Shown: piece after piece, positions 1 through 64,000 of the stretch
Position numbering within the stretch: the first letter of the stretch is position 1
Layout: each line of letters opens with the position of its first letter
Assembly (NCBI GenBank): GCA_040743155.1
Contig: JBFLJU010000001.1
Location: 2,477,144 to 2,541,143 of the forward strand
Direction of reading: 5' to 3'
From: Cycloclasticus sp.
GTDB lineage: Bacteria; Pseudomonadota; Gammaproteobacteria; Methylococcales; Cycloclasticaceae
Length of the DNA: 64,000 nucleotides
The notes under the pieces: model-generated
Told to the model about the DNA's origin: nothing
Seen by the model: only the letters and a program-made list of their open reading frames with translations
Database searches by the model: none
Translations under genes and position numbers: made by a program

Positions 1-9
1 GGTCTAGAA

Positions 10-576
10 ATGGGTATTAAGTCAGATAGTTGGATTCGTCGTATGGCGCAAGAGAAACAAATGATTGAGCCGTTTGAATCACACCAAGTTCGAAATTCGG
101 ATGAAGGTCGAGTGATTTCTTACGGCACGTCGAGTTATGGTTACGATATTCGTTGTTCTGATGAATTTAAAATTTTCACGAACATCAACTCAGCGATCGT
201 TGACCCTAAAAACTTCGATGAAAACAGTTTTGTAGATATTAAGTCGGATGTTTGTATTATTCCGCCTAACTCTTTTGCCTTGGCCAGAACAGTGGAGTAC
301 TTACGAATTCCGCGTGATGTATTGACTATTTGTTTGGGAAAATCGACCTATGCACGTTGCGGCATTATTGTTAATGTCACCCCGTTAGAGCCTGAATGGG
401 AAGGGCACGTGACGTTGGAGTTTTCAAACACGACGCCGCTACCGGCAAAAATTTACGCTAACGAAGGCGTTGCGCAAATCTTATTTTTAGGTGCAGATGA
501 GATTTGTGAGACCTCGTATGGTGACCGCGGCGGTAAGTATCAAGGTCAAACGGGCGTCACACTGCCAAAGGCTTAA
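10..576 (+). CDS. dcd: dCTP deaminase
   Basis: Deaminates dCTP to dUTP, feeding dTMP synthesis in the cytoplasm. The 188-residue length matches the usual bacterial Dcd. Visible family motifs are SYGYDIR near residue 42, [10 protein letters not shown] near 110, the segment [16 protein letters not shown] holding the catalytic glutamate, and the C-terminal [12 protein letters not shown] that closes over the nucleotide. The gene begins only 9 bases into the window, so its promoter and any upstream operon partner cannot be seen. It converges on the DUF3108 gene with a 15-base gap. The trimeric dUTPase-like family assignment is firm. Confidence 0.97.
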
Positions 577-591
577 TCGTTTACAGCTAGA

Positions 592-1323
592 TTAATGTTC
601 AAATGTGACCGTCAATAGGCGCATTTCAAACGTGCCGTATTTTTTCTCGCGTTGGAGAAGTACCGGTAAGTAATGTAAGTCTTTGGCGCACCAATAATAA
701 GTTATTAGTGGTTTGTCGTCTTTTTTGCGGGCCAATTTAATGGTGTCATAAGAAGTCTTCCCTAGTTTGATTGTTTCGTTTCCTAGGTGGGAGAAGGTGT
801 ATGTTTTTAATCTTCCACCGTCTGCGATTTGATAGCTTAATGATTGCCCAGAGTCGTTTAAGTCCAGCATTAAAGCGACTTGCATTAGCGCCTTGTCTAG
901 CACGCCTTTTGTGAGAGGCAAGGTCCAGTCGTGTCCCTTTGAGGAATTAGTTAAGGTTAATTCTTGCCAGTTAAAGTGTAAGCCTATATTTCTTTGCTCA
1001 TCGCCCAGCGATTGTGCATATTGATAAGATAAGGGCCTGATATGTTCCTCGGTTAGTTCAAATAGGCTGGTTTCAAGTACGTCATCGTCACGAACGAAGG
1101 CGAGTAAGCCGCTGGTTTGAGTGGATGAGCTGAGCCGATACTGATTATTCGCTAAGGGCGTAACAGACAGCGAAACTCGACCAATTTCAACTTTATTATG
1201 ACTGAGTTTATATTCCGCCTTAAATATTGGTACTGAATGGTTGACCGCCAAAGCACCAGTGGAAGATAAAACAAAGAAGAGGCAGAGAAGACAAAGATCG
1301 AATTTTTTTAGCAACAAATTCAT
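592..1323 (-). CDS. DUF3108 periplasmic protein
   Basis: A 243-residue protein with an N-terminal hydrophobic signal segment ending near ALA at residues 24-26. The rest resembles the DUF3108 family, beta-rich periplasmic proteins of unknown function, with the hallmark phrase KAEYKLSHNKVEIGRVSLSV just after the signal. It starts 9 bases after purN ends and is probably the third gene of a purM-purN-DUF3108 transcript, an order seen in several gammaproteobacteria. No catalytic residues are recognised, and no function should be inferred beyond export. Confidence 0.85.
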   Translation of the reverse strand: MNLLLKKFDLCLLCLFFVLSSTGALAVNHSVPIFKAEYKLSHNKVEIGRVSLSVTPLANNQYRLSSSTQTSGLLAFVRDDDVLETSLFELTEEHIRPLSYQYAQSLGDEQRNIGLHFNWQELTLTNSSKGHDWTLPLTKGVLDKALMQVALMLDLNDSGQSLSYQIADGGRLKTYTFSHLGNETIKLGKTSYDTIKLARKKDDKPLITYYWCAKDLHYLPVLLQREKKYGTFEMRLLTVTFEH

Positions 1324-1332
1324 TTTTCTGGT

Positions 1333-1971
1333 TTACATATAATCCATTACTACGGGGCCGGCCATTTTTTTACCGTCCATGTAAACGTCATCGTCTTTGA
1401 GTTTGATCCGACCCTCAGCGAGCCAGCTAATGGCTGTTGGGTAAATCAGGTGTTCTTTGGTTTTAATGCGAAGTTCAAGGCTCTCGGGGCTATCGCTGGG
1501 TAAAACGGGAAGGCGCGCTTGCAGTACAACGGGGCCACCGTCTAGGTCAGAATTAACAAAATGTACACTGCTGCCATGCAAAGGTTCGCCATCATCCATC
1601 ACGCGTTGGTGTGTGTGCATGCCTTTATATTTTGGCAGTAGAGAAGGGTGAATGTTGATCAACTTACCATAATAATGATCGACAAACTTATCACTAAGAA
1701 TGCGCATAAAACCAGCTAAAACGACCAAATCTGGCTCGTATTGATCGATGAGTTTTTGTAAATCATGGTCAAAAGCTTCGCGTGAGGCGTAGCCAGTATG
1801 GTCTAGGACATGGGTTGGAATGGCCGCTTCTTCAGCGCGGCCTAAGCCCATGACGCCTGCTTTATTGCTAATGACGGCACTGATAGTGGCGGGCAAGCCA
1901 GTATCTATGATCGATTGTAGAGTGGTTCCTGAACCCGATAGTAAGACGATAATGCGGTAATCGGAGTGCAT
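1333..1971 (-). CDS. purN: phosphoribosylglycinamide formyltransferase
   Basis: Transfers a formyl group from 10-formyl-tetrahydrofolate to GAR, the third step of purine synthesis. The 212-residue protein shows the phosphate-binding GSGTTLQ loop near residue 13, the catalytic stretch NIHPSLLPKYKG with its Asn and His, and HFVNSDLDGGPVV with the conserved Asp. It lies 6 bases downstream of purM on the same strand, the classic purM-purN pair, so the two are surely co-transcribed. Length and motifs are normal. Confidence 0.97.
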   Translation of the reverse strand: MHSDYRIIVLLSGSGTTLQSIIDTGLPATISAVISNKAGVMGLGRAEEAAIPTHVLDHTGYASREAFDHDLQKLIDQYEPDLVVLAGFMRILSDKFVDHYYGKLINIHPSLLPKYKGMHTHQRVMDDGEPLHGSSVHFVNSDLDGGPVVLQARLPVLPSDSPESLELRIKTKEHLIYPTAISWLAEGRIKLKDDDVYMDGKKMAGPVVMDYM

Positions 1972-1977
1972 GACGGG

Positions 1978-3021
1978 TTATAGGTATTGAACCTTAGGCT
2001 CGCCATCCGCTTCAGCAATGTCGCCGATGATATACGCGGACTCGCCGCTTTCGGTTAGCTGTGCCATGACGGCCTCTACATTTTCTTTTGCGACACAAAC
2101 CACCATGCCGATGCCGCAGTTAAAGGTTTTAAGCATTTCCTCATCGCTAATATTGCCTTCTTCTTGTAACCAATCAAATAGGGCAAGCGTTGGCCAGCTA
2201 CCTAAGGTCACATTGGCAACGGTGTTGTCTGGTAATACGCGAGGTAGGTTCTCGGTGATGCCGCCGCCGGTAATATGGGCCAGTGCATGGATAGGCTGTT
2301 TGCTGATCAACTCAAGCAGCGACTTCACATAAATGCGAGTAGGCTCGAGTAAAACCTCTGCTAATGGTTTGTTATCCAAGGTTTGATCGAGGCTGTCTTG
2401 AAGCTCAATGACTTTCCGAATGAGAGAGTAACCGTTCGAATGTGCGCCAGATGAAGCGAGTCCGATTAAGACGTCGCCAACAGCAACGCTTGAGCCGTCG
2501 ATAATGTTGTCTTTCTCTGCAATGCCAACACTGAAGCCAGCTAAGTCGTAATCTTCGCCTTCATACATGCCAGGCATTTCGGCTGTCTCACCGCCAACTA
2601 AGGCAGCACCGGCTAATTCGCAGCCTTTACCGATGCCGGAAATAACATCGCTAGCGACATCCAGGTTCAGTTTGCCAGTTGCATAATAATCTAAAAAGAA
2701 CAGCGGTTCTGCGCCGGTGACGATGATGTCATTCACGCACATGGCCACTAAATCAATGCCAATGGTGTCGTGCTTGTTGAGCATCATAGCTAATTTTAGC
2801 TTGGTGCCAACGCCATCAGTGCCCGATACAAGCACAGGTTTTTTATAGCGATCGAGAGGCAGTTCAAATAAAGAACCAAAGCCACCAAGCCCAGACATGA
2901 CACCCGGTCGTTGAGTTCGCTTTGCAATGGGTTTAATCCGTTCTACGAGTTGCGCGCCAGCATCAATATCTACGCCAGCGTCTTTATAGCTTAAGCCGTT
3001 TTTCGAGTCGCTCAAAATCAA
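1978..3021 (-). CDS. purM: phosphoribosylformylglycinamidine cyclo-ligase (AIR synthetase)
   Basis: Closes the imidazole ring in step five of purine synthesis using ATP. The 347 residues match the family. Motifs include [14 protein letters not shown] near residue 67, [11 protein letters not shown] near 142, and a glycine-rich ATP-binding region [15 protein letters not shown] towards the C-terminus. It heads the purM-purN-DUF3108 cluster. The start is supported by an N-terminal [13 protein letters not shown] segment, which is the usual beginning of PurM. It is divergent from the DUF2066 gene. Confidence 0.98.
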
Positions 3022-3128
3022 TTCTATTAGGTTGTAAAAAAGAGGATTATATCAGTTGAGTTAATTGTTGGCAGTAATAGGGCTAACTATATTATGCTAT
3101 GGCTTATGTTAATAAAGGTTGTTCAAGT

Positions 3129-4208
3129 GTGACGATACGTTTTTTGATTGGATTTTTGTTGCTTCTATTATCGCTGCCGCTATATGCAGTACAGCTAGAA
3201 GGCTTATACACTGCGTCAGTGGCTGTAGATGACCAGACGCAATCGACGCGTAGTGCGGCGATTGGATTGGCATTGAATAAAGTCGTGCAAAAGGTATCTG
3301 GCCGACGCAGTGCGCTGAGTAATGTCGCGTTACAGGCAGCATTGTCTAATGTAGGCTCATATGTCGAACAATTTCAATATAAACAAAGAGACGATGAGCC
3401 GGGCTATTGGCTGATTATTCGTTTCCAAAAAGCCGCTTTAGACCGTACCTTGCAACAGTTTGACGTGCCGGTTTGGGGCGGCAATAGGCCGGATATACTG
3501 TTATGGCTTGCGGTAGATGATGCTGAGCAGCGTTATATTGCTAGTACTGAATTGGATGGAGAAGTAGCTGAACTGGTTAAGCAACAAGCATTGGAGGCAG
3601 GTTTGGCGGTGACCTTGCCCTTGCTTGATTTGGCAGACCAAAGGGCCTTAAGTTTTAACGATGTGTGGGCTGGTTTTCCTGATCAGTTACGGCGTGCTTC
3701 GCAACGCTATAGCGTTAAGCAAGTGATGTTTGGCCGGCTTTTAAAAAGCAAGGGGGCTTGGCGACTTAACTGGACATTGATGAGCGAAGAAGGGCAAAAA
3801 GTGGGGCTTGAACAGTCAAACGATGTGGCCATTATTTTGCAGCAGACTTTTGCGCAAGTATCCGAGAGTTTGGCGGATATTTATGCGCCTTATGGCGTAA
3901 CGATGTTGGACCGCCAGCTGAGGATGGACGTGAGCGGTGTGAAAGATTTAACCCAATTTGTTCAGGTAACGAGTTATTTATCATCACTTGATATGGTGAA
4001 AAAACTGGCTTGGAATCAGCTGAATGATAATAAGGTTACATTGGAACTAACGATATCGGGTGATGTAACGGTGTTGAAAGATATTATTGCGTTGAATGAA
4101 GTGCTGATACCAGAATTTTTCCCAAGGGGCGTAACGCCTGTTCAGCTCGATATGTACGTAAATCCTAGTCAGCCGCCTGAGCCGACGCTCTATTATCGAG
4201 CCAACTAA
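3129..4208 (+). CDS. DUF2066 periplasmic or lipid-facing protein
   Basis: Belongs to the DUF2066 family, found beside purM in many gammaproteobacteria and of unknown function. I prefer the GTG start at 3129 over the in-frame ATG at 3099. An AAAGG ribosome-binding site lies at 3114-3118, and the GTG start gives a clean signal peptide (TIRFLIGFLLLLLSLPLYA) with cleavage near residue 21. The mature part begins VQLEGLYTASVAV, typical of the family. It is divergent from purM and ends exactly where the phosphatidyltransferase gene begins, suggesting co-transcription. The ATG start would add ten residues with no visible ribosome site. Confidence 0.82.
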   Translation: MTIRFLIGFLLLLLSLPLYAVQLEGLYTASVAVDDQTQSTRSAAIGLALNKVVQKVSGRRSALSNVALQAALSNVGSYVEQFQYKQRDDEPGYWLIIRFQKAALDRTLQQFDVPVWGGNRPDILLWLAVDDAEQRYIASTELDGEVAELVKQQALEAGLAVTLPLLDLADQRALSFNDVWAGFPDQLRRASQRYSVKQVMFGRLLKSKGAWRLNWTLMSEEGQKVGLEQSNDVAIILQQTFAQVSESLADIYAPYGVTMLDRQLRMDVSGVKDLTQFVQVTSYLSSLDMVKKLAWNQLNDNKVTLELTISGDVTVLKDIIALNEVLIPEFFPRGVTPVQLDMYVNPSQPPEPTLYYRAN

Positions 4209-4763
4209 ATGACCAGGAAGGATATACCTAATTTGATTAGTGGCATTAGGATAATTCTGGTGGTGCCAATTGTTTATTTGTTGCTAGGTGAGAACTATAA
4301 GATGGCGCTGGTGCTATTTATTGTTGCGGGTCTATCAGATGCGTTGGATGGTTTTTTAGCTAAGCGCTTTGGTTGGACTAGTCTGCTGGGGTCTTTTCTT
4401 GACCCTTTGGCTGACAAGCTATTACTCGTCTCTTGTTTTCTAGTTTGTGTGTTTACTGGGTTAGTGCCTGTTTGGTTGTTCGTGTTGATTTTGGTGCGTG
4501 ACTTAATTGTTGCGTTTGGCGCATTGGCATACCATTTTATGTTTGAAGAGTTTCATGGCTCACCACCGTTTTCCAGTAAATTAAATACCACGTTTCAAAT
4601 CATTTATTTGGTGATGTTAATATCAAGCCAAGGCATTATTAATATACCGGCAAACTGGATAGAGTTCGTGCTGTATTCGGTTGCGGCAACGACCGCTATT
4701 AGTGGTTTAGAATATATTTGGGTTTGGGGTTTGAAGGCTTGGGACATTAAAGTTAAGGGTTAG
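4209..4763 (+). CDS. CDP-alcohol phosphatidyltransferase family membrane protein
   Basis: An integral-membrane enzyme of 184 residues that should move a phosphatidyl group from CDP-diacylglycerol to an alcohol. The family signature is clear: DALDGFLAKRFG followed by GSFLDPLADK supplies the acidic residues that hold the metal. Several hydrophobic segments span the rest. The start codon directly follows the DUF2066 stop, and the PerM-like gene follows after one base. It is the size of PgsA, but the substrate (glycerol phosphate or other) cannot be told from sequence alone, so no symbol is given. Confidence 0.88.
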   Translation: MTRKDIPNLISGIRIILVVPIVYLLLGENYKMALVLFIVAGLSDALDGFLAKRFGWTSLLGSFLDPLADKLLLVSCFLVCVFTGLVPVWLFVLILVRDLIVAFGALAYHFMFEEFHGSPPFSSKLNTTFQIIYLVMLISSQGIINIPANWIEFVLYSVAATTAISGLEYIWVWGLKAWDIKVKG

Positions 4764-4764
4764 C

Positions 4765-5814
4765 ATGGGTAACGAGAATAATAAATACGGTTTGATTTTT
4801 ATTGCCTTGGTAGGCGTTATTTACCTGCTGTCGCCTATTTTGATGCCGTTTTTAAGTGCAGCGCTCTTGGCTTACTTGGGTAATCCAGTTGTGGATTGGC
4901 TAGAGAAAAATAAATGGCACCGGACTCTGGCGGTGACGTTAGTTTTTGCCATTATCTTTACGAGCTTAACGACGGTTGTCATCATTCTGCTGCCGCTAAT
5001 AGAGCAGCAAGTCTCAGCGTTAATAGAAAAAGTACCGGCCATTATTGGTTGGGCTAAAGAAATAGCCTTGCCTTGGTTGCAACTGCGCTTAAGTGTGTTT
5101 GGCCAAGTTGATAGTGATAAGTTACAGCAAACATTACAAGAAAATATCGGTGGGGCCGGCAGTGTTTTAGCGAGTGTGTTCGGCTCTATCAGCTCATCGG
5201 GGATGGCGCTTTTGTCTGGCTTGGCTAATATTGTATTGGTCCCCGTCGTTACGTTTTATTTTCTGCGAGATTGGAATGCCATGGTTGCAAAAACACATGA
5301 TACGTTTCCTCGTCGAATGGAAGGAAAGCTAACGGCAATTACGCAGGAAGTTGATTCTGTTTTAGGAGCCTTTTTTAAAGGACAAGTTCTGGTGATGATA
5401 AGTTTGGCGATTATTTATTATGCGGGGCTTTCTTTGGCGGGTTTGGAGTTCGCCTTGTTGATTGGTTTGTTGATTGGGCTGGTCAGCTTTGTACCGTATT
5501 TAGGCCTAATTATCGGCGTCGTTTTGGCCTGCGCCGCATCTATTTTTCAGCTCCATGATGCCAGTGGCTTATTGCCAATACTAATAGTGTTTGGCGTGGC
5601 CCAAATGTTAGAAAGCGTTGTGTTAACGCCGATATTGGTTGGCGATAAGATCGGGCTGCACCCAGTCGCTGTTATTTTTTCGGTGATGGCTGGCGGACAA
5701 TTGTTTGGTTTTACGGGTGTTTTATTGGCGTTACCGGTCGCGGCAGTTTTATTGGTACTACTGCGGCATGCTAATAAGCAATATAAAGAGAGCGAGTTGT
5801 ATACGAATACATAA
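4765..5814 (+). CDS. AI-2E transporter / PerM family membrane protein
   Basis: A 349-residue polytopic protein of the AI-2E family exporter superfamily (PerM, YdiK, TqsA). Hydrophobic segments occupy residues 8-40 and 58-82 and most of 145-335, with the family's long amphipathic region in between. Conserved glycine-rich phrases such as GLLIGLVSFVPYLGLIIG are visible. It is the last gene of the DUF2066-phosphatidyltransferase-PerM run and is followed at once by a strong bidirectional terminator. Members act as autoinducer exporters or sodium/proton antiporters; which applies here is unknown. Confidence 0.88.
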   Translation: MGNENNKYGLIFIALVGVIYLLSPILMPFLSAALLAYLGNPVVDWLEKNKWHRTLAVTLVFAIIFTSLTTVVIILLPLIEQQVSALIEKVPAIIGWAKEIALPWLQLRLSVFGQVDSDKLQQTLQENIGGAGSVLASVFGSISSSGMALLSGLANIVLVPVVTFYFLRDWNAMVAKTHDTFPRRMEGKLTAITQEVDSVLGAFFKGQVLVMISLAIIYYAGLSLAGLEFALLIGLLIGLVSFVPYLGLIIGVVLACAASIFQLHDASGLLPILIVFGVAQMLESVVLTPILVGDKIGLHPVAVIFSVMAGGQLFGFTGVLLALPVAAVLLVLLRHANKQYKESELYTNT

Positions 5815-5815
5815 A

Positions 5816-5841
5816 AAAAGGCGCCTAGAAAGGCGCCTTTT
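5816..5841. terminator. bidirectional intrinsic terminator between PerM-like gene and sodB
   Basis: An 11-bp perfect stem (AAAAGGCGCCT at 5816-5826 and its complement at 5831-5841) with an AGAA loop. It has A-runs on the left and T-runs on the right, so it can end transcripts from both convergent genes. Confidence 0.93.
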
Positions 5842-5860
5842 TTATCGTAATAAGCAGTGA

Positions 5861-6433
5861 CTATAGGTTTTGTGCAACAAAGTCCCAGTTCACTAAAGCC
5901 CAAAACTTGTCCATGTAAGCAGGACGAGCGTTGCGGCAATCGATGTAATAAGCGTGTTCCCAAACATCGCAAGTTAGTAAAGGAGTTTGTCCCGATGTTA
6001 ATGGCGTACCTGCATTGCTAGTTTGAACAATTTCAAGTTTGCCGTCAGCATTTTTAACTAACCAGCACCAGCCAGCGCCAAATAAATTGATTGATTTGTC
6101 TGTGAATTCAGCTTTGAATGCGTCAACAGAGCCATAAGCTTCGTTAATAGCGGCTAGTAAATCGCCAGTTGCTTCTGTGCTGTTAGGTGTTAAGCAATTC
6201 CAGTAAAACGTGTGGTTCCAGATTTGCGCAGCATTGTTGAAAACAGGGCCAGAAGAGTTTTTAACGATATCTTCAAGGCTTGAGTTTTCGAACTCTGTTC
6301 CAGGGATAAGGCCGTTAAGTTTAGTGACGTATGTTGCGTGATGTTTGCCGTGATGAAATTCAAGAGTTTCTTGAGAAATATGTGGTGCTAATGCGTCAAT
6401 TGCATAAGGTAGAACAGGTAATTCATGTGCCAT
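5861..6433 (-). CDS. sodB: iron superoxide dismutase
   Basis: Converts superoxide to peroxide and oxygen in the cytoplasm. The 190-residue protein carries the four metal ligands: His27 in LEFHHGKHH, His in WNHTFYW, and Asp and His in [17 protein letters not shown]. The AAQIWNH segment with a glutamine points to the iron form rather than manganese. It is transcribed alone, convergent with the PerM-like gene. No clear Fur box was found in the 170 bases upstream, though this was only searched by eye. Confidence 0.97.
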
Positions 6434-6563
6434 GATAGTTGAGCCTTTTGTGGTTAAGTTATGCGCTAAGCGCGTTAAAAAATTGACCGTTTAAGATAGT
6501 GCTGTTAGGAATAAAAAGCAATATATTCTTGACGTTAAAGGAGTGTCAAATAATAGAACGAAA

Positions 6564-6585
6564 CGGGCCTAGTAAATCAAGCCCG
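6564..6585 (-). terminator. possible weak terminator after the mscS gene
   Basis: A short GC stem (CGGGC at 6564-6568, GCCCG at 6581-6585) lies 20 bases past the mscS stop. On the minus strand it is followed by GTTTCGTT, only a partial T-run. It may end the mscS transcript before sodB. Confidence 0.4.
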
Positions 6586-6604
6586 CAATAATATCGCTCG
6601 GTTG

Positions 6605-7441
6605 CTATTGTTTGTCACAAGTTGCGCTGTGCAAGTGAATGTCTTGTTGTGGGTATGGGATGCTAATACCTTCGTCATCAAATCGCAGTTTGATGCTTTC
6701 AAGCAAGTCGAAGTGTACACCCCAGTAATCGGCAGAGTTGACCCACGGGCGTACGGCAAAATTCACACTACTATCCGCTAGTTCAAGCAAGCCAATAGTG
6801 GGCGCAGGGTCTTTTAGAATCCGCTCATCGTTTTGCATGAGCTCATCTAAAATTGATTTGGCTTTTTTTATGTCATCGTCATAGCCGATGCCAATAACTA
6901 GGTCGATACGGCGAGTGGGTTTGCTTGAATAATTAACAATATTCCCGCCCATTAAGGCGTCATTCGGGATGATGATGGTTTTGTTGTCCCCAGTACGTAG
7001 CACGGTATTAAATATGTGAACCTCTTCCACGATGCCAGAAACGCCAGCGCCTTCGATAAAATCGCCCTGTTTGAACGGGCGGAAGATGATCATTAACACG
7101 CCGGCCGCAAAATTGGACAATGAGCCTTGAAGTGCTAGGCCAATAGCAAGGCCTGCAGCACCTAATATGGCGATGAAGGAAGTGGTTTGAATGCCCAGCT
7201 GGCCAAGAGCAGCAATGATAATGAAGGCGAGTAGAGCGGCATAAACTATATTCGTGGTAAACGAAATTAGAATAGGGTCAGATTTGCCCTTTGACATTGT
7301 CCTAGTAATGCCGGACCTAACGATATTCGCTACCATTTTACCGATAATAAATATTGCGAGCGCAGCGATTACTTTAAGTCCATAAACGGTCAGTAATTCT
7401 TGAATTTGTTTGAGGGCGTCTTCGGATAGTAAATTTTCCAT
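6605..7441 (-). CDS. mscS: small-conductance mechanosensitive channel
   Basis: An inner-membrane channel that opens under tension to release solutes on osmotic downshock. The length of 278 residues is that of the short MscS subfamily. Three hydrophobic segments are followed by the glycine/alanine-patterned pore helix GAAGLAIGLALQGSLSNFA near residue 95. Next comes the beta domain with FKQGDFIEGAGVSG and TIIIPNDALMGG, all hallmark MscS phrases. It lies 30 bases downstream of the DUF4197 gene on the same strand, so the two may share a transcript. Confidence 0.94.
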   Translation of the reverse strand: MENLLSEDALKQIQELLTVYGLKVIAALAIFIIGKMVANIVRSGITRTMSKGKSDPILISFTTNIVYAALLAFIIIAALGQLGIQTTSFIAILGAAGLAIGLALQGSLSNFAAGVLMIIFRPFKQGDFIEGAGVSGIVEEVHIFNTVLRTGDNKTIIIPNDALMGGNIVNYSSKPTRRIDLVIGIGYDDDIKKAKSILDELMQNDERILKDPAPTIGLLELADSSVNFAVRPWVNSADYWGVHFDLLESIKLRFDDEGISIPYPQQDIHLHSATCDKQ

Positions 7442-7471
7442 TTCAATATCTCTTTTTAATGTAGGTAAAGT

Positions 7472-8218
7472 TTAAGGGGTGAATACCTTCTTTAATAAAT
7501 CTGTTGTTCGCGCAGCTGGGTTTTCACGAATCAGTTTTTCTTGTTCTGCAATGCGTATGAACATGGCGTCTACTGCTTTTTGTGCGACGAAGGTATCAAG
7601 ATCAGGTGATTGCGAGGCGAGCATGTCACCTAGTGAGCCAGAGTGGGTAATTAATAATTTGTAACTTGATGTAACCCCGGATGTATCGGTTGCTTGTTTT
7701 ACGATGGGCAGGAATTTTGCTAATAATTTCTCTGCGTTATGCTGCTTAAAATATTCGGTTGCTGCGTCGTCTGCGCCATTTAGGATTTTTGCAGCGTCAT
7801 CAATGCTCATTTGTTGGATGCTGTTGGAAAAGATAGTTGCAGCTTCAGGCGCGGCTCGTTCTGCTGCCCTGTTGAGGGTGGTCTGGAAGTTATCAACCAA
7901 ATTACCTTGGCCAAGCAGCCTCAGTGAAGAAGCAATGGCTTGTAGGCTGTTTGGGATGGGAACTTTTACATCGGCACTATTTAAGAAGCCGCCGTCAGTA
8001 CTTAAGTTTGTAACTGCAATACTGGTTCCTTTCTCAAGTGCTTGTTTAAGTCCGGCAATAACATCGGTGCTGCTGAGGTTTGTAGGTAATTGAGTGGACG
8101 TTGGAAGCGCCAGTTTGTTTACGTCGATGTCTTTAATAAAGTCGAGAAACCCAGCGTTAACAATCGGTGTGCTTAGTAAAGCTGTAACGAAGATAGTTCG
8201 TTTTAGTAGGTGATGCAT
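7472..8218 (-). CDS. DUF4197 domain protein
   Basis: A 248-residue exported protein of the DUF4197 family, whose function is unknown. A signal peptide covers roughly residues 1-22 (cleavage after VNA). The family phrases GLKQALEKGTSIAVTNLS and VKVPIPNSL are present, and the C-terminal half is rich in alanine and predicted helical. An AGGAG site sits just upstream of the start. The nearest neighbours, mscS downstream and hda upstream, give no hint of function. Confidence 0.85.
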   Translation of the reverse strand: MHHLLKRTIFVTALLSTPIVNAGFLDFIKDIDVNKLALPTSTQLPTNLSSTDVIAGLKQALEKGTSIAVTNLSTDGGFLNSADVKVPIPNSLQAIASSLRLLGQGNLVDNFQTTLNRAAERAAPEAATIFSNSIQQMSIDDAAKILNGADDAATEYFKQHNAEKLLAKFLPIVKQATDTSGVTSSYKLLITHSGSLGDMLASQSPDLDTFVAQKAVDAMFIRIAEQEKLIRENPAARTTDLLKKVFTP

Positions 8219-8293
8219 ATAAAACTCCTTTTATTATGAAGACGGTATCATATTTACATAAGCTGAACGCGAACTTAACCGCGCACATGTTGC

Positions 8294-8983
8294 TTACATG
8301 TGGCTTGAAAGAGTTGCCTTCAAAAAGGGGATCGTTAGTTTTCGCTGAGCGGCAAGGCTAGCTTGGTCTAATTGGTTTAGCAGACTCCATAAGGTATCTA
8401 AATCACGGGGAAAGTGGGTGATTAAATAATTTGCCGTATCGTTGTTTAGCTCCAAACCAAGCTTATGAGCACGTGTTTGCAACGCTTTCAAGGTGCTTTC
8501 GTCGCTCAAGGTTAAGAGGTTGAGTGGTAGTCCGCTGTTAAGGCGGCTTTTTAAGTCGTTCAGTATTATTTGAGCCTGCTGAGGTGAGGCGGTTGAGCTG
8601 ACGATTAACCGCCCGCCAGCTTGTTTGATTTGGTTGAAGATGTTGAACAGTGCCTCTTCCCAATCGGTTTTTCCATAAAGGCTGTCAATATCATCGATAC
8701 AGACTACGCCGACGTTTGCCATGCCCTCTAGAATTTGAGGTGAGGTAGTGAGCAGTTCCTTTGATGGTAGGTAGCTGGCGGTGCCACCAAGTTGAGTTTG
8801 GTGTTGGCAAGTAGATTGCAATAAATGAGTTTTGCCTGTGCCTGTCGCGCCCCAAAGAAAAACAAAAAGCTCGTTGGTGTTTTTTAATGAATCAACGATA
8901 AGTTGGTTTTCGGTCGCAATAAAATTCCCAAAATTAAAGTCTTCATGTAACTTGAAGGGTAGCGGAAGTTGCGGGTGCATCAA
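8294..8983 (-). CDS. hda: DnaA regulatory inactivator Hda
   Basis: A DnaA-like AAA+ protein that, with the sliding clamp, stimulates ATP hydrolysis by DnaA and prevents re-initiation of replication. The 229 residues include the clamp-binding N-terminus QLPLPF, Walker A GATGTGKTH near residue 45, Walker B VVCIDDID, and the arginine-finger region of the AAA+ fold. It lacks the DNA-binding domain of DnaA, as expected. The start overlaps the end of the DUF2069 gene by four bases, indicating translational coupling in the arsC-wrbA-DUF2069-hda run. Confidence 0.95.
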   Translation of the reverse strand: MMHPQLPLPFKLHEDFNFGNFIATENQLIVDSLKNTNELFVFLWGATGTGKTHLLQSTCQHQTQLGGTASYLPSKELLTTSPQILEGMANVGVVCIDDIDSLYGKTDWEEALFNIFNQIKQAGGRLIVSSTASPQQAQIILNDLKSRLNSGLPLNLLTLSDESTLKALQTRAHKLGLELNNDTANYLITHFPRDLDTLWSLLNQLDQASLAAQRKLTIPFLKATLSSHM

Positions 8984-9333
8984 TGTTTGCTGACGTGACG
9001 AATATACAGTGACGCACTAAAGAACACGGTCAAGCTGATAATGATTTCAATAATGCCTAAGAGCCTTGTTGATGAGCCGGCGAAGGCTTCCATCGTGCCG
9101 TGTATAAAGTACAGTAAACTGAGGTAAGCGGCCCAATTTACCGGTTTTTCTCGCCCATGTAACACGCCCATCAAGGGTAGCAATAGCGGCACTACGCAAA
9201 CAATGAGGACTAGAGCAATGGGGAAGGACTGCGGTGGAACCAATACGGTAATCCAAGCAGTAATAAAACCAATTAAGCCAAGATAGCTTAATAATTGCAG
9301 CCAATAGGCGGCTTTTTTGCCAGGTAGTTTCAT
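8980..9333 (-). CDS. DUF2069 small membrane protein
   Basis: A 117-residue protein with about four hydrophobic segments and short charged loops (HGREKPVN near the middle). This matches the DUF2069 family, which is typically found between wrbA and hda in gammaproteobacteria. Function is unknown. It overlaps hda by four bases and starts two bases after wrbA ends, so it is in the middle of one transcript. Confidence 0.88.
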   Translation of the reverse strand: MKLPGKKAAYWLQLLSYLGLIGFITAWITVLVPPQSFPIALVLIVCVVPLLLPLMGVLHGREKPVNWAAYLSLLYFIHGTMEAFAGSSTRLLGIIEIIISLTVFFSASLYIRHVSKH

Positions 9334-9335
9334 AG

Positions 9336-9929
<594 letters not shown>

Positions 9930-10283
9930 TTATAGAATATCCAGAACGCTTTCTGGTGGACGACCAATGGCCGCTTTGCCGTTGGCCAACACGATAGGGC
10001 GTTCTATTAGAATAGGGTTTTCTAGCATTGCAGTAATGAGTTGAGCGCTGCTTAGGCTCTCATTTTTCAGGTCAAGCTCCTTGTAAACCGTCTCACCTTT
10101 GCGCATTAGCTCACGAGGCTCCATATTGAGTAGCTCTAAGACGGACTCAAGTTCGGTTTTACTGGGTGCCTCTTTTAGGTACTCAATAATGTCCATTTGT
10201 ACGCCCCTTTCTTCAAGCAACTTTAGCGTTTGGCGCGATTTACTGCAACGTGGGTTGTGATAGATTTTAATGCTCAACGTCAT
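9930..10283 (-). CDS. arsC: ArsC-family (YfgD-like) arsenate reductase
   Basis: A thioredoxin-fold protein of 117 residues in the glutaredoxin-linked ArsC family. The active-site loop HNPRCSKSRQTL has the reactive cysteine near residue 13, and a downstream RPIVL with its conserved arginine is present. The chromosomal position beside wrbA and hda is that of yfgD in E. coli, where a role in arsenic resistance is not established. There is no arsB or arsR nearby. The fold is sure; the substrate is inferred. Confidence 0.87.
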   Translation of the reverse strand: MTLSIKIYHNPRCSKSRQTLKLLEERGVQMDIIEYLKEAPSKTELESVLELLNMEPRELMRKGETVYKELDLKNESLSSAQLITAMLENPILIERPIVLANGKAAIGRPPESVLDIL

Positions 10284-10399
10284 GTCCTCGTCATTATTTT
10301 TATGGATTATAAATTATCTACTAATTTACGGTAGGCTTTTTCTGCTTCGCTTGCTGCGTGATATGATGGCCAACAGATCATTTAATTAAGAACTCAAAG

Positions 10400-11833
10400 A
10401 TGAAACTACCCGATTTTAGCCGAGCATCCGTCTTGGTCGTTGGCGACTTGATACTGGATAGAAACTGGCAAGGGGATACGTCGCGTATTTCACCTGAAGC
10501 GCCGGTGCCGGTTGTTCACATAAAAGACACTGAGGATTGTCCGGGTGGGGCGGGTAATGTTGCACTCAATATCGCCGCTCTAGATTCAACCGTTACTGTC
10601 TTGGGTTATACCGGTAATGATGAGGCGGCTGGTGTGTTAAAAAGCCAGTTAGAACAGGCCAATGTGAATTGTCGATTTGAGCAATTAACGGGGCAGCCGA
10701 CGATCACTAAACTTCGTGTTCTTAGCCGACATCAGCAATTAATTCGTTTAGATTTTGAAGACAGCTTTCATGACCTCCCTGTGGAGAAACTACTGCAAGA
10801 TTTTAAGCAGGCGTTACCGTCGCATGAAGTGGTGGTCTTATCTGATTATGACAAAGGCACACTGGCGTCGGTGCAGCAGCTTATTTCAGTCGCTAAATTG
10901 GCGGGTAAAAAAGTACTGGTCGACCCGAAAGGAATGGATTTTAAGAAGTATCAGGGAGCGACACTGATCACGCCAAATTGGAGCGAGTTTCAAGCAGTTG
11001 TGGGTGAGTGCCATAGTGATGACGATGTTGTTAGCCGTGGCTCCGCTTTATTAGAAGAACTGCAACTAGAGGCGCTTTTAGTGACCCGTGGTGAAAAAGG
11101 CATGACCTTGCTTCAGCCAGAACAGGAACCCATTCACTTACCAACTCAGGCACAAGAAGTGTTTGATGTGACCGGTGCGGGTGATACCGTCATTTCAACC
11201 TTAGCAGCATGTTTGGCGGCCGGTTCAAGTTTTACCGAAGCGACGGTATTGGCGAATCAAGCCGCCGGTTTAGTTGTGGCAAAACTGGGCACAGCAACGA
11301 TAACTCAGCAAGAGTTGAAAGCGACGTTGCATACGCTAGAGGAGATGCCGCGTGGGTTTGTCAGCGCGGATGATTTGGCGACGGCGATTAGCACGGCGCG
11401 GGTTAATGGCGAAAAAATTGTCTTAACAAATGGTTGCTTTGATATTTTGCACCCAGGCCACGTACGCTATTTGCAGCAAGCAAAAAACCTCGGCGACAGG
11501 CTTGTTATTCTTGTGAACGATGACGCGTCCGTGAGTAGGCTTAAAGGCCCAGAACGGCCGATCAATAATTTAGAAACCCGGGCAGAAATGCTATCGGCAC
11601 TGGCCTGTGTGGATTGGGTTTGCGCCTTTGCAGAAGACTCGCCGCGCGAGCATATTTGTCGAATCCTGCCTGATATATTGGTGAAAGGTGGCGACTATAA
11701 ATGCATTGAAGACATTGAAGGGCATGATTGCGTTGCGAAGGCGGGCGGTTCAACCTACGTGCTTGACTATGTGGATGGCTGTTCAACAACCAATTTGATT
11801 AAAAATATACGCGATAGTAGCGATAAAAGGTAA
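10400..11833 (+). CDS. hldE: bifunctional heptose 7-phosphate kinase / heptose 1-phosphate adenylyltransferase
   Basis: Makes ADP-heptose for the lipopolysaccharide inner core. The N-terminal ribokinase-like domain (about 1-315) shows GGAGNVALNIAAL and the catalytic TGAGDT. The C-terminal nucleotidyltransferase domain (about 340-477) starts NGCFDILHPGHV with its HxGH motif. Full length at 477 residues. It is the first gene of an operon with hldD (6-base gap), waaA and an MFS gene, which together build the heptose and Kdo part of the core. Confidence 0.97.
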   Translation: MKLPDFSRASVLVVGDLILDRNWQGDTSRISPEAPVPVVHIKDTEDCPGGAGNVALNIAALDSTVTVLGYTGNDEAAGVLKSQLEQANVNCRFEQLTGQPTITKLRVLSRHQQLIRLDFEDSFHDLPVEKLLQDFKQALPSHEVVVLSDYDKGTLASVQQLISVAKLAGKKVLVDPKGMDFKKYQGATLITPNWSEFQAVVGECHSDDDVVSRGSALLEELQLEALLVTRGEKGMTLLQPEQEPIHLPTQAQEVFDVTGAGDTVISTLAACLAAGSSFTEATVLANQAAGLVVAKLGTATITQQELKATLHTLEEMPRGFVSADDLATAISTARVNGEKIVLTNGCFDILHPGHVRYLQQAKNLGDRLVILVNDDASVSRLKGPERPINNLETRAEMLSALACVDWVCAFAEDSPREHICRILPDILVKGGDYKCIEDIEGHDCVAKAGGSTYVLDYVDGCSTTNLIKNIRDSSDKR

Positions 11834-11839
11834 ACGAAA

Positions 11840-12799
11840 ATGATAATCGTAACAGGCGGTGCGGGCTTTATTGGCAGCAATATTGTGCAAGGTTTAAATG
11901 ACAGAGGAATCGACAATATTTTGGTGGTCGATGACCTTGAGGACGGAACGAAATTTAAAAACATCGTTGATGGGCGTATTGCCGATTATATGGATAAGGA
12001 CGATTTTTTAGATAGCGTGCTAGGTGGTGATTTTGATGATGTAACGATCGAGGCCATTTTTCATGAAGGGGCTTGCTCTTCCACGACCGAGTGGGATGGC
12101 CAGTTTATGATGGAAAATAATTATGAGTATTCGAAAACTATTTTCCACTTTTGCCAAGAAAAAAGGGTGCCTTTTATCTACGCATCAAGCGCATCAGTGT
12201 ATGGCGGGGGAAGCGTTTTTAAGGAAGATTTGGCGAACGAAGAGCCGCTGAATGTTTACGGCTATTCAAAATTCCTGTTTGATCAATATGTGCGCGCGCA
12301 AGAAGCAAAAAACCATCAAGAGGTAAAGAGCCAAGTGGTCGGGCTGCGTTATTTTAATGTCTATGGGCCGCGTGAACAGCACAAAGGTAGCATGGCGAGT
12401 GTGGCATTTCACTTGAACAACCAGCTGCTCGATGCTGGTGAAATAAAGCTCTTTGCGGGTTGTGATGGCTATGGTGATGGTGAGCAAGTGCGCGATTTTG
12501 TTTATGTGGGTGACGTGGTTGACGTGAATTTATGGTTTTTAGATAACCCAAGAGTGTCCGGCATATTTAACTGTGGCACGGGTAAAAGCCAGCCCTTTAA
12601 TGACGTGGCGAACGGTGTTCTTGATTATCACCAAAAGGGGCATTTAAGCTATATTCCATTTCCAGAGCATTTAGTTGGGCATTACCAGAGTTTTACAGAA
12701 GCAGACTTAACGGCACTTCGCGCTGCGGGCTGTGACCATGCCTTTAAAACCGTGGACGAAGGTGTGAAGTGTTATATGGAATGGTTAAACGCTAGTTAG
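11840..12799 (+). CDS. hldD: ADP-L-glycero-D-manno-heptose 6-epimerase
   Basis: Epimerises ADP-D-glycero-heptose to the L-form, the last step before heptose is added to the core. This extended short-chain dehydrogenase has 319 residues. The NADP-binding [11 protein letters not shown] is at the N-terminus, an SSASVYG segment supplies the serine near residue 115, and [12 protein letters not shown] supplies the Tyr-x3-Lys pair. It sits between hldE and waaA with gaps of 6 and 4 bases, so it is co-transcribed. Confidence 0.97.
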
Positions 12800-12803
12800 T
12801 CCG

Positions 12804-14075
12804 ATGCGACTGGCGTACTCGGCCTTACTGTATTTCTTATCGCCATTTTTTATTCTGCGATTGCTGATGCGTGGGCGCAAAGCGCCAGCGTATTTAAGTC
12901 GTTGGGGTGAGCGTTTTGGTTGGTATGGAAAAGCTCAGCCGAAAGGCGTCATTTGGTTCCATACGGTTTCAGTCGGTGAGGCAGAAGCAGCCTTCCCACT
13001 AATTGATGCGATTGCGAAAAGGTTTCCAGAAAAGCCCATTTTGGTGACCACAACAACACCGACCGGTTCTGCGCGGGTGAAGGCATTTTTAGGTCATCGC
13101 GTACACCACGTATATTTACCCTACGATATGCCAGATGCGATGCGGCGTTTTTATCGCTGCTTTAAACCGTTAATAGCGATTATCTTAGAAACGGAAATTT
13201 GGCCGAATATGCTCCATCAGGCCAAGCGAAATGGCGTGCCGACAATTATAGTTAACGCGCGGCTTTCTGAGAAATCTGCAAAAGGATACGCTCGTTTGGG
13301 CTCGTTTATGACGCAAACATTGGCCGATATTACGCACGTTTGTGCGCAAACCGACGCCTCGTCAGAACGCTTTACCCGCTTGGGGCTAGATACAAACAGC
13401 ATTACAGTGCCGGGCAATATTAAGTTTGATATAGAGATGCCTGCTCATTTGCTTGAGCACGCAGAAGTGATTCGACGAGACTGGTTTCAACAGCGACCGA
13501 GTTGGATTGCTGCGAGTACACACGAGGGCGAGGATGAAAAAGTATTAGAGGCTTTTTCTCAGGTAAAAAAGCAACTGCCTAATACGCTATTGGTGTTAGT
13601 GCCTAGACATCCCGAACGCTTTAATACGGTTGCAAAGTTATGTGAAAAAAGGGGCTGGACGATAACGCGCCGAAGTGAGCAAAAATCTGCGCGAGTGAAT
13701 AGCGATGTGTTTTTGCTGGATACGTTAGGGGAATTGAAGTTGTATTATGCAACGGTCGACGTTGCCTTTATTGGTGGTAGTTTGGTGCCCACGGGTGGGC
13801 ATAATATGCTTGAAGCCGCGGCGCTATCGGTGCCCGTTATTTTTGGCCCATTCGTGCATAATTTCACAGAAATCAGTGAGCGATTGCTATCAATGCAAGC
13901 GGCATTTCAAGTAGACGATGCAGCGGCGTTGGCGTCAAGGGTGATTGGTTTGCTAGAGCACTCAGAGAAACGAGACCAGATGGGAAGTGCGGGCCGCGAG
14001 TTCGTAGAACAAAATAAAGGCGCGGTGAATAAAGTGGCAGAGCGCATTATAAGTACTCTAGATGGCGCACGATAA
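12804..14075 (+). CDS. waaA: 3-deoxy-D-manno-octulosonic acid (Kdo) transferase
   Basis: Adds Kdo to lipid A at the inner face of the cytoplasmic membrane. The 423 residues start with a membrane anchor (about 3-20). The GT30 family features follow: WFHTVSVGEAEAAFPLI with its catalytic glutamate near residue 60, and a C-terminal GT-B half with FIGGSLVPTGGHNMLEAAAL that binds CMP-Kdo. It overlaps the following MFS gene by 14 bases. Confidence 0.96.
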   Translation: MRLAYSALLYFLSPFFILRLLMRGRKAPAYLSRWGERFGWYGKAQPKGVIWFHTVSVGEAEAAFPLIDAIAKRFPEKPILVTTTTPTGSARVKAFLGHRVHHVYLPYDMPDAMRRFYRCFKPLIAIILETEIWPNMLHQAKRNGVPTIIVNARLSEKSAKGYARLGSFMTQTLADITHVCAQTDASSERFTRLGLDTNSITVPGNIKFDIEMPAHLLEHAEVIRRDWFQQRPSWIAASTHEGEDEKVLEAFSQVKKQLPNTLLVLVPRHPERFNTVAKLCEKRGWTITRRSEQKSARVNSDVFLLDTLGELKLYYATVDVAFIGGSLVPTGGHNMLEAAALSVPVIFGPFVHNFTEISERLLSMQAAFQVDDAAALASRVIGLLEHSEKRDQMGSAGREFVEQNKGAVNKVAERIISTLDGAR

Positions 14076-15249
14076 TAGCCGCCTAAAAGTGCTCGCTTCG
14101 GGTGTTTTTTGTTTAATACTAACAATGAGTATAGCCCGTTTTTCCTACACCCCAATGATACCGGCGATGTTCGAGCAAGTCGGGCTAACAAAGGTGTTGG
14201 CAGGCTGGTTGGCGACAATAAATTATGCCGGTTATATGCTAGGCGCTTTAACAGCGACACTGGTCGGCAACTTGCTCATCAAGGATCGAATCTATCGAAC
14301 GGGATTAATTCTCGCCATTATAACAACGCTAATGATGGGCTTATCTGATAACCCTTGGCTGTGGGCTGTTTCACGCTTTGTTGCGGGGTTTAGCTCCGCT
14401 GCAGGCTTATTGATCGGTGCGGGCCTCATGTTGAACTGGTTGATCAGGCACCATCATCGAAGTGAAATGGGTGTTCACTTTAGTGGCATAGGCTTAGGCA
14501 TTGTTTTGGTGGCGCTACTGCTTGAATGGACGAATCAATTAAGCTGGTCGGAACAGTGGATGTTGCTCGCGGTTGTTGGTGCTGGGCTTGCCATTCCGGC
14601 ATGGCGCTGGCTACCTCCGCCTGACCCAAGCGGTGTAACGAAGGCGGGACAGGTGCTTGATGATAAGCCACCGAGTAAGCTCTTTCTAAGGTTAATGTTG
14701 GTGGTGTATTTTTGTGCGGGATTTGGTTTTGTTATCAGCGCCACCTATATTGTTGCCATCGTCGAGAGCCAGCCAGCATTGCAAGGGCAAGGCGAAATGA
14801 CGTTTCTTATCTTAGGCCTTTGCGCTACCCCTGCCTGCATTATCTGGGACTTGGTGTCTAGAAAAACGGGGATCTTAAACGCATTATTACTGGCATATTT
14901 AATCCACTCGCTAGGGATTGTGTTGCCTGCCTTAAGTGATACGTTGTTGTTCGCCCTGCTTAGCGCGGGCTTATACGGCTTTACCTTTGTTGGAATCGTT
15001 AGCATTGTTTTAACGATGGCCGGTAGATTTTACCCGACGAAGCCGGCTAAGCTGATGGGCATGCTAACAATGAGTTATGGGGTGCCACAAATTATTGCAC
15101 CGACGATAGCGGGCTACTTAGCGGGTTCGACCGGTAATTATGATGCGTCTTTGTATATGGCGAGTGGTTTTGTGTTACTGGGTTTTTTTGTTATTTTAGC
15201 CATTAAAAAATGGGCAGCTGAAGATATCAGCTTGCTTGATAGCAAATAA
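14062..15249 (+). CDS. MFS transporter, YbfB/YjiJ family
   Basis: A 395-residue, roughly twelve-segment major-facilitator carrier. The N-terminal phrase SIARFSYTPMIPAMFEQ and the ATINYAGYMLGAL segment in the second helix are characteristic of the YbfB/YjiJ group. Its first 14 bases overlap waaA, so it is the last gene of the hldE operon, though its substrate is unknown and need not concern lipopolysaccharide. The residue pattern is regular, with no sign of decay. Confidence 0.88.
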   Translation: MAHDNSRLKVLASGVFCLILTMSIARFSYTPMIPAMFEQVGLTKVLAGWLATINYAGYMLGALTATLVGNLLIKDRIYRTGLILAIITTLMMGLSDNPWLWAVSRFVAGFSSAAGLLIGAGLMLNWLIRHHHRSEMGVHFSGIGLGIVLVALLLEWTNQLSWSEQWMLLAVVGAGLAIPAWRWLPPPDPSGVTKAGQVLDDKPPSKLFLRLMLVVYFCAGFGFVISATYIVAIVESQPALQGQGEMTFLILGLCATPACIIWDLVSRKTGILNALLLAYLIHSLGIVLPALSDTLLFALLSAGLYGFTFVGIVSIVLTMAGRFYPTKPAKLMGMLTMSYGVPQIIAPTIAGYLAGSTGNYDASLYMASGFVLLGFFVILAIKKWAAEDISLLDSK

Positions 15250-15339
15250 TCGGCGTGATTAATGCTGCTAGGTTCAAAACGAGCGAGGTTTAGACTGCTG
15301 GTTTTGGCCTGAAGAGGTGGTTAAGTGAGTCGATGAGTA

Positions 15340-16674
15340 CTAATGTTGAAGCCATTGATTGACTGTTTCAAGGTCGCTTGCAGACAGTGATCCGGCGGTA
15401 TTTTTCAGCGTTAGAATACTAAGAATGTAATTTCTTTTTGCGGCGATTAGTTGAAACTTTGCCCGCGATAAATTGCTCTGAGCATCAAGCACGTCCACGA
15501 TAGTGCGGGTGCCAACCTCCAAGCCTACCTCGTTAGCGTCTAGCGAACTCTTATTTGAAATAATGGCTTGCTCTAAGGCGTGAATTCTCTGCAAGTTTGT
15601 TGTTACGCCTCTAAATGCGTCGCGTGTTTCTCTTAACGTTGTGCGCTGTAATGACTGTAAAACATCGATTGATTGCTTATGCTTAAAGGCCGCTTGTCTT
15701 GTTAAAGACAGTGTTTTGCCGCCAGCAAATAACGCCATATTTAATTCTAGCCCGAGCCTGTCTGATTCGTTTCTAAACCCTGTGCCAAAGCTTCCGCCGC
15801 CAGTTTCGCTGTATCGGTGAGAGGCGACTATATCAATGGTAGGGTAGTGTGCAGAGCGGTTAATGTTAATTTCTTTTTTAGCAATGTCGATATCATATCT
15901 TGCCATTTCAAGGGAGAGGTTGTTTTCAGCGGCAGATGTTTCCCAAGTATTAATGTTATTTGGTTCAGGTGTCGACAAGGGAAAAGAGGCTGCCAAGGGG
16001 GCGAGCGTTAATTCGTCCGTTTGAATGATTTCGCGTAACGCCTCTTTTGCTGAATACAGGAGGTCTTGTGCGGCAATTTGGGTTGCAACCGATAAGTCGT
16101 ATCGAGCTTGGGCATCGTGGACATCGGTGATAGCGATAAGGCCGACGTCAAAACGTACTGTTGCCTGCTCAAGCTGGCGTGTAAAGGCGTTAACGTCATC
16201 GTTTGCTAAGTTTAAGTTTACTTCAGCCCGTAGCGTGTCTAAGTAACGCTCGGTTAACCGGAGAATAAGTGCTTGTTCGGCGTGCTGGTACGCCACCTCG
16301 GCTTTAGAAACGCGTTCATTAGCCTGTTTGTAACGAGTAAAGTGAGCCCAATTGAATAACGGCTGCTTCAGCGAGACAGAAAAGCTTTCATCACGAAACT
16401 GGCTGGTACTTTTACCGCCACCGGAAAAACTGCTTTCACTTTCTTGGCGCACGTCATTCGATATGGCTGATAGATTAATACTTGGCAGTAAATCAGCTAA
16501 TGCTTGCGGGTTTGCTTCTTTTGATGCGAGTAACTGGTTATAGGCGGCATGAAGGTCTGCATCGTTTTCTAGCGCTAGTTTGTAAGCGCTGACTAAATCG
16601 ACAGGTTGAGCGAAATTTAGTAGTGGGTATAGACAAAGAATGGCACTTAGTAATAATTTTTTAGATGGATTCAT
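15340..16674 (-). CDS. tolC: TolC family outer-membrane channel
   Basis: Outer-membrane tunnel protein for efflux pumps or type I secretion. A signal peptide (about 1-22, ending FAQ) is followed by the DLVSAYKLALENDADLHAA start of the first TolC repeat. The two-repeat architecture continues to residue 444, with the family phrase VGTRTIVDVLDAQSNLSRAK near 385. It is transcribed alone. No partner pump genes are adjacent, which fits a general TolC that serves several systems. Confidence 0.93.
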   Translation of the reverse strand: MNPSKKLLLSAILCLYPLLNFAQPVDLVSAYKLALENDADLHAAYNQLLASKEANPQALADLLPSINLSAISNDVRQESESSFSGGGKSTSQFRDESFSVSLKQPLFNWAHFTRYKQANERVSKAEVAYQHAEQALILRLTERYLDTLRAEVNLNLANDDVNAFTRQLEQATVRFDVGLIAITDVHDAQARYDLSVATQIAAQDLLYSAKEALREIIQTDELTLAPLAASFPLSTPEPNNINTWETSAAENNLSLEMARYDIDIAKKEININRSAHYPTIDIVASHRYSETGGGSFGTGFRNESDRLGLELNMALFAGGKTLSLTRQAAFKHKQSIDVLQSLQRTTLRETRDAFRGVTTNLQRIHALEQAIISNKSSLDANEVGLEVGTRTIVDVLDAQSNLSRAKFQLIAAKRNYILSILTLKNTAGSLSASDLETVNQWLQH

Positions 16675-16735
16675 GGCTGCTTGAAGGCTTAATTTTATGC
16701 AATGACTTTAGCATGTAGCTGACAAATAGGTGAGC

Positions 16736-17188
16736 TTAAAGCTTACATTTGTTCGTTTTTAGTGTGAATGTAACGGGGCCGTCATTGCATAAAGAAACCT
16801 GCATATCCGCGCCAAACTCACCACAGGATACCTTGTCATATTGTTGCTTTGCGTACTGCACGGCGAATTCAAATAAAGGCTTAGATATACTCGGTGCTGC
16901 GGCTGGGGTGAAGCTTGGGCGAGCGCCCTTTTTGGTGTCGGCGGCTAAGGTGAACTGTGGAATGAGTAATAAGCCGCCGCCTACCTGTCGAATGTTCAAG
17001 TTCATTTTGTCATCGGAGTCGGCAAATATTCGATAATTTAATATCCGATCAATTAACTGTTTTACCTCTGTTTCGCCGTCGCCTTTTTCGATCGCCAGCA
17101 AGGCCATGATGCCTTGTTTAATCTCCCCAATAATAATGTTGTCGACAGTAACGTTAGCGTGTGAGACGCGTTGAATAACGGTTAACAC
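16736..17188 (-). CDS. dtd: D-aminoacyl-tRNA deacylase
   Basis: Hydrolyses D-amino acids wrongly attached to tRNA. The 150 residues show the start MLTVIQRVSHANVTVD and the phrase LLIPQFTLAADTKKGARPSF with its SQxTL-like element (here P-Q-F-T-L). GPVTFTL near the end corresponds to the Gly-cisPro active-site loop. It overlaps mug by seven bases, and the rhodanese gene precedes mug, so the three form one run. Confidence 0.95.
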   Translation of the reverse strand: MLTVIQRVSHANVTVDNIIIGEIKQGIMALLAIEKGDGETEVKQLIDRILNYRIFADSDDKMNLNIRQVGGGLLLIPQFTLAADTKKGARPSFTPAAAPSISKPLFEFAVQYAKQQYDKVSCGEFGADMQVSLCNDGPVTFTLKTNKCKL

Positions 17189-17724
17189 GGCGGTTGTTTT
17201 GCTAATTGCTGAAACAAGTCTTTGTAACTATCGGTGATAACGGATAATGAAAAAGCAGCATTTGCAGGGCTTGGGTTGGGCGTTACGTAAACGGGGCAAC
17301 TATTAATGCTCCAGCTTTGCAAACCCCATTGACTAGGTCGGCTTTTATCGGCGCTGTATTGCAGGTGTTTTTGGCAGGTTAATTTACCGTGAAACCAAAC
17401 CATGCGAGGTCGTATGCTGTCGATAAGGTTCTGCAAGCGTGCGCTACCAGCGCGATAGTCGGCGGCTTTTAGGTCTTTGCAACCTGCTGTCGGACGTTTA
17501 ACAAGGTCGCTGAAACCAATGCGATATTGGCTGTGTAAACGATGGCAACTCTCAAGGCTGGGTTTTAATTCGCTGTCAAAAAAGCCACAGTCATTAAGTG
17601 CCGTCCAAAAGCGATTGCGAGGGTTAGCAAAGTAAAACCCAGCGTCCACCGACGGAAGGGAGGGATTCAAGCCAATGGATAAAACGTCTAAATGCTCACT
17701 TAATATGTCGGGGAGAGTCTCCAC
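17182..17724 (-). CDS. mug: G/U mismatch-specific uracil-DNA glycosylase
   Basis: Removes uracil, and related damaged bases, mispaired with guanine. The 180-residue protein carries the motif 1 GLNPSLPSVDAGFYFANP with the catalytic asparagine near residue 19, and the downstream NPSPANAAFS loop that inserts into DNA. It overlaps dtd at its 3' end and abuts the rhodanese gene. Both overlap and length agree with Mug rather than with the larger UDG families. Confidence 0.92.
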   Translation of the reverse strand: METLPDILSEHLDVLSIGLNPSLPSVDAGFYFANPRNRFWTALNDCGFFDSELKPSLESCHRLHSQYRIGFSDLVKRPTAGCKDLKAADYRAGSARLQNLIDSIRPRMVWFHGKLTCQKHLQYSADKSRPSQWGLQSWSINSCPVYVTPNPSPANAAFSLSVITDSYKDLFQQLAKQPPC

Positions 17725-18045
17725 TTAGTAAGTTGGCATCTCATTATCAACGCTGGCAGCCCACGCATGAACGCCGCCGCTGAGGTTAGTAATATCTTTA
17801 AAGCCATTTTGCATTAAGAATTGTGCGACTTGTTGGCTTCGCATACCGTGATGGCAGATGGTGATAATAGGGGTGTCTTCAGGCAGTTCCTCTAAGCGGC
17901 TTGGAATGCTTTGCATGGGGATCAAATGGCTATTGTTAATATGACAATATTCAAATTCGTGGGGTTCTCTTACGTCCAAGAGAAAAGGGGGTGTTTTCGA
18001 GTCCTCAAGAAGCGCATTTAATTCAGCTGCTGAAATATTTTTCAT
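17725..18045 (-). CDS. single-domain rhodanese (GlpE-like sulfurtransferase)
   Basis: A 106-residue cytoplasmic rhodanese domain. The persulfide-carrying cysteine sits in ITICHHGMRSQQVA, and the domain starts with a LLDVREPHEFEYCHI element that is diagnostic. It precedes mug without a gap and is divergent from thiC. A role as sulfur donor is likely but the acceptor is unknown. Divergence from the thiamin gene is suggestive only. Confidence 0.92.
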   Translation of the reverse strand: MKNISAAELNALLEDSKTPPFLLDVREPHEFEYCHINNSHLIPMQSIPSRLEELPEDTPIITICHHGMRSQQVAQFLMQNGFKDITNLSGGVHAWAASVDNEMPTY

Positions 18046-18095
18046 TTAGAAAAGCCTGGTTGTTATTCAGAATTAATTATAACAGTGTGTGATAA

Positions 18096-20009
<1,914 letters not shown>

Positions 20010-20021
20010 TTAAACGAGCTA

Positions 20022-20804
20022 TTAGGTATTGAGCGAAGCAATAAGGCCCTCGTTGACCCACGATGTCAAATAAGCGATTGCTTGTGAGGGTACTTCTTCT
20101 TCGCTGAAATCATTTAATAATTGTTCACACATGTCAGCAAAAGTCCGCCCAGCGAGGACGAGTTCCAAGGCACTAGCCTCAGCAATTTTTACAGGCCGAT
20201 AACGGCTAATTAATGTGCTGTCTCGCCATAGCAGCCAGACGTCGGGCGTGCTGAGATGTTCAGTTTTAGGTGGTGGCATATCATTCGCCAGTGCTTTCCA
20301 AACAGCAAAGCTATTGAGCTTAAACGTTAGGGCTTGTACCGAGGGGTGAAACGTAAAGCTGAGTGTTTCCCATGCCTCTGAGGGCAAAGATGTTAAGGCA
20401 TCGATAGAGACTAGCTCGCTGTCTTGCGCATCAAAGCTGTCGGCAAAAGCGGCTTCTATACCGGCGATTTCTGTCAGTATCGGGTGTTGCCGGTAAGGCT
20501 CCTCGTCGCGCAGTAAGTTTGCCATTTGCGTGCTGTAATAGCGTAAATTTGTCTGTTGTGACGGGTAATGTTCAATGTAACGTTCAAGTAACTGCTCAAA
20601 TTGTTCGTCCCCTAAATAATCGTGCAGTTTTTCATAATCGGTCGTTATGGCTTCTTTTAACCGTTCTTTATAGGCGTAAGCATAAATATCTAGGCGCTTT
20701 TTGGCAGATAAATTGGCTGTTGATTGGATGTGCTTGGCGATGTCGGTTGTCTTGCCTAATAAATGCCCCATAAAAGCCTGTTGTAAATTGCGCAATTCGG
20801 ACAT
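20022..20804 (-). CDS. bufC: BufC: DUF2063 partner of the bufferin-modifying enzyme
   Basis: A 260-residue DUF2063 protein, the usual partner of MNIO (DUF692) enzymes and thought to present the precursor peptide to them. The N-terminal helical domain has the family phrase YAYAYKERLKEAITTDYEKL, followed by RYIEHYPSQQTNLRYYSTQM, and a beta-rich peptide-binding region follows. Its start overlaps the bufB stop by one base, so the two are translationally coupled. It ends convergently with thiC. Function is inferred from family and context. Confidence 0.88.
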   Translation of the reverse strand: MSELRNLQQAFMGHLLGKTTDIAKHIQSTANLSAKKRLDIYAYAYKERLKEAITTDYEKLHDYLGDEQFEQLLERYIEHYPSQQTNLRYYSTQMANLLRDEEPYRQHPILTEIAGIEAAFADSFDAQDSELVSIDALTSLPSEAWETLSFTFHPSVQALTFKLNSFAVWKALANDMPPPKTEHLSTPDVWLLWRDSTLISRYRPVKIAEASALELVLAGRTFADMCEQLLNDFSEEEVPSQAIAYLTSWVNEGLIASLNT

Positions 20805-21685
20805 TAGGTCACACCCTTTAAAATAGCTCGTTGGTTAAGAAGTAATTCACGGGAGTTTAAGGTTTTCGTGGCTATTTTTTCAGCGATACGAAGCTCCTCT
20901 CTTAATTCACTGAAGGCGGGGATATTATCGTCGCGTTCTATCATCGTGCTAACGGCTCCAAAGCGCTTAAGCGCGTATTCGTAGAGCTGCCAAACGGGAT
21001 CGCATACCTCGTGGTCGTGAGTGTCGATAAGCATGCCTTCCTGAGTGCTGTGGCCGGCTAGGTGAAATTGCATAACACGTTCCTTATCAATGCCGTTGAT
21101 ATAGTCTTGAGGGTTGAAATGGTGGTTATGTGCGCTAACAAAAATATTATTAATATCGAGCAAAATATAACAGCCAGAGCGCTTGGCTATTTCATTCAAG
21201 AACTGCCATTCGCTCATCACCGATTCGTTATAGGTCACATAGCTCGATAGGTTTTCAATAAGCATGGGTCGGCCAATAAAGTCTTGGACTTGGCTAATGC
21301 GGCTGGCAAGGTGCTCAATAGTTGTTTCGTTATAAGGGAGAGGCAGCAAGTCGTGGCTGTTTGTATGGGCAAATTGCGTCCAACACAAATGATCGGAGTA
21401 CCAACAGGGCTCAATGCGTTCAATCAGTTTTTTTAAATCGCTTAAATAGCCTTTATTGAGTGGATCGGTGCTACCAATCGACATTGAGACGCCGTGCATC
21501 ACCATCGGGTAATCGGCGCGAATTTTGTCTAAATTTGCAAGCGGCTTGCCCCCCGGCACCATGTAGTTTTCTGAAAGAATCTCGAACCAGTCTACCTGAG
21601 GCTTATGCTCTATCACGTGTTGATAATGCTCCGTGCGTAAGCCTAAACCAAACCCTAAAAAGGGGCGATTAGCATTGGCGATCAT
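20804..21685 (-). CDS. bufB: BufB: MNIO-family (DUF692) multinuclear iron oxidase
   Basis: A 293-residue DUF692 protein with a TIM-barrel fold that binds two or three iron atoms and oxidises cysteines of a ribosomal peptide into thiooxazole-type groups. Visible family landmarks are FEILSENYMVPGG near residue 34, VMHGVSMSIGSTDPLNKGYL near 63, WYSDHLCW near 96, LIENLSSY, LLDINNIFVSAHNH and QFHLAGHS, which carry the His, Asp and Glu ligands. It lies between bufA (83-base gap) and bufC (one-base overlap), the standard bufferin order. Confidence 0.92.
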   Translation of the reverse strand: MIANANRPFLGFGLGLRTEHYQHVIEHKPQVDWFEILSENYMVPGGKPLANLDKIRADYPMVMHGVSMSIGSTDPLNKGYLSDLKKLIERIEPCWYSDHLCWTQFAHTNSHDLLPLPYNETTIEHLASRISQVQDFIGRPMLIENLSSYVTYNESVMSEWQFLNEIAKRSGCYILLDINNIFVSAHNHHFNPQDYINGIDKERVMQFHLAGHSTQEGMLIDTHDHEVCDPVWQLYEYALKRFGAVSTMIERDDNIPAFSELREELRIAEKIATKTLNSRELLLNQRAILKGVT

Positions 21686-21768
21686 CGTTTTACCAGTTAG
21701 TTAAGTTGAAAAAGATAAAACCATGGCGTCACTGTATGAGGCGAAGCCATGGCTTAATGACATGAGTT

Positions 21769-22032
21769 TTATTCGCCGACAGTGCCGCCAATGTCGTCAC
21801 AGGCTTTTTCTGACACTTTTACATAGCCGGTGCCTTTGCAGGATGCTTTACCCATGCAAGCATTTTTAGCGGTTTTGCAATCGTTGTGACCACCGCATTT
21901 ATTAACACCATAGCAGTGAACTGTTTTAGACGCACTTTTGCTGGAATCGGGACTCGCCATGGCCGTTGTTGTAGCCATCATTCCGGCTGCTGCCATTGCT
22001 AAAGCGATACCTGCTGTTTTGTATGTATTCAT
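21769..22032 (-). CDS. bufA: BufA: bufferin-type metallophore precursor
   Basis: An 87-residue cysteine-rich exported precursor. A signal peptide (about 1-26, ending MAMA) is followed by a core with six cysteines in the pattern HCYGVNKCGGHNDC, NACMGKASCKGTG and ending KACDDIGG. This resembles the BufA2-like branch of bufferin precursors more than the four-cysteine DUF2282 form. The peptide should be modified on cysteines by BufB/BufC, exported, and bind copper or a similar metal in the periplasm. An AAGGAGCT site precedes the ATG. Which cysteines are modified cannot be told from sequence. Confidence 0.87.
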   Translation of the reverse strand: MNTYKTAGIALAMAAAGMMATTTAMASPDSSKSASKTVHCYGVNKCGGHNDCKTAKNACMGKASCKGTGYVKVSEKACDDIGGTVGE

Positions 22033-22051
22033 TGTAGAGCTCCTTGCTGAA

Positions 22052-22099
22052 TTAAAGACGTTAAGAAAAAAGGACTTTCATTTGAGTCCTTGTCTTTAA
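22052..22099 (-). promoter_or_regulatory. nested hairpin in the bufA leader
   Basis: Outer arms TTAAAGAC (22052-22059) and GTCTTTAA (22092-22099) enclose inner arms AAGGACT (22070-22076) and AGTCCTT (22085-22091). Read on the minus strand, the inner hairpin is followed by TCCTTTTTTC, so it could act as an intrinsic terminator or attenuator 20 bases before the bufA ribosome site. Alternatively it ends the transcript of the upstream unknown gene. Confidence 0.6.
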
Positions 22100-22152
22100 G
22101 ACCTAGGGCAATAACTAAATCTTACATAAAGATTTTTATACAACAGTTTATT

Positions 22153-22179
22153 AGCGGCTTATTGAAAATCTCAGCCGCT
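22153..22179 (-). terminator. hairpin after the unknown gene at 22183-22599
   Basis: A 7-bp perfect stem (AGCGGCT at 22153-22159, AGCCGCT at 22173-22179) starts four bases past the stop. No T-run follows on the minus strand, so it is a weak terminator at best or an mRNA-end stabilising structure. Confidence 0.35.
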
Positions 22180-22182
22180 GAT

Positions 22183-22599
22183 TTAGATTGAGTATTCTCT
22201 TCGAAACGAATCCACACCATCTGTGACTAAGGAGGGTGGTTTTCTGGTGATATACCTGAGTTTTAACGATGGCCGTCGGTGGTCGGCTTCAATAGAATAG
22301 TTAGGGTGCCAACTAGAATCCCTTCTTATGTATTGATGAGCTAGTAGTTGTTTGTGGTGAATTTTCTTAGAGCGGCTGTGTTTGATAAACCACTTTGCAG
22401 CGCTGTCAGGCTTTATATTCAATAGTCCGTGGTATTCGGTGCCGCCGTGCTGATCTTGAATTTGCATAATTTTGCAGCTGTATAGTTCCGGCGACTGGGT
22501 AAAGGGTATGCGAGTTTTTTTCGAGAGAAGTGAAAGGGCTGTCCTTTCAAGTTGAGTTTGTGTGGTTAGATCGGATAACCGAGATAGAAAAACATCCAT
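22183..22599 (-). CDS. unrecognised 138-residue protein
   Basis: I do not recognise this protein. It has no signal peptide or membrane segment and is basic, with clusters such as KHSRSKKIHHKQ near residue 73 and ADHRRPSLKLRY near 104. It lies upstream of bufA on the same strand, separated by 150 bases that hold two hairpins, so joint transcription is doubtful. A start with the weak upstream sequence GAGTCGTCGCT is assumed; no other start would give a better context. It could be a small nucleic-acid-binding protein, but this rests on charge alone. Confidence 0.55.
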   Translation of the reverse strand: MDVFLSRLSDLTTQTQLERTALSLLSKKTRIPFTQSPELYSCKIMQIQDQHGGTEYHGLLNIKPDSAAKWFIKHSRSKKIHHKQLLAHQYIRRDSSWHPNYSIEADHRRPSLKLRYITRKPPSLVTDGVDSFRREYSI

Positions 22600-22908
22600 A
22601 GCGACGACTCCCCTCGTATTGTGTGAAATATCAATATAGAGCTACATAAAAAAGTATAGACCAAGTTTTGTTTAAATCAATATTTTGTTTTCTAATATTT
22701 TATGGGCAAATTCGTGTTAACTACTTTCATTAGAGAAGAGGGTAAACGTATTTTACGGATAATGATTTGTTTCATGTGCCTTAACGGCCCTTCTCAAGTC
22801 GTGTTTTAACGGGGGCACGCTGTTGAGCGTACCTTATTATGTAAGCTCGCCAATATTAAGCTCCATGCAAACAAGGAATAGTTTGCTGTATATACGTTAC
22901 TATGACGT
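22600..22908. other. 309-base intergenic region without a recognised gene
   Basis: AT-rich divergent region between the unknown minus-strand gene and the fatty-acid hydroxylase gene. It must hold promoters for both. No palindromic operator, RNA gene or repeat stood out by eye. Confidence 0.6.
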
Positions 22909-23721
22909 ATGTTTGAAATAGACCCTTTATTTAAACCGATTCTTGTGGGTTCGATCTTTGGCGTATTGTGGTCACTAGAGGCGCTATACCCAATGTTTCA
23001 TTTTAGGAATAAGCGGCTAAAACACGATATGACCAACTTCACTGTGGGCATAATAAATGCTCTGTTAGCGGGGTTTATTTTTGGAAACTTAGTTTTTGTA
23101 ATCACGGTGTGGGCAAGCGAAAATCAACTGGGCTTACTAAGCGTGTTAGCAATAAACCCGTGGATAGAAATGATTATTGGTTTAGTGCTATTTGATTGCT
23201 GGCAATATTGGTGGCATAGAATTAACCACGTTATCCCCTTTCTTTGGCGTTTCCACGCGGTTCATCATTCCGATGCGGCAATGGATGCGAGTTCTGCCGT
23301 TCGATTTCATACCGTAGAAATCATCTATTCCAGCGCGATTCGATTATTGATATTGCCGCTAATAGGTTTAAGCATTGAGCATTTGCTGGTGTATGAGTTG
23401 ATATTGTTACCGGTTATTTTATTTCACCACAGCAATATCATGGTTCCGGCAAGGTTGGATAAATTGCTGCGATTTTTTATTGTCACGCCACGAATTCACT
23501 GGCTGCATCACTCGCATATTAAAAGAGAAACGGATTCTAACTATTCGAGTTTGTTGTCTGTATGGGACCGTATTTTTGGGAGCTTTCGTTTAAGGGATGA
23601 CCCGCAAAACATAAGGTTTGGTTTAGGCGATAAGTTTGACGAAACACCTTGGGATAACTTTGTGGGGCTTTTAAAGCAGCCATTTAATACGGGCTTGTAT
23701 AAAAGCAACCAGCCAAAGTAA
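22909..23721 (+). CDS. sterol desaturase / fatty acid hydroxylase family protein
   Basis: A di-iron membrane oxygenase-like protein of 270 residues. Three to four hydrophobic segments frame the histidine boxes typical of the family: WWHRINH near residue 104, WRFHAVHHSD near 115, FHHSN near 172, and WLHHSHIKRETDSNY near 199. The set is complete, so catalysis is expected; the lipid substrate is unknown. The start codon is preceded by GACGT rather than a strong ribosome site. It stands alone 81 bases before a TetR gene, which may or may not control it. Confidence 0.9.
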   Translation: MFEIDPLFKPILVGSIFGVLWSLEALYPMFHFRNKRLKHDMTNFTVGIINALLAGFIFGNLVFVITVWASENQLGLLSVLAINPWIEMIIGLVLFDCWQYWWHRINHVIPFLWRFHAVHHSDAAMDASSAVRFHTVEIIYSSAIRLLILPLIGLSIEHLLVYELILLPVILFHHSNIMVPARLDKLLRFFIVTPRIHWLHHSHIKRETDSNYSSLLSVWDRIFGSFRLRDDPQNIRFGLGDKFDETPWDNFVGLLKQPFNTGLYKSNQPK

Positions 23722-23802
23722 TTTAGCGAAGCTCGAGGTTTGTTTTACAATGAAGGGCTTCACTTTCTGTGAAGGCGTCAAAAGGATAGTAAGGGATTAT
23801 GA

Positions 23803-24378
23803 ATGGCTAGAGCTAGGCAGTTTGACGGGGAAAAAGCGCTGGAACAAGCGCTAACCCTTTTTCGTAAGCAAGGCTATCATGCAAGCTCGTTGGCGGACTT
23901 AATGAAGGCGATGGGGTTAAGCCGTAGCAGTTTTTATGCAACATTTGGCAGTAAGCACGAGCTTTTTTTAGCGACATTAGCCTCTTTCGATAAGACGGCT
24001 GCAATATACAACGTTATTGAGCCTGACTCAGGTTTGCCTTCGAAAGCTTTGCTCGCGCAAGTGTTTGCTCGAGCGATAGCCAGTGTTATTGGAGGGCAAG
24101 GCGGCTGTCTGTTTGGTAACTGTGCAGTGGAGTTTTCAAGCGCCGACCAGCCAGTATTAGATCATGTAACGAACGGCATGCAACAATTGCAAGAGATGTT
24201 TGTAGAAGTGATAGAGATTGGGCAGCGAAAGGGTGATGTGCCTAAGGATACGAGTGCTCAAGCAATAGCGAGTAATTTAGTGGCAACTTACTACGGTATC
24301 CAAACCATGGCCAAGGCGGGGCTAAGCCTCGATGCCTTAAAACAGGTTATTTCTCAGGCACTGCTGCAATTAGACTAA
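23803..24378 (+). CDS. TetR/AcrR family transcriptional regulator
   Basis: A 191-residue repressor-type regulator. The N-terminal helix-turn-helix (about 10-60) has the standard phrases ALTLFRKQGYHASSLADLMK and MGLSRSSFYATFGSKHELF. The C-terminal ligand domain, with GGQGGCLFGNCAVEF, resembles the YxaF/NemR-like subfamily that senses small electrophiles or dyes. A perfect 14-bp palindrome lies 13 bases past its stop codon. The target genes are not known; the hydroxylase gene just upstream on the same strand is a candidate. Confidence 0.93.
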   Translation: MARARQFDGEKALEQALTLFRKQGYHASSLADLMKAMGLSRSSFYATFGSKHELFLATLASFDKTAAIYNVIEPDSGLPSKALLAQVFARAIASVIGGQGGCLFGNCAVEFSSADQPVLDHVTNGMQQLQEMFVEVIEIGQRKGDVPKDTSAQAIASNLVATYYGIQTMAKAGLSLDALKQVISQALLQLD

Positions 24379-24391
24379 GAAAAAAACCAAA

Positions 24392-24405
24392 GGAACGATC
24401 GTTCC
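24392..24405. promoter_or_regulatory. perfect 14-bp palindrome, possible TetR-type operator
   Basis: The sequence GGAACGATCGTTCC is a perfect palindrome between two convergent genes, with no loop and no T-run, so it is not a terminator. Its length and symmetry suit a TetR-family operator, but it lies in a place with no known downstream start. Confidence 0.4.
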
Positions 24406-24463
24406 GTAAGAATCGTATCGACCATGCACGAGTTAAGCATTGCCAAGTACGTCGAATTAAAAG

Positions 24464-25084
24464 CTAGCGGCGGCGAGAGACGATGGCGAGCCAAGGTTGT
24501 TGTGCTATTGGTTTGCCTTTCGGCCGATAGTAATGCTCAAGCAATTCAAACCCTGCTTGTTCTAAAAATACTTTAGTGGAATCAAGCTCAAGGTAATGGC
24601 CATAACGCTGACCTTGCCAGCCCTCGGTACTACCGCGTGGGTTGGAGGTAAATAAGATGCCGCCGACGCGTAAGCAAGCGTGTAGTTTGCGCAATACATT
24701 TAAAAGCTCACTGCTGGGAACGTGAAACAGCGATGCATTGGCAAATACGCCATCAAAACTGGCATCGGGCAAATCCATATTGACGAACGTTTGATTGAGA
24801 GTCGGGCAGCCGCTGTGTTCAGTGGCCATTCGGCAAAAGGTGGCAGAGCCGTCCAAGCCGATTGGCTTGTGCCCTAATGATTTAAAGCGCAGCAAGTCTC
24901 GACCAGGTCCGCAGCCTACATCGAGGATATCGAGAGCTTTGTTTGTTGGCAGTGCGGCCAAAAAAGCATCAATATTTTGTGAAACATCGTGGTCTTTTGT
25001 ACCCGCCCAAAATGCCTCGGCATTATTCTCATAATGCTCAATTGTCGTCCCTTCTTTGTGAGTAATGTCATTCATATGGTGCAT
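24464..25084 (-). CDS. class I SAM-dependent methyltransferase
   Basis: A 206-residue methyltransferase with the SAM-binding motif I DILDVGCGPGRDLLRF near residue 53. The acidic motif GLDGS follows, and the later DLPDASFDGVFANASLFHVP corresponds to motif IV. It is of the UbiE/tellurite-resistance type, substrate unknown. It is divergent from uvrD and convergent with the TetR gene. The N-terminal MHHMNDITHKEGTTIEHYE allows an alternative start at Met4; both are plausible. Confidence 0.9.
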   Translation of the reverse strand: MHHMNDITHKEGTTIEHYENNAEAFWAGTKDHDVSQNIDAFLAALPTNKALDILDVGCGPGRDLLRFKSLGHKPIGLDGSATFCRMATEHSGCPTLNQTFVNMDLPDASFDGVFANASLFHVPSSELLNVLRKLHACLRVGGILFTSNPRGSTEGWQGQRYGHYLELDSTKVFLEQAGFELLEHYYRPKGKPIAQQPWLAIVSRRR

Positions 25085-25198
25085 CTAATGGTGTTTGCTT
25101 ATGGATGTCAACTGAAGGCGGCGCAAGAGGCAGCATTTGCTTTAAATGCAGTGTGCCCGAAGGGTGAAACTTATGCGTCGTCGGTATAAACTACTCGG

Positions 25199-27364
25199 AT
25201 GGATATTACACATATATTAGACGGTTTAAATGATGCTCAGCGTGATGCTGTTAGTGGGCCAGAAAAGGCAGCGCTAATTTTAGCGGGGGCGGGCAGTGGT
25301 AAAACGCGGGTACTGGTGCATCGTATTGCGTGGTTGATGCAAGTTGAAGGCGTTTCGCCTTTTGGGATCTTGGCGGTCACCTTTACCAATAAGGCCGCGG
25401 GCGAAATGCGCGAGCGGGTTCAATCAATGTTGAAAACGCCCGTTGGTGGCATGTGGATTGGTACATTCCATGGTATTGCCCATCGTTTATTGAGAATGCA
25501 CGCGCAAGAGCTGGGGTTGCCCGATGCATTTCAGGTGCTCGATTCTGATGATCAGTTCCGCATGATTAAGCGCTTGCTCAAGTCAATGAGTGTCGACGAC
25601 TCGCGCTGGCCGCCGCGTCAGGTGCAGTGGTTTATTAATGCACAAAAAGATGAAGGCCGTCGGGCGGCGCATATTGCCCCGTCGAGCGATCATTTTGAAC
25701 AAAAAATGCTAGAGATTTATGCTGAATATGAAGCGCAATGCAAACGATCTGGTTTGGTCGATTTTGCAGAATTATTACTGCGCGCACATGAGTTATTACG
25801 TGATAACGACGAGGTACGGCAGCACTATCAAGAACGTTTTAAACACGTACTGGTGGATGAATTTCAAGACACCAACACCATTCAATATGCTTGGTTACGC
25901 CTGCTGACGCAAGAGTCAGAAAACCTCTATGTGGTAGGAGACGATGATCAGTCTATTTACGGCTGGCGCGGTGCGAAAATTGAAAATATCCACCGCTTTC
26001 AGAAAGACTATGCTGAGCATAAAGTTGTTCGATTAGAGCAAAACTACCGCTCAACCAGTACTATTCTGAAGGCAGCTAACGCGCTTATTGTTAACAACGA
26101 AGGCCGAATGGGCAAAGAGCTGTGGACGGATGGCGAAGACGGCGAGTTGATTTCTTTGTACGCGGGTTATAACGATCAAGATGAGGCGCGTTTTGTTGTC
26201 GATAGAATTAAAGACTGGGTCAGCAACGGCCATACGCGAGCAGAATCGGCTATTTTATATCGCTCTAACGCACAATCGCGGTTATTTGAAGAATACTTAA
26301 TGGCAGCCGGTATACCGTATCGGGTATACGGTGGGCATCGTTTCTTCGAGCGAATGGAAATCAAAAATGCGCTGGCGTATATGCAGTTGGCAACACACCA
26401 TGAAAATGACGCGGCATTTGAACGCATTGTGAATACGCCAACACGTGGCTTAGGTACGCGGACGTTAGATATTATTCGTGAACAAGCACGCGCACAAAGT
26501 ATCAGCCTATGGCAGGCGGCTAGCAAATTGTGTGAAGGGACAGAGCTTAGTGGTCGTGCACTCAATGCGCTAACTGGTTTTTTAAGCCTTATCCGCCAGC
26601 TTGTTGTGGAAATGCAGACAATGAGCCTGCATGAAAAAGTTGAGCAAGTGATTAGCCGCTCCGGCTTGATTGAACACCATAAAAAAGAGAAGGGCGAAAA
26701 AGGTGAAGCTCGCGTAGAAAACTTAGAAGAACTCAGTAATGCCGCTAGGCAATTCTCTTACGAGGCTGATGGTGACGTTGAGTTGAGCGAGCTGGACTCA
26801 TTTTTAGCACATGCGGCGTTAGAAGCGGGCGATGCTCAAGGTGATAAGTTTGAGGACTGTGTGCAGTTGATGACCTTGCATTCAGCGAAAGGCTTAGAAT
26901 TTCCGTTGGTCTTTATGACAGGCATGGAAGAAGGTCTATTTCCGAGTCAGCGTTCAGTAGATGATGTTACTAAATTAGAAGAAGAACGCCGCCTAGCGTA
27001 TGTGGGCATCACGCGTGCGATGGAGCAGTTGTACCTAACATACGCTGAGTCGCGTCGCTTACACGGGCAAGAAAATTATCCGATGCCATCACGTTTTATT
27101 CGTGAGGTTCCCTCAGATTTGATGCAAGAAGTGCGTTTAGGTGCGCGCGTGTCAAGACCCGTCGCACCGAGTTATAAAGCCAGTAAAACTGAGCAATCAG
27201 ACGGCGGTTATAAAATGGGACAACGTGTGATGCACGCTAAATTCGGGGAAGGGGTCGTGCTCAACCACGAGGGCAGTGGTGCGCAAGCGCGCTTGCAAGT
27301 CAACTTTTCATCAGAAGGCAGTAAATGGTTGATGTTGGCGTACGCCAAGCTTGAAAAACTATAG
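25199..27364 (+). CDS. uvrD: DNA helicase II, UvrD
   Basis: A superfamily 1A 3'-5' helicase of nucleotide-excision and mismatch repair. The 721 residues carry Walker A AGAGSGKTRVL near residue 30 and the TFTNKAAGEMRERV motif Ia. Motif II is in VDEFQDTN near 218, motif III in GDDDQSIYGWRGA, motif V in LMTLHSAKGLEFPLVF and motif VI in YVGITRAMEQLYLTYA. The C-terminal Tudor-like end (MGQRVMHAKFGEGVVL) separates it from Rep. The start is fixed by the standard opening of UvrD, DGLNDAQRDAV. Confidence 0.97.
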   Translation: MDITHILDGLNDAQRDAVSGPEKAALILAGAGSGKTRVLVHRIAWLMQVEGVSPFGILAVTFTNKAAGEMRERVQSMLKTPVGGMWIGTFHGIAHRLLRMHAQELGLPDAFQVLDSDDQFRMIKRLLKSMSVDDSRWPPRQVQWFINAQKDEGRRAAHIAPSSDHFEQKMLEIYAEYEAQCKRSGLVDFAELLLRAHELLRDNDEVRQHYQERFKHVLVDEFQDTNTIQYAWLRLLTQESENLYVVGDDDQSIYGWRGAKIENIHRFQKDYAEHKVVRLEQNYRSTSTILKAANALIVNNEGRMGKELWTDGEDGELISLYAGYNDQDEARFVVDRIKDWVSNGHTRAESAILYRSNAQSRLFEEYLMAAGIPYRVYGGHRFFERMEIKNALAYMQLATHHENDAAFERIVNTPTRGLGTRTLDIIREQARAQSISLWQAASKLCEGTELSGRALNALTGFLSLIRQLVVEMQTMSLHEKVEQVISRSGLIEHHKKEKGEKGEARVENLEELSNAARQFSYEADGDVELSELDSFLAHAALEAGDAQGDKFEDCVQLMTLHSAKGLEFPLVFMTGMEEGLFPSQRSVDDVTKLEEERRLAYVGITRAMEQLYLTYAESRRLHGQENYPMPSRFIREVPSDLMQEVRLGARVSRPVAPSYKASKTEQSDGGYKMGQRVMHAKFGEGVVLNHEGSGAQARLQVNFSSEGSKWLMLAYAKLEKL

Positions 27365-27874
27365 TGGGAGGTATGCGCCAGGCTGGGTAGCAGAAAAGTG
27401 GCTTGGGTTAATCTTGGTTTTCACATCAGCGTCGTTATTAGCTGAAAATCATCAAGCTCTCAGATGTTCAGTAAGCCACAATAAGTACCCGAGAATGTCA
27501 GGTCAGCGATTGCTGCAACAACACATGTCAACATGTGAAAGTTCAAGCGATAAAATAACAATAACCTGAGTTTTATTGTTAGCAATGAGGATGTTTTGTT
27601 GCTTAACGCTAGAGGCAACTAATTGTTACGAAAGCAGTGCATGACGTAACTAAAATAAATCAATCGGTTTATAAATACTTAGGCATATTTGATGAATTAG
27701 CACTGAGAGATGCCAGCATAATGATTAAGCAGGTGGAGTTTGAGTGGAATATCTGATTTAGGTCAAAATATTATAGATAAACACCAGTTTGTTAGTAGGT
27801 TTATGGCGTAAAAGAGCAGAGTTATTTGTCTATATTAATAGGTTAATAAGATTAATAATTGTGCGGAGGAAGTC
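27365..27874. other. 510-base region with no convincing gene
   Basis: Between uvrD and a short unknown gene. A TTG-started frame of 72 codons (27351-27569) overlaps the uvrD end and contains one hydrophobic stretch, but has no ribosome site or recognisable relatives, so I do not call it. The rest is AT-rich with many stop codons. Promoter elements for the next gene presumably lie near 27780-27860. Confidence 0.55.
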
Positions 27875-28147
27875 ATGCTTACATATGAAGATTGTGCTGA
27901 TTTAAGTGACCTAACAGGTGAAGAAATAGATGCTATAGCTGAACATGAGAACATCCCTAGAATTATAGCTGTGGAGTTAGGGCACTATTTGCTTGAAGCT
28001 GATGATGGCGTTCCAGCCATTAAGAAAATTATTCTGGATGACCTTAATAATGCGCAAGCGAAAGGGGATGCTGTGCAAACGGCTAAACTTAAACTTGTCC
28101 TTCAACACTTTGTTGTCACGCACCCGCAAAACAAGGCGGGTGCGTAA
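27875..28147 (+). CDS. small conserved hypothetical protein
   Basis: An acidic, helix-rich protein of 90 residues without a signal peptide, starting LTYEDCADLSDLTGEEID and containing AIAEHENIPRIIAVELGHYL. Short proteins beginning in this way recur in proteobacteria, but I cannot name a function. A GGAGG site ends nine bases before the ATG. A GC-rich hairpin overlaps the stop codon. The gene stands alone. Confidence 0.7.
   Translation: MLTYEDCADLSDLTGEEIDAIAEHENIPRIIAVELGHYLLEADDGVPAIKKIILDDLNNAQAKGDAVQTAKLKLVLQHFVVTHPQNKAGA
28118..28145. terminator. 10-bp GC-rich hairpin at the end of the small hypothetical gene
   Basis: Perfect arms ACGCACCCGC (28118-28127) and GCGGGTGCGT (28136-28145) with an eight-base loop overlap the last codons. 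No T-run follows on either strand, so termination would be inefficient or Rho-assisted. Confidence 0.45.
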
Positions 28148-28181
28148 TATGGGGTGATGTTTATATGCTGGTTAGTTACAC

Positions 28182-29222
28182 CTAAAATGGCATAGGGTAA
28201 CGTCTTCGAACAGCTTGAATTCCTTCAAGAACATCTTGCGATAAGGTTAAATTAATTGAGTCGATATTGCTTTTTAGTTGCTGCATAGTCGTTGCGCCAA
28301 TCAAATTGGAGGTCACGAAGGGCTGCTGATTAACAAAAGCCAGTGCCATTTGGCACACATCAAGGTTATGTTCTTTAGCTAAGGCCATATAGGCTTCAAT
28401 AGTGGCATCAGTTTGTGGGTTTGCACGGTGTTCTTTGCGGCTATCAATAGCGAGTCGGGTACCTTTTGGCATGGCACCGTTTAGGTATTTTCCGCTGATT
28501 AGGCCGCGTGTTAACGGTGACCAAGCAAGTAAACCACAGTCTTCGTGTAACGCAATTTCGCTAAGGTCGGGTTCAAAATGGCGAGCCATTAAAGAATATT
28601 CGTTTTGAATAGTGGCCATGCGTGGCAGGTTGTGTTTTTCAGACAACTCGAGCCACTTGCTGGTTCCCCAGGCAGTTTCATTTGAGAGACCAACGTGACG
28701 AATTTTTCCAGCGCTAATGAGCTCTGCCAGTGTTTCAAGTACTTCAATAAAATTAGCTTCAACAGCTTGCTTATCAAAGTCTGGTGCGTAGTCCCAAATT
28801 TGTCCAAAGTGGTAAGAGCCACGGTTTGGCCAATGTAATTGGTACAGGTCAATATAATCGGTTTTTAAACGCGTTAAGCTGTCTTCAACGGCCAACAAAA
28901 TATTTTTACGGTCGATGACGTTTTCGCCATTTCTAACCCAGGCCATGCCAGGGCCTGCAATTTTTGATGCAAGAATAACTTTGTCGCGGTTTTTACGAGA
29001 CTCGAACCAATTGCCGATAATCGTTTCTGTTTTACCATAGGTCTCCGCGTTCGGCGGCACAGCGTACATTTCGGCGGTATCAAAAAAGTTAATGCCGTGG
29101 TCGAGGGCGTAGTCCATTTGCTCGAAGCCTTCATCTTGCGTATTTTGGCGACCCCATGTCATGGTGCCTAGGCCAATTAGGCTAACGTTAAGATCACTTC
29201 TACCCAGTTGCTTATATTTCAT
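28182..29222 (-). CDS. tas: aldo/keto reductase, Tas-like
   Basis: A 346-residue NADPH-dependent oxidoreductase of the Tas subfamily. The N-terminal GLGTMTWGRQNT is typical, and NFFDTAEMYAVPPNAETYG supplies the catalytic Asp and Tyr. Lys is in VILASKIAGPG, His is in LYQLHWPNRG, and the NADP site has SPLTRGLISGKYL. Tas suppresses tyrosine auxotrophy in E. coli, but the natural substrate is unclear. It is 11 bases downstream of the UPF0114 gene on the same strand and could share its transcript. Confidence 0.92.
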   Translation of the reverse strand: MKYKQLGRSDLNVSLIGLGTMTWGRQNTQDEGFEQMDYALDHGINFFDTAEMYAVPPNAETYGKTETIIGNWFESRKNRDKVILASKIAGPGMAWVRNGENVIDRKNILLAVEDSLTRLKTDYIDLYQLHWPNRGSYHFGQIWDYAPDFDKQAVEANFIEVLETLAELISAGKIRHVGLSNETAWGTSKWLELSEKHNLPRMATIQNEYSLMARHFEPDLSEIALHEDCGLLAWSPLTRGLISGKYLNGAMPKGTRLAIDSRKEHRANPQTDATIEAYMALAKEHNLDVCQMALAFVNQQPFVTSNLIGATTMQQLKSNIDSINLTLSQDVLEGIQAVRRRYPMPF

Positions 29223-29233
29223 GTCAATTCCTT

Positions 29234-29731
29234 TTAGTGTTGGTTCATTTTATCAACCCATGCCATTCCAATGGCGGATAGAACGAAAGTGATGTGGAGA
29301 ATAACGAACCACATCAATTTATCGTTTGCGATGTGTTCAGCATTCATAAATTTTTGTAATAAGTGAATGGACGAAATTGCCACGATAGAGGCAGCAACTT
29401 TTTGCTTTAGTGAGCCGGAGTCCAGCTTACCCAACCACGAGAGTTTTTCTTCGCCTTCGTCTATATCAATTCGGGACACGAAGTTTTCATAGCCGCTGAG
29501 CATCACCATAATGATGAGCCCGCCGACCAACGACATATCCACTAGCGAGAGGATGACAAGCACCATGTCAGACTCGGTGGTGGATAATATAATCGGAAAG
29601 AAATGGAGTGCTTCTTGGAAAAACTTGATGGAGAGTAAAATAAGCGCGAGGCTTAATCCTAAGTATATCGGTGCGAGTAGCCACCTAGCGGCGTAGAGTG
29701 CTTTTTCAATACGGTTTTCAATGGATGGCAT
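29234..29731 (-). CDS. UPF0114 / YqhA family membrane protein
   Basis: A 165-residue inner-membrane protein with four hydrophobic segments (about 15-40, 55-80, 107-127 and 138-160). The conserved opening is [20 protein letters not shown]. This is the UPF0114 (YqhA) pattern, function unknown. It precedes tas by 11 bases and probably leads that transcript. Confidence 0.9.
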
Positions 29732-29864
29732 ATCAGCGTCTTTCGGGTGATTTTAATGAGCCAGTATACATGGCCTAATGTCTATTGTTTAACACTTCTC
29801 ACTATCGTGTAGAGCCGGTAATATAAGAGTTTTTGAAATGACAATAATGTAAAAAGGGGCTTAA

Positions 29865-30560
29865 ATGTCAGAATCTAAAAGCGTTTCAATTATGCACTTT
29901 TCAGATGTGCTATGTATATGGGCTTATTTAACGCAAATACGTATGGACACATTGAAATCGAAATTTGGCGATAGCATTAATTTGCAATATCATTTTGTTC
30001 AGGTTTTCGGTTCGGTGAAATCCAAAATGGAGCAAAACTGGAACCATAGAGGCGGCATCGAGGCCTATAACAAATTGGTTTGCGGCGAGGCATCTAAATT
30101 TGATCACATTGAAGTGCATGAGGATATATGGCTTAAAAATACACCCACTAGTTCGGCATCATGCCACCTGTTTCTTAAAGCGGTTCAGCTGGTCGAAATG
30201 AAGGGAGGGCTGCCGCTATTAGAAACTGGCGGTTCTATTGTTGAGACAGTGATCTGGACTATGCGACAAGATTTTTTCAAAAATTTGATTGATATATCAA
30301 CACAATCAGCACAGATGGATATTGCAGCAAGGCTGGGCTTGCCAATAGATAAAATTCAAGCAGAAATAGATACTGGCGCAGCGTTTGCCGCGTTGGATAA
30401 CGATGTGCAATTGAGAGAAAAGTACCGTGTGATGGGTAGCCCAACCCTTGTGTTTAACGAAGGCCGTCAAATGATTTATGGTAACGTGGGATATCGTGTT
30501 ATTGAAGCGAATGTCTTAGAGTTGCTCAGTAAACCAAAAGCAGCAGCGAGCTGGTGCTAG
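29865..30560 (+). CDS. DsbA-like thioredoxin-fold protein (HCCA isomerase/FrnE type)
   Basis: A cytoplasmic protein of 231 residues in the DsbA-like/2-hydroxychromene-2-carboxylate isomerase family. The N-terminal segment SDVLCIWAY replaces the CPWC of FrnE oxidases with a single cysteine, and the C-terminal YRVMGSPTLVFNEGRQMIYG supplies the cis-proline loop. With one cysteine it is unlikely to form disulfides directly and more likely a glutathione-dependent isomerase-like enzyme. It is followed by the TRAP binding protein 22 bases on. Confidence 0.83.
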   Translation: MSESKSVSIMHFSDVLCIWAYLTQIRMDTLKSKFGDSINLQYHFVQVFGSVKSKMEQNWNHRGGIEAYNKLVCGEASKFDHIEVHEDIWLKNTPTSSASCHLFLKAVQLVEMKGGLPLLETGGSIVETVIWTMRQDFFKNLIDISTQSAQMDIAARLGLPIDKIQAEIDTGAAFAALDNDVQLREKYRVMGSPTLVFNEGRQMIYGNVGYRVIEANVLELLSKPKAAASWC

Positions 30561-30582
30561 ATACTTGTAGGAGAGTGAAGAA

Positions 30583-31671
30583 ATGAAACGTCGTGATGTA
30601 CTGAAATCGTTAGGTACGGGTGTATTAGCTGCCACAACGCTAGCGGTGGGTGGGGAAGCGTTTGCCGCTAAGCCAGAATTTAAATGGAAAATGGTCACTA
30701 CATGGCCAAAAAACTTTCCGGTACTTGGCACCAATGCAAATTACGTAGCAAAAACGATCGAGCAAATGAGCGGTGGGCGGATTCGTATCAAAGTATATGG
30801 CGCAAACGAATTAGTCCCGGCTTTTGAAGCATTCGACGCGGTGTCGCGCGGGACGGCACAAATGGGCCACGGTGCAGCGTATTATTGGAAAGGCAAAAGT
30901 GAGGCGACGCAGTTCTTCGCGGCGATTCCCTTTGGTATGACCGCACAAGAAGTGAATGGCTGGTTGTATCATGGCGGTGGCATGGCGCTATGGGACGAAC
31001 TCTACGACCGATTTAATTTGATACCCACCGCAATTGGGAATTCAGGCGTGCAAATGGCGGGTTGGTTTCGCAAAGATATTAATTCTGTCGATGACCTTAA
31101 AGGGTTAAAAATGCGCATTCCTGGCTTGGGTGGCGAGGTGCTAAAACGCGCCGGTGGCACCCCCGTTAGTTTGCCCGGGGGAGAAATATTCACCTCGCTG
31201 CAATCAGGCGCTATTGATGCAACCGAGTGGGTTGGCCCCTACAATGATTTGGCATTTGGTTTGTATAAGGCGGCTAAAAATTACTATTACCCAGGCTGGC
31301 ACGAACCCGGTTCTATTTTAGAAACATTTATCAATAAGGATGCTTTTGCTAGCTTGCCAGCAGACTTACAAGCGATTGTTAAACACGCCTGCAAGGCCGC
31401 TAATATGGACATGGTTTCTGAATTTACTGCGAAAAACAATCAAGCGCTTAATACCTTGGTGAGCAAACACGGCGTACTACTAAAACCATTGCCTGATGAT
31501 GTGTTGAAAAAGTTACACGCATTGTCCAATAAAGTTGTTCAAGAAATTGCAGAAAAAGAAGCGTTCTCAAGCAAAGTGTATGCATCGTATTCCAGCTACC
31601 AACAACAAGTTATGCCGTGGTCGGAAGTGTCTGAATACGCGTTTATGCGGGCGCGGGGGCTGTCAATTTAA
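30583..31671 (+). CDS. dctP: TRAP transporter substrate-binding protein, DctP family, Tat-exported
   Basis: Periplasmic solute receptor of 362 residues. A twin-arginine signal (KRRDVLKSLGTG and hydrophobic stretch ending AFA, about 1-28) implies export in folded form. The mature part begins FKWKMVTTWPKNFPVLG and has the carboxylate-binding MRIPGLGGEVLKRAGG with its arginine, typical of the TakP/2-oxo-acid-type DctP. No permease gene is adjacent; the only DctQM pair in the window is 16 kb away at 47793-49671. The AGGAG ribosome site is 10 bases upstream. Confidence 0.9.
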   Translation: MKRRDVLKSLGTGVLAATTLAVGGEAFAAKPEFKWKMVTTWPKNFPVLGTNANYVAKTIEQMSGGRIRIKVYGANELVPAFEAFDAVSRGTAQMGHGAAYYWKGKSEATQFFAAIPFGMTAQEVNGWLYHGGGMALWDELYDRFNLIPTAIGNSGVQMAGWFRKDINSVDDLKGLKMRIPGLGGEVLKRAGGTPVSLPGGEIFTSLQSGAIDATEWVGPYNDLAFGLYKAAKNYYYPGWHEPGSILETFINKDAFASLPADLQAIVKHACKAANMDMVSEFTAKNNQALNTLVSKHGVLLKPLPDDVLKKLHALSNKVVQEIAEKEAFSSKVYASYSSYQQQVMPWSEVSEYAFMRARGLSI

Positions 31672-31683
31672 GGTTTATAAAAA

Positions 31684-31706
31684 GGCGCGCAAGATCTTTG
31701 CGCGCC
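31684..31706. terminator. hairpin after dctP
   Basis: Perfect 9-bp arms GGCGCGCAA (31684-31692) and TTGCGCGCC (31698-31706) sit 13 bases after the dctP stop. The nearest T-run (31719-31724) is 13 bases further on, so this is a probable but unusual terminator for the convergent dctP and EAL genes. Confidence 0.55.
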
Positions 31707-31737
31707 GTCCTTGAGCGATTTTTTATGTCCAATTAAT

Positions 31738-32466
31738 TTAATTGGAATACGTGATAAACCTGTCTTTGAATAAAAAGCCTTGCACATAATCAACCCCTAA
31801 TGTGGAGGCGAACGCCAAGTCTTCTTTGTTTTCTATGCCCTCTAAAATCACTTCTTTATCTGAGAACCGAGCGTGCTCAATGAGTAACTCAACAAGTTTT
31901 ATGAATTGCTTATCATTTTTACGTTGAACCACGCATTTATCGAGTTTTATATAATCAACAAACTGAATAACCTCAAGTGAAAGCATCGATAGTGGAGCAA
32001 AAACATCATCAATAGCGCTTTTAATATTATTAGATAGCATCACTTTAATCATTTCTAGGCTCATTTTCGCATCGTTAATATGCGAGTTCTCGATAAGCTC
32101 AACCGTAATATCGTTTTTTAAATGGCTGTTAAATAATTGCAGAAATGGATTGTCATCGGTCGCAATGCCGCTGGCAAAATAGGAGTCTTGATCAAGGTTA
32201 ATAAAAATCCTTTCATTATTGGGAGCCGATGAAAGTTGAATGCATTTTTGTTGGTATTCAACTTGAAATAGGCTCAACGGGCTGTCATGTAGTGCCGCAT
32301 AAACGGTATCTGGCGCGATGGCTTGCTTTGATTCATCATAGAACCTTGATAAGGCCTCGTATGCATAAGTCTCATTATTTGATACGCCTATAATAGGTTG
32401 GTACTCGACCCCGTATCTTTGGCTGTCGATTAAATCAATTAATGTACTTGGGTGTATTTCCTTCAT
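31738..32466 (-). CDS. stand-alone EAL-domain protein
   Basis: A 242-residue protein made almost wholly of an EAL domain, which hydrolyses cyclic di-GMP when active. The signature YEALSRF near residue 33, the INLDQDS asparagine, VELIEN, YIKLDKCVVQ and LEGIENKEDL are present. The loop-6 segment that usually reads DDFGTG is AIDDVFAPLS here: the two aspartates are kept but the glycines are lost. It could be a weak hydrolase or a binding-only protein. It has no sensory domain and stands alone. Confidence 0.85.
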   Translation of the reverse strand: MKEIHPSTLIDLIDSQRYGVEYQPIIGVSNNETYAYEALSRFYDESKQAIAPDTVYAALHDSPLSLFQVEYQQKCIQLSSAPNNERIFINLDQDSYFASGIATDDNPFLQLFNSHLKNDITVELIENSHINDAKMSLEMIKVMLSNNIKSAIDDVFAPLSMLSLEVIQFVDYIKLDKCVVQRKNDKQFIKLVELLIEHARFSDKEVILEGIENKEDLAFASTLGVDYVQGFLFKDRFITYSN

Positions 32467-32606
32467 TTATATTTTATTTCCCTTTAGATGTGTTTGAAAA
32501 AACAATATCGAGATAAGCGGACTTTCCCAGCGGGAAAACTCCGGTTTTTACCTTTTGTTACGTTAATAATTGGCGTCGACTAAAACAGTAGGCTCATTGA
32601 TATGAA

Positions 32607-33131
32607 CTAAAAATCATATGAATGTAATTTTGTATAAATAGCACCTAATTTAGTCCGTTCTGACGAAAATAAGGAGAAACCTGTTACGTCAAAATGAGCA
32701 CTAAAGTCATGGTGATTATTGAGATAAGACCCAACGAGAGCTTTGTTAGTCTTTTTTATTCTTGCGACAGTTATATGAGGATTATACTGACGATTTTCCA
32801 ATGTCACCCCAACCTCTTGTAAATATTGACCGACTGATACATGTAGATTGAGAAGTCCTTCACACTTATGGACACCCGCCCATAAAATATGTGGGGCTCT
32901 AGTTTGATGAAAAGCACCAACACCCCTTATTTTTTGCGAATAAGGTTTAGCTTTAACGTTTAAAAGGCTGGCCTGTATCAAATCAGACTGAACATTATTC
33001 ACCATGCCAATATAGTGCAAAGTTATATGCAGAGTAGCCGGTTTATTGATACCAAGGTTTTTTGGACGAAGGTCTAATATAGACGCTTGGATGGACTCTG
33101 GGATTTCAAGCGCTGTAAATAAAATAGGCAT
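32607..33131 (-). CDS. thpR: RNA 2',3'-cyclic phosphodiesterase (2'-5' RNA ligase family)
   Basis: A 174-residue 2H phosphoesterase. The two HxT motifs that define the family are visible as LHITLHYIG near residue 33 and NPHITVARI near 122. It opens 2',3'-cyclic phosphates at RNA ends, or joins 2'-5' in vitro. It is 30 bases downstream of the AlkB-like gene on the same strand. Length and motif spacing are standard. Confidence 0.92.
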   Translation of the reverse strand: MPILFTALEIPESIQASILDLRPKNLGINKPATLHITLHYIGMVNNVQSDLIQASLLNVKAKPYSQKIRGVGAFHQTRAPHILWAGVHKCEGLLNLHVSVGQYLQEVGVTLENRQYNPHITVARIKKTNKALVGSYLNNHHDFSAHFDVTGFSLFSSERTKLGAIYTKLHSYDF

Positions 33132-33161
33132 TTACTTTAAAGCCCCTTTGGCAAAGCCGTT

Positions 33162-33770
33162 TCAATTATCAACAATAGTTCTAAAGGTTAAATTGACTCT
33201 TGGTTCAGCAACTTTTTTTGTTGTGGGCAAGCAATGCGCCCAATTGCTTTGAGTTTCGTTTTTCATTACAAGCAAACTGGCTTGCTGTAAAACAACCGAC
33301 ACTTTTTCCTTGGTTTTTTTATGTTTTAAAACGAATTTCCGCTCAGCACCAAAACTCAGAGAGGCAATCGCCCCGTTCTTTTTTAGCTCCTTTTCAGCGT
33401 CGCTATGCCAGCCCATACCTTCGTTACCATCTTGATACAAATTTAACAAACAGGCGTTAAAGGTATCGCCGGTCGTCTCTTCAACCAAGGCTTTTAATGC
33501 TAATAATTCCTTGCTCCAAGGTAATGCGCTTTTGGTGGTGTTTGAATACGTATACTCAACAGGGTTGTCGGCATACCAAGCAACTTTCCGCTTAGTGACA
33601 ATACGTTTTCCAAAGATAACGACTTCATCGTTTTTCCAAGCAATATCGTTTAACAAGTAGGTTAAATAGTTATCTGCCTTGGAGTGGGGTAACAGTGTGC
33701 CGTAATAATGAACCATGCCGCCGTTAGCTAGCAGGGTTATTGGTTCTTCCAATTGACTAAATAAATCCAT
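33162..33770 (-). CDS. AlkB-like 2-oxoglutarate/Fe(II) dioxygenase
   Basis: A 202-residue dioxygenase of the AlkB family, which oxidatively removes alkyl groups from nucleic acids. Iron ligands are in MGWHSDAE (His-x-Asp) and NWAHCLPTT (second His); RVNLTFRTI gives the arginines that hold 2-oxoglutarate. The spacing is that of bacterial AlkB2/ALKBH2-like enzymes and not of E. coli AlkB. It precedes thpR on the same strand. No Ada gene is nearby. Confidence 0.92.
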   Translation of the reverse strand: MDLFSQLEEPITLLANGGMVHYYGTLLPHSKADNYLTYLLNDIAWKNDEVVIFGKRIVTKRKVAWYADNPVEYTYSNTTKSALPWSKELLALKALVEETTGDTFNACLLNLYQDGNEGMGWHSDAEKELKKNGAIASLSFGAERKFVLKHKKTKEKVSVVLQQASLLVMKNETQSNWAHCLPTTKKVAEPRVNLTFRTIVDN

Positions 33771-34071
33771 TAAAGGTTCTTTTTAGATGCTTTCCAACCA
33801 ATAATGGCTGATTTTCTAGTTTTGCTGCACATGACCAGAGCATTCCCCTTTCTTGGCAGCTATAAGAAACATAAGTTCGCATTATATGTTGGTTGAGTCA
33901 TGCAATGAACATAGCACAAGCATTCAATTTGAACGACCACTTATGGCCAAAACGGATATTCAGCAAAGACTGAAAAAGCCACTAGTAGAGTTGCCACCAC
34001 GGGCTAGGTTAAACACTGTGTTTGGGTCGGTACTCAAGTGATCTCGGCGTGCAAAATATAAAGTCAGTCTC
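33771..34071. other. 301-base region without a convincing gene
   Basis: Between the AlkB-like start and the protease stop. One short plus-strand frame (33853-34041) has no ribosome site, relatives or compositional support. A 12-base word GTCAGTCTCTTA near 34063 recurs near 40461, at the other end of an accessory stretch; this may be chance. Confidence 0.5.
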
Positions 34072-36606
34072 TTACTTACAGTCTGAATCTGCGCTATCGG
34101 TATCACCGTCATTATCGTTGTCTATCCCATCGTTGCACTTCTTCTTGCCTTTTTCTGCCTCTACGGTCCCACCGGGATCGCTAGGGTCACTTCCCCCGCC
34201 GGCGGTTCCTGAGGTTTCCCCCCGATTCTTAATGCGGAATGTTGTGCTTACGGTTCCGGTACCGCTGTTATTATCGGTTACCTCAAGCGTTACCGTATAG
34301 TTTCCCTGACTTGGGTATGTATGCGTCGGGCTCGATCCAGATGAGGTGCCTGTTGTATCCCCAAAGTCCCAGCCCCATGTCGCTATACTATCTCCAGCGT
34401 CAGGATCTGAACTGAGGTCGCTAAAGACGCACTCCTTTCCGTCACAAGAATAACTAAATGAGGCGATGGGATCTGCATTGGATGCCGCAATACTCACCGT
34501 TACATCCTGAGTGATGGCTCCCATGTCTCCGTCATTGTCTGTCACTGTGAGTGTGACCGAATAGGTCCCTGAAGTGGCATAGGAGTGAGATGGATTCTGC
34601 GCGTTCGAAGAGGCCCCATCACCAAAATCCCAATCCCATTCGCTAACAGAACCATCTGAGTCGGTGCTGGTATCAGAGAAATCGACACTCAGCTCTGTTA
34701 CCGATAGCACAATAAATCCGGCGGTTGGTGCAGCGTTACCGCTGGCGGACAGGACAGCAACAGCGGCATCTGCTTGAATTAATCCGTAGCCTGATTCATA
34801 GTCAAATCCAGAGGAGCCCATATCAATCGCCGTTGATCGCAACGCCGTGTAGATATCAGTTGGTGAGGCGGCGGGTATGGAGTCGAGCATCAAAGCAGCA
34901 ACCCCCGCAGCATGTGGAGCAGCGGCAGAGGTGCCTGAAAAGTCCGGTTGGCCATTTTCATCTCGGTCACTGTTCGGATAGAAGAAGGTCGTATTAACAC
35001 CGTCTGGCGCGACAATCCCTGGTTTCACGCGTATGTCTGGCGTAGGCAAGAAGTTGCCATTCCCGTCGAGCAGAATTGGCACGCCGCCAGCCGATGAAAA
35101 GCTTTCAATGAGCGGCGGAGTGACGCCAAACTCTGGCGTGTCCTTGTAATAGGCCGCACCTACCGCTTCAGCCCCAGCCGCATTGGCATGGCCATAAATC
35201 GTTCCACTATCGGTGGGGTACTCGAGCGTTGCATTGCCGAAAACAACATGTTTCATCAGGCCCACTGCTGGGCCATCCCAATGCGCGATGATGAGTTGGA
35301 CATAAGGTTGTATAGGATATAAAAGCCCGTCATTACAAAATTGAATGGCTTCAACCGGTTCACCTATAGGGATGTTTTCGTGTGCATCGTAGGTAATAAT
35401 TTCGGTGCTAGCGGCATTAACCAGCCAGACATCAAGATCGTTCTGTGTACCGGTACCCAGTGCTGCAGAACCAAAGGGTGAATCCCATTGCAGAACCAGA
35501 ATGAAGCACTGTCCCGCTGGGATGTCGATGCGTTGTTGCGTATCCGTGCTTCCAGGGGATGGGTCAAAATCATGCATTTCTCCTGCCCAAAAATCCATGC
35601 CGAGAATATTAATGTAGAGGATCTCTCCGCTTCCGTCATAGTCATGCTGATAGCTATCACGAGCCATATTGCCTGCCGCAGAAAAATAAACGACGCCGTC
35701 AGCAGCAACGTTATCCACGGCCTTGGCGATAGCACCGTCTTGGAACATGGGCTCGCCCAGATAAAATACGTCATCGACGATGACATCAGCGCCGGCATCC
35801 GCAAGATCTTCTATGCCGCTGGCAAAAGTCGCAATGCCGCCAAAGGCCGTATGGAAGGCGAGATCTGCGCCGGGGGCGACATCATGGATGATTTGCATCA
35901 TGGCGCGGCCTTCATCGGTGCACGGCTGCGATTCAATTCCATTAGTACACTCTGCGCTGTCATCAAGGATTATGCTTCCTGTAGGTAGGTCGCCACTAGC
36001 TATATCGTCGGTGGCCGTAATCCCCGATGTCTGCTGGTCATAGCTATCGGATAGAACGCCTACCAGAATGCCGGTGCCATCAATACCGCCGGATCGTGCG
36101 ATATCAGAACGCTGGGCAATATCTCCTTCGCTGGTCACATCACCCGTATTGCTCATTGGAATGGAAGCAGATATAAATTGCAGGCTCTTCAATGCGGCTG
36201 CTTTGTCGGTAACTGCTAGTGGTAGGCGACCTGAAACAATACGCCCATAGCGAGCCCCTTTTTGCAGGCCCAGCCTGTTTAGGTCCCTTAAGAGGAGGTC
36301 GCCATCACTGGCTGCAACGGCATCGATGAGGATTTTTCCGCGTCTAATTTGGAGGAACGGATTGTTGGATTTAAATAACGTTACGTTTGCGCTCTTTTTG
36401 TGGGCGCTGTATTCTGAGTGAGCCCTTAAAAGCATCGGGCCCGCTTTTGCCATTGGCCCGCCCTTATTCAATCCGATTTGGCCTGGGTGCTGGTCAGGTA
36501 GCGATAGCGTAAGACCGCTTGTTGTCTGAGACGCGAGCGCTAGAACCACCAAAAAAAGTATTTGGGTGCAAGCCCAGCTAAAACTAGTCTGCCTTGATTG
36601 CTTCAT
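34072..36606 (-). CDS. secreted S8/S53-like serine peptidase with two PKD domains
   Basis: A large exported protein; I prefer the ATG at 36606 (844 residues) because it gives a signal peptide (MKQSRQTSFSWACTQILFLV onward) and removes 12 odd residues. The peptidase domain (about 160-590) has VGVLSDSYD, a DEGRAMMQIIHDVAPGADL segment with Glu in place of the subtilisin His, ADVIVDDV, and the Ser motif GTSAAAPHAAGVAALML. This matches the S53-like (sedolisin-type Ser-Glu-Asp) branch of the S8 family. Two PKD domains follow (WDFGDGASS and WDFGDTTGTS). The end, KCNDGIDNDNDGDTDSADSD, resembles a calcium-binding tail. Base composition is GC-richer than the neighbours. Confidence 0.86.
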   Translation of the reverse strand: MKQSRQTSFSWACTQILFLVVLALASQTTSGLTLSLPDQHPGQIGLNKGGPMAKAGPMLLRAHSEYSAHKKSANVTLFKSNNPFLQIRRGKILIDAVAASDGDLLLRDLNRLGLQKGARYGRIVSGRLPLAVTDKAAALKSLQFISASIPMSNTGDVTSEGDIAQRSDIARSGGIDGTGILVGVLSDSYDQQTSGITATDDIASGDLPTGSIILDDSAECTNGIESQPCTDEGRAMMQIIHDVAPGADLAFHTAFGGIATFASGIEDLADAGADVIVDDVFYLGEPMFQDGAIAKAVDNVAADGVVYFSAAGNMARDSYQHDYDGSGEILYINILGMDFWAGEMHDFDPSPGSTDTQQRIDIPAGQCFILVLQWDSPFGSAALGTGTQNDLDVWLVNAASTEIITYDAHENIPIGEPVEAIQFCNDGLLYPIQPYVQLIIAHWDGPAVGLMKHVVFGNATLEYPTDSGTIYGHANAAGAEAVGAAYYKDTPEFGVTPPLIESFSSAGGVPILLDGNGNFLPTPDIRVKPGIVAPDGVNTTFFYPNSDRDENGQPDFSGTSAAAPHAAGVAALMLDSIPAASPTDIYTALRSTAIDMGSSGFDYESGYGLIQADAAVAVLSASGNAAPTAGFIVLSVTELSVDFSDTSTDSDGSVSEWDWDFGDGASSNAQNPSHSYATSGTYSVTLTVTDNDGDMGAITQDVTVSIAASNADPIASFSYSCDGKECVFSDLSSDPDAGDSIATWGWDFGDTTGTSSGSSPTHTYPSQGNYTVTLEVTDNNSGTGTVSTTFRIKNRGETSGTAGGGSDPSDPGGTVEAEKGKKKCNDGIDNDNDGDTDSADSDCK

Positions 36607-36695
36607 TTCTGTGCCCCAGCTGTGGTTACCGCCGTTAAACACCGACGCTTAACCCGTGCAAGAATACCGCTAACTAATGAAACTTAGTCCTAGAA

Positions 36696-36836
36696 ACCTA
36701 ACATAAAAGCATAGTTAGTACAAGAGTGGTTAGAGAGGGTGTCGGAGGGCTCGCGGTTCTAAGCTGTTAGCATTTCTGAACAGCGGAAAATGACTCCAGT
36801 GAGGAGTAGCGAGCTAACTGGGAGTTTTTGTTAGGT
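36696..36836 (-). repeat. attC-like site 1 (left edge of the cassette array)
   Basis: Perfectly complementary 7-bp core boxes ACCTAAC (36696-36702) and GTTAGGT (36830-36836) bound 141 bases with nested arms AGTTAG/CTAACT and GCTCGC/GCGAGC and an inner hairpin ACTCC/GGAGT. The right box lies inside the last codons of the VOC gene, as is common in gene cassettes. The length is like that of Vibrio repeats. Confidence 0.6.
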
Positions 36837-37191
36837 CAATTTTATCTGACCAGACAGCAAACTCATTACCACTTGGCTCTGTAAAGTGAAATCGACGGCC
36901 GCCTGGAAATGGAAAAATTGGTTTTATAATATGACCATCAGCACGTGTTATCTTCTCAAGAGTTAGTTCAAGGTTGTTGCTATAAAACACAATTAGCGCA
37001 GCACCATTATTTGTCGAAGATGATAGCTCAGACTTAAAGAAGCCACCATCAATGCCTTGGTTTGAAAAGGCTGTATATTCTGCTCCAAAATCTTGAAATG
37101 ACCATCCAAAGACTTGGGTAAAGAACTCTTTTGTAGCTTGTAAGTTTTTTGCCGGGAATTCAACGTAACTTATTTTTTCATGTTTATTCAT
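36814..37191 (-). CDS. VOC-family (glyoxalase-like) protein, cassette-borne
   Basis: A 125-residue vicinal-oxygen-chelate protein: KISYVEFPAKNLQATKEFFT opens the first half, VFGWSFQDFG follows, and the second half has FPGGRRFHFTEPSGNEFAVW with its metal-binding glutamate. Enzymes of this size act on small molecules or bind antibiotics; no function can be assigned. The last seven codons run into an attC core box, marking it as cargo of the array. It reads in the array direction (minus strand). Confidence 0.85.
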   Translation of the reverse strand: MNKHEKISYVEFPAKNLQATKEFFTQVFGWSFQDFGAEYTAFSNQGIDGGFFKSELSSSTNNGAALIVFYSNNLELTLEKITRADGHIIKPIFPFPGGRRFHFTEPSGNEFAVWSDKIDLTKTPS

Positions 37192-37235
37192 ATTGTTTTC
37201 CGTTAGGTGAGTAGTGCCTACATGAGGCGGGCGGC

Positions 37236-37269
37236 CACTAACGCATCCTGCTTGAGCTTTTTATTAGGT
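37236..37269 (-). repeat. truncated attC-like junction between VOC and SRPBCC cassettes
   Basis: Core-like boxes CACTAAC (37236-37242) and ATTAGGT (37263-37269) enclose only 34 bases, with the signature AAAAAGCTCAAGC read on the minus strand just after the SRPBCC stop. It is too short to be a working site. A further GTTAGGT box (37202-37208) lies nearby. Probably a deletion remnant. Confidence 0.4.
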
Positions 37270-37271
37270 AA

Positions 37272-37658
37272 TTATTTCTCTAAATAGGTTTTCATCGGTT
37301 CCCAATACCACTGGTACCAACCCCGAGCGAGGTCTTCTTTGTGTTCTTCCGGAAAGCCCGTATGGTCAAAAACAAGCATAGATTCTGATTTATTTATTTC
37401 TACTAAATCAAACCTAACAATGGAATAAACGCCTTCTTCCCAGTCGGCTACTTTCCACGCCTGCACTAATCTTTTATTTGGAACGACCTCAATAGTCATT
37501 CCCGTAATCATGCCGCCAAAGCAGGAAAACTGACCTCCAGCGTTAGCATCTATTTCTGTAGGCGCGCCTGTTAGCTCTGCAAAATCGTTGACTTTAGTAA
37601 GCGCATCGAAAATACGCTTTGCGCTACATTTAAAATTTACTTCCTGATGTATCGGCAT
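37272..37658 (-). CDS. SRPBCC / AHSA1-type START-like protein, cassette-borne
   Basis: A 128-residue helix-grip protein of the SRPBCC superfamily, nearest to AHSA1 (activator of Hsp90 ATPase) homologues of bacteria. It starts IHQEVNFKCSAKRIFDALTK, holds AGGQFSCFGGMITG, and ends with WYQWYWEPMKTYLEK, all typical. No ligand can be named. Its start follows the attC-4 core after one base or so, and its stop is three bases from the truncated junction, typical of compact cassettes. Confidence 0.85.
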   Translation of the reverse strand: MPIHQEVNFKCSAKRIFDALTKVNDFAELTGAPTEIDANAGGQFSCFGGMITGMTIEVVPNKRLVQAWKVADWEEGVYSIVRFDLVEINKSESMLVFDHTGFPEEHKEDLARGWYQWYWEPMKTYLEK

Positions 37659-37659
37659 A

Positions 37660-37765
37660 CCATAACGCCTCGTTGCATTTTAATGCGGGCCATTTTCTCA
37701 ATTTGCGCCCTTGCCCTACGCCAAACTCAAGCATTGATGAAGCCATGCGCATGTTTTTGTTAAGT
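37660..37765 (-). repeat. attC-like site between SRPBCC and ferritin-like genes
   Basis: Boxes CCATAAC (37660-37666) and GTTAAGT (37759-37765) bound 106 bases. Read on the minus strand the site begins ACTTAACAAAAAC, the same box-plus-A-run signature as the other sites. Inner arms AATGC and GCATT pair with a small bulge. The start codon of the SRPBCC gene nearly touches the left box. Confidence 0.55.
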
Positions 37766-37864
37766 GCTTTTATTCTGCCAGTTTAGATAGCGATTGAACC
37801 GTCTAAATTTCTATCTAGCGCGGGATGACACCCTACTTATTGCTACTCATGAATAAGCAGCCAG

Positions 37865-38335
37865 CTAAGGTTTGAACGCCTTAACATCGCCGGGCTGCCT
37901 TAACATTTTGTTTACTTCGTCAAGGTGCAGCTCTTCTGCGACGATCATTTCTCTAGCATATTCTTCCAAAAGCACCGACTCACGGCCATCTGTGAGTTTC
38001 AATAATTGATAATAGGCTTCCAGTGCAGTCTTTTCATGCTCTAAACTTTCCCGAAGAATGCCGCCAATATCATGCTGTTGAGTTTCAAGTAACTTGCCAA
38101 TGCCGAGAGATGGGTGACCACCCAATAGGGTCACTAATTCCCCGGCCTTATGCGCATGGGTTAGCCCTTCTTCGGCGTTACCTTTCATCCAATTAACGAT
38201 AGGAATCCTGCCATAGCCATAGACCATTAGGGAGTAATGTGTATAGCGTACAACGCCGGCCAATTCGATTTCCATTATCTTATTTAAGATATCAATGGCT
38301 TTTTGTGTGTCTGTATCATTCATTTTTCTATCCAT
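37865..38335 (-). CDS. bacterioferritin/ferritin-like di-iron protein
   Basis: A 156-residue four-helix protein of the ferritin-like superfamily. Candidate di-iron ligands are the Glu in EIELAGVVRYTHY, Glu and His in AEEGLTHAHKAGEL, Glu in LEHEKTALEAYY and EELHLDEV. All four helices are complete. No haem-binding Met is obvious. It may store iron or protect against peroxide. The attC-like site lies 100 bases beyond its stop, so it is probably cassette cargo. An unusual 235-base leader precedes it. Confidence 0.85.
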   Translation of the reverse strand: MDRKMNDTDTQKAIDILNKIMEIELAGVVRYTHYSLMVYGYGRIPIVNWMKGNAEEGLTHAHKAGELVTLLGGHPSLGIGKLLETQQHDIGGILRESLEHEKTALEAYYQLLKLTDGRESVLLEEYAREMIVAEELHLDEVNKMLRQPGDVKAFKP

Positions 38336-38630
38336 CCTATGTTTTAAACATTATTTTTTCTTGTACGAGGGCAATGTTTATATTGACCTGAACAACCATT
38401 TTTCTTTACAGCACCAAGCGATCATCTTTTTGATGTCGTGTAATGAAATGAACAACGTTCTTAGGTAGATTTCTTAACTCTTATACTTTGCTTTCCACTT
38501 TTCTATCTAAAGACTTTAGAGTATAGAATGTGAATTATTCGGATTGCAAGGGAACTTGATAAAAATTCCCCCCAAGGTTTTATATAAGAGACGTGCATTT
38601 TTTACGCACAACTTGTTGTTAACGAAGATT
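38336..38630. other. 295-base gap between ferritin-like gene and ydjM-like gene
   Basis: AT-rich, with no gene supported. Its right end (38571-38624) resembles a degenerate attC site. The left part is long for a cassette leader and probably holds the promoter of the ferritin-like gene. Confidence 0.5.
38571..38624 (-). repeat. degenerate attC-like site
   Basis: The stretch GTTTTATATAAGAGACGTGC (38577-38596), an inner GTGC/GCAC stem, and a right arm ACTTGTTGTTAACG copy the layout of the site at 44186-44248. The left core box (CCCAAGG) is degraded. It is 6 bases past the stop of the ydjM-like gene. Confidence 0.4.
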
Positions 38631-39773
38631 TTATTCGCTGTATGAATTCCCCAAATAATTGAGTAATGGCTGCGACGGCTTGATTGGTTCTCGATCATTA
38701 TGGCTGCCGCGCTGTAACCGGTATGCACGCCATTGTTTATCCGCTGCATATCGACACATACCGTAGCGGAACAGCGGTTTAATGATGGGGAAAATGTAGC
38801 GTAAGTCGGTAAACCATACACAGCTTGACTCCGCGCTTTTGTCGACACGGTAGAGCGATGGTAGGGTGGCAAATTGTCGGAGTGCAACCAGATCCGGGTG
38901 TTGCCAAATCTCTTTTAGCTGCTCGGCCTGCTTTTTGTTTGCGCCGAATTTATACAATCTACGCCAGACTAGGTTGGATTGATTTCGGTGATAACCCAAA
39001 GCGGCTTTAACATTATTTTGGCCGGTGCCTTCGGCGTGAGCCTCAAGTGTTGATTGGCTTTTGCTAATCACTCCGATCGTGAAAGGCCGCAGCAATTCAC
39101 TGGCTTTCGCCTGCAAGCTCAGATGAGCTATTTCATAATATTCGTGACGGTCGATGATCAGCCTCCAATGCCATGGAACCAGCGGCTGGGGTAGTGCATG
39201 AACTTTGTGGACGCTGATGTTTTCCTGTTTGATTCTGGTTTCAATCGCCTGTAAAGCAGTTTGTTGCCCGTAGTATAAGAAACTCAGGTAGCCGGTGAAG
39301 AGCAATACGCTAATAACAGCCATTCTTCGTTGTTTGAAACTGCTCCACAACGCAAATAAGACGATGAGGCTTATCCAAGGATCCATGTCAAATGTCAGAC
39401 CGAGGGCATAACGTTGGTCTGATAGCGGTGCCAATAGTTGGATGCCAAAAATCGTCAACCAGTCGCTGCCGATGTGGCTTAGCAGGCCTAATGAACACAG
39501 TAGCAATAAGGTGAGGAAGGGTACCTGCCTGCGCATCGGTAGGTAAAGCAGCATACTCAATAACAGCGCCCATAGCGGCAACAACAGTAGTGAATGAGTT
39601 GGGCCGCGGTGCCATTCGGTTATAAGCTGATACGGGTTGAGCAAAAACAGCAGATAGTCAATATCGGGGAAGGCCGCCGCCAGAGCAGTAACCAAAATAT
39701 AGCAGTGCGAGCGACTTCCAGTGATCGCTCTCGCGCTAACGGCACCTATTAGACTATGGGTCAGGGTGTCCAA
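38631..39773 (-). CDS. YdjM-type metal-dependent hydrolase (DUF457 membrane protein)
   Basis: A 380-residue inner-membrane protein starting MDTLTHSLIGAVSARAITG, the standard opening of the YdjM/DUF457 family with its histidines. Four to five hydrophobic segments occupy the first 175 residues (with HIGSDWLTIFG and DMDPW), and the rest is a soluble domain. Members are often LexA-controlled in enterics; no clear LexA box was seen. The base composition is GC-richer than that of the flanking cassettes. Confidence 0.85.
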   Translation of the reverse strand: MDTLTHSLIGAVSARAITGSRSHCYILVTALAAAFPDIDYLLFLLNPYQLITEWHRGPTHSLLLLPLWALLLSMLLYLPMRRQVPFLTLLLLCSLGLLSHIGSDWLTIFGIQLLAPLSDQRYALGLTFDMDPWISLIVLFALWSSFKQRRMAVISVLLFTGYLSFLYYGQQTALQAIETRIKQENISVHKVHALPQPLVPWHWRLIIDRHEYYEIAHLSLQAKASELLRPFTIGVISKSQSTLEAHAEGTGQNNVKAALGYHRNQSNLVWRRLYKFGANKKQAEQLKEIWQHPDLVALRQFATLPSLYRVDKSAESSCVWFTDLRYIFPIIKPLFRYGMCRYAADKQWRAYRLQRGSHNDREPIKPSQPLLNYLGNSYSE

Positions 39774-39814
39774 TGGTCACCAGCAAGGCAGTAAAGAAGA
39801 ATCGTCAACGCGTA

Positions 39815-40399
39815 TCAGCTAAGGCCAACCTTAGCGGCGCAGTTTTTGGGCTTCAATAACGCCTGCTTTAAGAAATCGCGGGTTTTTTGAACGTCAGGCG
39901 AGTCATCACGCAGCCAGTGGCCAAACGTTGCCAGATAGATCGCCGTCGTCGCCGTTTCTTCCAAAATGCGCCTTAGCCCAGTTGTGTCGATCCGAGCCGC
40001 TTCCCGAAACCATTGTACGGTGCGGCTGATCCGCATAATGCCCAGTACCTGCAAATGGATGTGGCCGAATTCCAATTTATATAACAACATTTCGCCCGTG
40101 ATTCGCTTGTGCGCTGCCAAGGCATCGAACCAAGTCATGATCATTTGCTGCAAACGATCAGCTGCGCTCTGTTCGAAAAAATCGTGCTCAGGCTTGAGGG
40201 CTAAAACGGCATTGTCGGCAACATCAAACCATGCTTCGACAATGTCGTCTTTTTGCGGGTAATATCGGCGTATTTGCTCAAGGCTGACATCCAGCTCTTG
40301 GGCGATGCTATATAAGTGCATACTTTCCCAAGAATCCGATTCCGCCACCCCCAGCGCGGTCTCCAAAATCTGCTTTGCTAGCTGACTATCGGCCATCAT
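39815..40399 (-). CDS. TetR-like transcriptional regulator
   Basis: A 194-residue regulator with an N-terminal helix-turn-helix: ILETALGVAESDSWESMHLY, IAQELDVSLEQIRRYYPQKD, then a helical C-terminal domain. The recognition helix differs from the common TetR consensus (an RRYY in place of the usual YYHF). It is 41 bases upstream of the ydjM-like gene on the same strand and may share its transcript or regulate it. Confidence 0.8.
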   Translation of the reverse strand: MMADSQLAKQILETALGVAESDSWESMHLYSIAQELDVSLEQIRRYYPQKDDIVEAWFDVADNAVLALKPEHDFFEQSAADRLQQMIMTWFDALAAHKRITGEMLLYKLEFGHIHLQVLGIMRISRTVQWFREAARIDTTGLRRILEETATTAIYLATFGHWLRDDSPDVQKTRDFLKQALLKPKNCAAKVGLS

Positions 40400-40504
40400 A
40401 TAACTACGCTCCTATCGCTTATCGATCCTAGCTGAATGCTCAGCTCGCCTGTTCGCACAGGTCAGTCTCTTAACTATCGCGGCGTTGCCCTAACGCGCAA
40501 GTTA

Positions 40505-41623
40505 TTATTGGATAACTGCCGGTTTTGCAGGCTGCGTGGGCAAGGTATGCACTCTCGCGGGCGTGGCAGTGCCACACTTAATATTGAAATCCTGTCGTTT
40601 AGATTTCCAAGACTTTTTCGCTGAACCGATATTGTTTCTGACCTTGTAAATCACCTTCAGTTGCATCCAGCCCTTAATCTGATCAGTATCGGGTTTCCTA
40701 CCTGGCATGGCGAGTGTTTTGCTTGCGTCAACTTGCCTGACCATTCGCGTCCATTGGAAGTCCTTGCTGCCAGCCTTGCCAAATTGCATTGTTTTCATCG
40801 GTGTTTTGTAACCGCCATCACCCATGATCTGGTACTCAACCTTGCCTTTCCCACTAGCGCTAATGCTGCCTGTATATTTCATGCCGACCGGACATTTACC
40901 GACATAATTAGGTGTTTTAGCTACCAGTTTGGCGGACTTGAATACCTGAGTTGTCTTGCTCGGGACTTTTGGCTTTGATTTGCTGGTACTGGTCGTGCCT
41001 CGTGGCGCGCGCGCCTTAGGGTTGGCGGCGCAATCTAGGAAAATACCTAAGCCGCCGGTGGTGTCGCCTGCAACATCACCCTTACCTAAGCCTGCCGCCG
41101 TGCAAAATGCAACACCCTTGGCCTCCAGCACATTGGGTATCTTCATGACAAAGCCCTTTTGAACAATCTTCTCCAGTGGTTTGCTGTGCTGCAAACTCAG
41201 GGTTTTGGCATGCTTATTACAGTGTTTCGCCGGTTTAATCTTGGCGATAGCGTTGTAAGGCACGTTAACCCACACGGATTTACTACTGAAACCACCACCG
41301 CTATTTATACTCACCGTTGCATCGCCGATAGAAACATTGCCGCCGGTCAGCTTGCCCTTGTTGGAACATGAAGCGGTATATTTAACCAGTACGGGTCGGG
41401 TTTTATGGGTATCGCCAACATGAGTGTATTTGGTGCTGGCACCCGCGGTATAGATCCGGACGACAGGGCCCTTTGTGGGCAATTTACTGCCCGATTTGAG
41501 TTTATACATTCCAGGCTTAACGTCCATCTTACCGGTGGTTTTTGCCTGCACCGTGGCCGGACCAAAAAAGAATGCACCGAGCAACAGTATGGCGGTGTTA
41601 AACCTAAACGCTGAAGTAACCAT
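40505..41623 (-). CDS. unrecognised secreted protein with paired cysteines
   Basis: I do not recognise the family. The preferred start at 41623 (372 residues) has an AGGGT site and gives a signal peptide ending VQA near residue 27. The mature protein has a basic N-terminal half with Ser/Thr/Lys-rich linkers (around SKSKPKVPSKTT). A C-terminal Ig-like segment KCPVGMKYTGSISASGKG resembles cysteine-anchored repeats in secreted proteins of other phyla. Six cysteines could make three disulfides. Neighbours TetR and ydjM give no function; base composition is GC-richer than the cassettes. Confidence 0.65.
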   Translation of the reverse strand: MVTSAFRFNTAILLLGAFFFGPATVQAKTTGKMDVKPGMYKLKSGSKLPTKGPVVRIYTAGASTKYTHVGDTHKTRPVLVKYTASCSNKGKLTGGNVSIGDATVSINSGGGFSSKSVWVNVPYNAIAKIKPAKHCNKHAKTLSLQHSKPLEKIVQKGFVMKIPNVLEAKGVAFCTAAGLGKGDVAGDTTGGLGIFLDCAANPKARAPRGTTSTSKSKPKVPSKTTQVFKSAKLVAKTPNYVGKCPVGMKYTGSISASGKGKVEYQIMGDGGYKTPMKTMQFGKAGSKDFQWTRMVRQVDASKTLAMPGRKPDTDQIKGWMQLKVIYKVRNNIGSAKKSWKSKRQDFNIKCGTATPARVHTLPTQPAKPAVIQ

Positions 41624-41711
41624 CAACTGACCCTCACCTTCCGATTGTCGTCTAAAAAACAATACTCCCTGTACGCTCCTAATGCAAAGCCTTTAATAGT
41701 TTCGCCTGCCG

Positions 41712-41772
41712 CTATAACGTTTGAAATAACGCGCCACGTTTTTAGTGCTCGCTATTTATTGACTTGTTAGGG
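41712..41772 (-). repeat. attC-like site left of the toxin-antitoxin cassette
   Basis: Boxes CTATAAC (41712-41718) and GTTAGGG (41766-41772) bound 61 bases. The arms AAATAACG (41724-41731) and CGCTATTT (41750-41757) pair apart from one wobble, around a CACG-T5-AGTG centre. The right box matches the CCCTAAC box at 42349-42355, so the two delimit one 0.6-kb cassette. Confidence 0.65.
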
Positions 41773-41821
41773 GGCATTACCATTATGTACGGCATACCCG
41801 TAAGTTAAAAAGGTGGCAGTG

Positions 41822-42100
41822 ATGGATAGCATTAGTGTAAATAAATTTAGAGAAAACATGAAAAACTTTGTAGAACGAGTGCTTACAAAGCATTTGCCGC
41901 TGAAAGTTACTCGCCGAACTGGCGATGACTTTGTGGTTTTGAGCGCAGATGATTGGGAGCGTGAACAAGAAATCTTATATGTATTGCAAAACACAGATTT
42001 GATGAAACAAATTGCTGCATCTGTAGCCACTAATAAAAAGAACAAAGGATATAAACCTGCGGCTGAGGAAGTTGATGAGATCACTGGTATTTTGAAGTAA
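41822..42100 (+). CDS. Phd/YefM-family antitoxin
   Basis: A 92-residue antitoxin, start at 41822 because AAAAAGGTGG ends five bases upstream. The N-terminal DNA-binding half reads MDSISVNKFRENMKNFVERV, with the family phrase PLKVTRRTGDDFVVLSADDW. The C-terminal half should wrap the toxin. Its stop is just before a damaged YoeB/Txe toxin frame. The pair reads opposite to the array, as often seen for toxin-antitoxin cassettes that carry their own promoter. Confidence 0.88.
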   Translation: MDSISVNKFRENMKNFVERVLTKHLPLKVTRRTGDDFVVLSADDWEREQEILYVLQNTDLMKQIAASVATNKKNKGYKPAAEEVDEITGILK

Positions 42101-42107
42101 TACATAG

Positions 42108-42344
42108 GCCGCTTACGAGGAGCTTAGGCAAAAAGATAAGAAAATGCACAAAGCACTTTGCCGTGTATTAAAAGAAATTCTTCGTGATGACCCGCGCGTG
42201 GGTACGGGAAAACCTGAACAATTAAAACATAAGCTCTCTGGTTTATGGACTCGCCGTATAAGCCAGAAAGACCGCGTTATTTATAAGTACGATAAAGACT
42301 ATATTTATATCTTTGCTATTGGCGGATATTACGATCAATTTTAA
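42108..42344 (+). pseudogene. YoeB/Txe-family toxin, N-terminus lost by probable frameshift
   Basis: The family core is intact: GTGKPEQLKHKLSGLWTRRI and DRVIYKYDKDYIYIFAIGGYYDQF's catalytic region ending in Tyr. The homologous frame stays open upstream of the ATG at 42144 (AAYEELRQKDKK from 42108) but meets a stop at 42105-42107. The missing first ten residues appear in another frame (VIH at 42097-42105), which suggests a one-base loss near 42106. If translated from 42144 it would lack about 20 residues and probably be inactive. A sequencing error would give the same picture. Confidence 0.6.
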
Positions 42345-42348
42345 TTTT

Positions 42349-42355
42349 CCCTAAC
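42349..42355 (-). repeat. lone attC core box right of the toxin gene
   Basis: CCCTAAC (GTTAGGG on the minus strand) directly follows the toxin stop, and is followed by GTTCATAATGCG, echoing the spacer and arm of complete sites. The partner box is missing, perhaps removed when the neighbouring segment with direct repeats was inserted. Confidence 0.4.
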
Positions 42356-42412
42356 GTTCATAATGCGTCGTGCTTGAGGCGGTTTTTAGTGGCTAAAAGA
42401 TACCACAGTGCT

Positions 42413-42454
42413 GAAAATCAAGCTGGCGACCCCCTTGATCTCTTGATCTGTTGG
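42413..42454. repeat. direct repeat, left copy (about 40 bp)
   Basis: GAAAATCAAGCTGGCGACCC and the following CCTTGATCTCTTGATCTG region recur at 43478-43517 with a few single-base gaps. The two copies flank the SdiA-regulated-type gene in the same orientation. Confidence 0.75.
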
Positions 42455-42510
42455 AAATGTAAAAAAACAATCACCTTATTGTCACAAGACTGTTACATTG
42501 AAAAATTATG

Positions 42511-42538
42511 ATCTCCACAAAATATTTTTAGTGGAGAT
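42511..42538 (+). promoter_or_regulatory. hairpin that covers the ribosome site of the SdiA-regulated-type gene
   Basis: Perfect 8-bp arms ATCTCCAC (42511-42518) and GTGGAGAT (42531-42538) with a 12-base A/T loop. The right arm contains the GGAG ribosome site for the GTG start at 42544, so folding would block translation. It may be a translational control or a thermosensor. Confidence 0.6.
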
Positions 42539-42543
42539 TACTA

Positions 42544-43386
42544 GTGTTGAAGAAAAAGTGGGCTTTAGCTGCAGGTTTTGTTGTTGTGTTTTTTGTTTCA
42601 GTGTCAATTGCGGCTCAAAGTCGTTGGCCAAGTTCGCAGGGGTCGCTTGAGCTAGAGGCTTATCAGTTGCAGTCTCGAATTGATGTGGCAGAAATAACTG
42701 ATGACCTTTCAGGAGTGACTTTTAATGCATTAACTCAGAGCTTGTTTGCGGTCACTAATGCACCGGAACAAATTGTTGAAATGTCTCTTGAAGGGAAAGT
42801 AAAAAGGGTGATCCCCTTATTAGGATTTGACGATACAGAAGGCATTACCCATATAGGTGGTAATCGGTTTGCGATAGTAGAAGAGCGTAAGCGGCAGGTG
42901 GTTTTTATTGACATTAATAAACACACCAACGAAATTAAACGTGAGCATTGTGAGGGCTATAAACTGCCTTTGCAGGGTGAGAAGAATAAAGGCTTAGAAG
43001 GGATAGCGTGGAGTAAAAAAGCAGGTATTTTGATTGCTAAAGAAGATGAGCCAGAACAGCTTTATCACTTTGATCAGCAACAACACGATGGCAAATATTT
43101 AACCCCATTTTTAAACAACTCAATACAGCGCAAGCAATTAGGCGACGTTGCAGGCTTACACAGTTTAGCAAACGGTAATACACTTTTTCTCAGCGAAGAG
43201 TCGCGCTTACTGCTTGAGTTATCACCAAAGGGCTACGTGCTTTCAAGCAAGTCTTTTGAATATGACCCGTTTGGTATTTTTTACTCTATCAGGCAGCCCG
43301 AAGGTGTAACGATGGCAGATGATGGTCGGCTTTATATTGTGTCAGAACCCAATCAGTTGTTTATTTTTGAAAAGCCCAAAGGGTAG
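42544..43386 (+). CDS. SdiA-regulated (YjiK-like) periplasmic protein
   Basis: A 280-residue protein of the SdiA-regulated family (beta-propeller-like). A signal anchor covers about 5-24 (KWALAAGFVVVFFVSVSIAA). Family phrases follow: DDLSGVTFNALTQSLFAVTN, FDDTEGITHIGGNRFAIVEE, KGLEGIAW, LSEESRLLLEL and RQPEGVTMADDGRLYIVSEPN. The GTG start is the only one with a ribosome site (GGAG at 42533-42536), which is held in a hairpin. Its function is unknown. It is flanked by 40-bp direct repeats. Confidence 0.87.
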   Translation: MLKKKWALAAGFVVVFFVSVSIAAQSRWPSSQGSLELEAYQLQSRIDVAEITDDLSGVTFNALTQSLFAVTNAPEQIVEMSLEGKVKRVIPLLGFDDTEGITHIGGNRFAIVEERKRQVVFIDINKHTNEIKREHCEGYKLPLQGEKNKGLEGIAWSKKAGILIAKEDEPEQLYHFDQQQHDGKYLTPFLNNSIQRKQLGDVAGLHSLANGNTLFLSEESRLLLELSPKGYVLSSKSFEYDPFGIFYSIRQPEGVTMADDGRLYIVSEPNQLFIFEKPKG

Positions 43387-43418
43387 ACCGCTTACGTAGC
43401 AGTATGTTTAACGCTTTG

Positions 43419-43697
43419 CTAAGCGGCAAAAAATTGTTGTTGCATAACCAAGATCTTTACCTGAAAAATAGCTATCGGAAAATCAAGCTGGCTGACCCCT
43501 TGATCCTTGTCAGTTGGTGAGGTTATCCACATAGCGTTTGGGTTGGTTTCTTCGGGGTCTATGCTTTCAGGTGATTTTACGCGAAAGGTCTTATCAACTT
43601 TATACATTTCAAGGAACTCACCACAAGATTGCATCCCTGTTATGGGGCCGGTTCCTTCTTTCAGCTCAAAAGAGCCCGCGGCATGTCTTGGTAGCAT
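43419..43697 (-). CDS. small unrecognised cassette protein
   Basis: I prefer the ATG at 43697 (92 residues; AAGGAT site upstream) to the one at 43715, which overlaps the attC core. The product starts MLPRHAAGSFELKEGTGPIT and has no signal or membrane segment. Its last 25 residues are encoded by the right-hand direct repeat and following bases, so the native C-terminus may have been replaced. Function unknown; it may be a decayed gene. Confidence 0.45.
   Translation of the reverse strand: MLPRHAAGSFELKEGTGPITGMQSCGEFLEMYKVDKTFRVKSPESIDPEETNPNAMWITSPTDKDQGVSQLDFPIAIFQVKILVMQQQFFAA
43478..43517. repeat. direct repeat, right copy (about 40 bp)
   Basis: GAAAATCAAGCTGGCTGACC and the following CCTTGATCCTTGTCAGTTGG match 42413-42454 with four or five differences, mostly single-base gaps. 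This copy lies inside the end of the small unrecognised gene. Confidence 0.75.
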
Positions 43698-43713
43698 GGT
43701 GATCCTTGATTTC

Positions 43714-43800
43714 ATCTAACGTTTTAAATAAGGGGAGCGGGTCTTTTTCCGCGTCCCAGCCAGCGTATTTTTGCTGGCGAACTTGATTTTTTTGTTATGC
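43714..43800 (-). repeat. attC site 43714-43800
   Basis: On the minus strand: box GCATAAC, A-run spacer, arm AAATCAAG, a 49-base centre, arm CTTATTT, spacer AAAAC, box GTTAGAT. The arms pair except for one unpaired C in the left arm, the orientation-setting extrahelical base of attC sites. GTTAGAT fits GTTRRRY exactly. The stop codon of the next gene lies in the GCATAAC box. Confidence 0.85.
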
Positions 43801-44169
43801 ATTTTTGAAAAATAAATCACCGTACCCCCATATTACAGTGCCCAATGCGATGAATAAGGCTGATATAGCCATGAGGCGTTTAGCTTGCAGACGGTATTTT
43901 AATTTGATATTAAATATTGGCTCATTTGCTATGTGTTCAGGTGAAAAAACATTGTGCATTTTAAAAGAAAAGTATTCAGCTAATGAGCCAAGTAGTACCA
44001 CTACTGACCCGCAGCGCTGGAACCATATACCTGAGCTTTCATACTCCGGCTTTAAAACTCCAAAGACAGCTAACAACGGAACTAAAGATATGACCATTGC
44101 AAGAGCAACAACTATTGCCCTATAAGCCACCGCCTCTTTTTCGTACTCAATTTTTCTAAATTGCTCCAT
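43795..44169 (-). CDS. small unrecognised membrane protein, cassette-borne
   Basis: A 124-residue protein with three likely membrane segments (about 18-40, 50-66 and 96-118), starting MEQFRKIEYEKEAVAYRAIV and ending GYGDLFFKNA. No family is recognised; small membrane proteins of this sort are frequent in gene cassettes. It fills the space between two attC sites, 43714-43800 and 44186-44248, its stop codon lying in one attC box. It reads in the array direction. Confidence 0.65.
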   Translation of the reverse strand: MEQFRKIEYEKEAVAYRAIVVALAMVISLVPLLAVFGVLKPEYESSGIWFQRCGSVVVLLGSLAEYFSFKMHNVFSPEHIANEPIFNIKLKYRLQAKRLMAISALFIALGTVIWGYGDLFFKNA

Positions 44170-44185
44170 GACCTGTCCCTGTGAT

Positions 44186-44248
44186 GCCTAACGTTTTATA
44201 TAAGACGCGCGCGTCTTTTAGCGCGTCGCCTTGATATTTTTGTTATAA
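44186..44248 (-). repeat. attC site 44186-44248
   Basis: On the minus strand: box TTATAAC, A-run, arm ATATCAAG, a GC-rich centre with GACGCGC/GCGCGTC arms, arm CTTATAT, spacer AAAAC, box GTTAGGC. The arms pair with one unpaired C, as at 43714-43800, and GTTAGGC fits GTTRRRY. The total of 63 bp and architecture are textbook. Confidence 0.88.
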
Positions 44249-44713
44249 GTAAATACCTTTATTAATACTACAATAAGTTTCTTTGCCCAACTTAACTATC
44301 GAATTGATTGCTATAGCGCAAAACCCAGCTATAGCACCTGCCTCGACACCTAATTGTGCACCAAAATAACTGGCAATTATTATGACAATTGATTTTGTTC
44401 CTTTTTCTTTTGCAGCCTTTAATTGCTTCCTTAGCGCTTCATATTTCTTATCACTGGAGCAGACAAGTTGATAAATTTCTTTTTTAACATGTTCCCAATA
44501 AGACTTTGGGGGTCTGCCGTCTAATTCTTTTTTAATAAAATCTATCATTTTTTTATTCTTATTAGCCGACATCATTGGTCGGCTACGGCCATCTTTATAT
44601 AAAAAGCTAGCAGCCATTTCAGAATCTTCTTCAGACCCACTATCAAGAATTGATAAAGGAGTAGCTATAAATTGAAGTTCCTTGCAGTTTATACCATTTA
44701 GCCAACTGTCCAT
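44243..44713 (-). CDS. unrecognised protein with C-terminal hydrophobic segment, cassette-borne
   Basis: A 156-residue protein I cannot name. It starts MDSWLNGINCKELQFIATPL, has a basic middle (KNKKMIDFIKKELDGRPPKS, then a KYEALRKQLKAAKEKG helix), and ends with one or two membrane-like segments (SIVIIIASYFGAQLGVEAGA). Its stop lies in the box of the attC at 44186-44248. A 12-base word GTTATAAGTAAA occurs at both ends of the gene in opposite directions (44242-44253 and 44720-44731). The layout resembles some cassette-borne effector or immunity proteins, but nothing supports this beyond appearance. Confidence 0.6.
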   Translation of the reverse strand: MDSWLNGINCKELQFIATPLSILDSGSEEDSEMAASFLYKDGRSRPMMSANKNKKMIDFIKKELDGRPPKSYWEHVKKEIYQLVCSSDKKYEALRKQLKAAKEKGTKSIVIIIASYFGAQLGVEAGAIAGFCAIAINSIVKLGKETYCSINKGIYL

Positions 44714-45003
44714 TTCTATCCTTTACTTATAACTTGTTATTAACAGGAAACATAATTCCCTTTAATTTCTATATATAGTGGGCAGATAATTCCTGTTAAT
44801 ACGACAATAAAGTCAAAACCAGACAATTTCATCTTGATTTAATTAGTTGCCTAGCGTGTATAAGCGGGTGTGAGCGCTAAGCAGTATAAATTGCTGTTAA
44901 TGATGGGGCTTGTGATGTTCAACATAAAGCGTTCCTTGCTGTTTGCTTGATAGGGTGTGTTTATAAATATAGTTTCGTGTTGCGAATAAATGCATATGGC
45001 ATA
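44714..45003. other. 290-base right edge of the cassette array
   Basis: No gene is seen. It holds a core-like box TTATAAC (44726-44732) and the 12-bp inverted repeat at 44738-44801, then AT-rich sequence up to the stop of the monooxygenase-like gene. No attI or integrase is recognised here. Confidence 0.55.
44738..44801. repeat. 12-bp perfect inverted repeat at the array edge
   Basis: TATTAACAGGAA (44738-44749) is the exact complement of TTCCTGTTAATA (44790-44801), 40 bases apart. The arms include GTTAATA-like core boxes, so it may be a further attC-type site or the first recombination site of the array. Confidence 0.6.
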
Positions 45004-45561
45004 TTAGCGGTATAACCATGATTTAAGCGCGCGTGTGACTGCTGGCATGACTAGGTAAGTCATTAGCAATACTTGCCCTATGACCATAACGCCGAGTTTT
45101 AAGGCTAAGGGTAGGGCGTTTAGCCAATACCCCAGCGTTAGGTTTATGCCAAATAATAAGCTGAAGACAACTACCATAAGCACCAATGCCATTTTGTGGC
45201 GATTGGGCACGGCGTGTGCTGGCATTTCGGGTAGGTTGAACCAAAACTCTAAGCCGGATACCTTTTTTATTTTTGCGCCGCCTTCGACTAAGTCGGCGTT
45301 ATCTAATTCATCGAGGAAGCGTTTGCGCTCTGTCGATTCTTCCCAAATACGTTGGTGCTCATACGAGTCAAAGCCAACGATTAACACGTACTCGCCAGCC
45401 GTTTGACTGGATGGTTTGAGTACGTGAACCCCTTGGTGGCCTGGAAATTTAACCGCAACGTGTGAAATGCGGCGCAGCCAGTCTTCATATTGTTGCTCGG
45501 CTCCTAGGCGTACTTTTCGAGCAATTGATACGGTGACGGGTGTATTTGAGCCATTAGTCAT
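45004..45561 (-). CDS. antibiotic-biosynthesis-monooxygenase-like membrane protein
   Basis: A 185-residue protein; the ATG at 45561, two bases after the ovoA stop, is favoured over one seven codons upstream that lies inside ovoA. An N-terminal ABM-type ferredoxin-like domain (about 8-110, with VSIARKVRLGAEQQYEDWLR and VLIVGFDSYEHQRIWEES) is followed by two membrane segments (about 122-142 and 150-172). Members of this fused type are of unknown role. Tight coupling to ovoA suggests a link with ovothiol or thiol chemistry, but that is an inference. Confidence 0.82.
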   Translation of the reverse strand: MTNGSNTPVTVSIARKVRLGAEQQYEDWLRRISHVAVKFPGHQGVHVLKPSSQTAGEYVLIVGFDSYEHQRIWEESTERKRFLDELDNADLVEGGAKIKKVSGLEFWFNLPEMPAHAVPNRHKMALVLMVVVFSLLFGINLTLGYWLNALPLALKLGVMVIGQVLLMTYLVMPAVTRALKSWLYR

Positions 45562-45563
45562 GG

Positions 45564-47699
45564 TTAAGAAATACGCTCCCACATACTGAGTTGGCTAAAG
45601 CTGTGTTGGAATTTGCGTTTAGTATCACGAATTACAAAGGGTACGTCGGTTGGGTCATTAATGAGTTTGAAGTGCGTACCTAAGTGCTCTTTTAGCCCAT
45701 CTAATGTTGAAAATGGCTCACCGTCTTTTCGAATACCGCCAAGCCAGTTTTCTTTTGGTGTGAATTCTTCAAGCCATGTGTAGGGTGATGCGATGGCGAG
45801 TACGCCGCCTACGTTAATGCGATGGCGGATATCATCAAGGAAAACGGCCGGTGTGCGCAATCGGTCAATGAGGTTGATTGCTAATACTAAATCGTAATCG
45901 GTAAATTGGGGTTTTAAGTTGGTTGCATCGCCTTGAATAAATTCGATGTTTTGTTGGTTTTTATTAAGCCCCATGCTGGCGAGCTGTTGCTCGTGAAATG
46001 AAACAATTTCACCTTCTTCAATCAGTTCGTAATGAATGTTTCCTTTTTGCTGCATTTGATGTGCGATGCGGATAAAGCGTGCAGAAAAGTCGATACCGGT
46101 GACGGCATCAAAATGTTGTGCGAGTTCAAACGATGCACGACCCACTGCGCAGCCTAAATCGAGCGCGCGTACGGTTGCTTTGTCTTGTAGTTTTTCCATG
46201 CAAAGCCTGACGCAATGCGCCGATAGATCTTCTACATCGAAGTAGGTTGGGCCATAGTGAAAGTGGCAATATTGTGAGACGGCGGTATCGGTTTCGTACA
46301 TAGCAGTTGGTTTTTCCAAGGTTTGATTTGATTCAACATAGCGAAAGCCTGCGTGTTGATAAAAGTGACGTCTAAAGGCGTAACGTGCGTGTTTGGTTGC
46401 TTCATTGCCGGTTGAAATCCAGCAGCCGCCTTTAATTAGGTTGTGTTGCGTGTCAAAGGTGGGTGTTGAGAAATCGTCGTACAGCGGGTGAACTTCAAAA
46501 CCATCGAAGCCGCTGATGGGTGTTTCTGTCCACTGCCAGGCATTGCCGATTAGATCGTGAAATTCGCCAAAAGCAAAGTGATCAACAGGGCAGGCGGATG
46601 CCCAATGTTCAAGATTAATATTGCCGGGTGCGCGATCCCACTCCGGTTGATCTGGAATGTCGTGAAGTTGGTGTAAGTATTGCCATTGCTCTTCACTCGG
46701 TAGGCGAATGGTTTTTCCTTTTTTGTCGCTTAGCCAATTACAAAACGCTTTGGCTTCCAAGTAATTCACTTCCGCTGGCCAGTTCCAAGGCATGTCTTGT
46801 TCGTCTAATAAGGTGCGCAGAACGTATCGGTCGTCTTTTTTTGACCAAAACAACGGGTGCTCAGGTTTTTTATATTGAACCCAATTCCAACCTTCGTCGG
46901 TCCAGAATTTCTTTTGCTGATAGCCGTTGTCTTTAATAAAGCTTAGAAACTCGCCGTTTGAGACGAGGTATTTACTGGCGGAGAAATCGTTGATGTCGAC
47001 AATTTTTTTGCCGTATTCATTATCCCAGCCATAGGTTGAGTGATCTTTGTCTTTGCCTAATTTAATTTGTCCGCTGGCAACGTCCAATAGCTGGTTGCTG
47101 GGTGCGTCCCCGACGTGAGGGCAAACGTCCCAAGTGCTGTGCTGTTGCAAGTGCTGCAATGGCATTTGGCGAATAATCGCTGATGAGGTTTCGATATGAA
47201 TGCGCTGGTGCTCAATGCCCATCAAAATAGGCCAAAACGGGCTTTCCCAAGTAACAGGAAGGTCAAGTGGCATAGTGCTAATAAGTGAATCTACGATGTT
47301 AAGTACGGCCTGTCTGTACTCACGCACTTCGCTAATGCTTGGCCAGTCGTAATTGGACTCATTCAAGTCATCCCAAGACATTTCATCCACACCGATGGCA
47401 AAAATAGATTCAAAACGGGGGTTAACGCGTTTATGAACGAGTGAGGCGAGTGTTAGCTTGTTAACAAAGAAAGCAGAGGTGTGGCCATAATAAAAAACCA
47501 GTGGGTGACGCAGTGATTCGGGCCTTAAATAGAAGGCTTCTTCACTGCTGAGTACTTCGTATAGCTGCTCTTCTAGTTGAAAGGTTTTGTGTAAATAGTC
47601 ACGAATTTCTTCCCTTTTTTGCTCCACAGTGCCGCTGTTAAGCAAAATCGTTTTGGTCACTTTTGGACTGCTGCTTACTTCTTGTGCTAAAGATGACAT
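45564..47699 (-). CDS. ovoA: OvoA: 5-histidylcysteine sulfoxide synthase / ovothiol methyltransferase
   Basis: A 711-residue two-step enzyme that joins cysteine to histidine at C5 using iron and oxygen, then methylates the ring. The DinB-like start (about 20-180) ends with the iron-binding MGIEHQRIHIETSS (His-x3-His-x-Glu). A formylglycine-enzyme-like domain follows (about 200-455, with FHDLIGNAWQWTETP and IKGGCWISTGNEATKHARYA), and the C-terminal methyltransferase domain (about 480-700) has ALDLGCAVGRASFEL. All key segments are present. No ovoB lyase gene is beside it. Confidence 0.95.
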   Translation of the reverse strand: MSSLAQEVSSSPKVTKTILLNSGTVEQKREEIRDYLHKTFQLEEQLYEVLSSEEAFYLRPESLRHPLVFYYGHTSAFFVNKLTLASLVHKRVNPRFESIFAIGVDEMSWDDLNESNYDWPSISEVREYRQAVLNIVDSLISTMPLDLPVTWESPFWPILMGIEHQRIHIETSSAIIRQMPLQHLQQHSTWDVCPHVGDAPSNQLLDVASGQIKLGKDKDHSTYGWDNEYGKKIVDINDFSASKYLVSNGEFLSFIKDNGYQQKKFWTDEGWNWVQYKKPEHPLFWSKKDDRYVLRTLLDEQDMPWNWPAEVNYLEAKAFCNWLSDKKGKTIRLPSEEQWQYLHQLHDIPDQPEWDRAPGNINLEHWASACPVDHFAFGEFHDLIGNAWQWTETPISGFDGFEVHPLYDDFSTPTFDTQHNLIKGGCWISTGNEATKHARYAFRRHFYQHAGFRYVESNQTLEKPTAMYETDTAVSQYCHFHYGPTYFDVEDLSAHCVRLCMEKLQDKATVRALDLGCAVGRASFELAQHFDAVTGIDFSARFIRIAHQMQQKGNIHYELIEEGEIVSFHEQQLASMGLNKNQQNIEFIQGDATNLKPQFTDYDLVLAINLIDRLRTPAVFLDDIRHRINVGGVLAIASPYTWLEEFTPKENWLGGIRKDGEPFSTLDGLKEHLGTHFKLINDPTDVPFVIRDTKRKFQHSFSQLSMWERIS

Positions 47700-47792
47700 C
47701 TTGGGTCCTTTTTATTATGTCGAGTTAGTCTATTACTGACCCGTTTGAAAACAAAGTTATTACACAGAAGATTTGTTTTTTGGTGATTAAAA

Positions 47793-49169
47793 TCAATTAC
47801 CGTATATCACCGTTGGTAGCCAAGTTGCAAGCTTAGGCCACATGGCTAGCATGCCCAATAAGCAGAGCTGGATCAAAATAAAGGGTATAACGCCTTTATA
47901 TATTTGGCTGGTTTTAATAGAGGCTGGCGCAACGCCCCGCAAATAAAACAAGGCAAAACCAAAGGGCGGGGTAAGGAACGAGGTTTGTAGGTTTAGCGCG
48001 ATCATAATGCCAAGCCAGACAGGGCTGATACCCATGGCTAATAGAATGGGTGCAACGATCGGCACGACAACAAAGGTGATTTCTATAAAGTCTAAGACAA
48101 AACCCAATAAAAACATCACCAACATGACCACCAACATGGCACCGAAGACACCGCCGGGTAGGTCAGATAATAATTCTTCAATTAGTTCATCACCGCCAAA
48201 GCCTCTAAAAACCAAGGAAAACAGCGACGCGCCGATGAGGATAAAAAATACCATGCTGGTGACATGCGTGGTGTCTTGCGCGACGGTTTTTAATTGCTGA
48301 AGGCTGAACTGTTTTTTTAGGAAAGCAAGTAAGGTAGCACCCATCGCGCCGACCGATGCCGCCTCTGTTGGGGTGGCGATGCCGCCAATGATGGAACCCA
48401 GTACGGCGATAATTAAAATAAGGGGTGGTAGCAAGCCCTTGGCTACATCTATATAGAGTGAGTTACTGGCCTCTTCAACGGGTAGCGCAGGGCAGGCGGA
48501 TGGTTTAAAAAAGGCAATACCTGCTAGATAAATCAAATAAAGGAGAACGAGAATGATGCCCGGAATAAGAGCGCCTGCAAACAAGTCGCCAACGGATACC
48601 GTTTCTGGCGAAAAGATTCCCATGTCCAGCTGAGCTTGTTGATAGGCCGATGAAATTACATCGCCGAGCAGTACTAGAACGATAGAGGGGGGGATAATTT
48701 GTCCAAGCGTGCCAGAGGCGCAAATGGTGCCGCAAGCAAGTGCAGGGTCATACTGACGTTTCAACATGGTGGGTAACGACAATAGGCCCATGGTGACGAC
48801 GGTTGCGCCGACGATACCGGTGCTGGCGGCCATTAACATGCCCACCAAAACGACTGAAAAACCTAAGCCACCGGGCAGGGTGCCAAACAGTTTAGACATG
48901 TTTTCAAGCAAACTTTCGGCCACTTTAGATTTTTCTAGCATCACACCCATGAAGACAAACAGTGGCACGGCGACCAAGGTGTCGTTTTCTATAATGCCAA
49001 AAAGTCGATTGGGCAGGGCCTCTAAAAAGGCCGAGTCGAAGGTGCCAAAATAGTCGCCAGCAAAGGCAAACGCTAAGGCGGTGCCCGCTAAGCTAATGGC
49101 GACAGGGTAGCCCATCAATAAAACGATGAATACCGCGCCAAACATCCATAAAGCGATACTACCGTCCAT
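47793..49169 (-). CDS. dctM: TRAP transporter large permease
   Basis: A 458-residue inner-membrane protein with about twelve hydrophobic segments, the main channel of a sodium-driven TRAP carrier for organic acids. DctM-family phrases are visible: MGYPVAISLAGTALAFAFAG near residue 20, PLFVFMGVMLEKSKVAESLL, GTLGQIIPPSIVLVLLGDVI and GGIATPTEAASVGAMGATLL. It overlaps dctQ by 11 bases and precedes ovoA by 93 bases. The matching binding protein is not adjacent. Confidence 0.95.
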   Translation of the reverse strand: MDGSIALWMFGAVFIVLLMGYPVAISLAGTALAFAFAGDYFGTFDSAFLEALPNRLFGIIENDTLVAVPLFVFMGVMLEKSKVAESLLENMSKLFGTLPGGLGFSVVLVGMLMAASTGIVGATVVTMGLLSLPTMLKRQYDPALACGTICASGTLGQIIPPSIVLVLLGDVISSAYQQAQLDMGIFSPETVSVGDLFAGALIPGIILVLLYLIYLAGIAFFKPSACPALPVEEASNSLYIDVAKGLLPPLILIIAVLGSIIGGIATPTEAASVGAMGATLLAFLKKQFSLQQLKTVAQDTTHVTSMVFFILIGASLFSLVFRGFGGDELIEELLSDLPGGVFGAMLVVMLVMFLLGFVLDFIEITFVVVPIVAPILLAMGISPVWLGIMIALNLQTSFLTPPFGFALFYLRGVAPASIKTSQIYKGVIPFILIQLCLLGMLAMWPKLATWLPTVIYGN

Positions 49170-49671
49170 GCTGCTGCCCGCTAAGTACGTTAATAGATTT
49201 CAGCGCTTCGGAGAGGCCTTGGAAAAACAGCAAAATGGCCATTAGCGGAATGAGTGATTTAAGTAAAAAAACACCATCAATGCCGCCGGCTTCTCTTGAG
49301 CCTTCATAGTAAGACCAAGAAGCAGAGACATAATCCCAACTGATATAAAAAATGAAGATGCAAACGGGGAGTAACAAAAAGATCGAGCCGATTAAATTAA
49401 CAATGGCTTGGCCTTTAGCGCCCCAACGTTGGTACAAAATATCCACGCGAACGTGTCCGTTTGTTTTAAGGGTGTGTGCAATGGCCAGCATAAAAACAAG
49501 GCCATGCATGTAAGTGATCGACTCCTGCACGGCGATGTTGCCGATATTAAAGCCGTAACGCAACACAACAATACAAAACATCGTGACCACCATAAGCGCG
49601 ACCAACCAAGACACGAGGGTTGAAATAGCTTGGTTAGTGGCATCTATAAGGCCAATTAACTTCTTGAGCAT
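49159..49671 (-). CDS. dctQ: TRAP transporter small permease
   Basis: A 170-residue four-segment membrane protein of the DctQ family, the partner of the large permease. The pattern LIGLIDATNQAISTLVSWLV, VQESITYMHGLVFMLAIAHT (with HVRVDILYQRWGAKGQAIVN just after), LFLLPVCIFIFYISW and a final helix is characteristic. It begins the dctQ-dctM pair and overlaps dctM by 11 bases. The substrate is unknown; DctP at 30583-31671 is a possible partner in trans. Confidence 0.93.
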   Translation of the reverse strand: MLKKLIGLIDATNQAISTLVSWLVALMVVTMFCIVVLRYGFNIGNIAVQESITYMHGLVFMLAIAHTLKTNGHVRVDILYQRWGAKGQAIVNLIGSIFLLLPVCIFIFYISWDYVSASWSYYEGSREAGGIDGVFLLKSLIPLMAILLFFQGLSEALKSINVLSGQQHGR

Positions 49672-49916
49672 GTGACTTGGTTTTTAGAAAGACCGCGATA
49701 TATTACAACGTGTTGTTAAACGAATACAGGCTTGCCGCTTAGTATTGTTGAATACAAAAAAGAGTGTGTTGCAAACGGCTTGTTGCGAGAAGCTATGCCG
49801 ATTCGGAAAATTCTAGTCTCAGGGGTTAGAAACAGAGCAATAAACGGTGTTGTAAGGTGATTGATTTATTCGCGACTCATAGGCAAGAATGAAGCCGAGA
49901 CAGTGCTGGAGGAGTT

Positions 49917-50861
49917 TTACTCTAAGCGGTAATTGTCGGGGAGTTCACGTCGGGCCATTAAAATACGCTTCATGGCATCGGGGTCCTTAAGGTGCGTCAT
50001 TTCACCTTCTTTTGGGAAGTGCACATCGCGTAACCTTGATAACCAAAAGCGAAAGGCAGCGGCGCGTATGACGATCGGCCAATGGGTAATTTCGCTTTCA
50101 GTCAGTGGTCGAACGGCTCTATAGGCCGAGATAAAAGCCTCGAAGCGTTCTTCGTCTAATTGACCGTCAGACGTGGCGCACCAGTCATTCACGGCAACGG
50201 CGATATCGTAAGTAAAATAGTCGTTGCAAGCATAATAAAAATCAATAATGCCAGATAATTTATCGCCAGAAAACAAGGCGTTATCGCGGAATAAGTCGGC
50301 ATGGATGACGCTTTTAGGTAAATCTAACGCATTGTATTGAGCCTGAAACGCCAGTTCGTCGCGGATAAGCTCAGCGCAGTCGGCGTTAATCAGAGGTATT
50401 AACAGTTCGGCGGCTTGCTGACGCCAATTCGCGCCGCGACTATTGTCACGATGAATGTCGAGTTTTAAGCTGGCTAGGTGGAGCTTTGCCATCGCTTGGC
50501 CGATGACAGCGCACTGCGTTGGGTTCGGTGATTCAACGTCACTACCGGCTAGTTTTTCTACAAGAGCGGCAGGTTTGCCATTTAAGGTTGATAGGTAAGC
50601 GCCGTCATTATTGCGAATCGGTTGGGCGCTTGGTACGCCATTGGCGGACACAAAGGCCATAACGGTTAAGAAGTAGGGTAGTTCTTCTGCTTTTAACTCT
50701 TCAAAAAGCGTTAATACGTATTCACCGGAGGTGGTGGTGACAAAATAATTGGTGTTTTCAATGCCCGAGCTGATACCTTGAAAATCAACCAGTTCACCTA
50801 ATGAGTAGCTCTTTAAATGAGCAACCAGTTGGGTGCGCCCAACAAGCGTATAAACAGACAT
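49917..50861 (-). CDS. thrB: homoserine kinase, type II
   Basis: Phosphorylates homoserine for threonine synthesis. The 314-residue protein is the aminoglycoside-phosphotransferase-fold ThrB found in pseudomonads and relatives. FQGISSGIENTNYFVTTTSG opens the nucleotide site, and the catalytic loop is VIHADLFRDNALF with the metal-binding GIIDFYYACND. The DUF2782 gene is 21 bases upstream on the same strand, and the two pair up in many gammaproteobacteria. Confidence 0.94.
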   Translation of the reverse strand: MSVYTLVGRTQLVAHLKSYSLGELVDFQGISSGIENTNYFVTTTSGEYVLTLFEELKAEELPYFLTVMAFVSANGVPSAQPIRNNDGAYLSTLNGKPAALVEKLAGSDVESPNPTQCAVIGQAMAKLHLASLKLDIHRDNSRGANWRQQAAELLIPLINADCAELIRDELAFQAQYNALDLPKSVIHADLFRDNALFSGDKLSGIIDFYYACNDYFTYDIAVAVNDWCATSDGQLDEERFEAFISAYRAVRPLTESEITHWPIVIRAAAFRFWLSRLRDVHFPKEGEMTHLKDPDAMKRILMARRELPDNYRLE

Positions 50862-50882
50862 TAACTGAAAGCCGTACGATAC

Positions 50883-51224
50883 TTACCAGCTAAACAGTAA
50901 CCATTGAGGGATGTTCATGCCCTTCTCAAGTTCTGATCGACGTGTTTCTAAATTGCCATCACCATCGGTGTCGACCATGTAGTAAGCGGGTGCATTTTTT
51001 GGTGAAATTTTAATCATGTAGACATTACCGTTAACGCTATATTCGGTAATGGTTTTTGTTTTTTTGCGGGTAATCGTAATGTCGGGTGACATGTTTTCAC
51101 CGCTAACGATTTGAGAAGGTAGCTCAGGGGGCTCAGGGACAATGGCTGGTTTAATGTCTTCTGCCGCAGAATTCGATGTATACATAAAAAGTAAAGTTAG
51201 AATAACGGGTAATAGGCGGCGCAT
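50883..51224 (-). CDS. DUF2782 exported protein
   Basis: A small exported protein of 113 residues: signal peptide to about residue 20 (ending NSAA), then a linker and the conserved DUF2782 core, PDITITRKKTKTITEYSVNG and IKISPKNAPAYYMVDTDGDG. Function unknown. It is commonly found between polA and thrB in gammaproteobacteria, as here. It shares a transcript with thrB. Confidence 0.88.
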   Translation of the reverse strand: MRRLLPVILTLLFMYTSNSAAEDIKPAIVPEPPELPSQIVSGENMSPDITITRKKTKTITEYSVNGNVYMIKISPKNAPAYYMVDTDGDGNLETRRSELEKGMNIPQWLLFSW

Positions 51225-51317
51225 GTTTTTTCCTTTGAGCTAGAGTGCAGGTTACGTCCTAATTATGCCACTATCTGTTGAGTTTTGCACAATTTGGCGT
51301 GGTTGTTATGGCTGGCG

Positions 51318-51995
51318 TTAGAGTTCAAGCAATACTTCCTCTTCTTCGGCAGAAGGTGCAAACCCCCGTTGTTCGTAGAAGTCAAAAATAGCGGTTAAAA
51401 CTTCATCCGGTGTTTCGCAAATTTGAAAGAGCTCAAGATCTTCCGTTTTGATGGTTCCAGCGTCTAGCAAGGTCGTTGAAAACCAATCAATTAAACCACT
51501 CCAAAAGTCCTTGTTGACCAGAATGATGGGGATTTTTCGTGATTTACCCGTTTGAATTAGGGTCAGAATTTCAGCTAGCTCGTCTAATGTGCCAAAGCCG
51601 CCGGGTAATACGATGTAGGCGGTGGCATATTTAACGAACATGACTTTGCGCGCAAAAAAGTGCCTAAAGTTTAGGCTGACGTCTTGATAGGGGTTAGCTT
51701 GTTGCTCATGCGGTAATTGAATATTTAAGCCGATACTCGAAGAGGAGCCTTTGAATGCGCCTTTATTGGCTGCTTCCATGATGCCGGGGCCGCCGCCACT
51801 GATGACGGAAAATCCGGCATTCGATAATGCCAGAGATATAGCTTCGGCGCGTTGATAGTCGGGATGGTCGTCTTTAAGTCGGGCGGAGCCATAGACGCTC
51901 ACAGCAGGCCTGATGTGTGAGAGTTGTTCGAAACCATCTACAAACTCGGCAATAATCTGAAATATTTTCCACGCTTCACGTTTTTGCTTATTCAT
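51318..51995 (-). CDS. LOG-family protein (TIGR00730)
   Basis: A 225-residue lysine-decarboxylase-like Rossmann protein, start at 51995 chosen because a GAGGG site precedes it and the longer frame adds only unlikely residues. Motifs are VYGSARLKDDHPDY, VISGGGPGIMEAANKGAF and VLPGGFGTLDELAEILTLIQ (the PGGxGTxxE signature). Such enzymes are cytokinin-activating phosphoribohydrolases in plants; most bacterial members cleave nucleoside monophosphates or are uncharacterised. It is divergent from polA. Confidence 0.9.
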   Translation of the reverse strand: MNKQKREAWKIFQIIAEFVDGFEQLSHIRPAVSVYGSARLKDDHPDYQRAEAISLALSNAGFSVISGGGPGIMEAANKGAFKGSSSSIGLNIQLPHEQQANPYQDVSLNFRHFFARKVMFVKYATAYIVLPGGFGTLDELAEILTLIQTGKSRKIPIILVNKDFWSGLIDWFSTTLLDAGTIKTEDLELFQICETPDEVLTAIFDFYEQRGFAPSAEEEEVLLEL

Positions 51996-52100
51996 CTGAC
52001 GCCCTCGTTTTTCATAACATGATGACTTATAGCCACAAGGCATAAGTCTCATTGAACCAAAAGAAAATTACTTTTGGCTAATTCGGCTTTATACAGACAG

Positions 52101-52106
52101 TATAAT
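52101..52106 (+). promoter_or_regulatory. -10 box of the polA promoter
   Basis: A perfect TATAAT at 52101-52106 lies 30 bases before the ATG at 52137. It implies a transcript start near 52112 and a leader of about 25 bases, and rules out the longer polA frame. No clear -35 hexamer is seen at the usual distance. Confidence 0.55.
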
Positions 52107-52136
52107 CGGCAATATAAAAATTATTGGATACTTTTG

Positions 52137-54866
52137 ATGACTGAAAAAACGCTGGTGCTAGTTGATGGCTCTTCTTACTTGTTTCGTGCGTACCACGCAT
52201 TGCCGCTGCTGACCAATTCAAAAGGCGAATACACCAATGCTATTTTGGGTGTCACGAATATGCTGAAAAAGCTGGTGGCCACTTATCCAGAGGCTTATTT
52301 AGGCGTGATATTCGACGCGCCGGGCAAGACATTTCGTAACGATATGTACCCAGAATACAAGGCGAATAGAGCGTCCATGCCAGAAGAGTTGCGAGAGCAA
52401 ATAAAGCCTTTGCATGAATTGATAAAAGCGATGGGCTTGCCGCTTGTGATGGAGTCTGGTGTTGAGGCGGATGACGTGATTGGCACGCTCGCCAAGCAAG
52501 CTGAAGCAGCAGGACTTAAGGTGGTTATTTCTACCGGCGATAAAGACATCGCGCAAATGGTGACAGATAATATTTCATTGATTAATACGATGAATAATCA
52601 GTGGCTAGATATTGAGGGTGTAAAAGAAAAATTTGGCGTGCTTCCTGAGCAAATCATTGATTATTTAGCGTTAATGGGCGATACCTCTGACAATATTCCG
52701 GGCGTGCCAAAGGTGGGGCCTAAAACGGCAGCAAAATGGTTGAATAAATACGGCTCACTGGATGAATTAATAGCCTGTGCTGACGAGGTGAAGGGCAAGG
52801 TTGGTGAAAGCCTGCGCGAGCATCTTGATGCTATTCCCTTGTCAAAGCAGTTGGTGACGATTAAATGCGATGTGCCATTAAATGAAGCGCCAACTGACTT
52901 GCTTCGAGTCGACGTTAATGCAGAGGTTTTGCGCGACATGGTGAGTCATTTTGAGTTTAATTCGTGGTTGAAGCAACTGGGCGCAGGAACTGTCACAGCC
53001 ACGGCGGCTAACACGATGCCGCAAGAAGCAGATGACGACCCGCTGCCGCCAGCAGTGGAATTAAAGGTCGATACGGTTCTTGATGAGGCGAGTTTTAACG
53101 GTTGGTTAGAGAAGTTGTCTAACGCACCTTTGTTTGCCTTTGATACGGAAACGACCGACTTGGATTACACCAAAGCACTGATTGTGGGTGTTTCCTTTGC
53201 CGTTGAAGCGGGGCACGCGGCATACGTGCCGTTAGCGCATACCTATCCGGGCGCGCCAGAACAGCTCTCTAGGCAATGGGTTTTAGATCAATTGAAACCG
53301 CTGCTGGAATCTGAAACCACGCATAAAGTCGGTCAAAATCTTAAATATGATGCGAACGTGCTGGCAAATCACGATATTCGCTTGGCTGGGATTCAGCACG
53401 ATACGATGCTTCAGTCATACGTTTTAAATAGCACGGCAACGCGACACAATATGGATGCGCTAGCAGAGAAATATTTAGGCCAGCAGACCATTCATTACGA
53501 AGACGTGGCGGGTAAAGGTGCAAAGCAAATTTGCTTTGATCAAGTGCCGGTTGAAATAGCAGCTCCCTATGCCGCTGAAGATGCAGACATTACATTACGT
53601 TTGCACCAGCAGCTTTTCTCTAAGTTAGAAAAAACTGAGGCGCTAGAAAAGGTTTATCAGACGATAGAAATGCCGTTAGTGCCGGTGTTGGCAAGAATGG
53701 AGCAAAGCGGTGTGTTGGTGGATGAGCAGATGTTGCTTCAGCAAAGTGCTGAGTTAGCATCGAAGACCAAAATACTCGAAACGCAGGCGCACGATGTTGC
53801 TGGTCAACCGTTTAATTTGGGTTCGCCAAAGCAAATACAAGAAATTTTGTACGACAAATTAGGCTTGCCGGTTCTAAAAAAGACACCGAAAGGTCAGCCA
53901 TCAACCGCTGAAAGTGTATTGCAGGATTTGGCGTTGGACTTTCCATTGCCGCGGTTGATTCTTGAGCACCGTAGTCTCAGTAAGTTACGCTCGACCTATA
54001 CCGACAAGTTGCCCAAGCAAATTAACCCGGTAACGGGTCGTGTACATACGTCGTATCACCAAGCCGTTGCCGCGACGGGCCGCTTGTCTTCGTCTGATCC
54101 AAACTTGCAAAATATTCCTGTGCGCAGTGAGGAGGGACGACGAATTCGCCAAGCCTTTATCGCTGATCAGGGTTATACCGTATTGGCGGCCGATTATTCG
54201 CAAATTGAATTGCGAATTATGGCGCATTTGTCACAAGATGCCGGGCTGTTGCAAGCTTTTAAAGAAGGCTTGGATGTTCACAAGGCCACCGCATCGGAAG
54301 TATTTGGCGTGCCGCTCGATCAAGTCGAAACGCACCAGCGCCGCTCTGCCAAGGCGATCAACTTTGGTTTGATCTATGGCATGTCGGCGTTCGGTTTGGC
54401 TAAGCAGCTAGATATTGACCGTGGTGCTGCACAGGGTTATATCAATTTATATTTTGATCGCTACCCAGGCGTAAAAAGCTATATGGATGAGACGAGGGAG
54501 TTGGCGCGTGAGCAAGGTTATGTTGAAACCTTATTTGGTCGGCGCTTATATTTACCCGACATTAATGCGAAAAATGGTCAACGTAGGCAATATGCTGAAA
54601 GAACGGCGATTAATGCGCCGATGCAAGGTACCGCGGCAGATATTATTAAATTAGCCATGTTGTTGGTTGATGATTGGTTGCAAGTGGATCAGCCGCCGGT
54701 ACGGATGGTGATGCAGGTGCACGATGAATTGGTGTTTGAAGTTGAAAACAGTTATTTGGAGCGGGCTAGCGATATTATTCGGCAAAAAATGAGCGAGGCG
54801 GCTGCGCTGGATGTGCCGCTAGTTGTCGACGTGGGTACTGGGAAGAACTGGGATGAGGCCCACTAG
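52137..54866 (+). CDS. polA: DNA polymerase I
   Basis: Three-domain repair and Okazaki-fragment enzyme of 909 residues. The 5'-nuclease is at about 1-290 (VDGSSYLFRAYHALP, EADDVIGTLA), and the proofreading exonuclease is at about 325-510 (FDTETTDLDY, KYDANVL, AAEDADIT). The polymerase is at about 515-909 (motif A DYSQIELRIMAHLS, motif B RRSAKAINFGLIYG, motif C QVHDELVFEVE). All catalytic residues are present, so proofreading should work. The start at 52137 lies downstream of the -10 box; an upstream frame is not used. The candidate small RNA follows. Confidence 0.98.
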   Translation: MTEKTLVLVDGSSYLFRAYHALPLLTNSKGEYTNAILGVTNMLKKLVATYPEAYLGVIFDAPGKTFRNDMYPEYKANRASMPEELREQIKPLHELIKAMGLPLVMESGVEADDVIGTLAKQAEAAGLKVVISTGDKDIAQMVTDNISLINTMNNQWLDIEGVKEKFGVLPEQIIDYLALMGDTSDNIPGVPKVGPKTAAKWLNKYGSLDELIACADEVKGKVGESLREHLDAIPLSKQLVTIKCDVPLNEAPTDLLRVDVNAEVLRDMVSHFEFNSWLKQLGAGTVTATAANTMPQEADDDPLPPAVELKVDTVLDEASFNGWLEKLSNAPLFAFDTETTDLDYTKALIVGVSFAVEAGHAAYVPLAHTYPGAPEQLSRQWVLDQLKPLLESETTHKVGQNLKYDANVLANHDIRLAGIQHDTMLQSYVLNSTATRHNMDALAEKYLGQQTIHYEDVAGKGAKQICFDQVPVEIAAPYAAEDADITLRLHQQLFSKLEKTEALEKVYQTIEMPLVPVLARMEQSGVLVDEQMLLQQSAELASKTKILETQAHDVAGQPFNLGSPKQIQEILYDKLGLPVLKKTPKGQPSTAESVLQDLALDFPLPRLILEHRSLSKLRSTYTDKLPKQINPVTGRVHTSYHQAVAATGRLSSSDPNLQNIPVRSEEGRRIRQAFIADQGYTVLAADYSQIELRIMAHLSQDAGLLQAFKEGLDVHKATASEVFGVPLDQVETHQRRSAKAINFGLIYGMSAFGLAKQLDIDRGAAQGYINLYFDRYPGVKSYMDETRELAREQGYVETLFGRRLYLPDINAKNGQRRQYAERTAINAPMQGTAADIIKLAMLLVDDWLQVDQPPVRMVMQVHDELVFEVENSYLERASDIIRQKMSEAAALDVPLVVDVGTGKNWDEAH

Positions 54867-54968
54867 ATAAAACATAGCGTTGGGAAAACAAGTGCTTTTA
54901 CGTGGTAGTAAAGTGGGTGGATAGAAATAAAGGTTTTGTTGAGCTAAAAGCAGTAAAAAATAAAAAGT

Positions 54969-54995
54969 GAACTTTTTGAGAAAGATTTAGTCAAA
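54969..54995 (+). promoter_or_regulatory. sigma-E/AlgU-type promoter before the small RNA
   Basis: GAACTT (54969-54974), a 16-base spacer and TCAAA (54991-54995). This is the consensus and spacing of extracytoplasmic-stress sigma factors (RpoE, AlgU). A start near 55001 would place the first base about six bases after the -10 box. Confidence 0.8.
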
Positions 54996-55000
54996 CAGCC

Positions 55001-55115
55001 GTATCTAGTTAGATATGCTTGCTCATATCTCCCCCTCCCCTTGAGCAAGTTCTTTCGGTTAGCTATAACCGAATTCTGAAGCCCTAGGCTGTTTTTGGCT
55101 CTAGGGCTTTTTTTT
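55001..55115 (+). ncRNA. candidate ErsA/Spot 42-position small RNA
   Basis: About 115 bases between polA and engB, the locus of Spot 42 in enterics and of ErsA in Pseudomonas, and ErsA is likewise sigma-E (AlgU) driven. It folds by eye into four stems. A small ATCTA/TAGAT hairpin comes first, then an 8-bp CTTGCTCA/TGAGCAAG stem (55018-55025, 55042-55049). The 16-base loop of the second stem contains CTCCCCCTCCCC, able to pair with Shine-Dalgarno sequences. A third stem is TTCGGTTA/TAACCGAA (55054-55061, 55066-55073), and a terminator ends it. No open frame of note is inside. Hfq use is inferred. Confidence 0.8.
55079..55115 (+). terminator. terminator of the small RNA
   Basis: Perfect 9-bp arms AAGCCCTAG (55079-55087) and CTAGGGCTT (55101-55109) with a 13-base loop, running into eight Ts (55108-55115). 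The stop codon of engB on the other strand (55101-55103) lies within the right arm. Confidence 0.93.
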
Positions 55116-55724
55116 GCTTATAATTTCTGCCACATTTAGGTGTTCATCTAACCAATTATGTATCTGCTCTATGCCTTCCTTTTTAAGAGAGGAAAATAGC
55201 TCCACTTGAACGTTGGCGGTCGAATCTTTAAGTAGTTTTTGAACAGCAAATAAGGTGTTTTTAGCGCCATTGCGATTGAGTTTGTCGGCTTTTGTTAGCG
55301 CCACAAAAACATCTAAATTTAAATGAGCGGCATAATCGATCATTTGTATATCGAATTCACCTAGCGAGCGACGAATATCGACCAGTAAAACCAGTCCATT
55401 GAGCGCCTTTCTTTTTTCCAAGTAACGTTCAAGCTCTTTTTGCCATTTTTGTTGAACGCTCGGTGGCACTTTAGCGTAGCCATAGCCGGGCAAATCCACT
55501 AAGCAGCGCTGCTCATCAAGTTTGAAATAAACAAGCTGTTGAGTTCTGCCGGGCGTTTTGCTGGTTCTAGCGAGGCTTTTTTGATTGGTCAGTGTGTTGA
55601 TGGCGCTTGACTTGCCCGCATTTGACCTACCGGCGAAGGCGACTTCGTATTCGATGCCTTCAGGGGTGGTTTTTAGATTGGGAGCATTAAGCAGGTATTC
55701 GGCGCGGTGATAAAGGGGGTTCAT
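55101..55724 (-). CDS. engB: ribosome-biogenesis GTP-binding protein EngB
   Basis: A 207-residue essential GTPase (YihA/YsxC) for assembly of the large ribosomal subunit and linked to division. G1 is GRSNAGKSSAINTLT near residue 32, the G2 region is KTPGRTQQLVYF, G3 DLPGYGYAK and G4 TKADKL. It faces polA and its end overlaps the terminator of the small RNA, so convergent interference is possible. It is divergent from the cytochrome genes. Confidence 0.97.
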   Translation of the reverse strand: MNPLYHRAEYLLNAPNLKTTPEGIEYEVAFAGRSNAGKSSAINTLTNQKSLARTSKTPGRTQQLVYFKLDEQRCLVDLPGYGYAKVPPSVQQKWQKELERYLEKRKALNGLVLLVDIRRSLGEFDIQMIDYAAHLNLDVFVALTKADKLNRNGAKNTLFAVQKLLKDSTANVQVELFSSLKKEGIEQIHNWLDEHLNVAEIISKKKP

Positions 55725-55883
55725 ATTGAAAGTTTGGCTAGAAAAGTGCTTTATTGTACCGGAGTGAGGAAATGCAGTGTGTATAACAACAAATGTGCTA
55801 GAAAAAGACTAAACTTGAAGTGGAATTATTGTAAAATCAGCAGCTGAATTTAGCGTTAAGCGAAATATAGCGAGGAAATAAGG

Positions 55884-56186
55884 GTGAATAAAATTTCATT
55901 GGCGGTAGTAGTGTTGGCCTTATTAGCTTCTGCTCAATCATGGGCAGGCGATGCAGTAGCTGGTAAAGCAAAAGCGGCGCAATGTGCCGCGTGTCATGGT
56001 GCTGCAGGCATTAGCCCAATGGGGCTTTACCCTAACTTAGCGGGGCAAAAGGAACAATACTTGGCAAAGCAGATAAACGACTTTCGTTCAGGGTTACGTA
56101 AAGACCCAACGATGCAAGCGATGACTAGTGCGCTATCTGATGATGACGTGGCAAACCTTGCTGCGTATTATGCCGGTATTAAATAA
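55884..56186 (+). CDS. single-haem cytochrome c (c5/c4-half type)
   Basis: A 100-residue periplasmic cytochrome with a signal peptide (1-21, ending SWA), a haem motif CAACH near residue 34, and a distal Met probably in TMQAM near 75. It is GTG-started, with a GAGGAAATAAGG ribosome region. It lies just before the two-haem c4 gene and the haem-attachment genes, in a small respiratory gene cluster. It likely carries electrons to a terminal oxidase. Confidence 0.92.
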
Positions 56187-56210
56187 AAATCAGTTTAGTT
56201 GGAAGGAATG

Positions 56211-56816
56211 ATGAAATTAAATATATTTGTGATTTGTTTTTTTACTGCATTAGTATCAATGGATGCTTTTGCTGTAGGTGATGTTGAAGCTGGCAGAGCA
56301 AAAGCTGCGATGTGTGCAGGTTGTCATGGGCAAAATGGTAATAGCTCAAACCCAGTATGGCCAAAACTAGCCGGCCAGCATGCGTTTTATATTGAAAAGG
56401 AGCTGCATGACTTTCAAAACAAAAAACGTACCGACGCAACCATGGCGCCGATGGCGGCGGGTTTGAATGATGTTGATATTGAGAACATAGCCGCTTTCTT
56501 TGCGAGTGTTCCTTCAACCGTTGAAGCGGCGAGTGCCGATAAAATCAAATTGGGTGAAAAAATCTACCGTGCTGGAAAAGTTGGTAATGGCTTGCCTGCT
56601 TGTATCGCTTGTCATGGGCCTAATGGTGCCGGTAGTGCGCCTGCGCGGTTCCCTCGTATCGGCGGTCAACATGCGGCTTATTTATCTAAAGCACTGAAAG
56701 ATTTCAAAGCAGAAACGCGTGATAATGATCACCAAGCGATGATGCGCGATATTGCTGGACGCATGAGTAACAAAGAAATTGAGGCGGTTTCGTCATATAT
56801 TTCAGGATTACACTAG
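56211..56816 (+). CDS. cytochrome c4 (two-haem)
   Basis: A 201-residue two-domain periplasmic cytochrome; start at 56211 because GGAAGG lies five bases upstream. After a signal peptide (ending AFA near 20) the haem motifs are CAGCH (near 36) and CIACH (near 125). Each domain ends with a Met-containing NxxMxxMAxx-like phrase such as TMAPMAAGL and AMMRDIAG. The length and the tandem layout match c4. Situated between the single-haem cytochrome and resB. A strong terminator follows. Confidence 0.94.
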   Translation: MKLNIFVICFFTALVSMDAFAVGDVEAGRAKAAMCAGCHGQNGNSSNPVWPKLAGQHAFYIEKELHDFQNKKRTDATMAPMAAGLNDVDIENIAAFFASVPSTVEAASADKIKLGEKIYRAGKVGNGLPACIACHGPNGAGSAPARFPRIGGQHAAYLSKALKDFKAETRDNDHQAMMRDIAGRMSNKEIEAVSSYISGLH

Positions 56817-56831
56817 GTCAACGTATTCTTC

Positions 56832-56860
56832 AAAAAAGGGCAACTTTGTTGCCCTTTTTT
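56832..56860 (+). terminator. intrinsic terminator after cytochrome c4
   Basis: A 13-bp perfect stem (AAAAAAGGGCAAC at 56832-56844, its complement at 56848-56860) with a three-base TTT loop, flanked by A- and T-runs. It separates the cytochrome genes from resB. Confidence 0.93.
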
Positions 56861-56901
56861 GTTTTAGGTTAATGTGAGTTACAAAGCTCATTAAACTTTT
56901 T

Positions 56902-58893
56902 ATGAATAATCAATCAGTGACACCCACAGAGACGCTTCCCCCTAGAACATCGGCATTGTTGTTGAAGTTTCTTGGTTCGATGAACTTGGCGATAACGCTA
57001 TTGGTGGGCCTATCTATCGCCGCCATCATAGGCACAGTGTTACAACAAAATCAGCCCTATACCGACTACATCATAAAGTTTGGCCCTTTTTGGTTCGAGG
57101 TATTCAATCAAATTGGTTTGTATGACGTTTACTCGTCGAGTTGGTTTTTGTTTATCTTGTTTTTCTTAGTTCTTTCAACCAGTACGTGTATTTATAGAAA
57201 TGCGCCGAATATGTTGCGTGAGATGCGTGAATATCGGCAAAATATCCAGCTCAAAACATTGGAGAATTATTCCAATACGCACCGTTGGGCGCTTACGCAA
57301 TCAATGGAAGATATTCAGCATGTGGGGAAAAAGATATTTTCGCACAATGGCTATAGCGCAAGATTAAAAGACGGCGATGGCTATACCTTGATTTCGGGCA
57401 TGAAGGGAGGCGGTAGTCGGCTAGGCTATATCCTTACTCATATGGCGATCGTGTTGATCTGCATCGGTGGTTTGATTGATGGAAATGCCATTTTAAAGGC
57501 GAGAGAAATGCTGGGGCAAATTGCGCCAGAGACAAGAAATATTGCCGCTAGTGATGTGCCTGAAATTAGTCGCCTAGGGGTTAATAACCAGTCTTTTCGC
57601 GGCAGTGTTTCGATTCCAGAGGGTCGTCAAACCGATGTTTTGTTTCTTAATTATAAAGACGGCTACCTCGTACAAGAGTTACCGTTTTCGGTTGAAGTAA
57701 AAGATTTTAGAATTGAGCATTATGATAGTGGTCAACCAAAATCCTTCGAAAGTGATTTAGTTGTACACGATAAACGCTTGGAGCAACCGTTAGAGCAAAC
57801 TATTTCCGTTAATCACCCGTTAATCTACGACGGTTATTCTATCTATCAAGCGAGTTTTTCTGATGGCGGTTCTGAGCTAGAGTTGTTAGCCTGGCCATTG
57901 ATGGGTGCGGCTAAGGCAACAAGAAAGATAGAAATTAAAGTGGGTGATGAGTTGGAAATGAACTTATATAGCAATCCTTGGATTCTAGAAACCTCTGATT
58001 TTCGTTTGTTTAATATTAATCCATCAGAAGACCCGACTAAAAAATTCAAAAATGCAGGGCCCAGTGTGCAGTTCAAAATGCGCAATAAAACAGGGGAGGC
58101 AAAAGAATTTTTAAACTATATGGTTCCAGTGGAAAGAGACGGGGCTTTTTATTATTTGAGTGGTGTGCGTGGATCACCTGCCGAAGAGTTTAGGTATTTA
58201 TATGTGCCTGTCGATGATAAAGGTAGGATTGATCGGTTTATGAAGTACCTACACGCGCTTGCAGATGAGGAGTTGTTGCAAAGAATGGCGGCAGAGCAAA
58301 ATTTTGCGGGGTCTTCCTTGCCATCAAAAGAAGCGGCTCAGCTTAATAAAGCAATGGTTAGTTTAGTGGGTTTGTTTGTTGAAAATGGCATGCAAGCCGT
58401 GATTACTCAAGTCGAAAAAAACGTGCCAGCAGAGAAACGAGAAGAAGTATCAAAGCTGTATATTAGGGTTCTGCAGCAAATATTGGGGGCCGTGTATGTT
58501 GATGTGCTGACCGAAGAGGGTGTTGATGTTAGTTTAGGTGTGGATGAAAAGAAGGCGGAGTTTTTTGATGCGGCGACAGCAGCGATTGGAGCGATTGGTC
58601 GCTATGGTTCACCCGTTTATTTTCAATTGTCTAGTTTTGTCCATCATCAGGCCAGTGGCTTGCAAATTGCCAAAGCGCCTGGAAAGAACTTGGTTTACCC
58701 GGGTTGTGCAATGCTGATTTTGGGCGTATTTTTAATGTTTTATGCACCTCAGCAGCGATTGTGGGCTTGGTTAGAGCAAACGGATGACGGTGTGACGTTT
58801 GTTCTGGCGGGGCATGCTATTAGAAACAAGCTGGACTTTTCCAAGCAATATCAACAGATACAAGCACAGTTTGATCGTGTTTTAACGAGTTAG
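56902..58893 (+). CDS. resB: cytochrome c biogenesis protein ResB (Ccs1)
   Basis: A 663-residue System II protein that, with CcsA, moves and attaches haem to apocytochromes. It has three N-terminal segments (about 22-45, 75-98 and 175-195), a large periplasmic domain, and one membrane segment near 600. Family phrases are LGSMNLAITLLVGLSIAAII, FFLVLSTSTCIYRNAPNMLR and GSRLGYILTHMAIVLICIGG. It is followed nine bases on by ccsA. System II, not Ccm, is the likely route in this organism, on the evidence here. Confidence 0.94.
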   Translation: MNNQSVTPTETLPPRTSALLLKFLGSMNLAITLLVGLSIAAIIGTVLQQNQPYTDYIIKFGPFWFEVFNQIGLYDVYSSSWFLFILFFLVLSTSTCIYRNAPNMLREMREYRQNIQLKTLENYSNTHRWALTQSMEDIQHVGKKIFSHNGYSARLKDGDGYTLISGMKGGGSRLGYILTHMAIVLICIGGLIDGNAILKAREMLGQIAPETRNIAASDVPEISRLGVNNQSFRGSVSIPEGRQTDVLFLNYKDGYLVQELPFSVEVKDFRIEHYDSGQPKSFESDLVVHDKRLEQPLEQTISVNHPLIYDGYSIYQASFSDGGSELELLAWPLMGAAKATRKIEIKVGDELEMNLYSNPWILETSDFRLFNINPSEDPTKKFKNAGPSVQFKMRNKTGEAKEFLNYMVPVERDGAFYYLSGVRGSPAEEFRYLYVPVDDKGRIDRFMKYLHALADEELLQRMAAEQNFAGSSLPSKEAAQLNKAMVSLVGLFVENGMQAVITQVEKNVPAEKREEVSKLYIRVLQQILGAVYVDVLTEEGVDVSLGVDEKKAEFFDAATAAIGAIGRYGSPVYFQLSSFVHHQASGLQIAKAPGKNLVYPGCAMLILGVFLMFYAPQQRLWAWLEQTDDGVTFVLAGHAIRNKLDFSKQYQQIQAQFDRVLTS

Positions 58894-58902
58894 GGTACCG
58901 AT

Positions 58903-60078
58903 ATGAATAGTACGCACGCAGCCTTGCAGCATGAGCTAGATCAGCAATCTTTTTGGAAATGCTTAAGCGTTTTTGATTGGGTATGGGCGGTGATCGTTTT
59001 GATAGGCACCGGTTATGCCTATGCTAGCTATGCCGCTTTAATGGACGGCTATGAAAAGGGTATATTGGTTTCAACGGGTGTTAGTTTGGTTGCACTCGGC
59101 TGGCACTGGAAAGAGATTAGAGGGTTGTCACTGGCCGTCTTTGTGTTGAGTATTTTTGGCGTGAGTCGATATGTTAATGGGCTTGCTGATGCCGAAGTGG
59201 ATTTCTTTTTGAGATTCCTTGTGTCTAGCCAGTCGGCGATTATGTGGATGAGTGCATTGTACGTGCTGGCAACGGTAACGTACTTTATTGCATTTTTCAC
59301 ACGCTCAGAGTTCTCAGGAAAAGTGGCCAGTGCGATGACGTGGTCTGCAACAACAATGGGTTTAGTGGGCCTAATGATTAGGTGGCGTGAGTCCTACCTC
59401 ATTGGTTTGGATGTGGGGCATATTCCCGTTAGTAATTTATACGAAGTCTTTATTCTGTTTTCAATTATTACTGCCTTATTGTATTTATTTTACGAGCGTC
59501 GTTATCAAACGCGGATGTTGGGTGGTTTTGTCTTGTTAGTGATCAGCGCTGCGGTTGCTTTTTTGCTCTGGTACGCCTTTGATAGGGACGCGGCTGATAT
59601 TCAACCGTTGGTGCCAGCTTTAAAGAGCTATTGGATGAAAATTCACGTGCCAGCTAACTTTGTTGGCTACGGTGCTTTTGCGTTGGCGGCGATGGTGGCG
59701 ACGGCGTATCTTATTCGTGTGAAAGCCGAGCAGAATGATCCGAACGGTATAGCCATGACCTTGCCCGCGCCGGACATCCTTGATGATCTGATTTATAAAT
59801 CCATTGCGTTGGGCTTTGCGTTTTTCACCTTGGCCACTATTTTGGGTGCCTTATGGGCCGCCGAAGCCTGGGGTGGATATTGGTCCTGGGATCCAAAAGA
59901 AACTTGGGCGTTAATCGTTTGGTTAAATTATGCGGCTTGGTTGCATATGAGATTAACAAAAGGCTGGCGAGGTAAGCCGATGGCGGTATGGGCGATAGTG
60001 GGTCTTTTTGTTACATTATTTGCCTTTTTAGGGGTGAATATGTTTTTGTCAGGGTTACATTCATACGGTGAGCTTTAA
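58903..60078 (+). CDS. ccsA: cytochrome c biogenesis protein CcsA (ResC)
   Basis: A 391-residue haem-handling inner-membrane protein with about eight segments. The tryptophan-rich WGGYWSWDPKETWALIVWL signature near residue 325 is diagnostic of the CcsA/CcmC/CcmF group, and flanking His residues (GHIPVSNLYEVF near 175; LNYAAWLHMR near 345) are the usual haem ligands. It follows resB by nine bases and precedes dsbA by 24, making a maturation operon. Confidence 0.95.
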   Translation: MNSTHAALQHELDQQSFWKCLSVFDWVWAVIVLIGTGYAYASYAALMDGYEKGILVSTGVSLVALGWHWKEIRGLSLAVFVLSIFGVSRYVNGLADAEVDFFLRFLVSSQSAIMWMSALYVLATVTYFIAFFTRSEFSGKVASAMTWSATTMGLVGLMIRWRESYLIGLDVGHIPVSNLYEVFILFSIITALLYLFYERRYQTRMLGGFVLLVISAAVAFLLWYAFDRDAADIQPLVPALKSYWMKIHVPANFVGYGAFALAAMVATAYLIRVKAEQNDPNGIAMTLPAPDILDDLIYKSIALGFAFFTLATILGALWAAEAWGGYWSWDPKETWALIVWLNYAAWLHMRLTKGWRGKPMAVWAIVGLFVTLFAFLGVNMFLSGLHSYGEL

Positions 60079-60102
60079 GGCTGGCTATTTTAGGAGATGG
60101 AA

Positions 60103-60732
60103 ATGCGTAAGTTTTTGATATTATTTGGGGTATTTATTGCGTTGTTCGGTGGGTTCGCAGTTGCCGCTGAAACTTTTGATGAAGGCATTGATTATGAGTT
60201 GATAGAGCCTGCTCAGCCAACTGATGATCCCGATCGTATCGAGGTGGTGGAAATCTTCTGGTATGGCTGTCCGCATTGTTACCACTTCGAGCCTACTTTG
60301 GAAACTTGGGTGAAAAGTATTCCACAAGACGTGGATTTTTATCGCTTACCCGCCGTTTTTAATGATCAATGGGAAGTCCATGCACGGGCTTATTTCACGG
60401 CAGACATTTTAGATGTATTAGAGCACTCGCATGGGGCGCTATTTCATGCGCTACATGGAGAGAAGAAAACGATTAATACCGTTGCTAAACTAGCGGCCTT
60501 TTATGCGCAGTATGGCGTAGAGGAAAGCTTGTTTAAGAAAACCTATCACTCGTTTGTTGTAAATACTAAAGTAGCTAGAACGAAAGAGATGGTCCAGCGC
60601 TACGGAGTAACGGGCGTGCCGGCAATGGTTGTTGAAGGCAAGTACTTGATAACCGGCTCAATGGCAAAGAGTTATGGGAATATGTTAAAAATCATCGATT
60701 ACTTGGTCGAAAAGGAAAGAAAAGCCAAGTAA
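60103..60732 (+). CDS. dsbA: thiol:disulfide interchange protein DsbA
   Basis: Introduces disulfides into periplasmic proteins. Start at 60103 has AGGAG six bases away; the ATG at 60097 abuts it. A signal peptide ends near residue 23 (VAAE). The active site WYGCPHCYHFEP and the cis-proline loop VTGVPAMVVEGKYL are complete. Its 209 residues are normal. It is third in the resB-ccsA-dsbA run, consistent with the need for cysteine handling before haem attachment. Confidence 0.95.
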   Translation: MRKFLILFGVFIALFGGFAVAAETFDEGIDYELIEPAQPTDDPDRIEVVEIFWYGCPHCYHFEPTLETWVKSIPQDVDFYRLPAVFNDQWEVHARAYFTADILDVLEHSHGALFHALHGEKKTINTVAKLAAFYAQYGVEESLFKKTYHSFVVNTKVARTKEMVQRYGVTGVPAMVVEGKYLITGSMAKSYGNMLKIIDYLVEKERKAK

Positions 60733-60745
60733 GTCGAGTTATTTG

Positions 60746-61195
60746 CTAACGGCAGTTTTCGTTGATAAATGCATTGAGCTGTTCACGCTGTAGGTTTTTG
60801 TCTTCAGCGGTGAACCGAGCATAGTTCCCTTCCGCATCTTTATACAAACGGTTGCCACCATAATCTAGCTGAGCAAGATTTTCTTTGCTCGTCTCACATC
60901 TTTCTTGGCGCCGTGCTTGTTTGATGACTTCCTGTTGACGTTTGTCACTAGCCGCTTTTCGCTCGGCATTTGACTTGGAAATTTCATTGGCGCTGTCTTG
61001 GATAGACTGTTGTGCTTGCTGGCTCTCAACAACCGTCTGTGATTTAACAACAATTTTTTGGCGTGCTATAGATTTGTTTTTTGGAGGGGTTTGTCCGTAG
61101 TTGGTGGTGCCTTGCTCATCGACCCAATGGTAGATGGTTGCATGAGTTAGGCTGCTAGAAAGTAAGAAAATACAAACCATTAAAGTGCGATACAT
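60746..61195 (-). CDS. DUF4124 exported protein
   Basis: A 149-residue exported protein starting at 61195 (MYRTLMVCIFLLSSSLTHAT), a clean signal peptide, then the DUF4124 opening TIYHWVDEQGTTNYGQTPP. The rest is a charged helical region (SNAERKAASDKRQQEVIKQA) and ends with a two-cysteine tail. A much longer frame from 61504 is not supported, as its first 103 codons lack a signal and a ribosome site and overlap ilvI. Function unknown. It converges on dsbA. Confidence 0.85.
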   Translation of the reverse strand: MYRTLMVCIFLLSSSLTHATIYHWVDEQGTTNYGQTPPKNKSIARQKIVVKSQTVVESQQAQQSIQDSANEISKSNAERKAASDKRQQEVIKQARRQERCETSKENLAQLDYGGNRLYKDAEGNYARFTAEDKNLQREQLNAFINENCR

Positions 61196-61376
61196 ACTCA
61201 ACTCCCAGTGTCTTATGTATAAATTAGGTGTTCTATAAGCAAGTATATAGTACTTATTGAGTAATGAAAGAACTTGACCAACCGCGCAAAAATTAGTATT
61301 TTGTCGAGTTCGATTGCGCGTTGTAATCAGATCTGTTTTAGATCGAATAAAATCATTTAAATTTTGGAGAATCATT

Positions 61377-63107
61377 GTGGAGCTAAGTGGCGGTGAAATC
61401 GTCATCCAATCCTTGAAAGACGAGGGTGTGGAATACGTGTTTGGGTACCCGGGTGGGTGCGTACTGCATATATATGATGCTATTTTTAAGCAGCAAGATG
61501 TCAAACACGTGTTGGTCCGTCATGAACAAGGCGCTACACATGCTGCTGATGGTTATGCACGTTCATCCGGTAAGCCTGGTGTGGTGCTAGTGACATCTGG
61601 CCCAGGGGCGACAAATGCGGTAACAGGCATTGCTACGGCCTATATGGACTCGATTCCAATGGTAGTTATTACTGGGCAAGTACCCAAGCCTGTTATTGGT
61701 ACGGATGCATTCCAAGAGGTGGATACCGTGGGTATTACACGCCCGTGCGTTAAACATAATTTCTTGGTGAAAGAGGTTGCGGATATTGCTGAAACGATGA
61801 AAAAAGCGTTTTACTTGGCAACCTCTGGTCGACCGGGTCCAGTGGTGGTTGATATTCCAAAAGACATTACTGACCCAAGTATTAAGGTTCCTTATCAGTA
61901 TCCTGCAGAAGTGAGCATGCGCTCATATAACCCTGTTGTTAGTGGTAATATTGGTCAAACAAGGAAAGCAGTTAAGCTAATTCAAGCAGCCAAACGCCCA
62001 GTTATATATAGTGGCGGTGGTGTTATTTTGGGTGAAGCCAGTGAAGAGTTGAGGGAGTTGTGCCATACCTTGAATTTCCCAGTGACCCAGACATTAATGG
62101 GTTTGGGCGCATTCCCTGGAACAGATGTGCAGTCAATGGGCATGTTGGGAATGCACGGCACGTACGAAGCAAATATGGCGATGCACGATAGTGATTTAAT
62201 TATCGCCATTGGCGCGCGTTTTGATGATCGCGTTACCGGTAAAATCGCCGATTTTTGCCCGCACGCAAAGATCATTCATATTGACGTAGACCCCGCCTCT
62301 ATTTCAAAAACAATTACGGTTGATGTGCCGATTGTTGGGCAAGTTAAACCCGTCTTATTGGATATACTTGCGCAATTGGAGAGTTTAGGCGAAACTTTTA
62401 CTCGTGAGCGTATTGGCGCTTGGTGGGATCAAATTGATGAATGGCGTGCAATGGATTGTATGGCGTATGACAAAGACAGCGGTACCATCAAGCCGCAGTA
62501 TGTTATTGAACAGTTGTATAAAGTGACTAACGGTGAAGCGTTTGTTACCTCGGATGTTGGGCAGCACCAAATGTTTGCCGCGCAATTCTATCCGTTTGAT
62601 AAACCACGTCGTTGGATTAACTCCGGCGGTTTGGGCACTATGGGCTTTGGCTTACCTGCCGCAATGGGCGTGAAATTCGCAAACCCCGATGCCGATGTTG
62701 CTTGTGTAACAGGTGAGGGCAGTATTCAAATGTGTCTGCAAGAGTTATCCACCATGTTGCAATACGACACGCCGGTAAAAGTGATCAACTTAAATAATGG
62801 TTACTTAGGTATGGTGCGTCAGTGGCAGGAATTCACCTATAAAAGCCGTTATTCACATTCGTATCTTGAAGCCTTACCCGATTTTAAAAAATTGGCTGAA
62901 GCGTATGGCCACGTGGGCATGCAAATCACTAAAAAGGAAGATGTTGAACCAGCGTTAAGAGAGGCATTTGCAATGAAAGATCGTACGGTCTTTATGGACT
63001 TCTTAACGGATACAAAAGAAAACGTGTACCCGATGATACAAGCAGGCAAAGCGCATAACGATATGGTGATGGCGCCGAGTTCAAAATATAAAAGGATACT
63101 GGCATGA
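61377..63107 (+). CDS. ilvI: acetolactate synthase large subunit
   Basis: A thiamin-diphosphate enzyme of 576 residues that starts branched-chain amino-acid synthesis. The GTG at 61377 is chosen: GGAG is eight bases upstream, and the opening (ELSGGEIVIQSLKDEGVEYV) is that of the family, while an upstream TTG adds 21 unrelated residues. Seen are YPGGCVLHIYDAIF, the catalytic Glu in RHEQGATHAADGYAR, GPGATNAVTG and the cofactor-binding GEGSIQMCLQELSTM. Its stop overlaps the ilvH start. No attenuator-type leader peptide is evident upstream. Confidence 0.96.
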   Translation: MELSGGEIVIQSLKDEGVEYVFGYPGGCVLHIYDAIFKQQDVKHVLVRHEQGATHAADGYARSSGKPGVVLVTSGPGATNAVTGIATAYMDSIPMVVITGQVPKPVIGTDAFQEVDTVGITRPCVKHNFLVKEVADIAETMKKAFYLATSGRPGPVVVDIPKDITDPSIKVPYQYPAEVSMRSYNPVVSGNIGQTRKAVKLIQAAKRPVIYSGGGVILGEASEELRELCHTLNFPVTQTLMGLGAFPGTDVQSMGMLGMHGTYEANMAMHDSDLIIAIGARFDDRVTGKIADFCPHAKIIHIDVDPASISKTITVDVPIVGQVKPVLLDILAQLESLGETFTRERIGAWWDQIDEWRAMDCMAYDKDSGTIKPQYVIEQLYKVTNGEAFVTSDVGQHQMFAAQFYPFDKPRRWINSGGLGTMGFGLPAAMGVKFANPDADVACVTGEGSIQMCLQELSTMLQYDTPVKVINLNNGYLGMVRQWQEFTYKSRYSHSYLEALPDFKKLAEAYGHVGMQITKKEDVEPALREAFAMKDRTVFMDFLTDTKENVYPMIQAGKAHNDMVMAPSSKYKRILA

Positions 63108-63598
63108 GTCGTCAGCATATTATTTCAGTGTTACTGGAAAATGAAGCGGGTGCTTTATCGCGAGTTGCGGGTCTGTTTTCTGCTAGAGCGTACAATATCG
63201 AGTCGTTAACAGTCGCACCAACGTTAGACCCTACTTTGTCGCGGCTAACGTTGGTAACGGTTGGTAATGATGAAACGATTGAGCAAATTAAAAAACAACT
63301 GAATAAGTTAATAGACGTCGTTAAGTTGATTGATTTATCAGAGTCTTTTTCATTAGAACGTGAACTTGTTCTACTGAAAGTGAAAAAGACGGATGCGATG
63401 CTGCAAAAGATTGATAACTTAGGTAGCGGCTCATTGGCGCGTGTTACCGATGAAACAGATGGCTATTTAATTATTGAATTGTCGGGTGAAAAAGTTTGGT
63501 TAGATGACTTCTTGTCTTCTTTGGAAGGTGAGGTACTTGAGGTTGTTCGTACAGGTGTTATAGGTCTTTCTCGTGGAGAGAGATCGCTAACGCTGTAA
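63104..63598 (+). CDS. ilvH: acetolactate synthase small (regulatory) subunit
   Basis: A 164-residue ACT-domain protein that gives valine feedback to IlvI. The ACT domain is at about 4-80 (ISVLLENEAGALSRVAGLFS and YNIESLTVAPTLDPTLSRLT), followed by the typical second domain with LDDFLSSLEGEVLEVVRTGV. It overlaps the ilvI stop by four bases (ATGA), meaning coupled translation. A 63-base gap separates it from ilvC. Confidence 0.97.
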   Translation: MSRQHIISVLLENEAGALSRVAGLFSARAYNIESLTVAPTLDPTLSRLTLVTVGNDETIEQIKKQLNKLIDVVKLIDLSESFSLERELVLLKVKKTDAMLQKIDNLGSGSLARVTDETDGYLIIELSGEKVWLDDFLSSLEGEVLEVVRTGVIGLSRGERSLTL

Positions 63599-63661
63599 TC
63601 CATGAAGTGTGGTGTCTTGCGTTAGCAAGGCGATTAAATTTTAATAACATTAGGAAAAAAA

Positions 63662-64000
63662 ATGAATATTTATTACGATAAAGATGCTGATCTTTCTATC
63701 ATCAAAGGTATGACGGTTGCAGTGATTGGTTACGGTTCACAAGGCCATGCGCACGCAAACAACTTGAAAGACTCAGGCGTTAATGTTGTTGTGGGTTTAA
63801 GAGCAAGTTCTTCATCTGTTGCCAAGGCACAAGAAGCAGGACTAGAGGTCAAAGAAGTAGCCGCTGCAGTAGCGAGTGCTGACTTGGTAATGATCTTAAC
63901 GCCAGACGAATTTCAATCTCAGCTATACACAACTGAAATTGAGCCAAACATTAAGCAAGGTGCGGCATTAGCATTTGCTCACGGTTTTGCTATTCACTAT
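63662..64000 (+). CDS. ilvC: ketol-acid reductoisomerase (5' part, cut by the window edge)
   Basis: Only the first 113 codons are in the window. They show [20 protein letters not shown], the NADPH loop [13 protein letters not shown] with its Rossmann glycines, and [11 protein letters not shown]. The start has AGGA(A) nine bases upstream. It follows ilvH, giving the common ilvI-ilvH-ilvC order. The remaining part is outside the window. Confidence 0.96.

Follow-up and report, generated by a model that had tools for sequence, protein, structure and literature searches.

The window analysed here is a stretch of 64,000 nucleotides from the genome of a Cycloclasticus sp. (GenBank assembly GCA_040743155.1, contig JBFLJU010000001.1, positions 2,477,144 to 2,541,143 of the forward strand), a genome of 2.56 Mb in a single contig that encodes an hfq gene. 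Among named genomes, the EngB proteins most similar to its own (L031-L040, 81-90% identity) come from Cycloclasticus MAGs, two of the ten records carrying other names. Between polA and the convergent engB gene, the window contains a compact unit with the layout expected of a small RNA (sRNA) driven by its own promoter. The features of this locus, in window coordinates, are as follows:

52137..54866, + strand: polA, DNA polymerase I, the upstream neighbour (NCBIfam NF004397, 1231.9 bits)
54969..54995, + strand: sigma-E-type promoter GAACTT-N16-TCAAA, with the -35 element GAACTT at 54969-54974, a spacer of 16 and the -10 element TCAAA at 54991-54995 (sequence and motif search; genus conservation)
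55001..55115, + strand: predicted sRNA of ~115 nt, from the predicted start to the end of the T run (fold z -6.3, covariation)
55001..55016, + strand: stem-loop 1 (fold; the 14 genus sequences have 98.0% paired cells and both-side changes in 1 of 7 pairs)
55017..55050, + strand: stem-loop 2 with the C-rich loop AUAUCUCCCCCUCCCC, presumably where targets are paired (fold, loop count)
55054..55073, + strand: stem-loop 3, with a tight loop lacking a C run (fold)
55078..55115, + strand: intrinsic terminator hairpin (stem 55078-55110) and a T run of eight T (55108-55115) (sequence, fold, genus covariation)
55101..55724, - strand: engB (yihA, ysxC), ribosome biogenesis GTPase, the convergent neighbour (NCBIfam TIGR03598, 231.3 bits)

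The start is predicted near 55001 because of the positions of the -35 and -10 elements. Folding of 55001-55118 gave four hairpins with a minimum free energy of -44.2 kcal/mol, compared with -24.7 ± 3.1 kcal/mol in dinucleotide shuffles (n = 200), and none of the 200 shuffles was as stable as the native fold. On the opposite strand, the engB frame ends inside the terminator element, with its final 15 bases shared. An automatic scan of 54700-55400 called no terminator, perhaps because of a bulge in the stem. Sequence, fold and motif search bear out the anatomy that had first been proposed for this interval between polA and engB, namely a promoter, four stem-loops, a C-rich loop and a terminator.

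By itself, the promoter motif does not exceed chance in the window (1 match versus 0.58 expected, with 45 of 100 shuffles reaching 1), and a looser sigma-E motif gave 49 matches genome-wide versus 85 in the backward control. Because the genome-wide motif is not enriched, motif counts were dropped as evidence, and the promoter case is carried by conservation. Six GAACTTT sites were hand-picked from the genome for a context check: one precedes rpoH, and visual inspection of the remaining five revealed nothing of note. The rpoH gene is a classic sigma-E target, and in this genome a sigma-E-type box with a spacer of 16 lies 72 bases before its start codon (L343:74-100, G000:C1:1923173-1923199). 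From the box in the window, its conservation and the same box ahead of rpoH, we infer sigma-E control of the unit.

The genus sample for the conservation analysis had 18 genomes (G000-G017); a strong engB match is present in 15, and 14 of these 15 have the unit at the polA-engB locus. Genome G003 (L040, L125) has polA and engB adjacent with a gap that lacks the unit and holds a different terminator-like hairpin. A search of the genus loci using the stem-loops only found GAACTT upstream of every match among those listed, and likewise at L011. Across the 14 distinct aligned genus sequences, whose rows were extracted with a pattern that requires GAACTT, TGAACTTT is invariant. In this alignment, 14 of 31 pairs changed on both sides while 96.8% of cells are paired, and pairing drops to 27-47% when the structure is slid by 1 to 3 columns. 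Four of five covariation measures lie above all 500 shuffles; for the fifth (further pair types) the shuffles are not exceeded, 190 of the 500 reaching the observed value. For 7 of the 8 pairs in stem-loop 3, both partners differ in one or more sequences of the genus, and hairpins 1 and 2 contain just one such pair each within the genus. For stem-loop 2, 100% of cells are paired in the genus, with both-side changes in 1 of 7 pairs there and in 4 of 6 in the order.

Beyond the genus, the order sample comprised 43 genomes, 42 of them with engB, and the loci of all 42 were examined. A screen for a GAAC-type box together with a T run or a C-rich stretch passed on 26 loci, of which 21 also passed a stricter filter (GAACTTT, a C-rich stretch, a T run and a stable fold), giving units in 21 of the 42 engB-bearing genomes (10 in family f4, 8 in f6, 1 in f7 and 2 in f8). 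This screen requires the promoter, so units with another promoter would escape it. The order alignment contained 33 sequences, 14 from the genus and 19 others, with L137 and L139 of f8 omitted as too different. Here, both sides have changed in 20 of 25 pairs, 96.4% of cells are paired, and four of the five measures are matched by none of 500 shuffles, for a structure derived from the very alignment on which it was tested; the fifth measure, again further pair types, is reached by 261 of 500 shuffles and does not exceed them.

A covariance model built from the genus only (R2) reached E values of 0.006 or better for 16 of the other 21 order units, with E 0.25 to 1.8 for the remaining five. R2 also matches elsewhere in the order loci, at L132 (E 0.005) and L162 (E 0.95). 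The weak match at L132:3075-3180 lies ~1 kb beyond engB and is possibly a displaced copy. At L144 and L146 (G022 and G036), the engB frame extends into the sRNA, with an overlap far larger than in the window.

An order-wide covariance model (R1), which starts at the transcript and contains no promoter, was used, with an E limit of 0.01 and the stricter filters of the scan, to search 369 evenly drawn genomes of the class. It matched 127 genomes, 3 of which belong to the model's own order, and 242 had no match; the window's genome itself scores 86 bits, its sequence being part of the R1 alignment. Sixty-seven matches outside the order were inspected, one per genome (27 listed and 40 hand-picked down the list). 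At 57 of these, polA or engB lies within ~1.5 kb, and at the other 10 neither gene was detected within that distance. Orientation mostly follows that in the window: of 49 engB genes, 47 run against the match, and of 42 polA genes, 39 run with it. The strict box GAACTT-N14-17-TC is found at most ~70 bases upstream of 36 of the 67 matches versus 5 of 2312 control windows of equal length from the same loci, and a loose sigma-E box upstream of 53 of 67 versus 95 of 2312, with 27 of the 67 matches already viewed before the promoter test was written. Since the promoter is not part of R1, this association is the strongest single piece of evidence. Together with conservation and covariation, these promoter statistics lend good support to the sequence-only reading in its claim of a sigma-E-controlled sRNA at the Spot 42/ErsA position, and the stems and loop, whose conservation across relatives it had named beforehand as a test, are indeed conserved.

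Part of any covariance-model match consists of generic GC-rich hairpins and terminators. An engB survey independent of R1 covered 42 class genomes (40 in list order plus G221 and G330), with engB in 35; R1 matched 12 of the 30 loci listed, with an E of at most 4e-5 in 11 cases. A small search gave no R1 match for Acinetobacter (L206) or Neisseria (L208), and 7.5 bits only for Legionella (L210). L206, L207, L208 and L209 are chromosome-sized engB-locus records filed as plasmids in a plasmid collection. Ten class genomes carry two to four R1 matches each, and four matches lie within ~1 kb at both G230:C33:13149-13903 and G337:C8:6558-7495; the sRNA seems to be duplicated in tandem in some lineages.

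R1 was also applied to 69 engB loci, 68 titled as Burkholderiales taxa and one as a proteobacterium. It matched 32 of them (30 at E 0.0062 or better), in all 32 cases on the strand opposite engB, and none of 30 control loci from the window's own genome. Matched loci include Herbaspirillum, Noviherbaspirillum and Oxalicibacterium; among 21 Massilia-titled loci there was no match. At gathering scores, Rfam gave no match in the window, and at a relaxed E it gave 11 weak ones, several of them driven by the terminator. The unit-carrying loci that Rfam names at gathering scores (7 of 40, as 2 of 20 plus 5 of 20) are all assigned to anti-hemB (RF02837, Burkholderia RNA 7, ncS04). The window scores 20.8 bits with this family, below its gathering score of 49.5, and RF02837 coincides with R1 or R2 at 7 loci, by polA or engB. 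Three of these 7 loci (L172, L188, L192) come from the class sample and show a sigma-E-like box, which is strict in L192 only. Part of PMC5688073 reports anti-hemB as a transcript detected in B. cenocepacia. By these model matches, membership of anti-hemB in a sigma-E sRNA family at polA-engB is well supported.

C-rich loops were counted as loops with a CCC run in minimum-energy folds. Their number is exactly one in 14 of 14 genus RNAs, three in 16 of 21 other order units, and three or more in 52 of 67 class matches. Because it has one C-rich loop where most relatives have three, the Cycloclasticus unit looks like a reduced form, in which pairing would be concentrated in the enlarged loop 2.

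As to mechanism, envelope stress would free sigma-E (RpoE/AlgU type), and polymerase would then transcribe the sRNA from the polA-engB interval. The RNA would accumulate under envelope stress and act in trans, its C-rich loop, carried on a 9-bp stem, base-pairing to ribosome-binding sites rich in G (core GGGGAGG) so that translation of chosen mRNAs is blocked. The pairing of loop and ribosome site is proposed by analogy with sX13, for which the experiments described in parts of PMC3771888 indicate that C-rich loops repress mRNAs with G-rich motifs near their starts; transcription, sigma-E dependence and targets are predicted from the DNA. A search for GGGGAGG-N(3-12)-ATG found 11 sites versus 4 in the backward control, one of the 11 being the sRNA's own antisense, and the sole site with a convincing start (L299) precedes what appears by eye to be an FAD-type oxidoreductase. 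Duplex ranking of 61 window frames had no clear winner (best -19.8, median -7.2), and neither approach produced a convincing conserved target. Inspection of the hfq start likewise gave nothing.

Other readings of the locus have to be weighed against a trans-acting sRNA. Hairpin 1 contains an ATG (offset 16 of L001:1540-1657) that opens a nine-codon frame, as a short translated leader or a micropeptide gene would require. This scarcely credible reading was rejected because frame, length and start are not conserved across the 14 genus sequences, in which the changes preserve the stems instead. It is also very improbable that the unit is a cis-acting element, i.e., an antisense overlap or a convergent terminator that regulates or ends the engB mRNA. 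Such a role would account for the overlap with the final 15 bases of the engB frame and for the entry of that frame into the unit in two relatives (G022, G036), but the conserved promoter of its own, the three further hairpins and the conserved loop would all be superfluous for it. In addition, the engB strand has no T run directly after the terminator hairpin, and the sRNA match is kept in those 10 of 67 class matches with neither polA nor engB detected nearby.

Convergence is the alternative to which we give more weight, although we still consider it unlikely. A separate sRNA would have arisen at the ErsA/sX13/Spot 42 position in a permissive gap between two convergent genes, with C-rich loops evolving independently. 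That R1 does not match Spot 42, which in E. coli and Aeromonas records also lies by engB, that the window lies under every Rfam gathering score, and that sX13 genomes are missed in the R1 genome scan are all points in its favour. Set against them is a model from a single order that recovers this locus both across the class and among Burkholderiales, together with a promoter absent from the model, as well as the partial cross-detection between the sX13 and R1 models.

It is very probable that this interval codes for a conserved regulatory RNA under stress control. We judge it likely that this is a trans-acting sigma-E sRNA of an old polA-engB family, with anti-hemB and sX13 as named branches, perhaps ErsA as a further one, and many unnamed RNAs. 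Its relatives beside the same gene pair in many distantly related bacteria suggest that several small RNAs, each with a name of its own, belong as branches to one old family. A wider scenario, to which we give roughly even chances, is that ErsA, sX13, anti-hemB and the unnamed RNAs descend from a single sigma-E-driven sRNA already beside polA in the common ancestor of Gamma- and Betaproteobacteria, that Spot 42 is maybe a re-wired branch, and that Cycloclasticus was reduced to one pairing loop. In the literature searched, no paper mentioned both ErsA and sX13 and, judged mostly by titles, none announced such a unification.

Compared with the known RNAs of this position, the unit resembles Spot 42 (RF00021) in locus, stem-loops and terminator, and Spot 42 lies by engB in the E. 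coli and Aeromonas records (L207, L209). Spot 42 in E. coli is under cAMP-CRP control, not sigma-E. The window reaches 15.5 bits with RF00021 (E 1.5) versus a gathering score of 80, R1 has no match at the Spot 42 loci, and there is no usable model match in either direction; RF00021 itself has no match in the window's genome and one weak match in 369 genomes. Membership in the Spot 42 family is excluded by this score and by the R1 non-match. The interpretation first given, which drew homology to Spot 42 and ErsA from position and control logic, stands apart from the Spot 42 family, whose inclusion in the wider family is unsupported. RNAs at the ErsA position are linked weakly, and homology no longer rests on position alone, because covariance models link the unit to anti-hemB and sX13.

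ErsA of Pseudomonas aeruginosa (SPA0122) is described in part of PMC8395346 as being under AlgU control and in part of PMC7264166 as Hfq-dependent; a portion of PMC3349714 places SPA0122 by engB and describes it as a putative Spot42 whose context is conserved. ErsA and the window unit share the polA-engB position and a sigma-E/AlgU-type promoter, which for the window is a sequence feature only. PrrF, used as a Pseudomonas marker, was found in G221 and, below cut-off, in G330, and no such unit was found beside engB in either. The family of G221, with PrrF above cut-off, is presumed to be Pseudomonas-like and served as a stand-in for a named ErsA record. R1 matches at E 5 or better occur in 31 of its 35 genomes, mostly weak, and the four strongest are not at polA or engB. 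Of the 20 loci listed, 10 are next to polA or engB, with E values from 0.006 to 0.3; a loose sigma-E box is present within ~110 bases upstream in 10 of these 10, and a C-rich terminator loop, by eye, in 9 of 10. Unlike in the window unit, the second hairpin of these ErsA-position RNAs is not clean. Taken together, the model matches are suggestive only of homology between the window unit and ErsA.

The sX13 RNA of Xanthomonadaceae (RF02232) is, according to parts of PMC3771888, adjacent to polA and built of stem-loops with C-rich loops, as is the window unit; it has three C-rich loops whereas the window unit has one, and the same parts report it as Hfq-independent. The window scores 13.1 bits with RF02232, below the gathering score of 50. 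RF02232 matches 15 of 369 class genomes, 3 of them above cut-off, and six of its places coincide with R1 places (G081, G142, G196, G230, G293, G337), all six below cut-off at 30.6-48.3 bits. Conversely, R1 finds three sX13 loci in a 53-kb search (E 2.9e-4, 9.3e-4 and 1.5e-3), all beside polA; the genomes of these loci (G072, G224, G332) had no R1 match in the genome scan, and the strict sigma-E box is absent at the three loci by eye. A polA-side RNA, L202 (G424:C14:77811-77924), scores 49.5 bits with the sX13 model, just under cut-off, matches R1 at E 1.2e-4 and has a sigma-E-like box, which makes it a possible bridge between the families. On these matches, the placement of sX13 in the sigma-E sRNA family at polA-engB appears fairly well supported.

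The sX13 paper asked, in the part of PMC3771888 concerned, whether the polA loci of other bacteria encode sRNAs that act alike. The first half of this question, sRNAs at other polA loci, is answered for one in three of the class genomes sampled, and the covariance model together with the shared promoter makes the second half, like action, testable. If the proposed family is real, the gap in Rfam, which names 7 of 40 unit-carrying loci, would be filled, sigma-E sRNA control would be extended to hydrocarbon degraders and their order, and sX13, anti-hemB and perhaps ErsA would become comparable as relatives.
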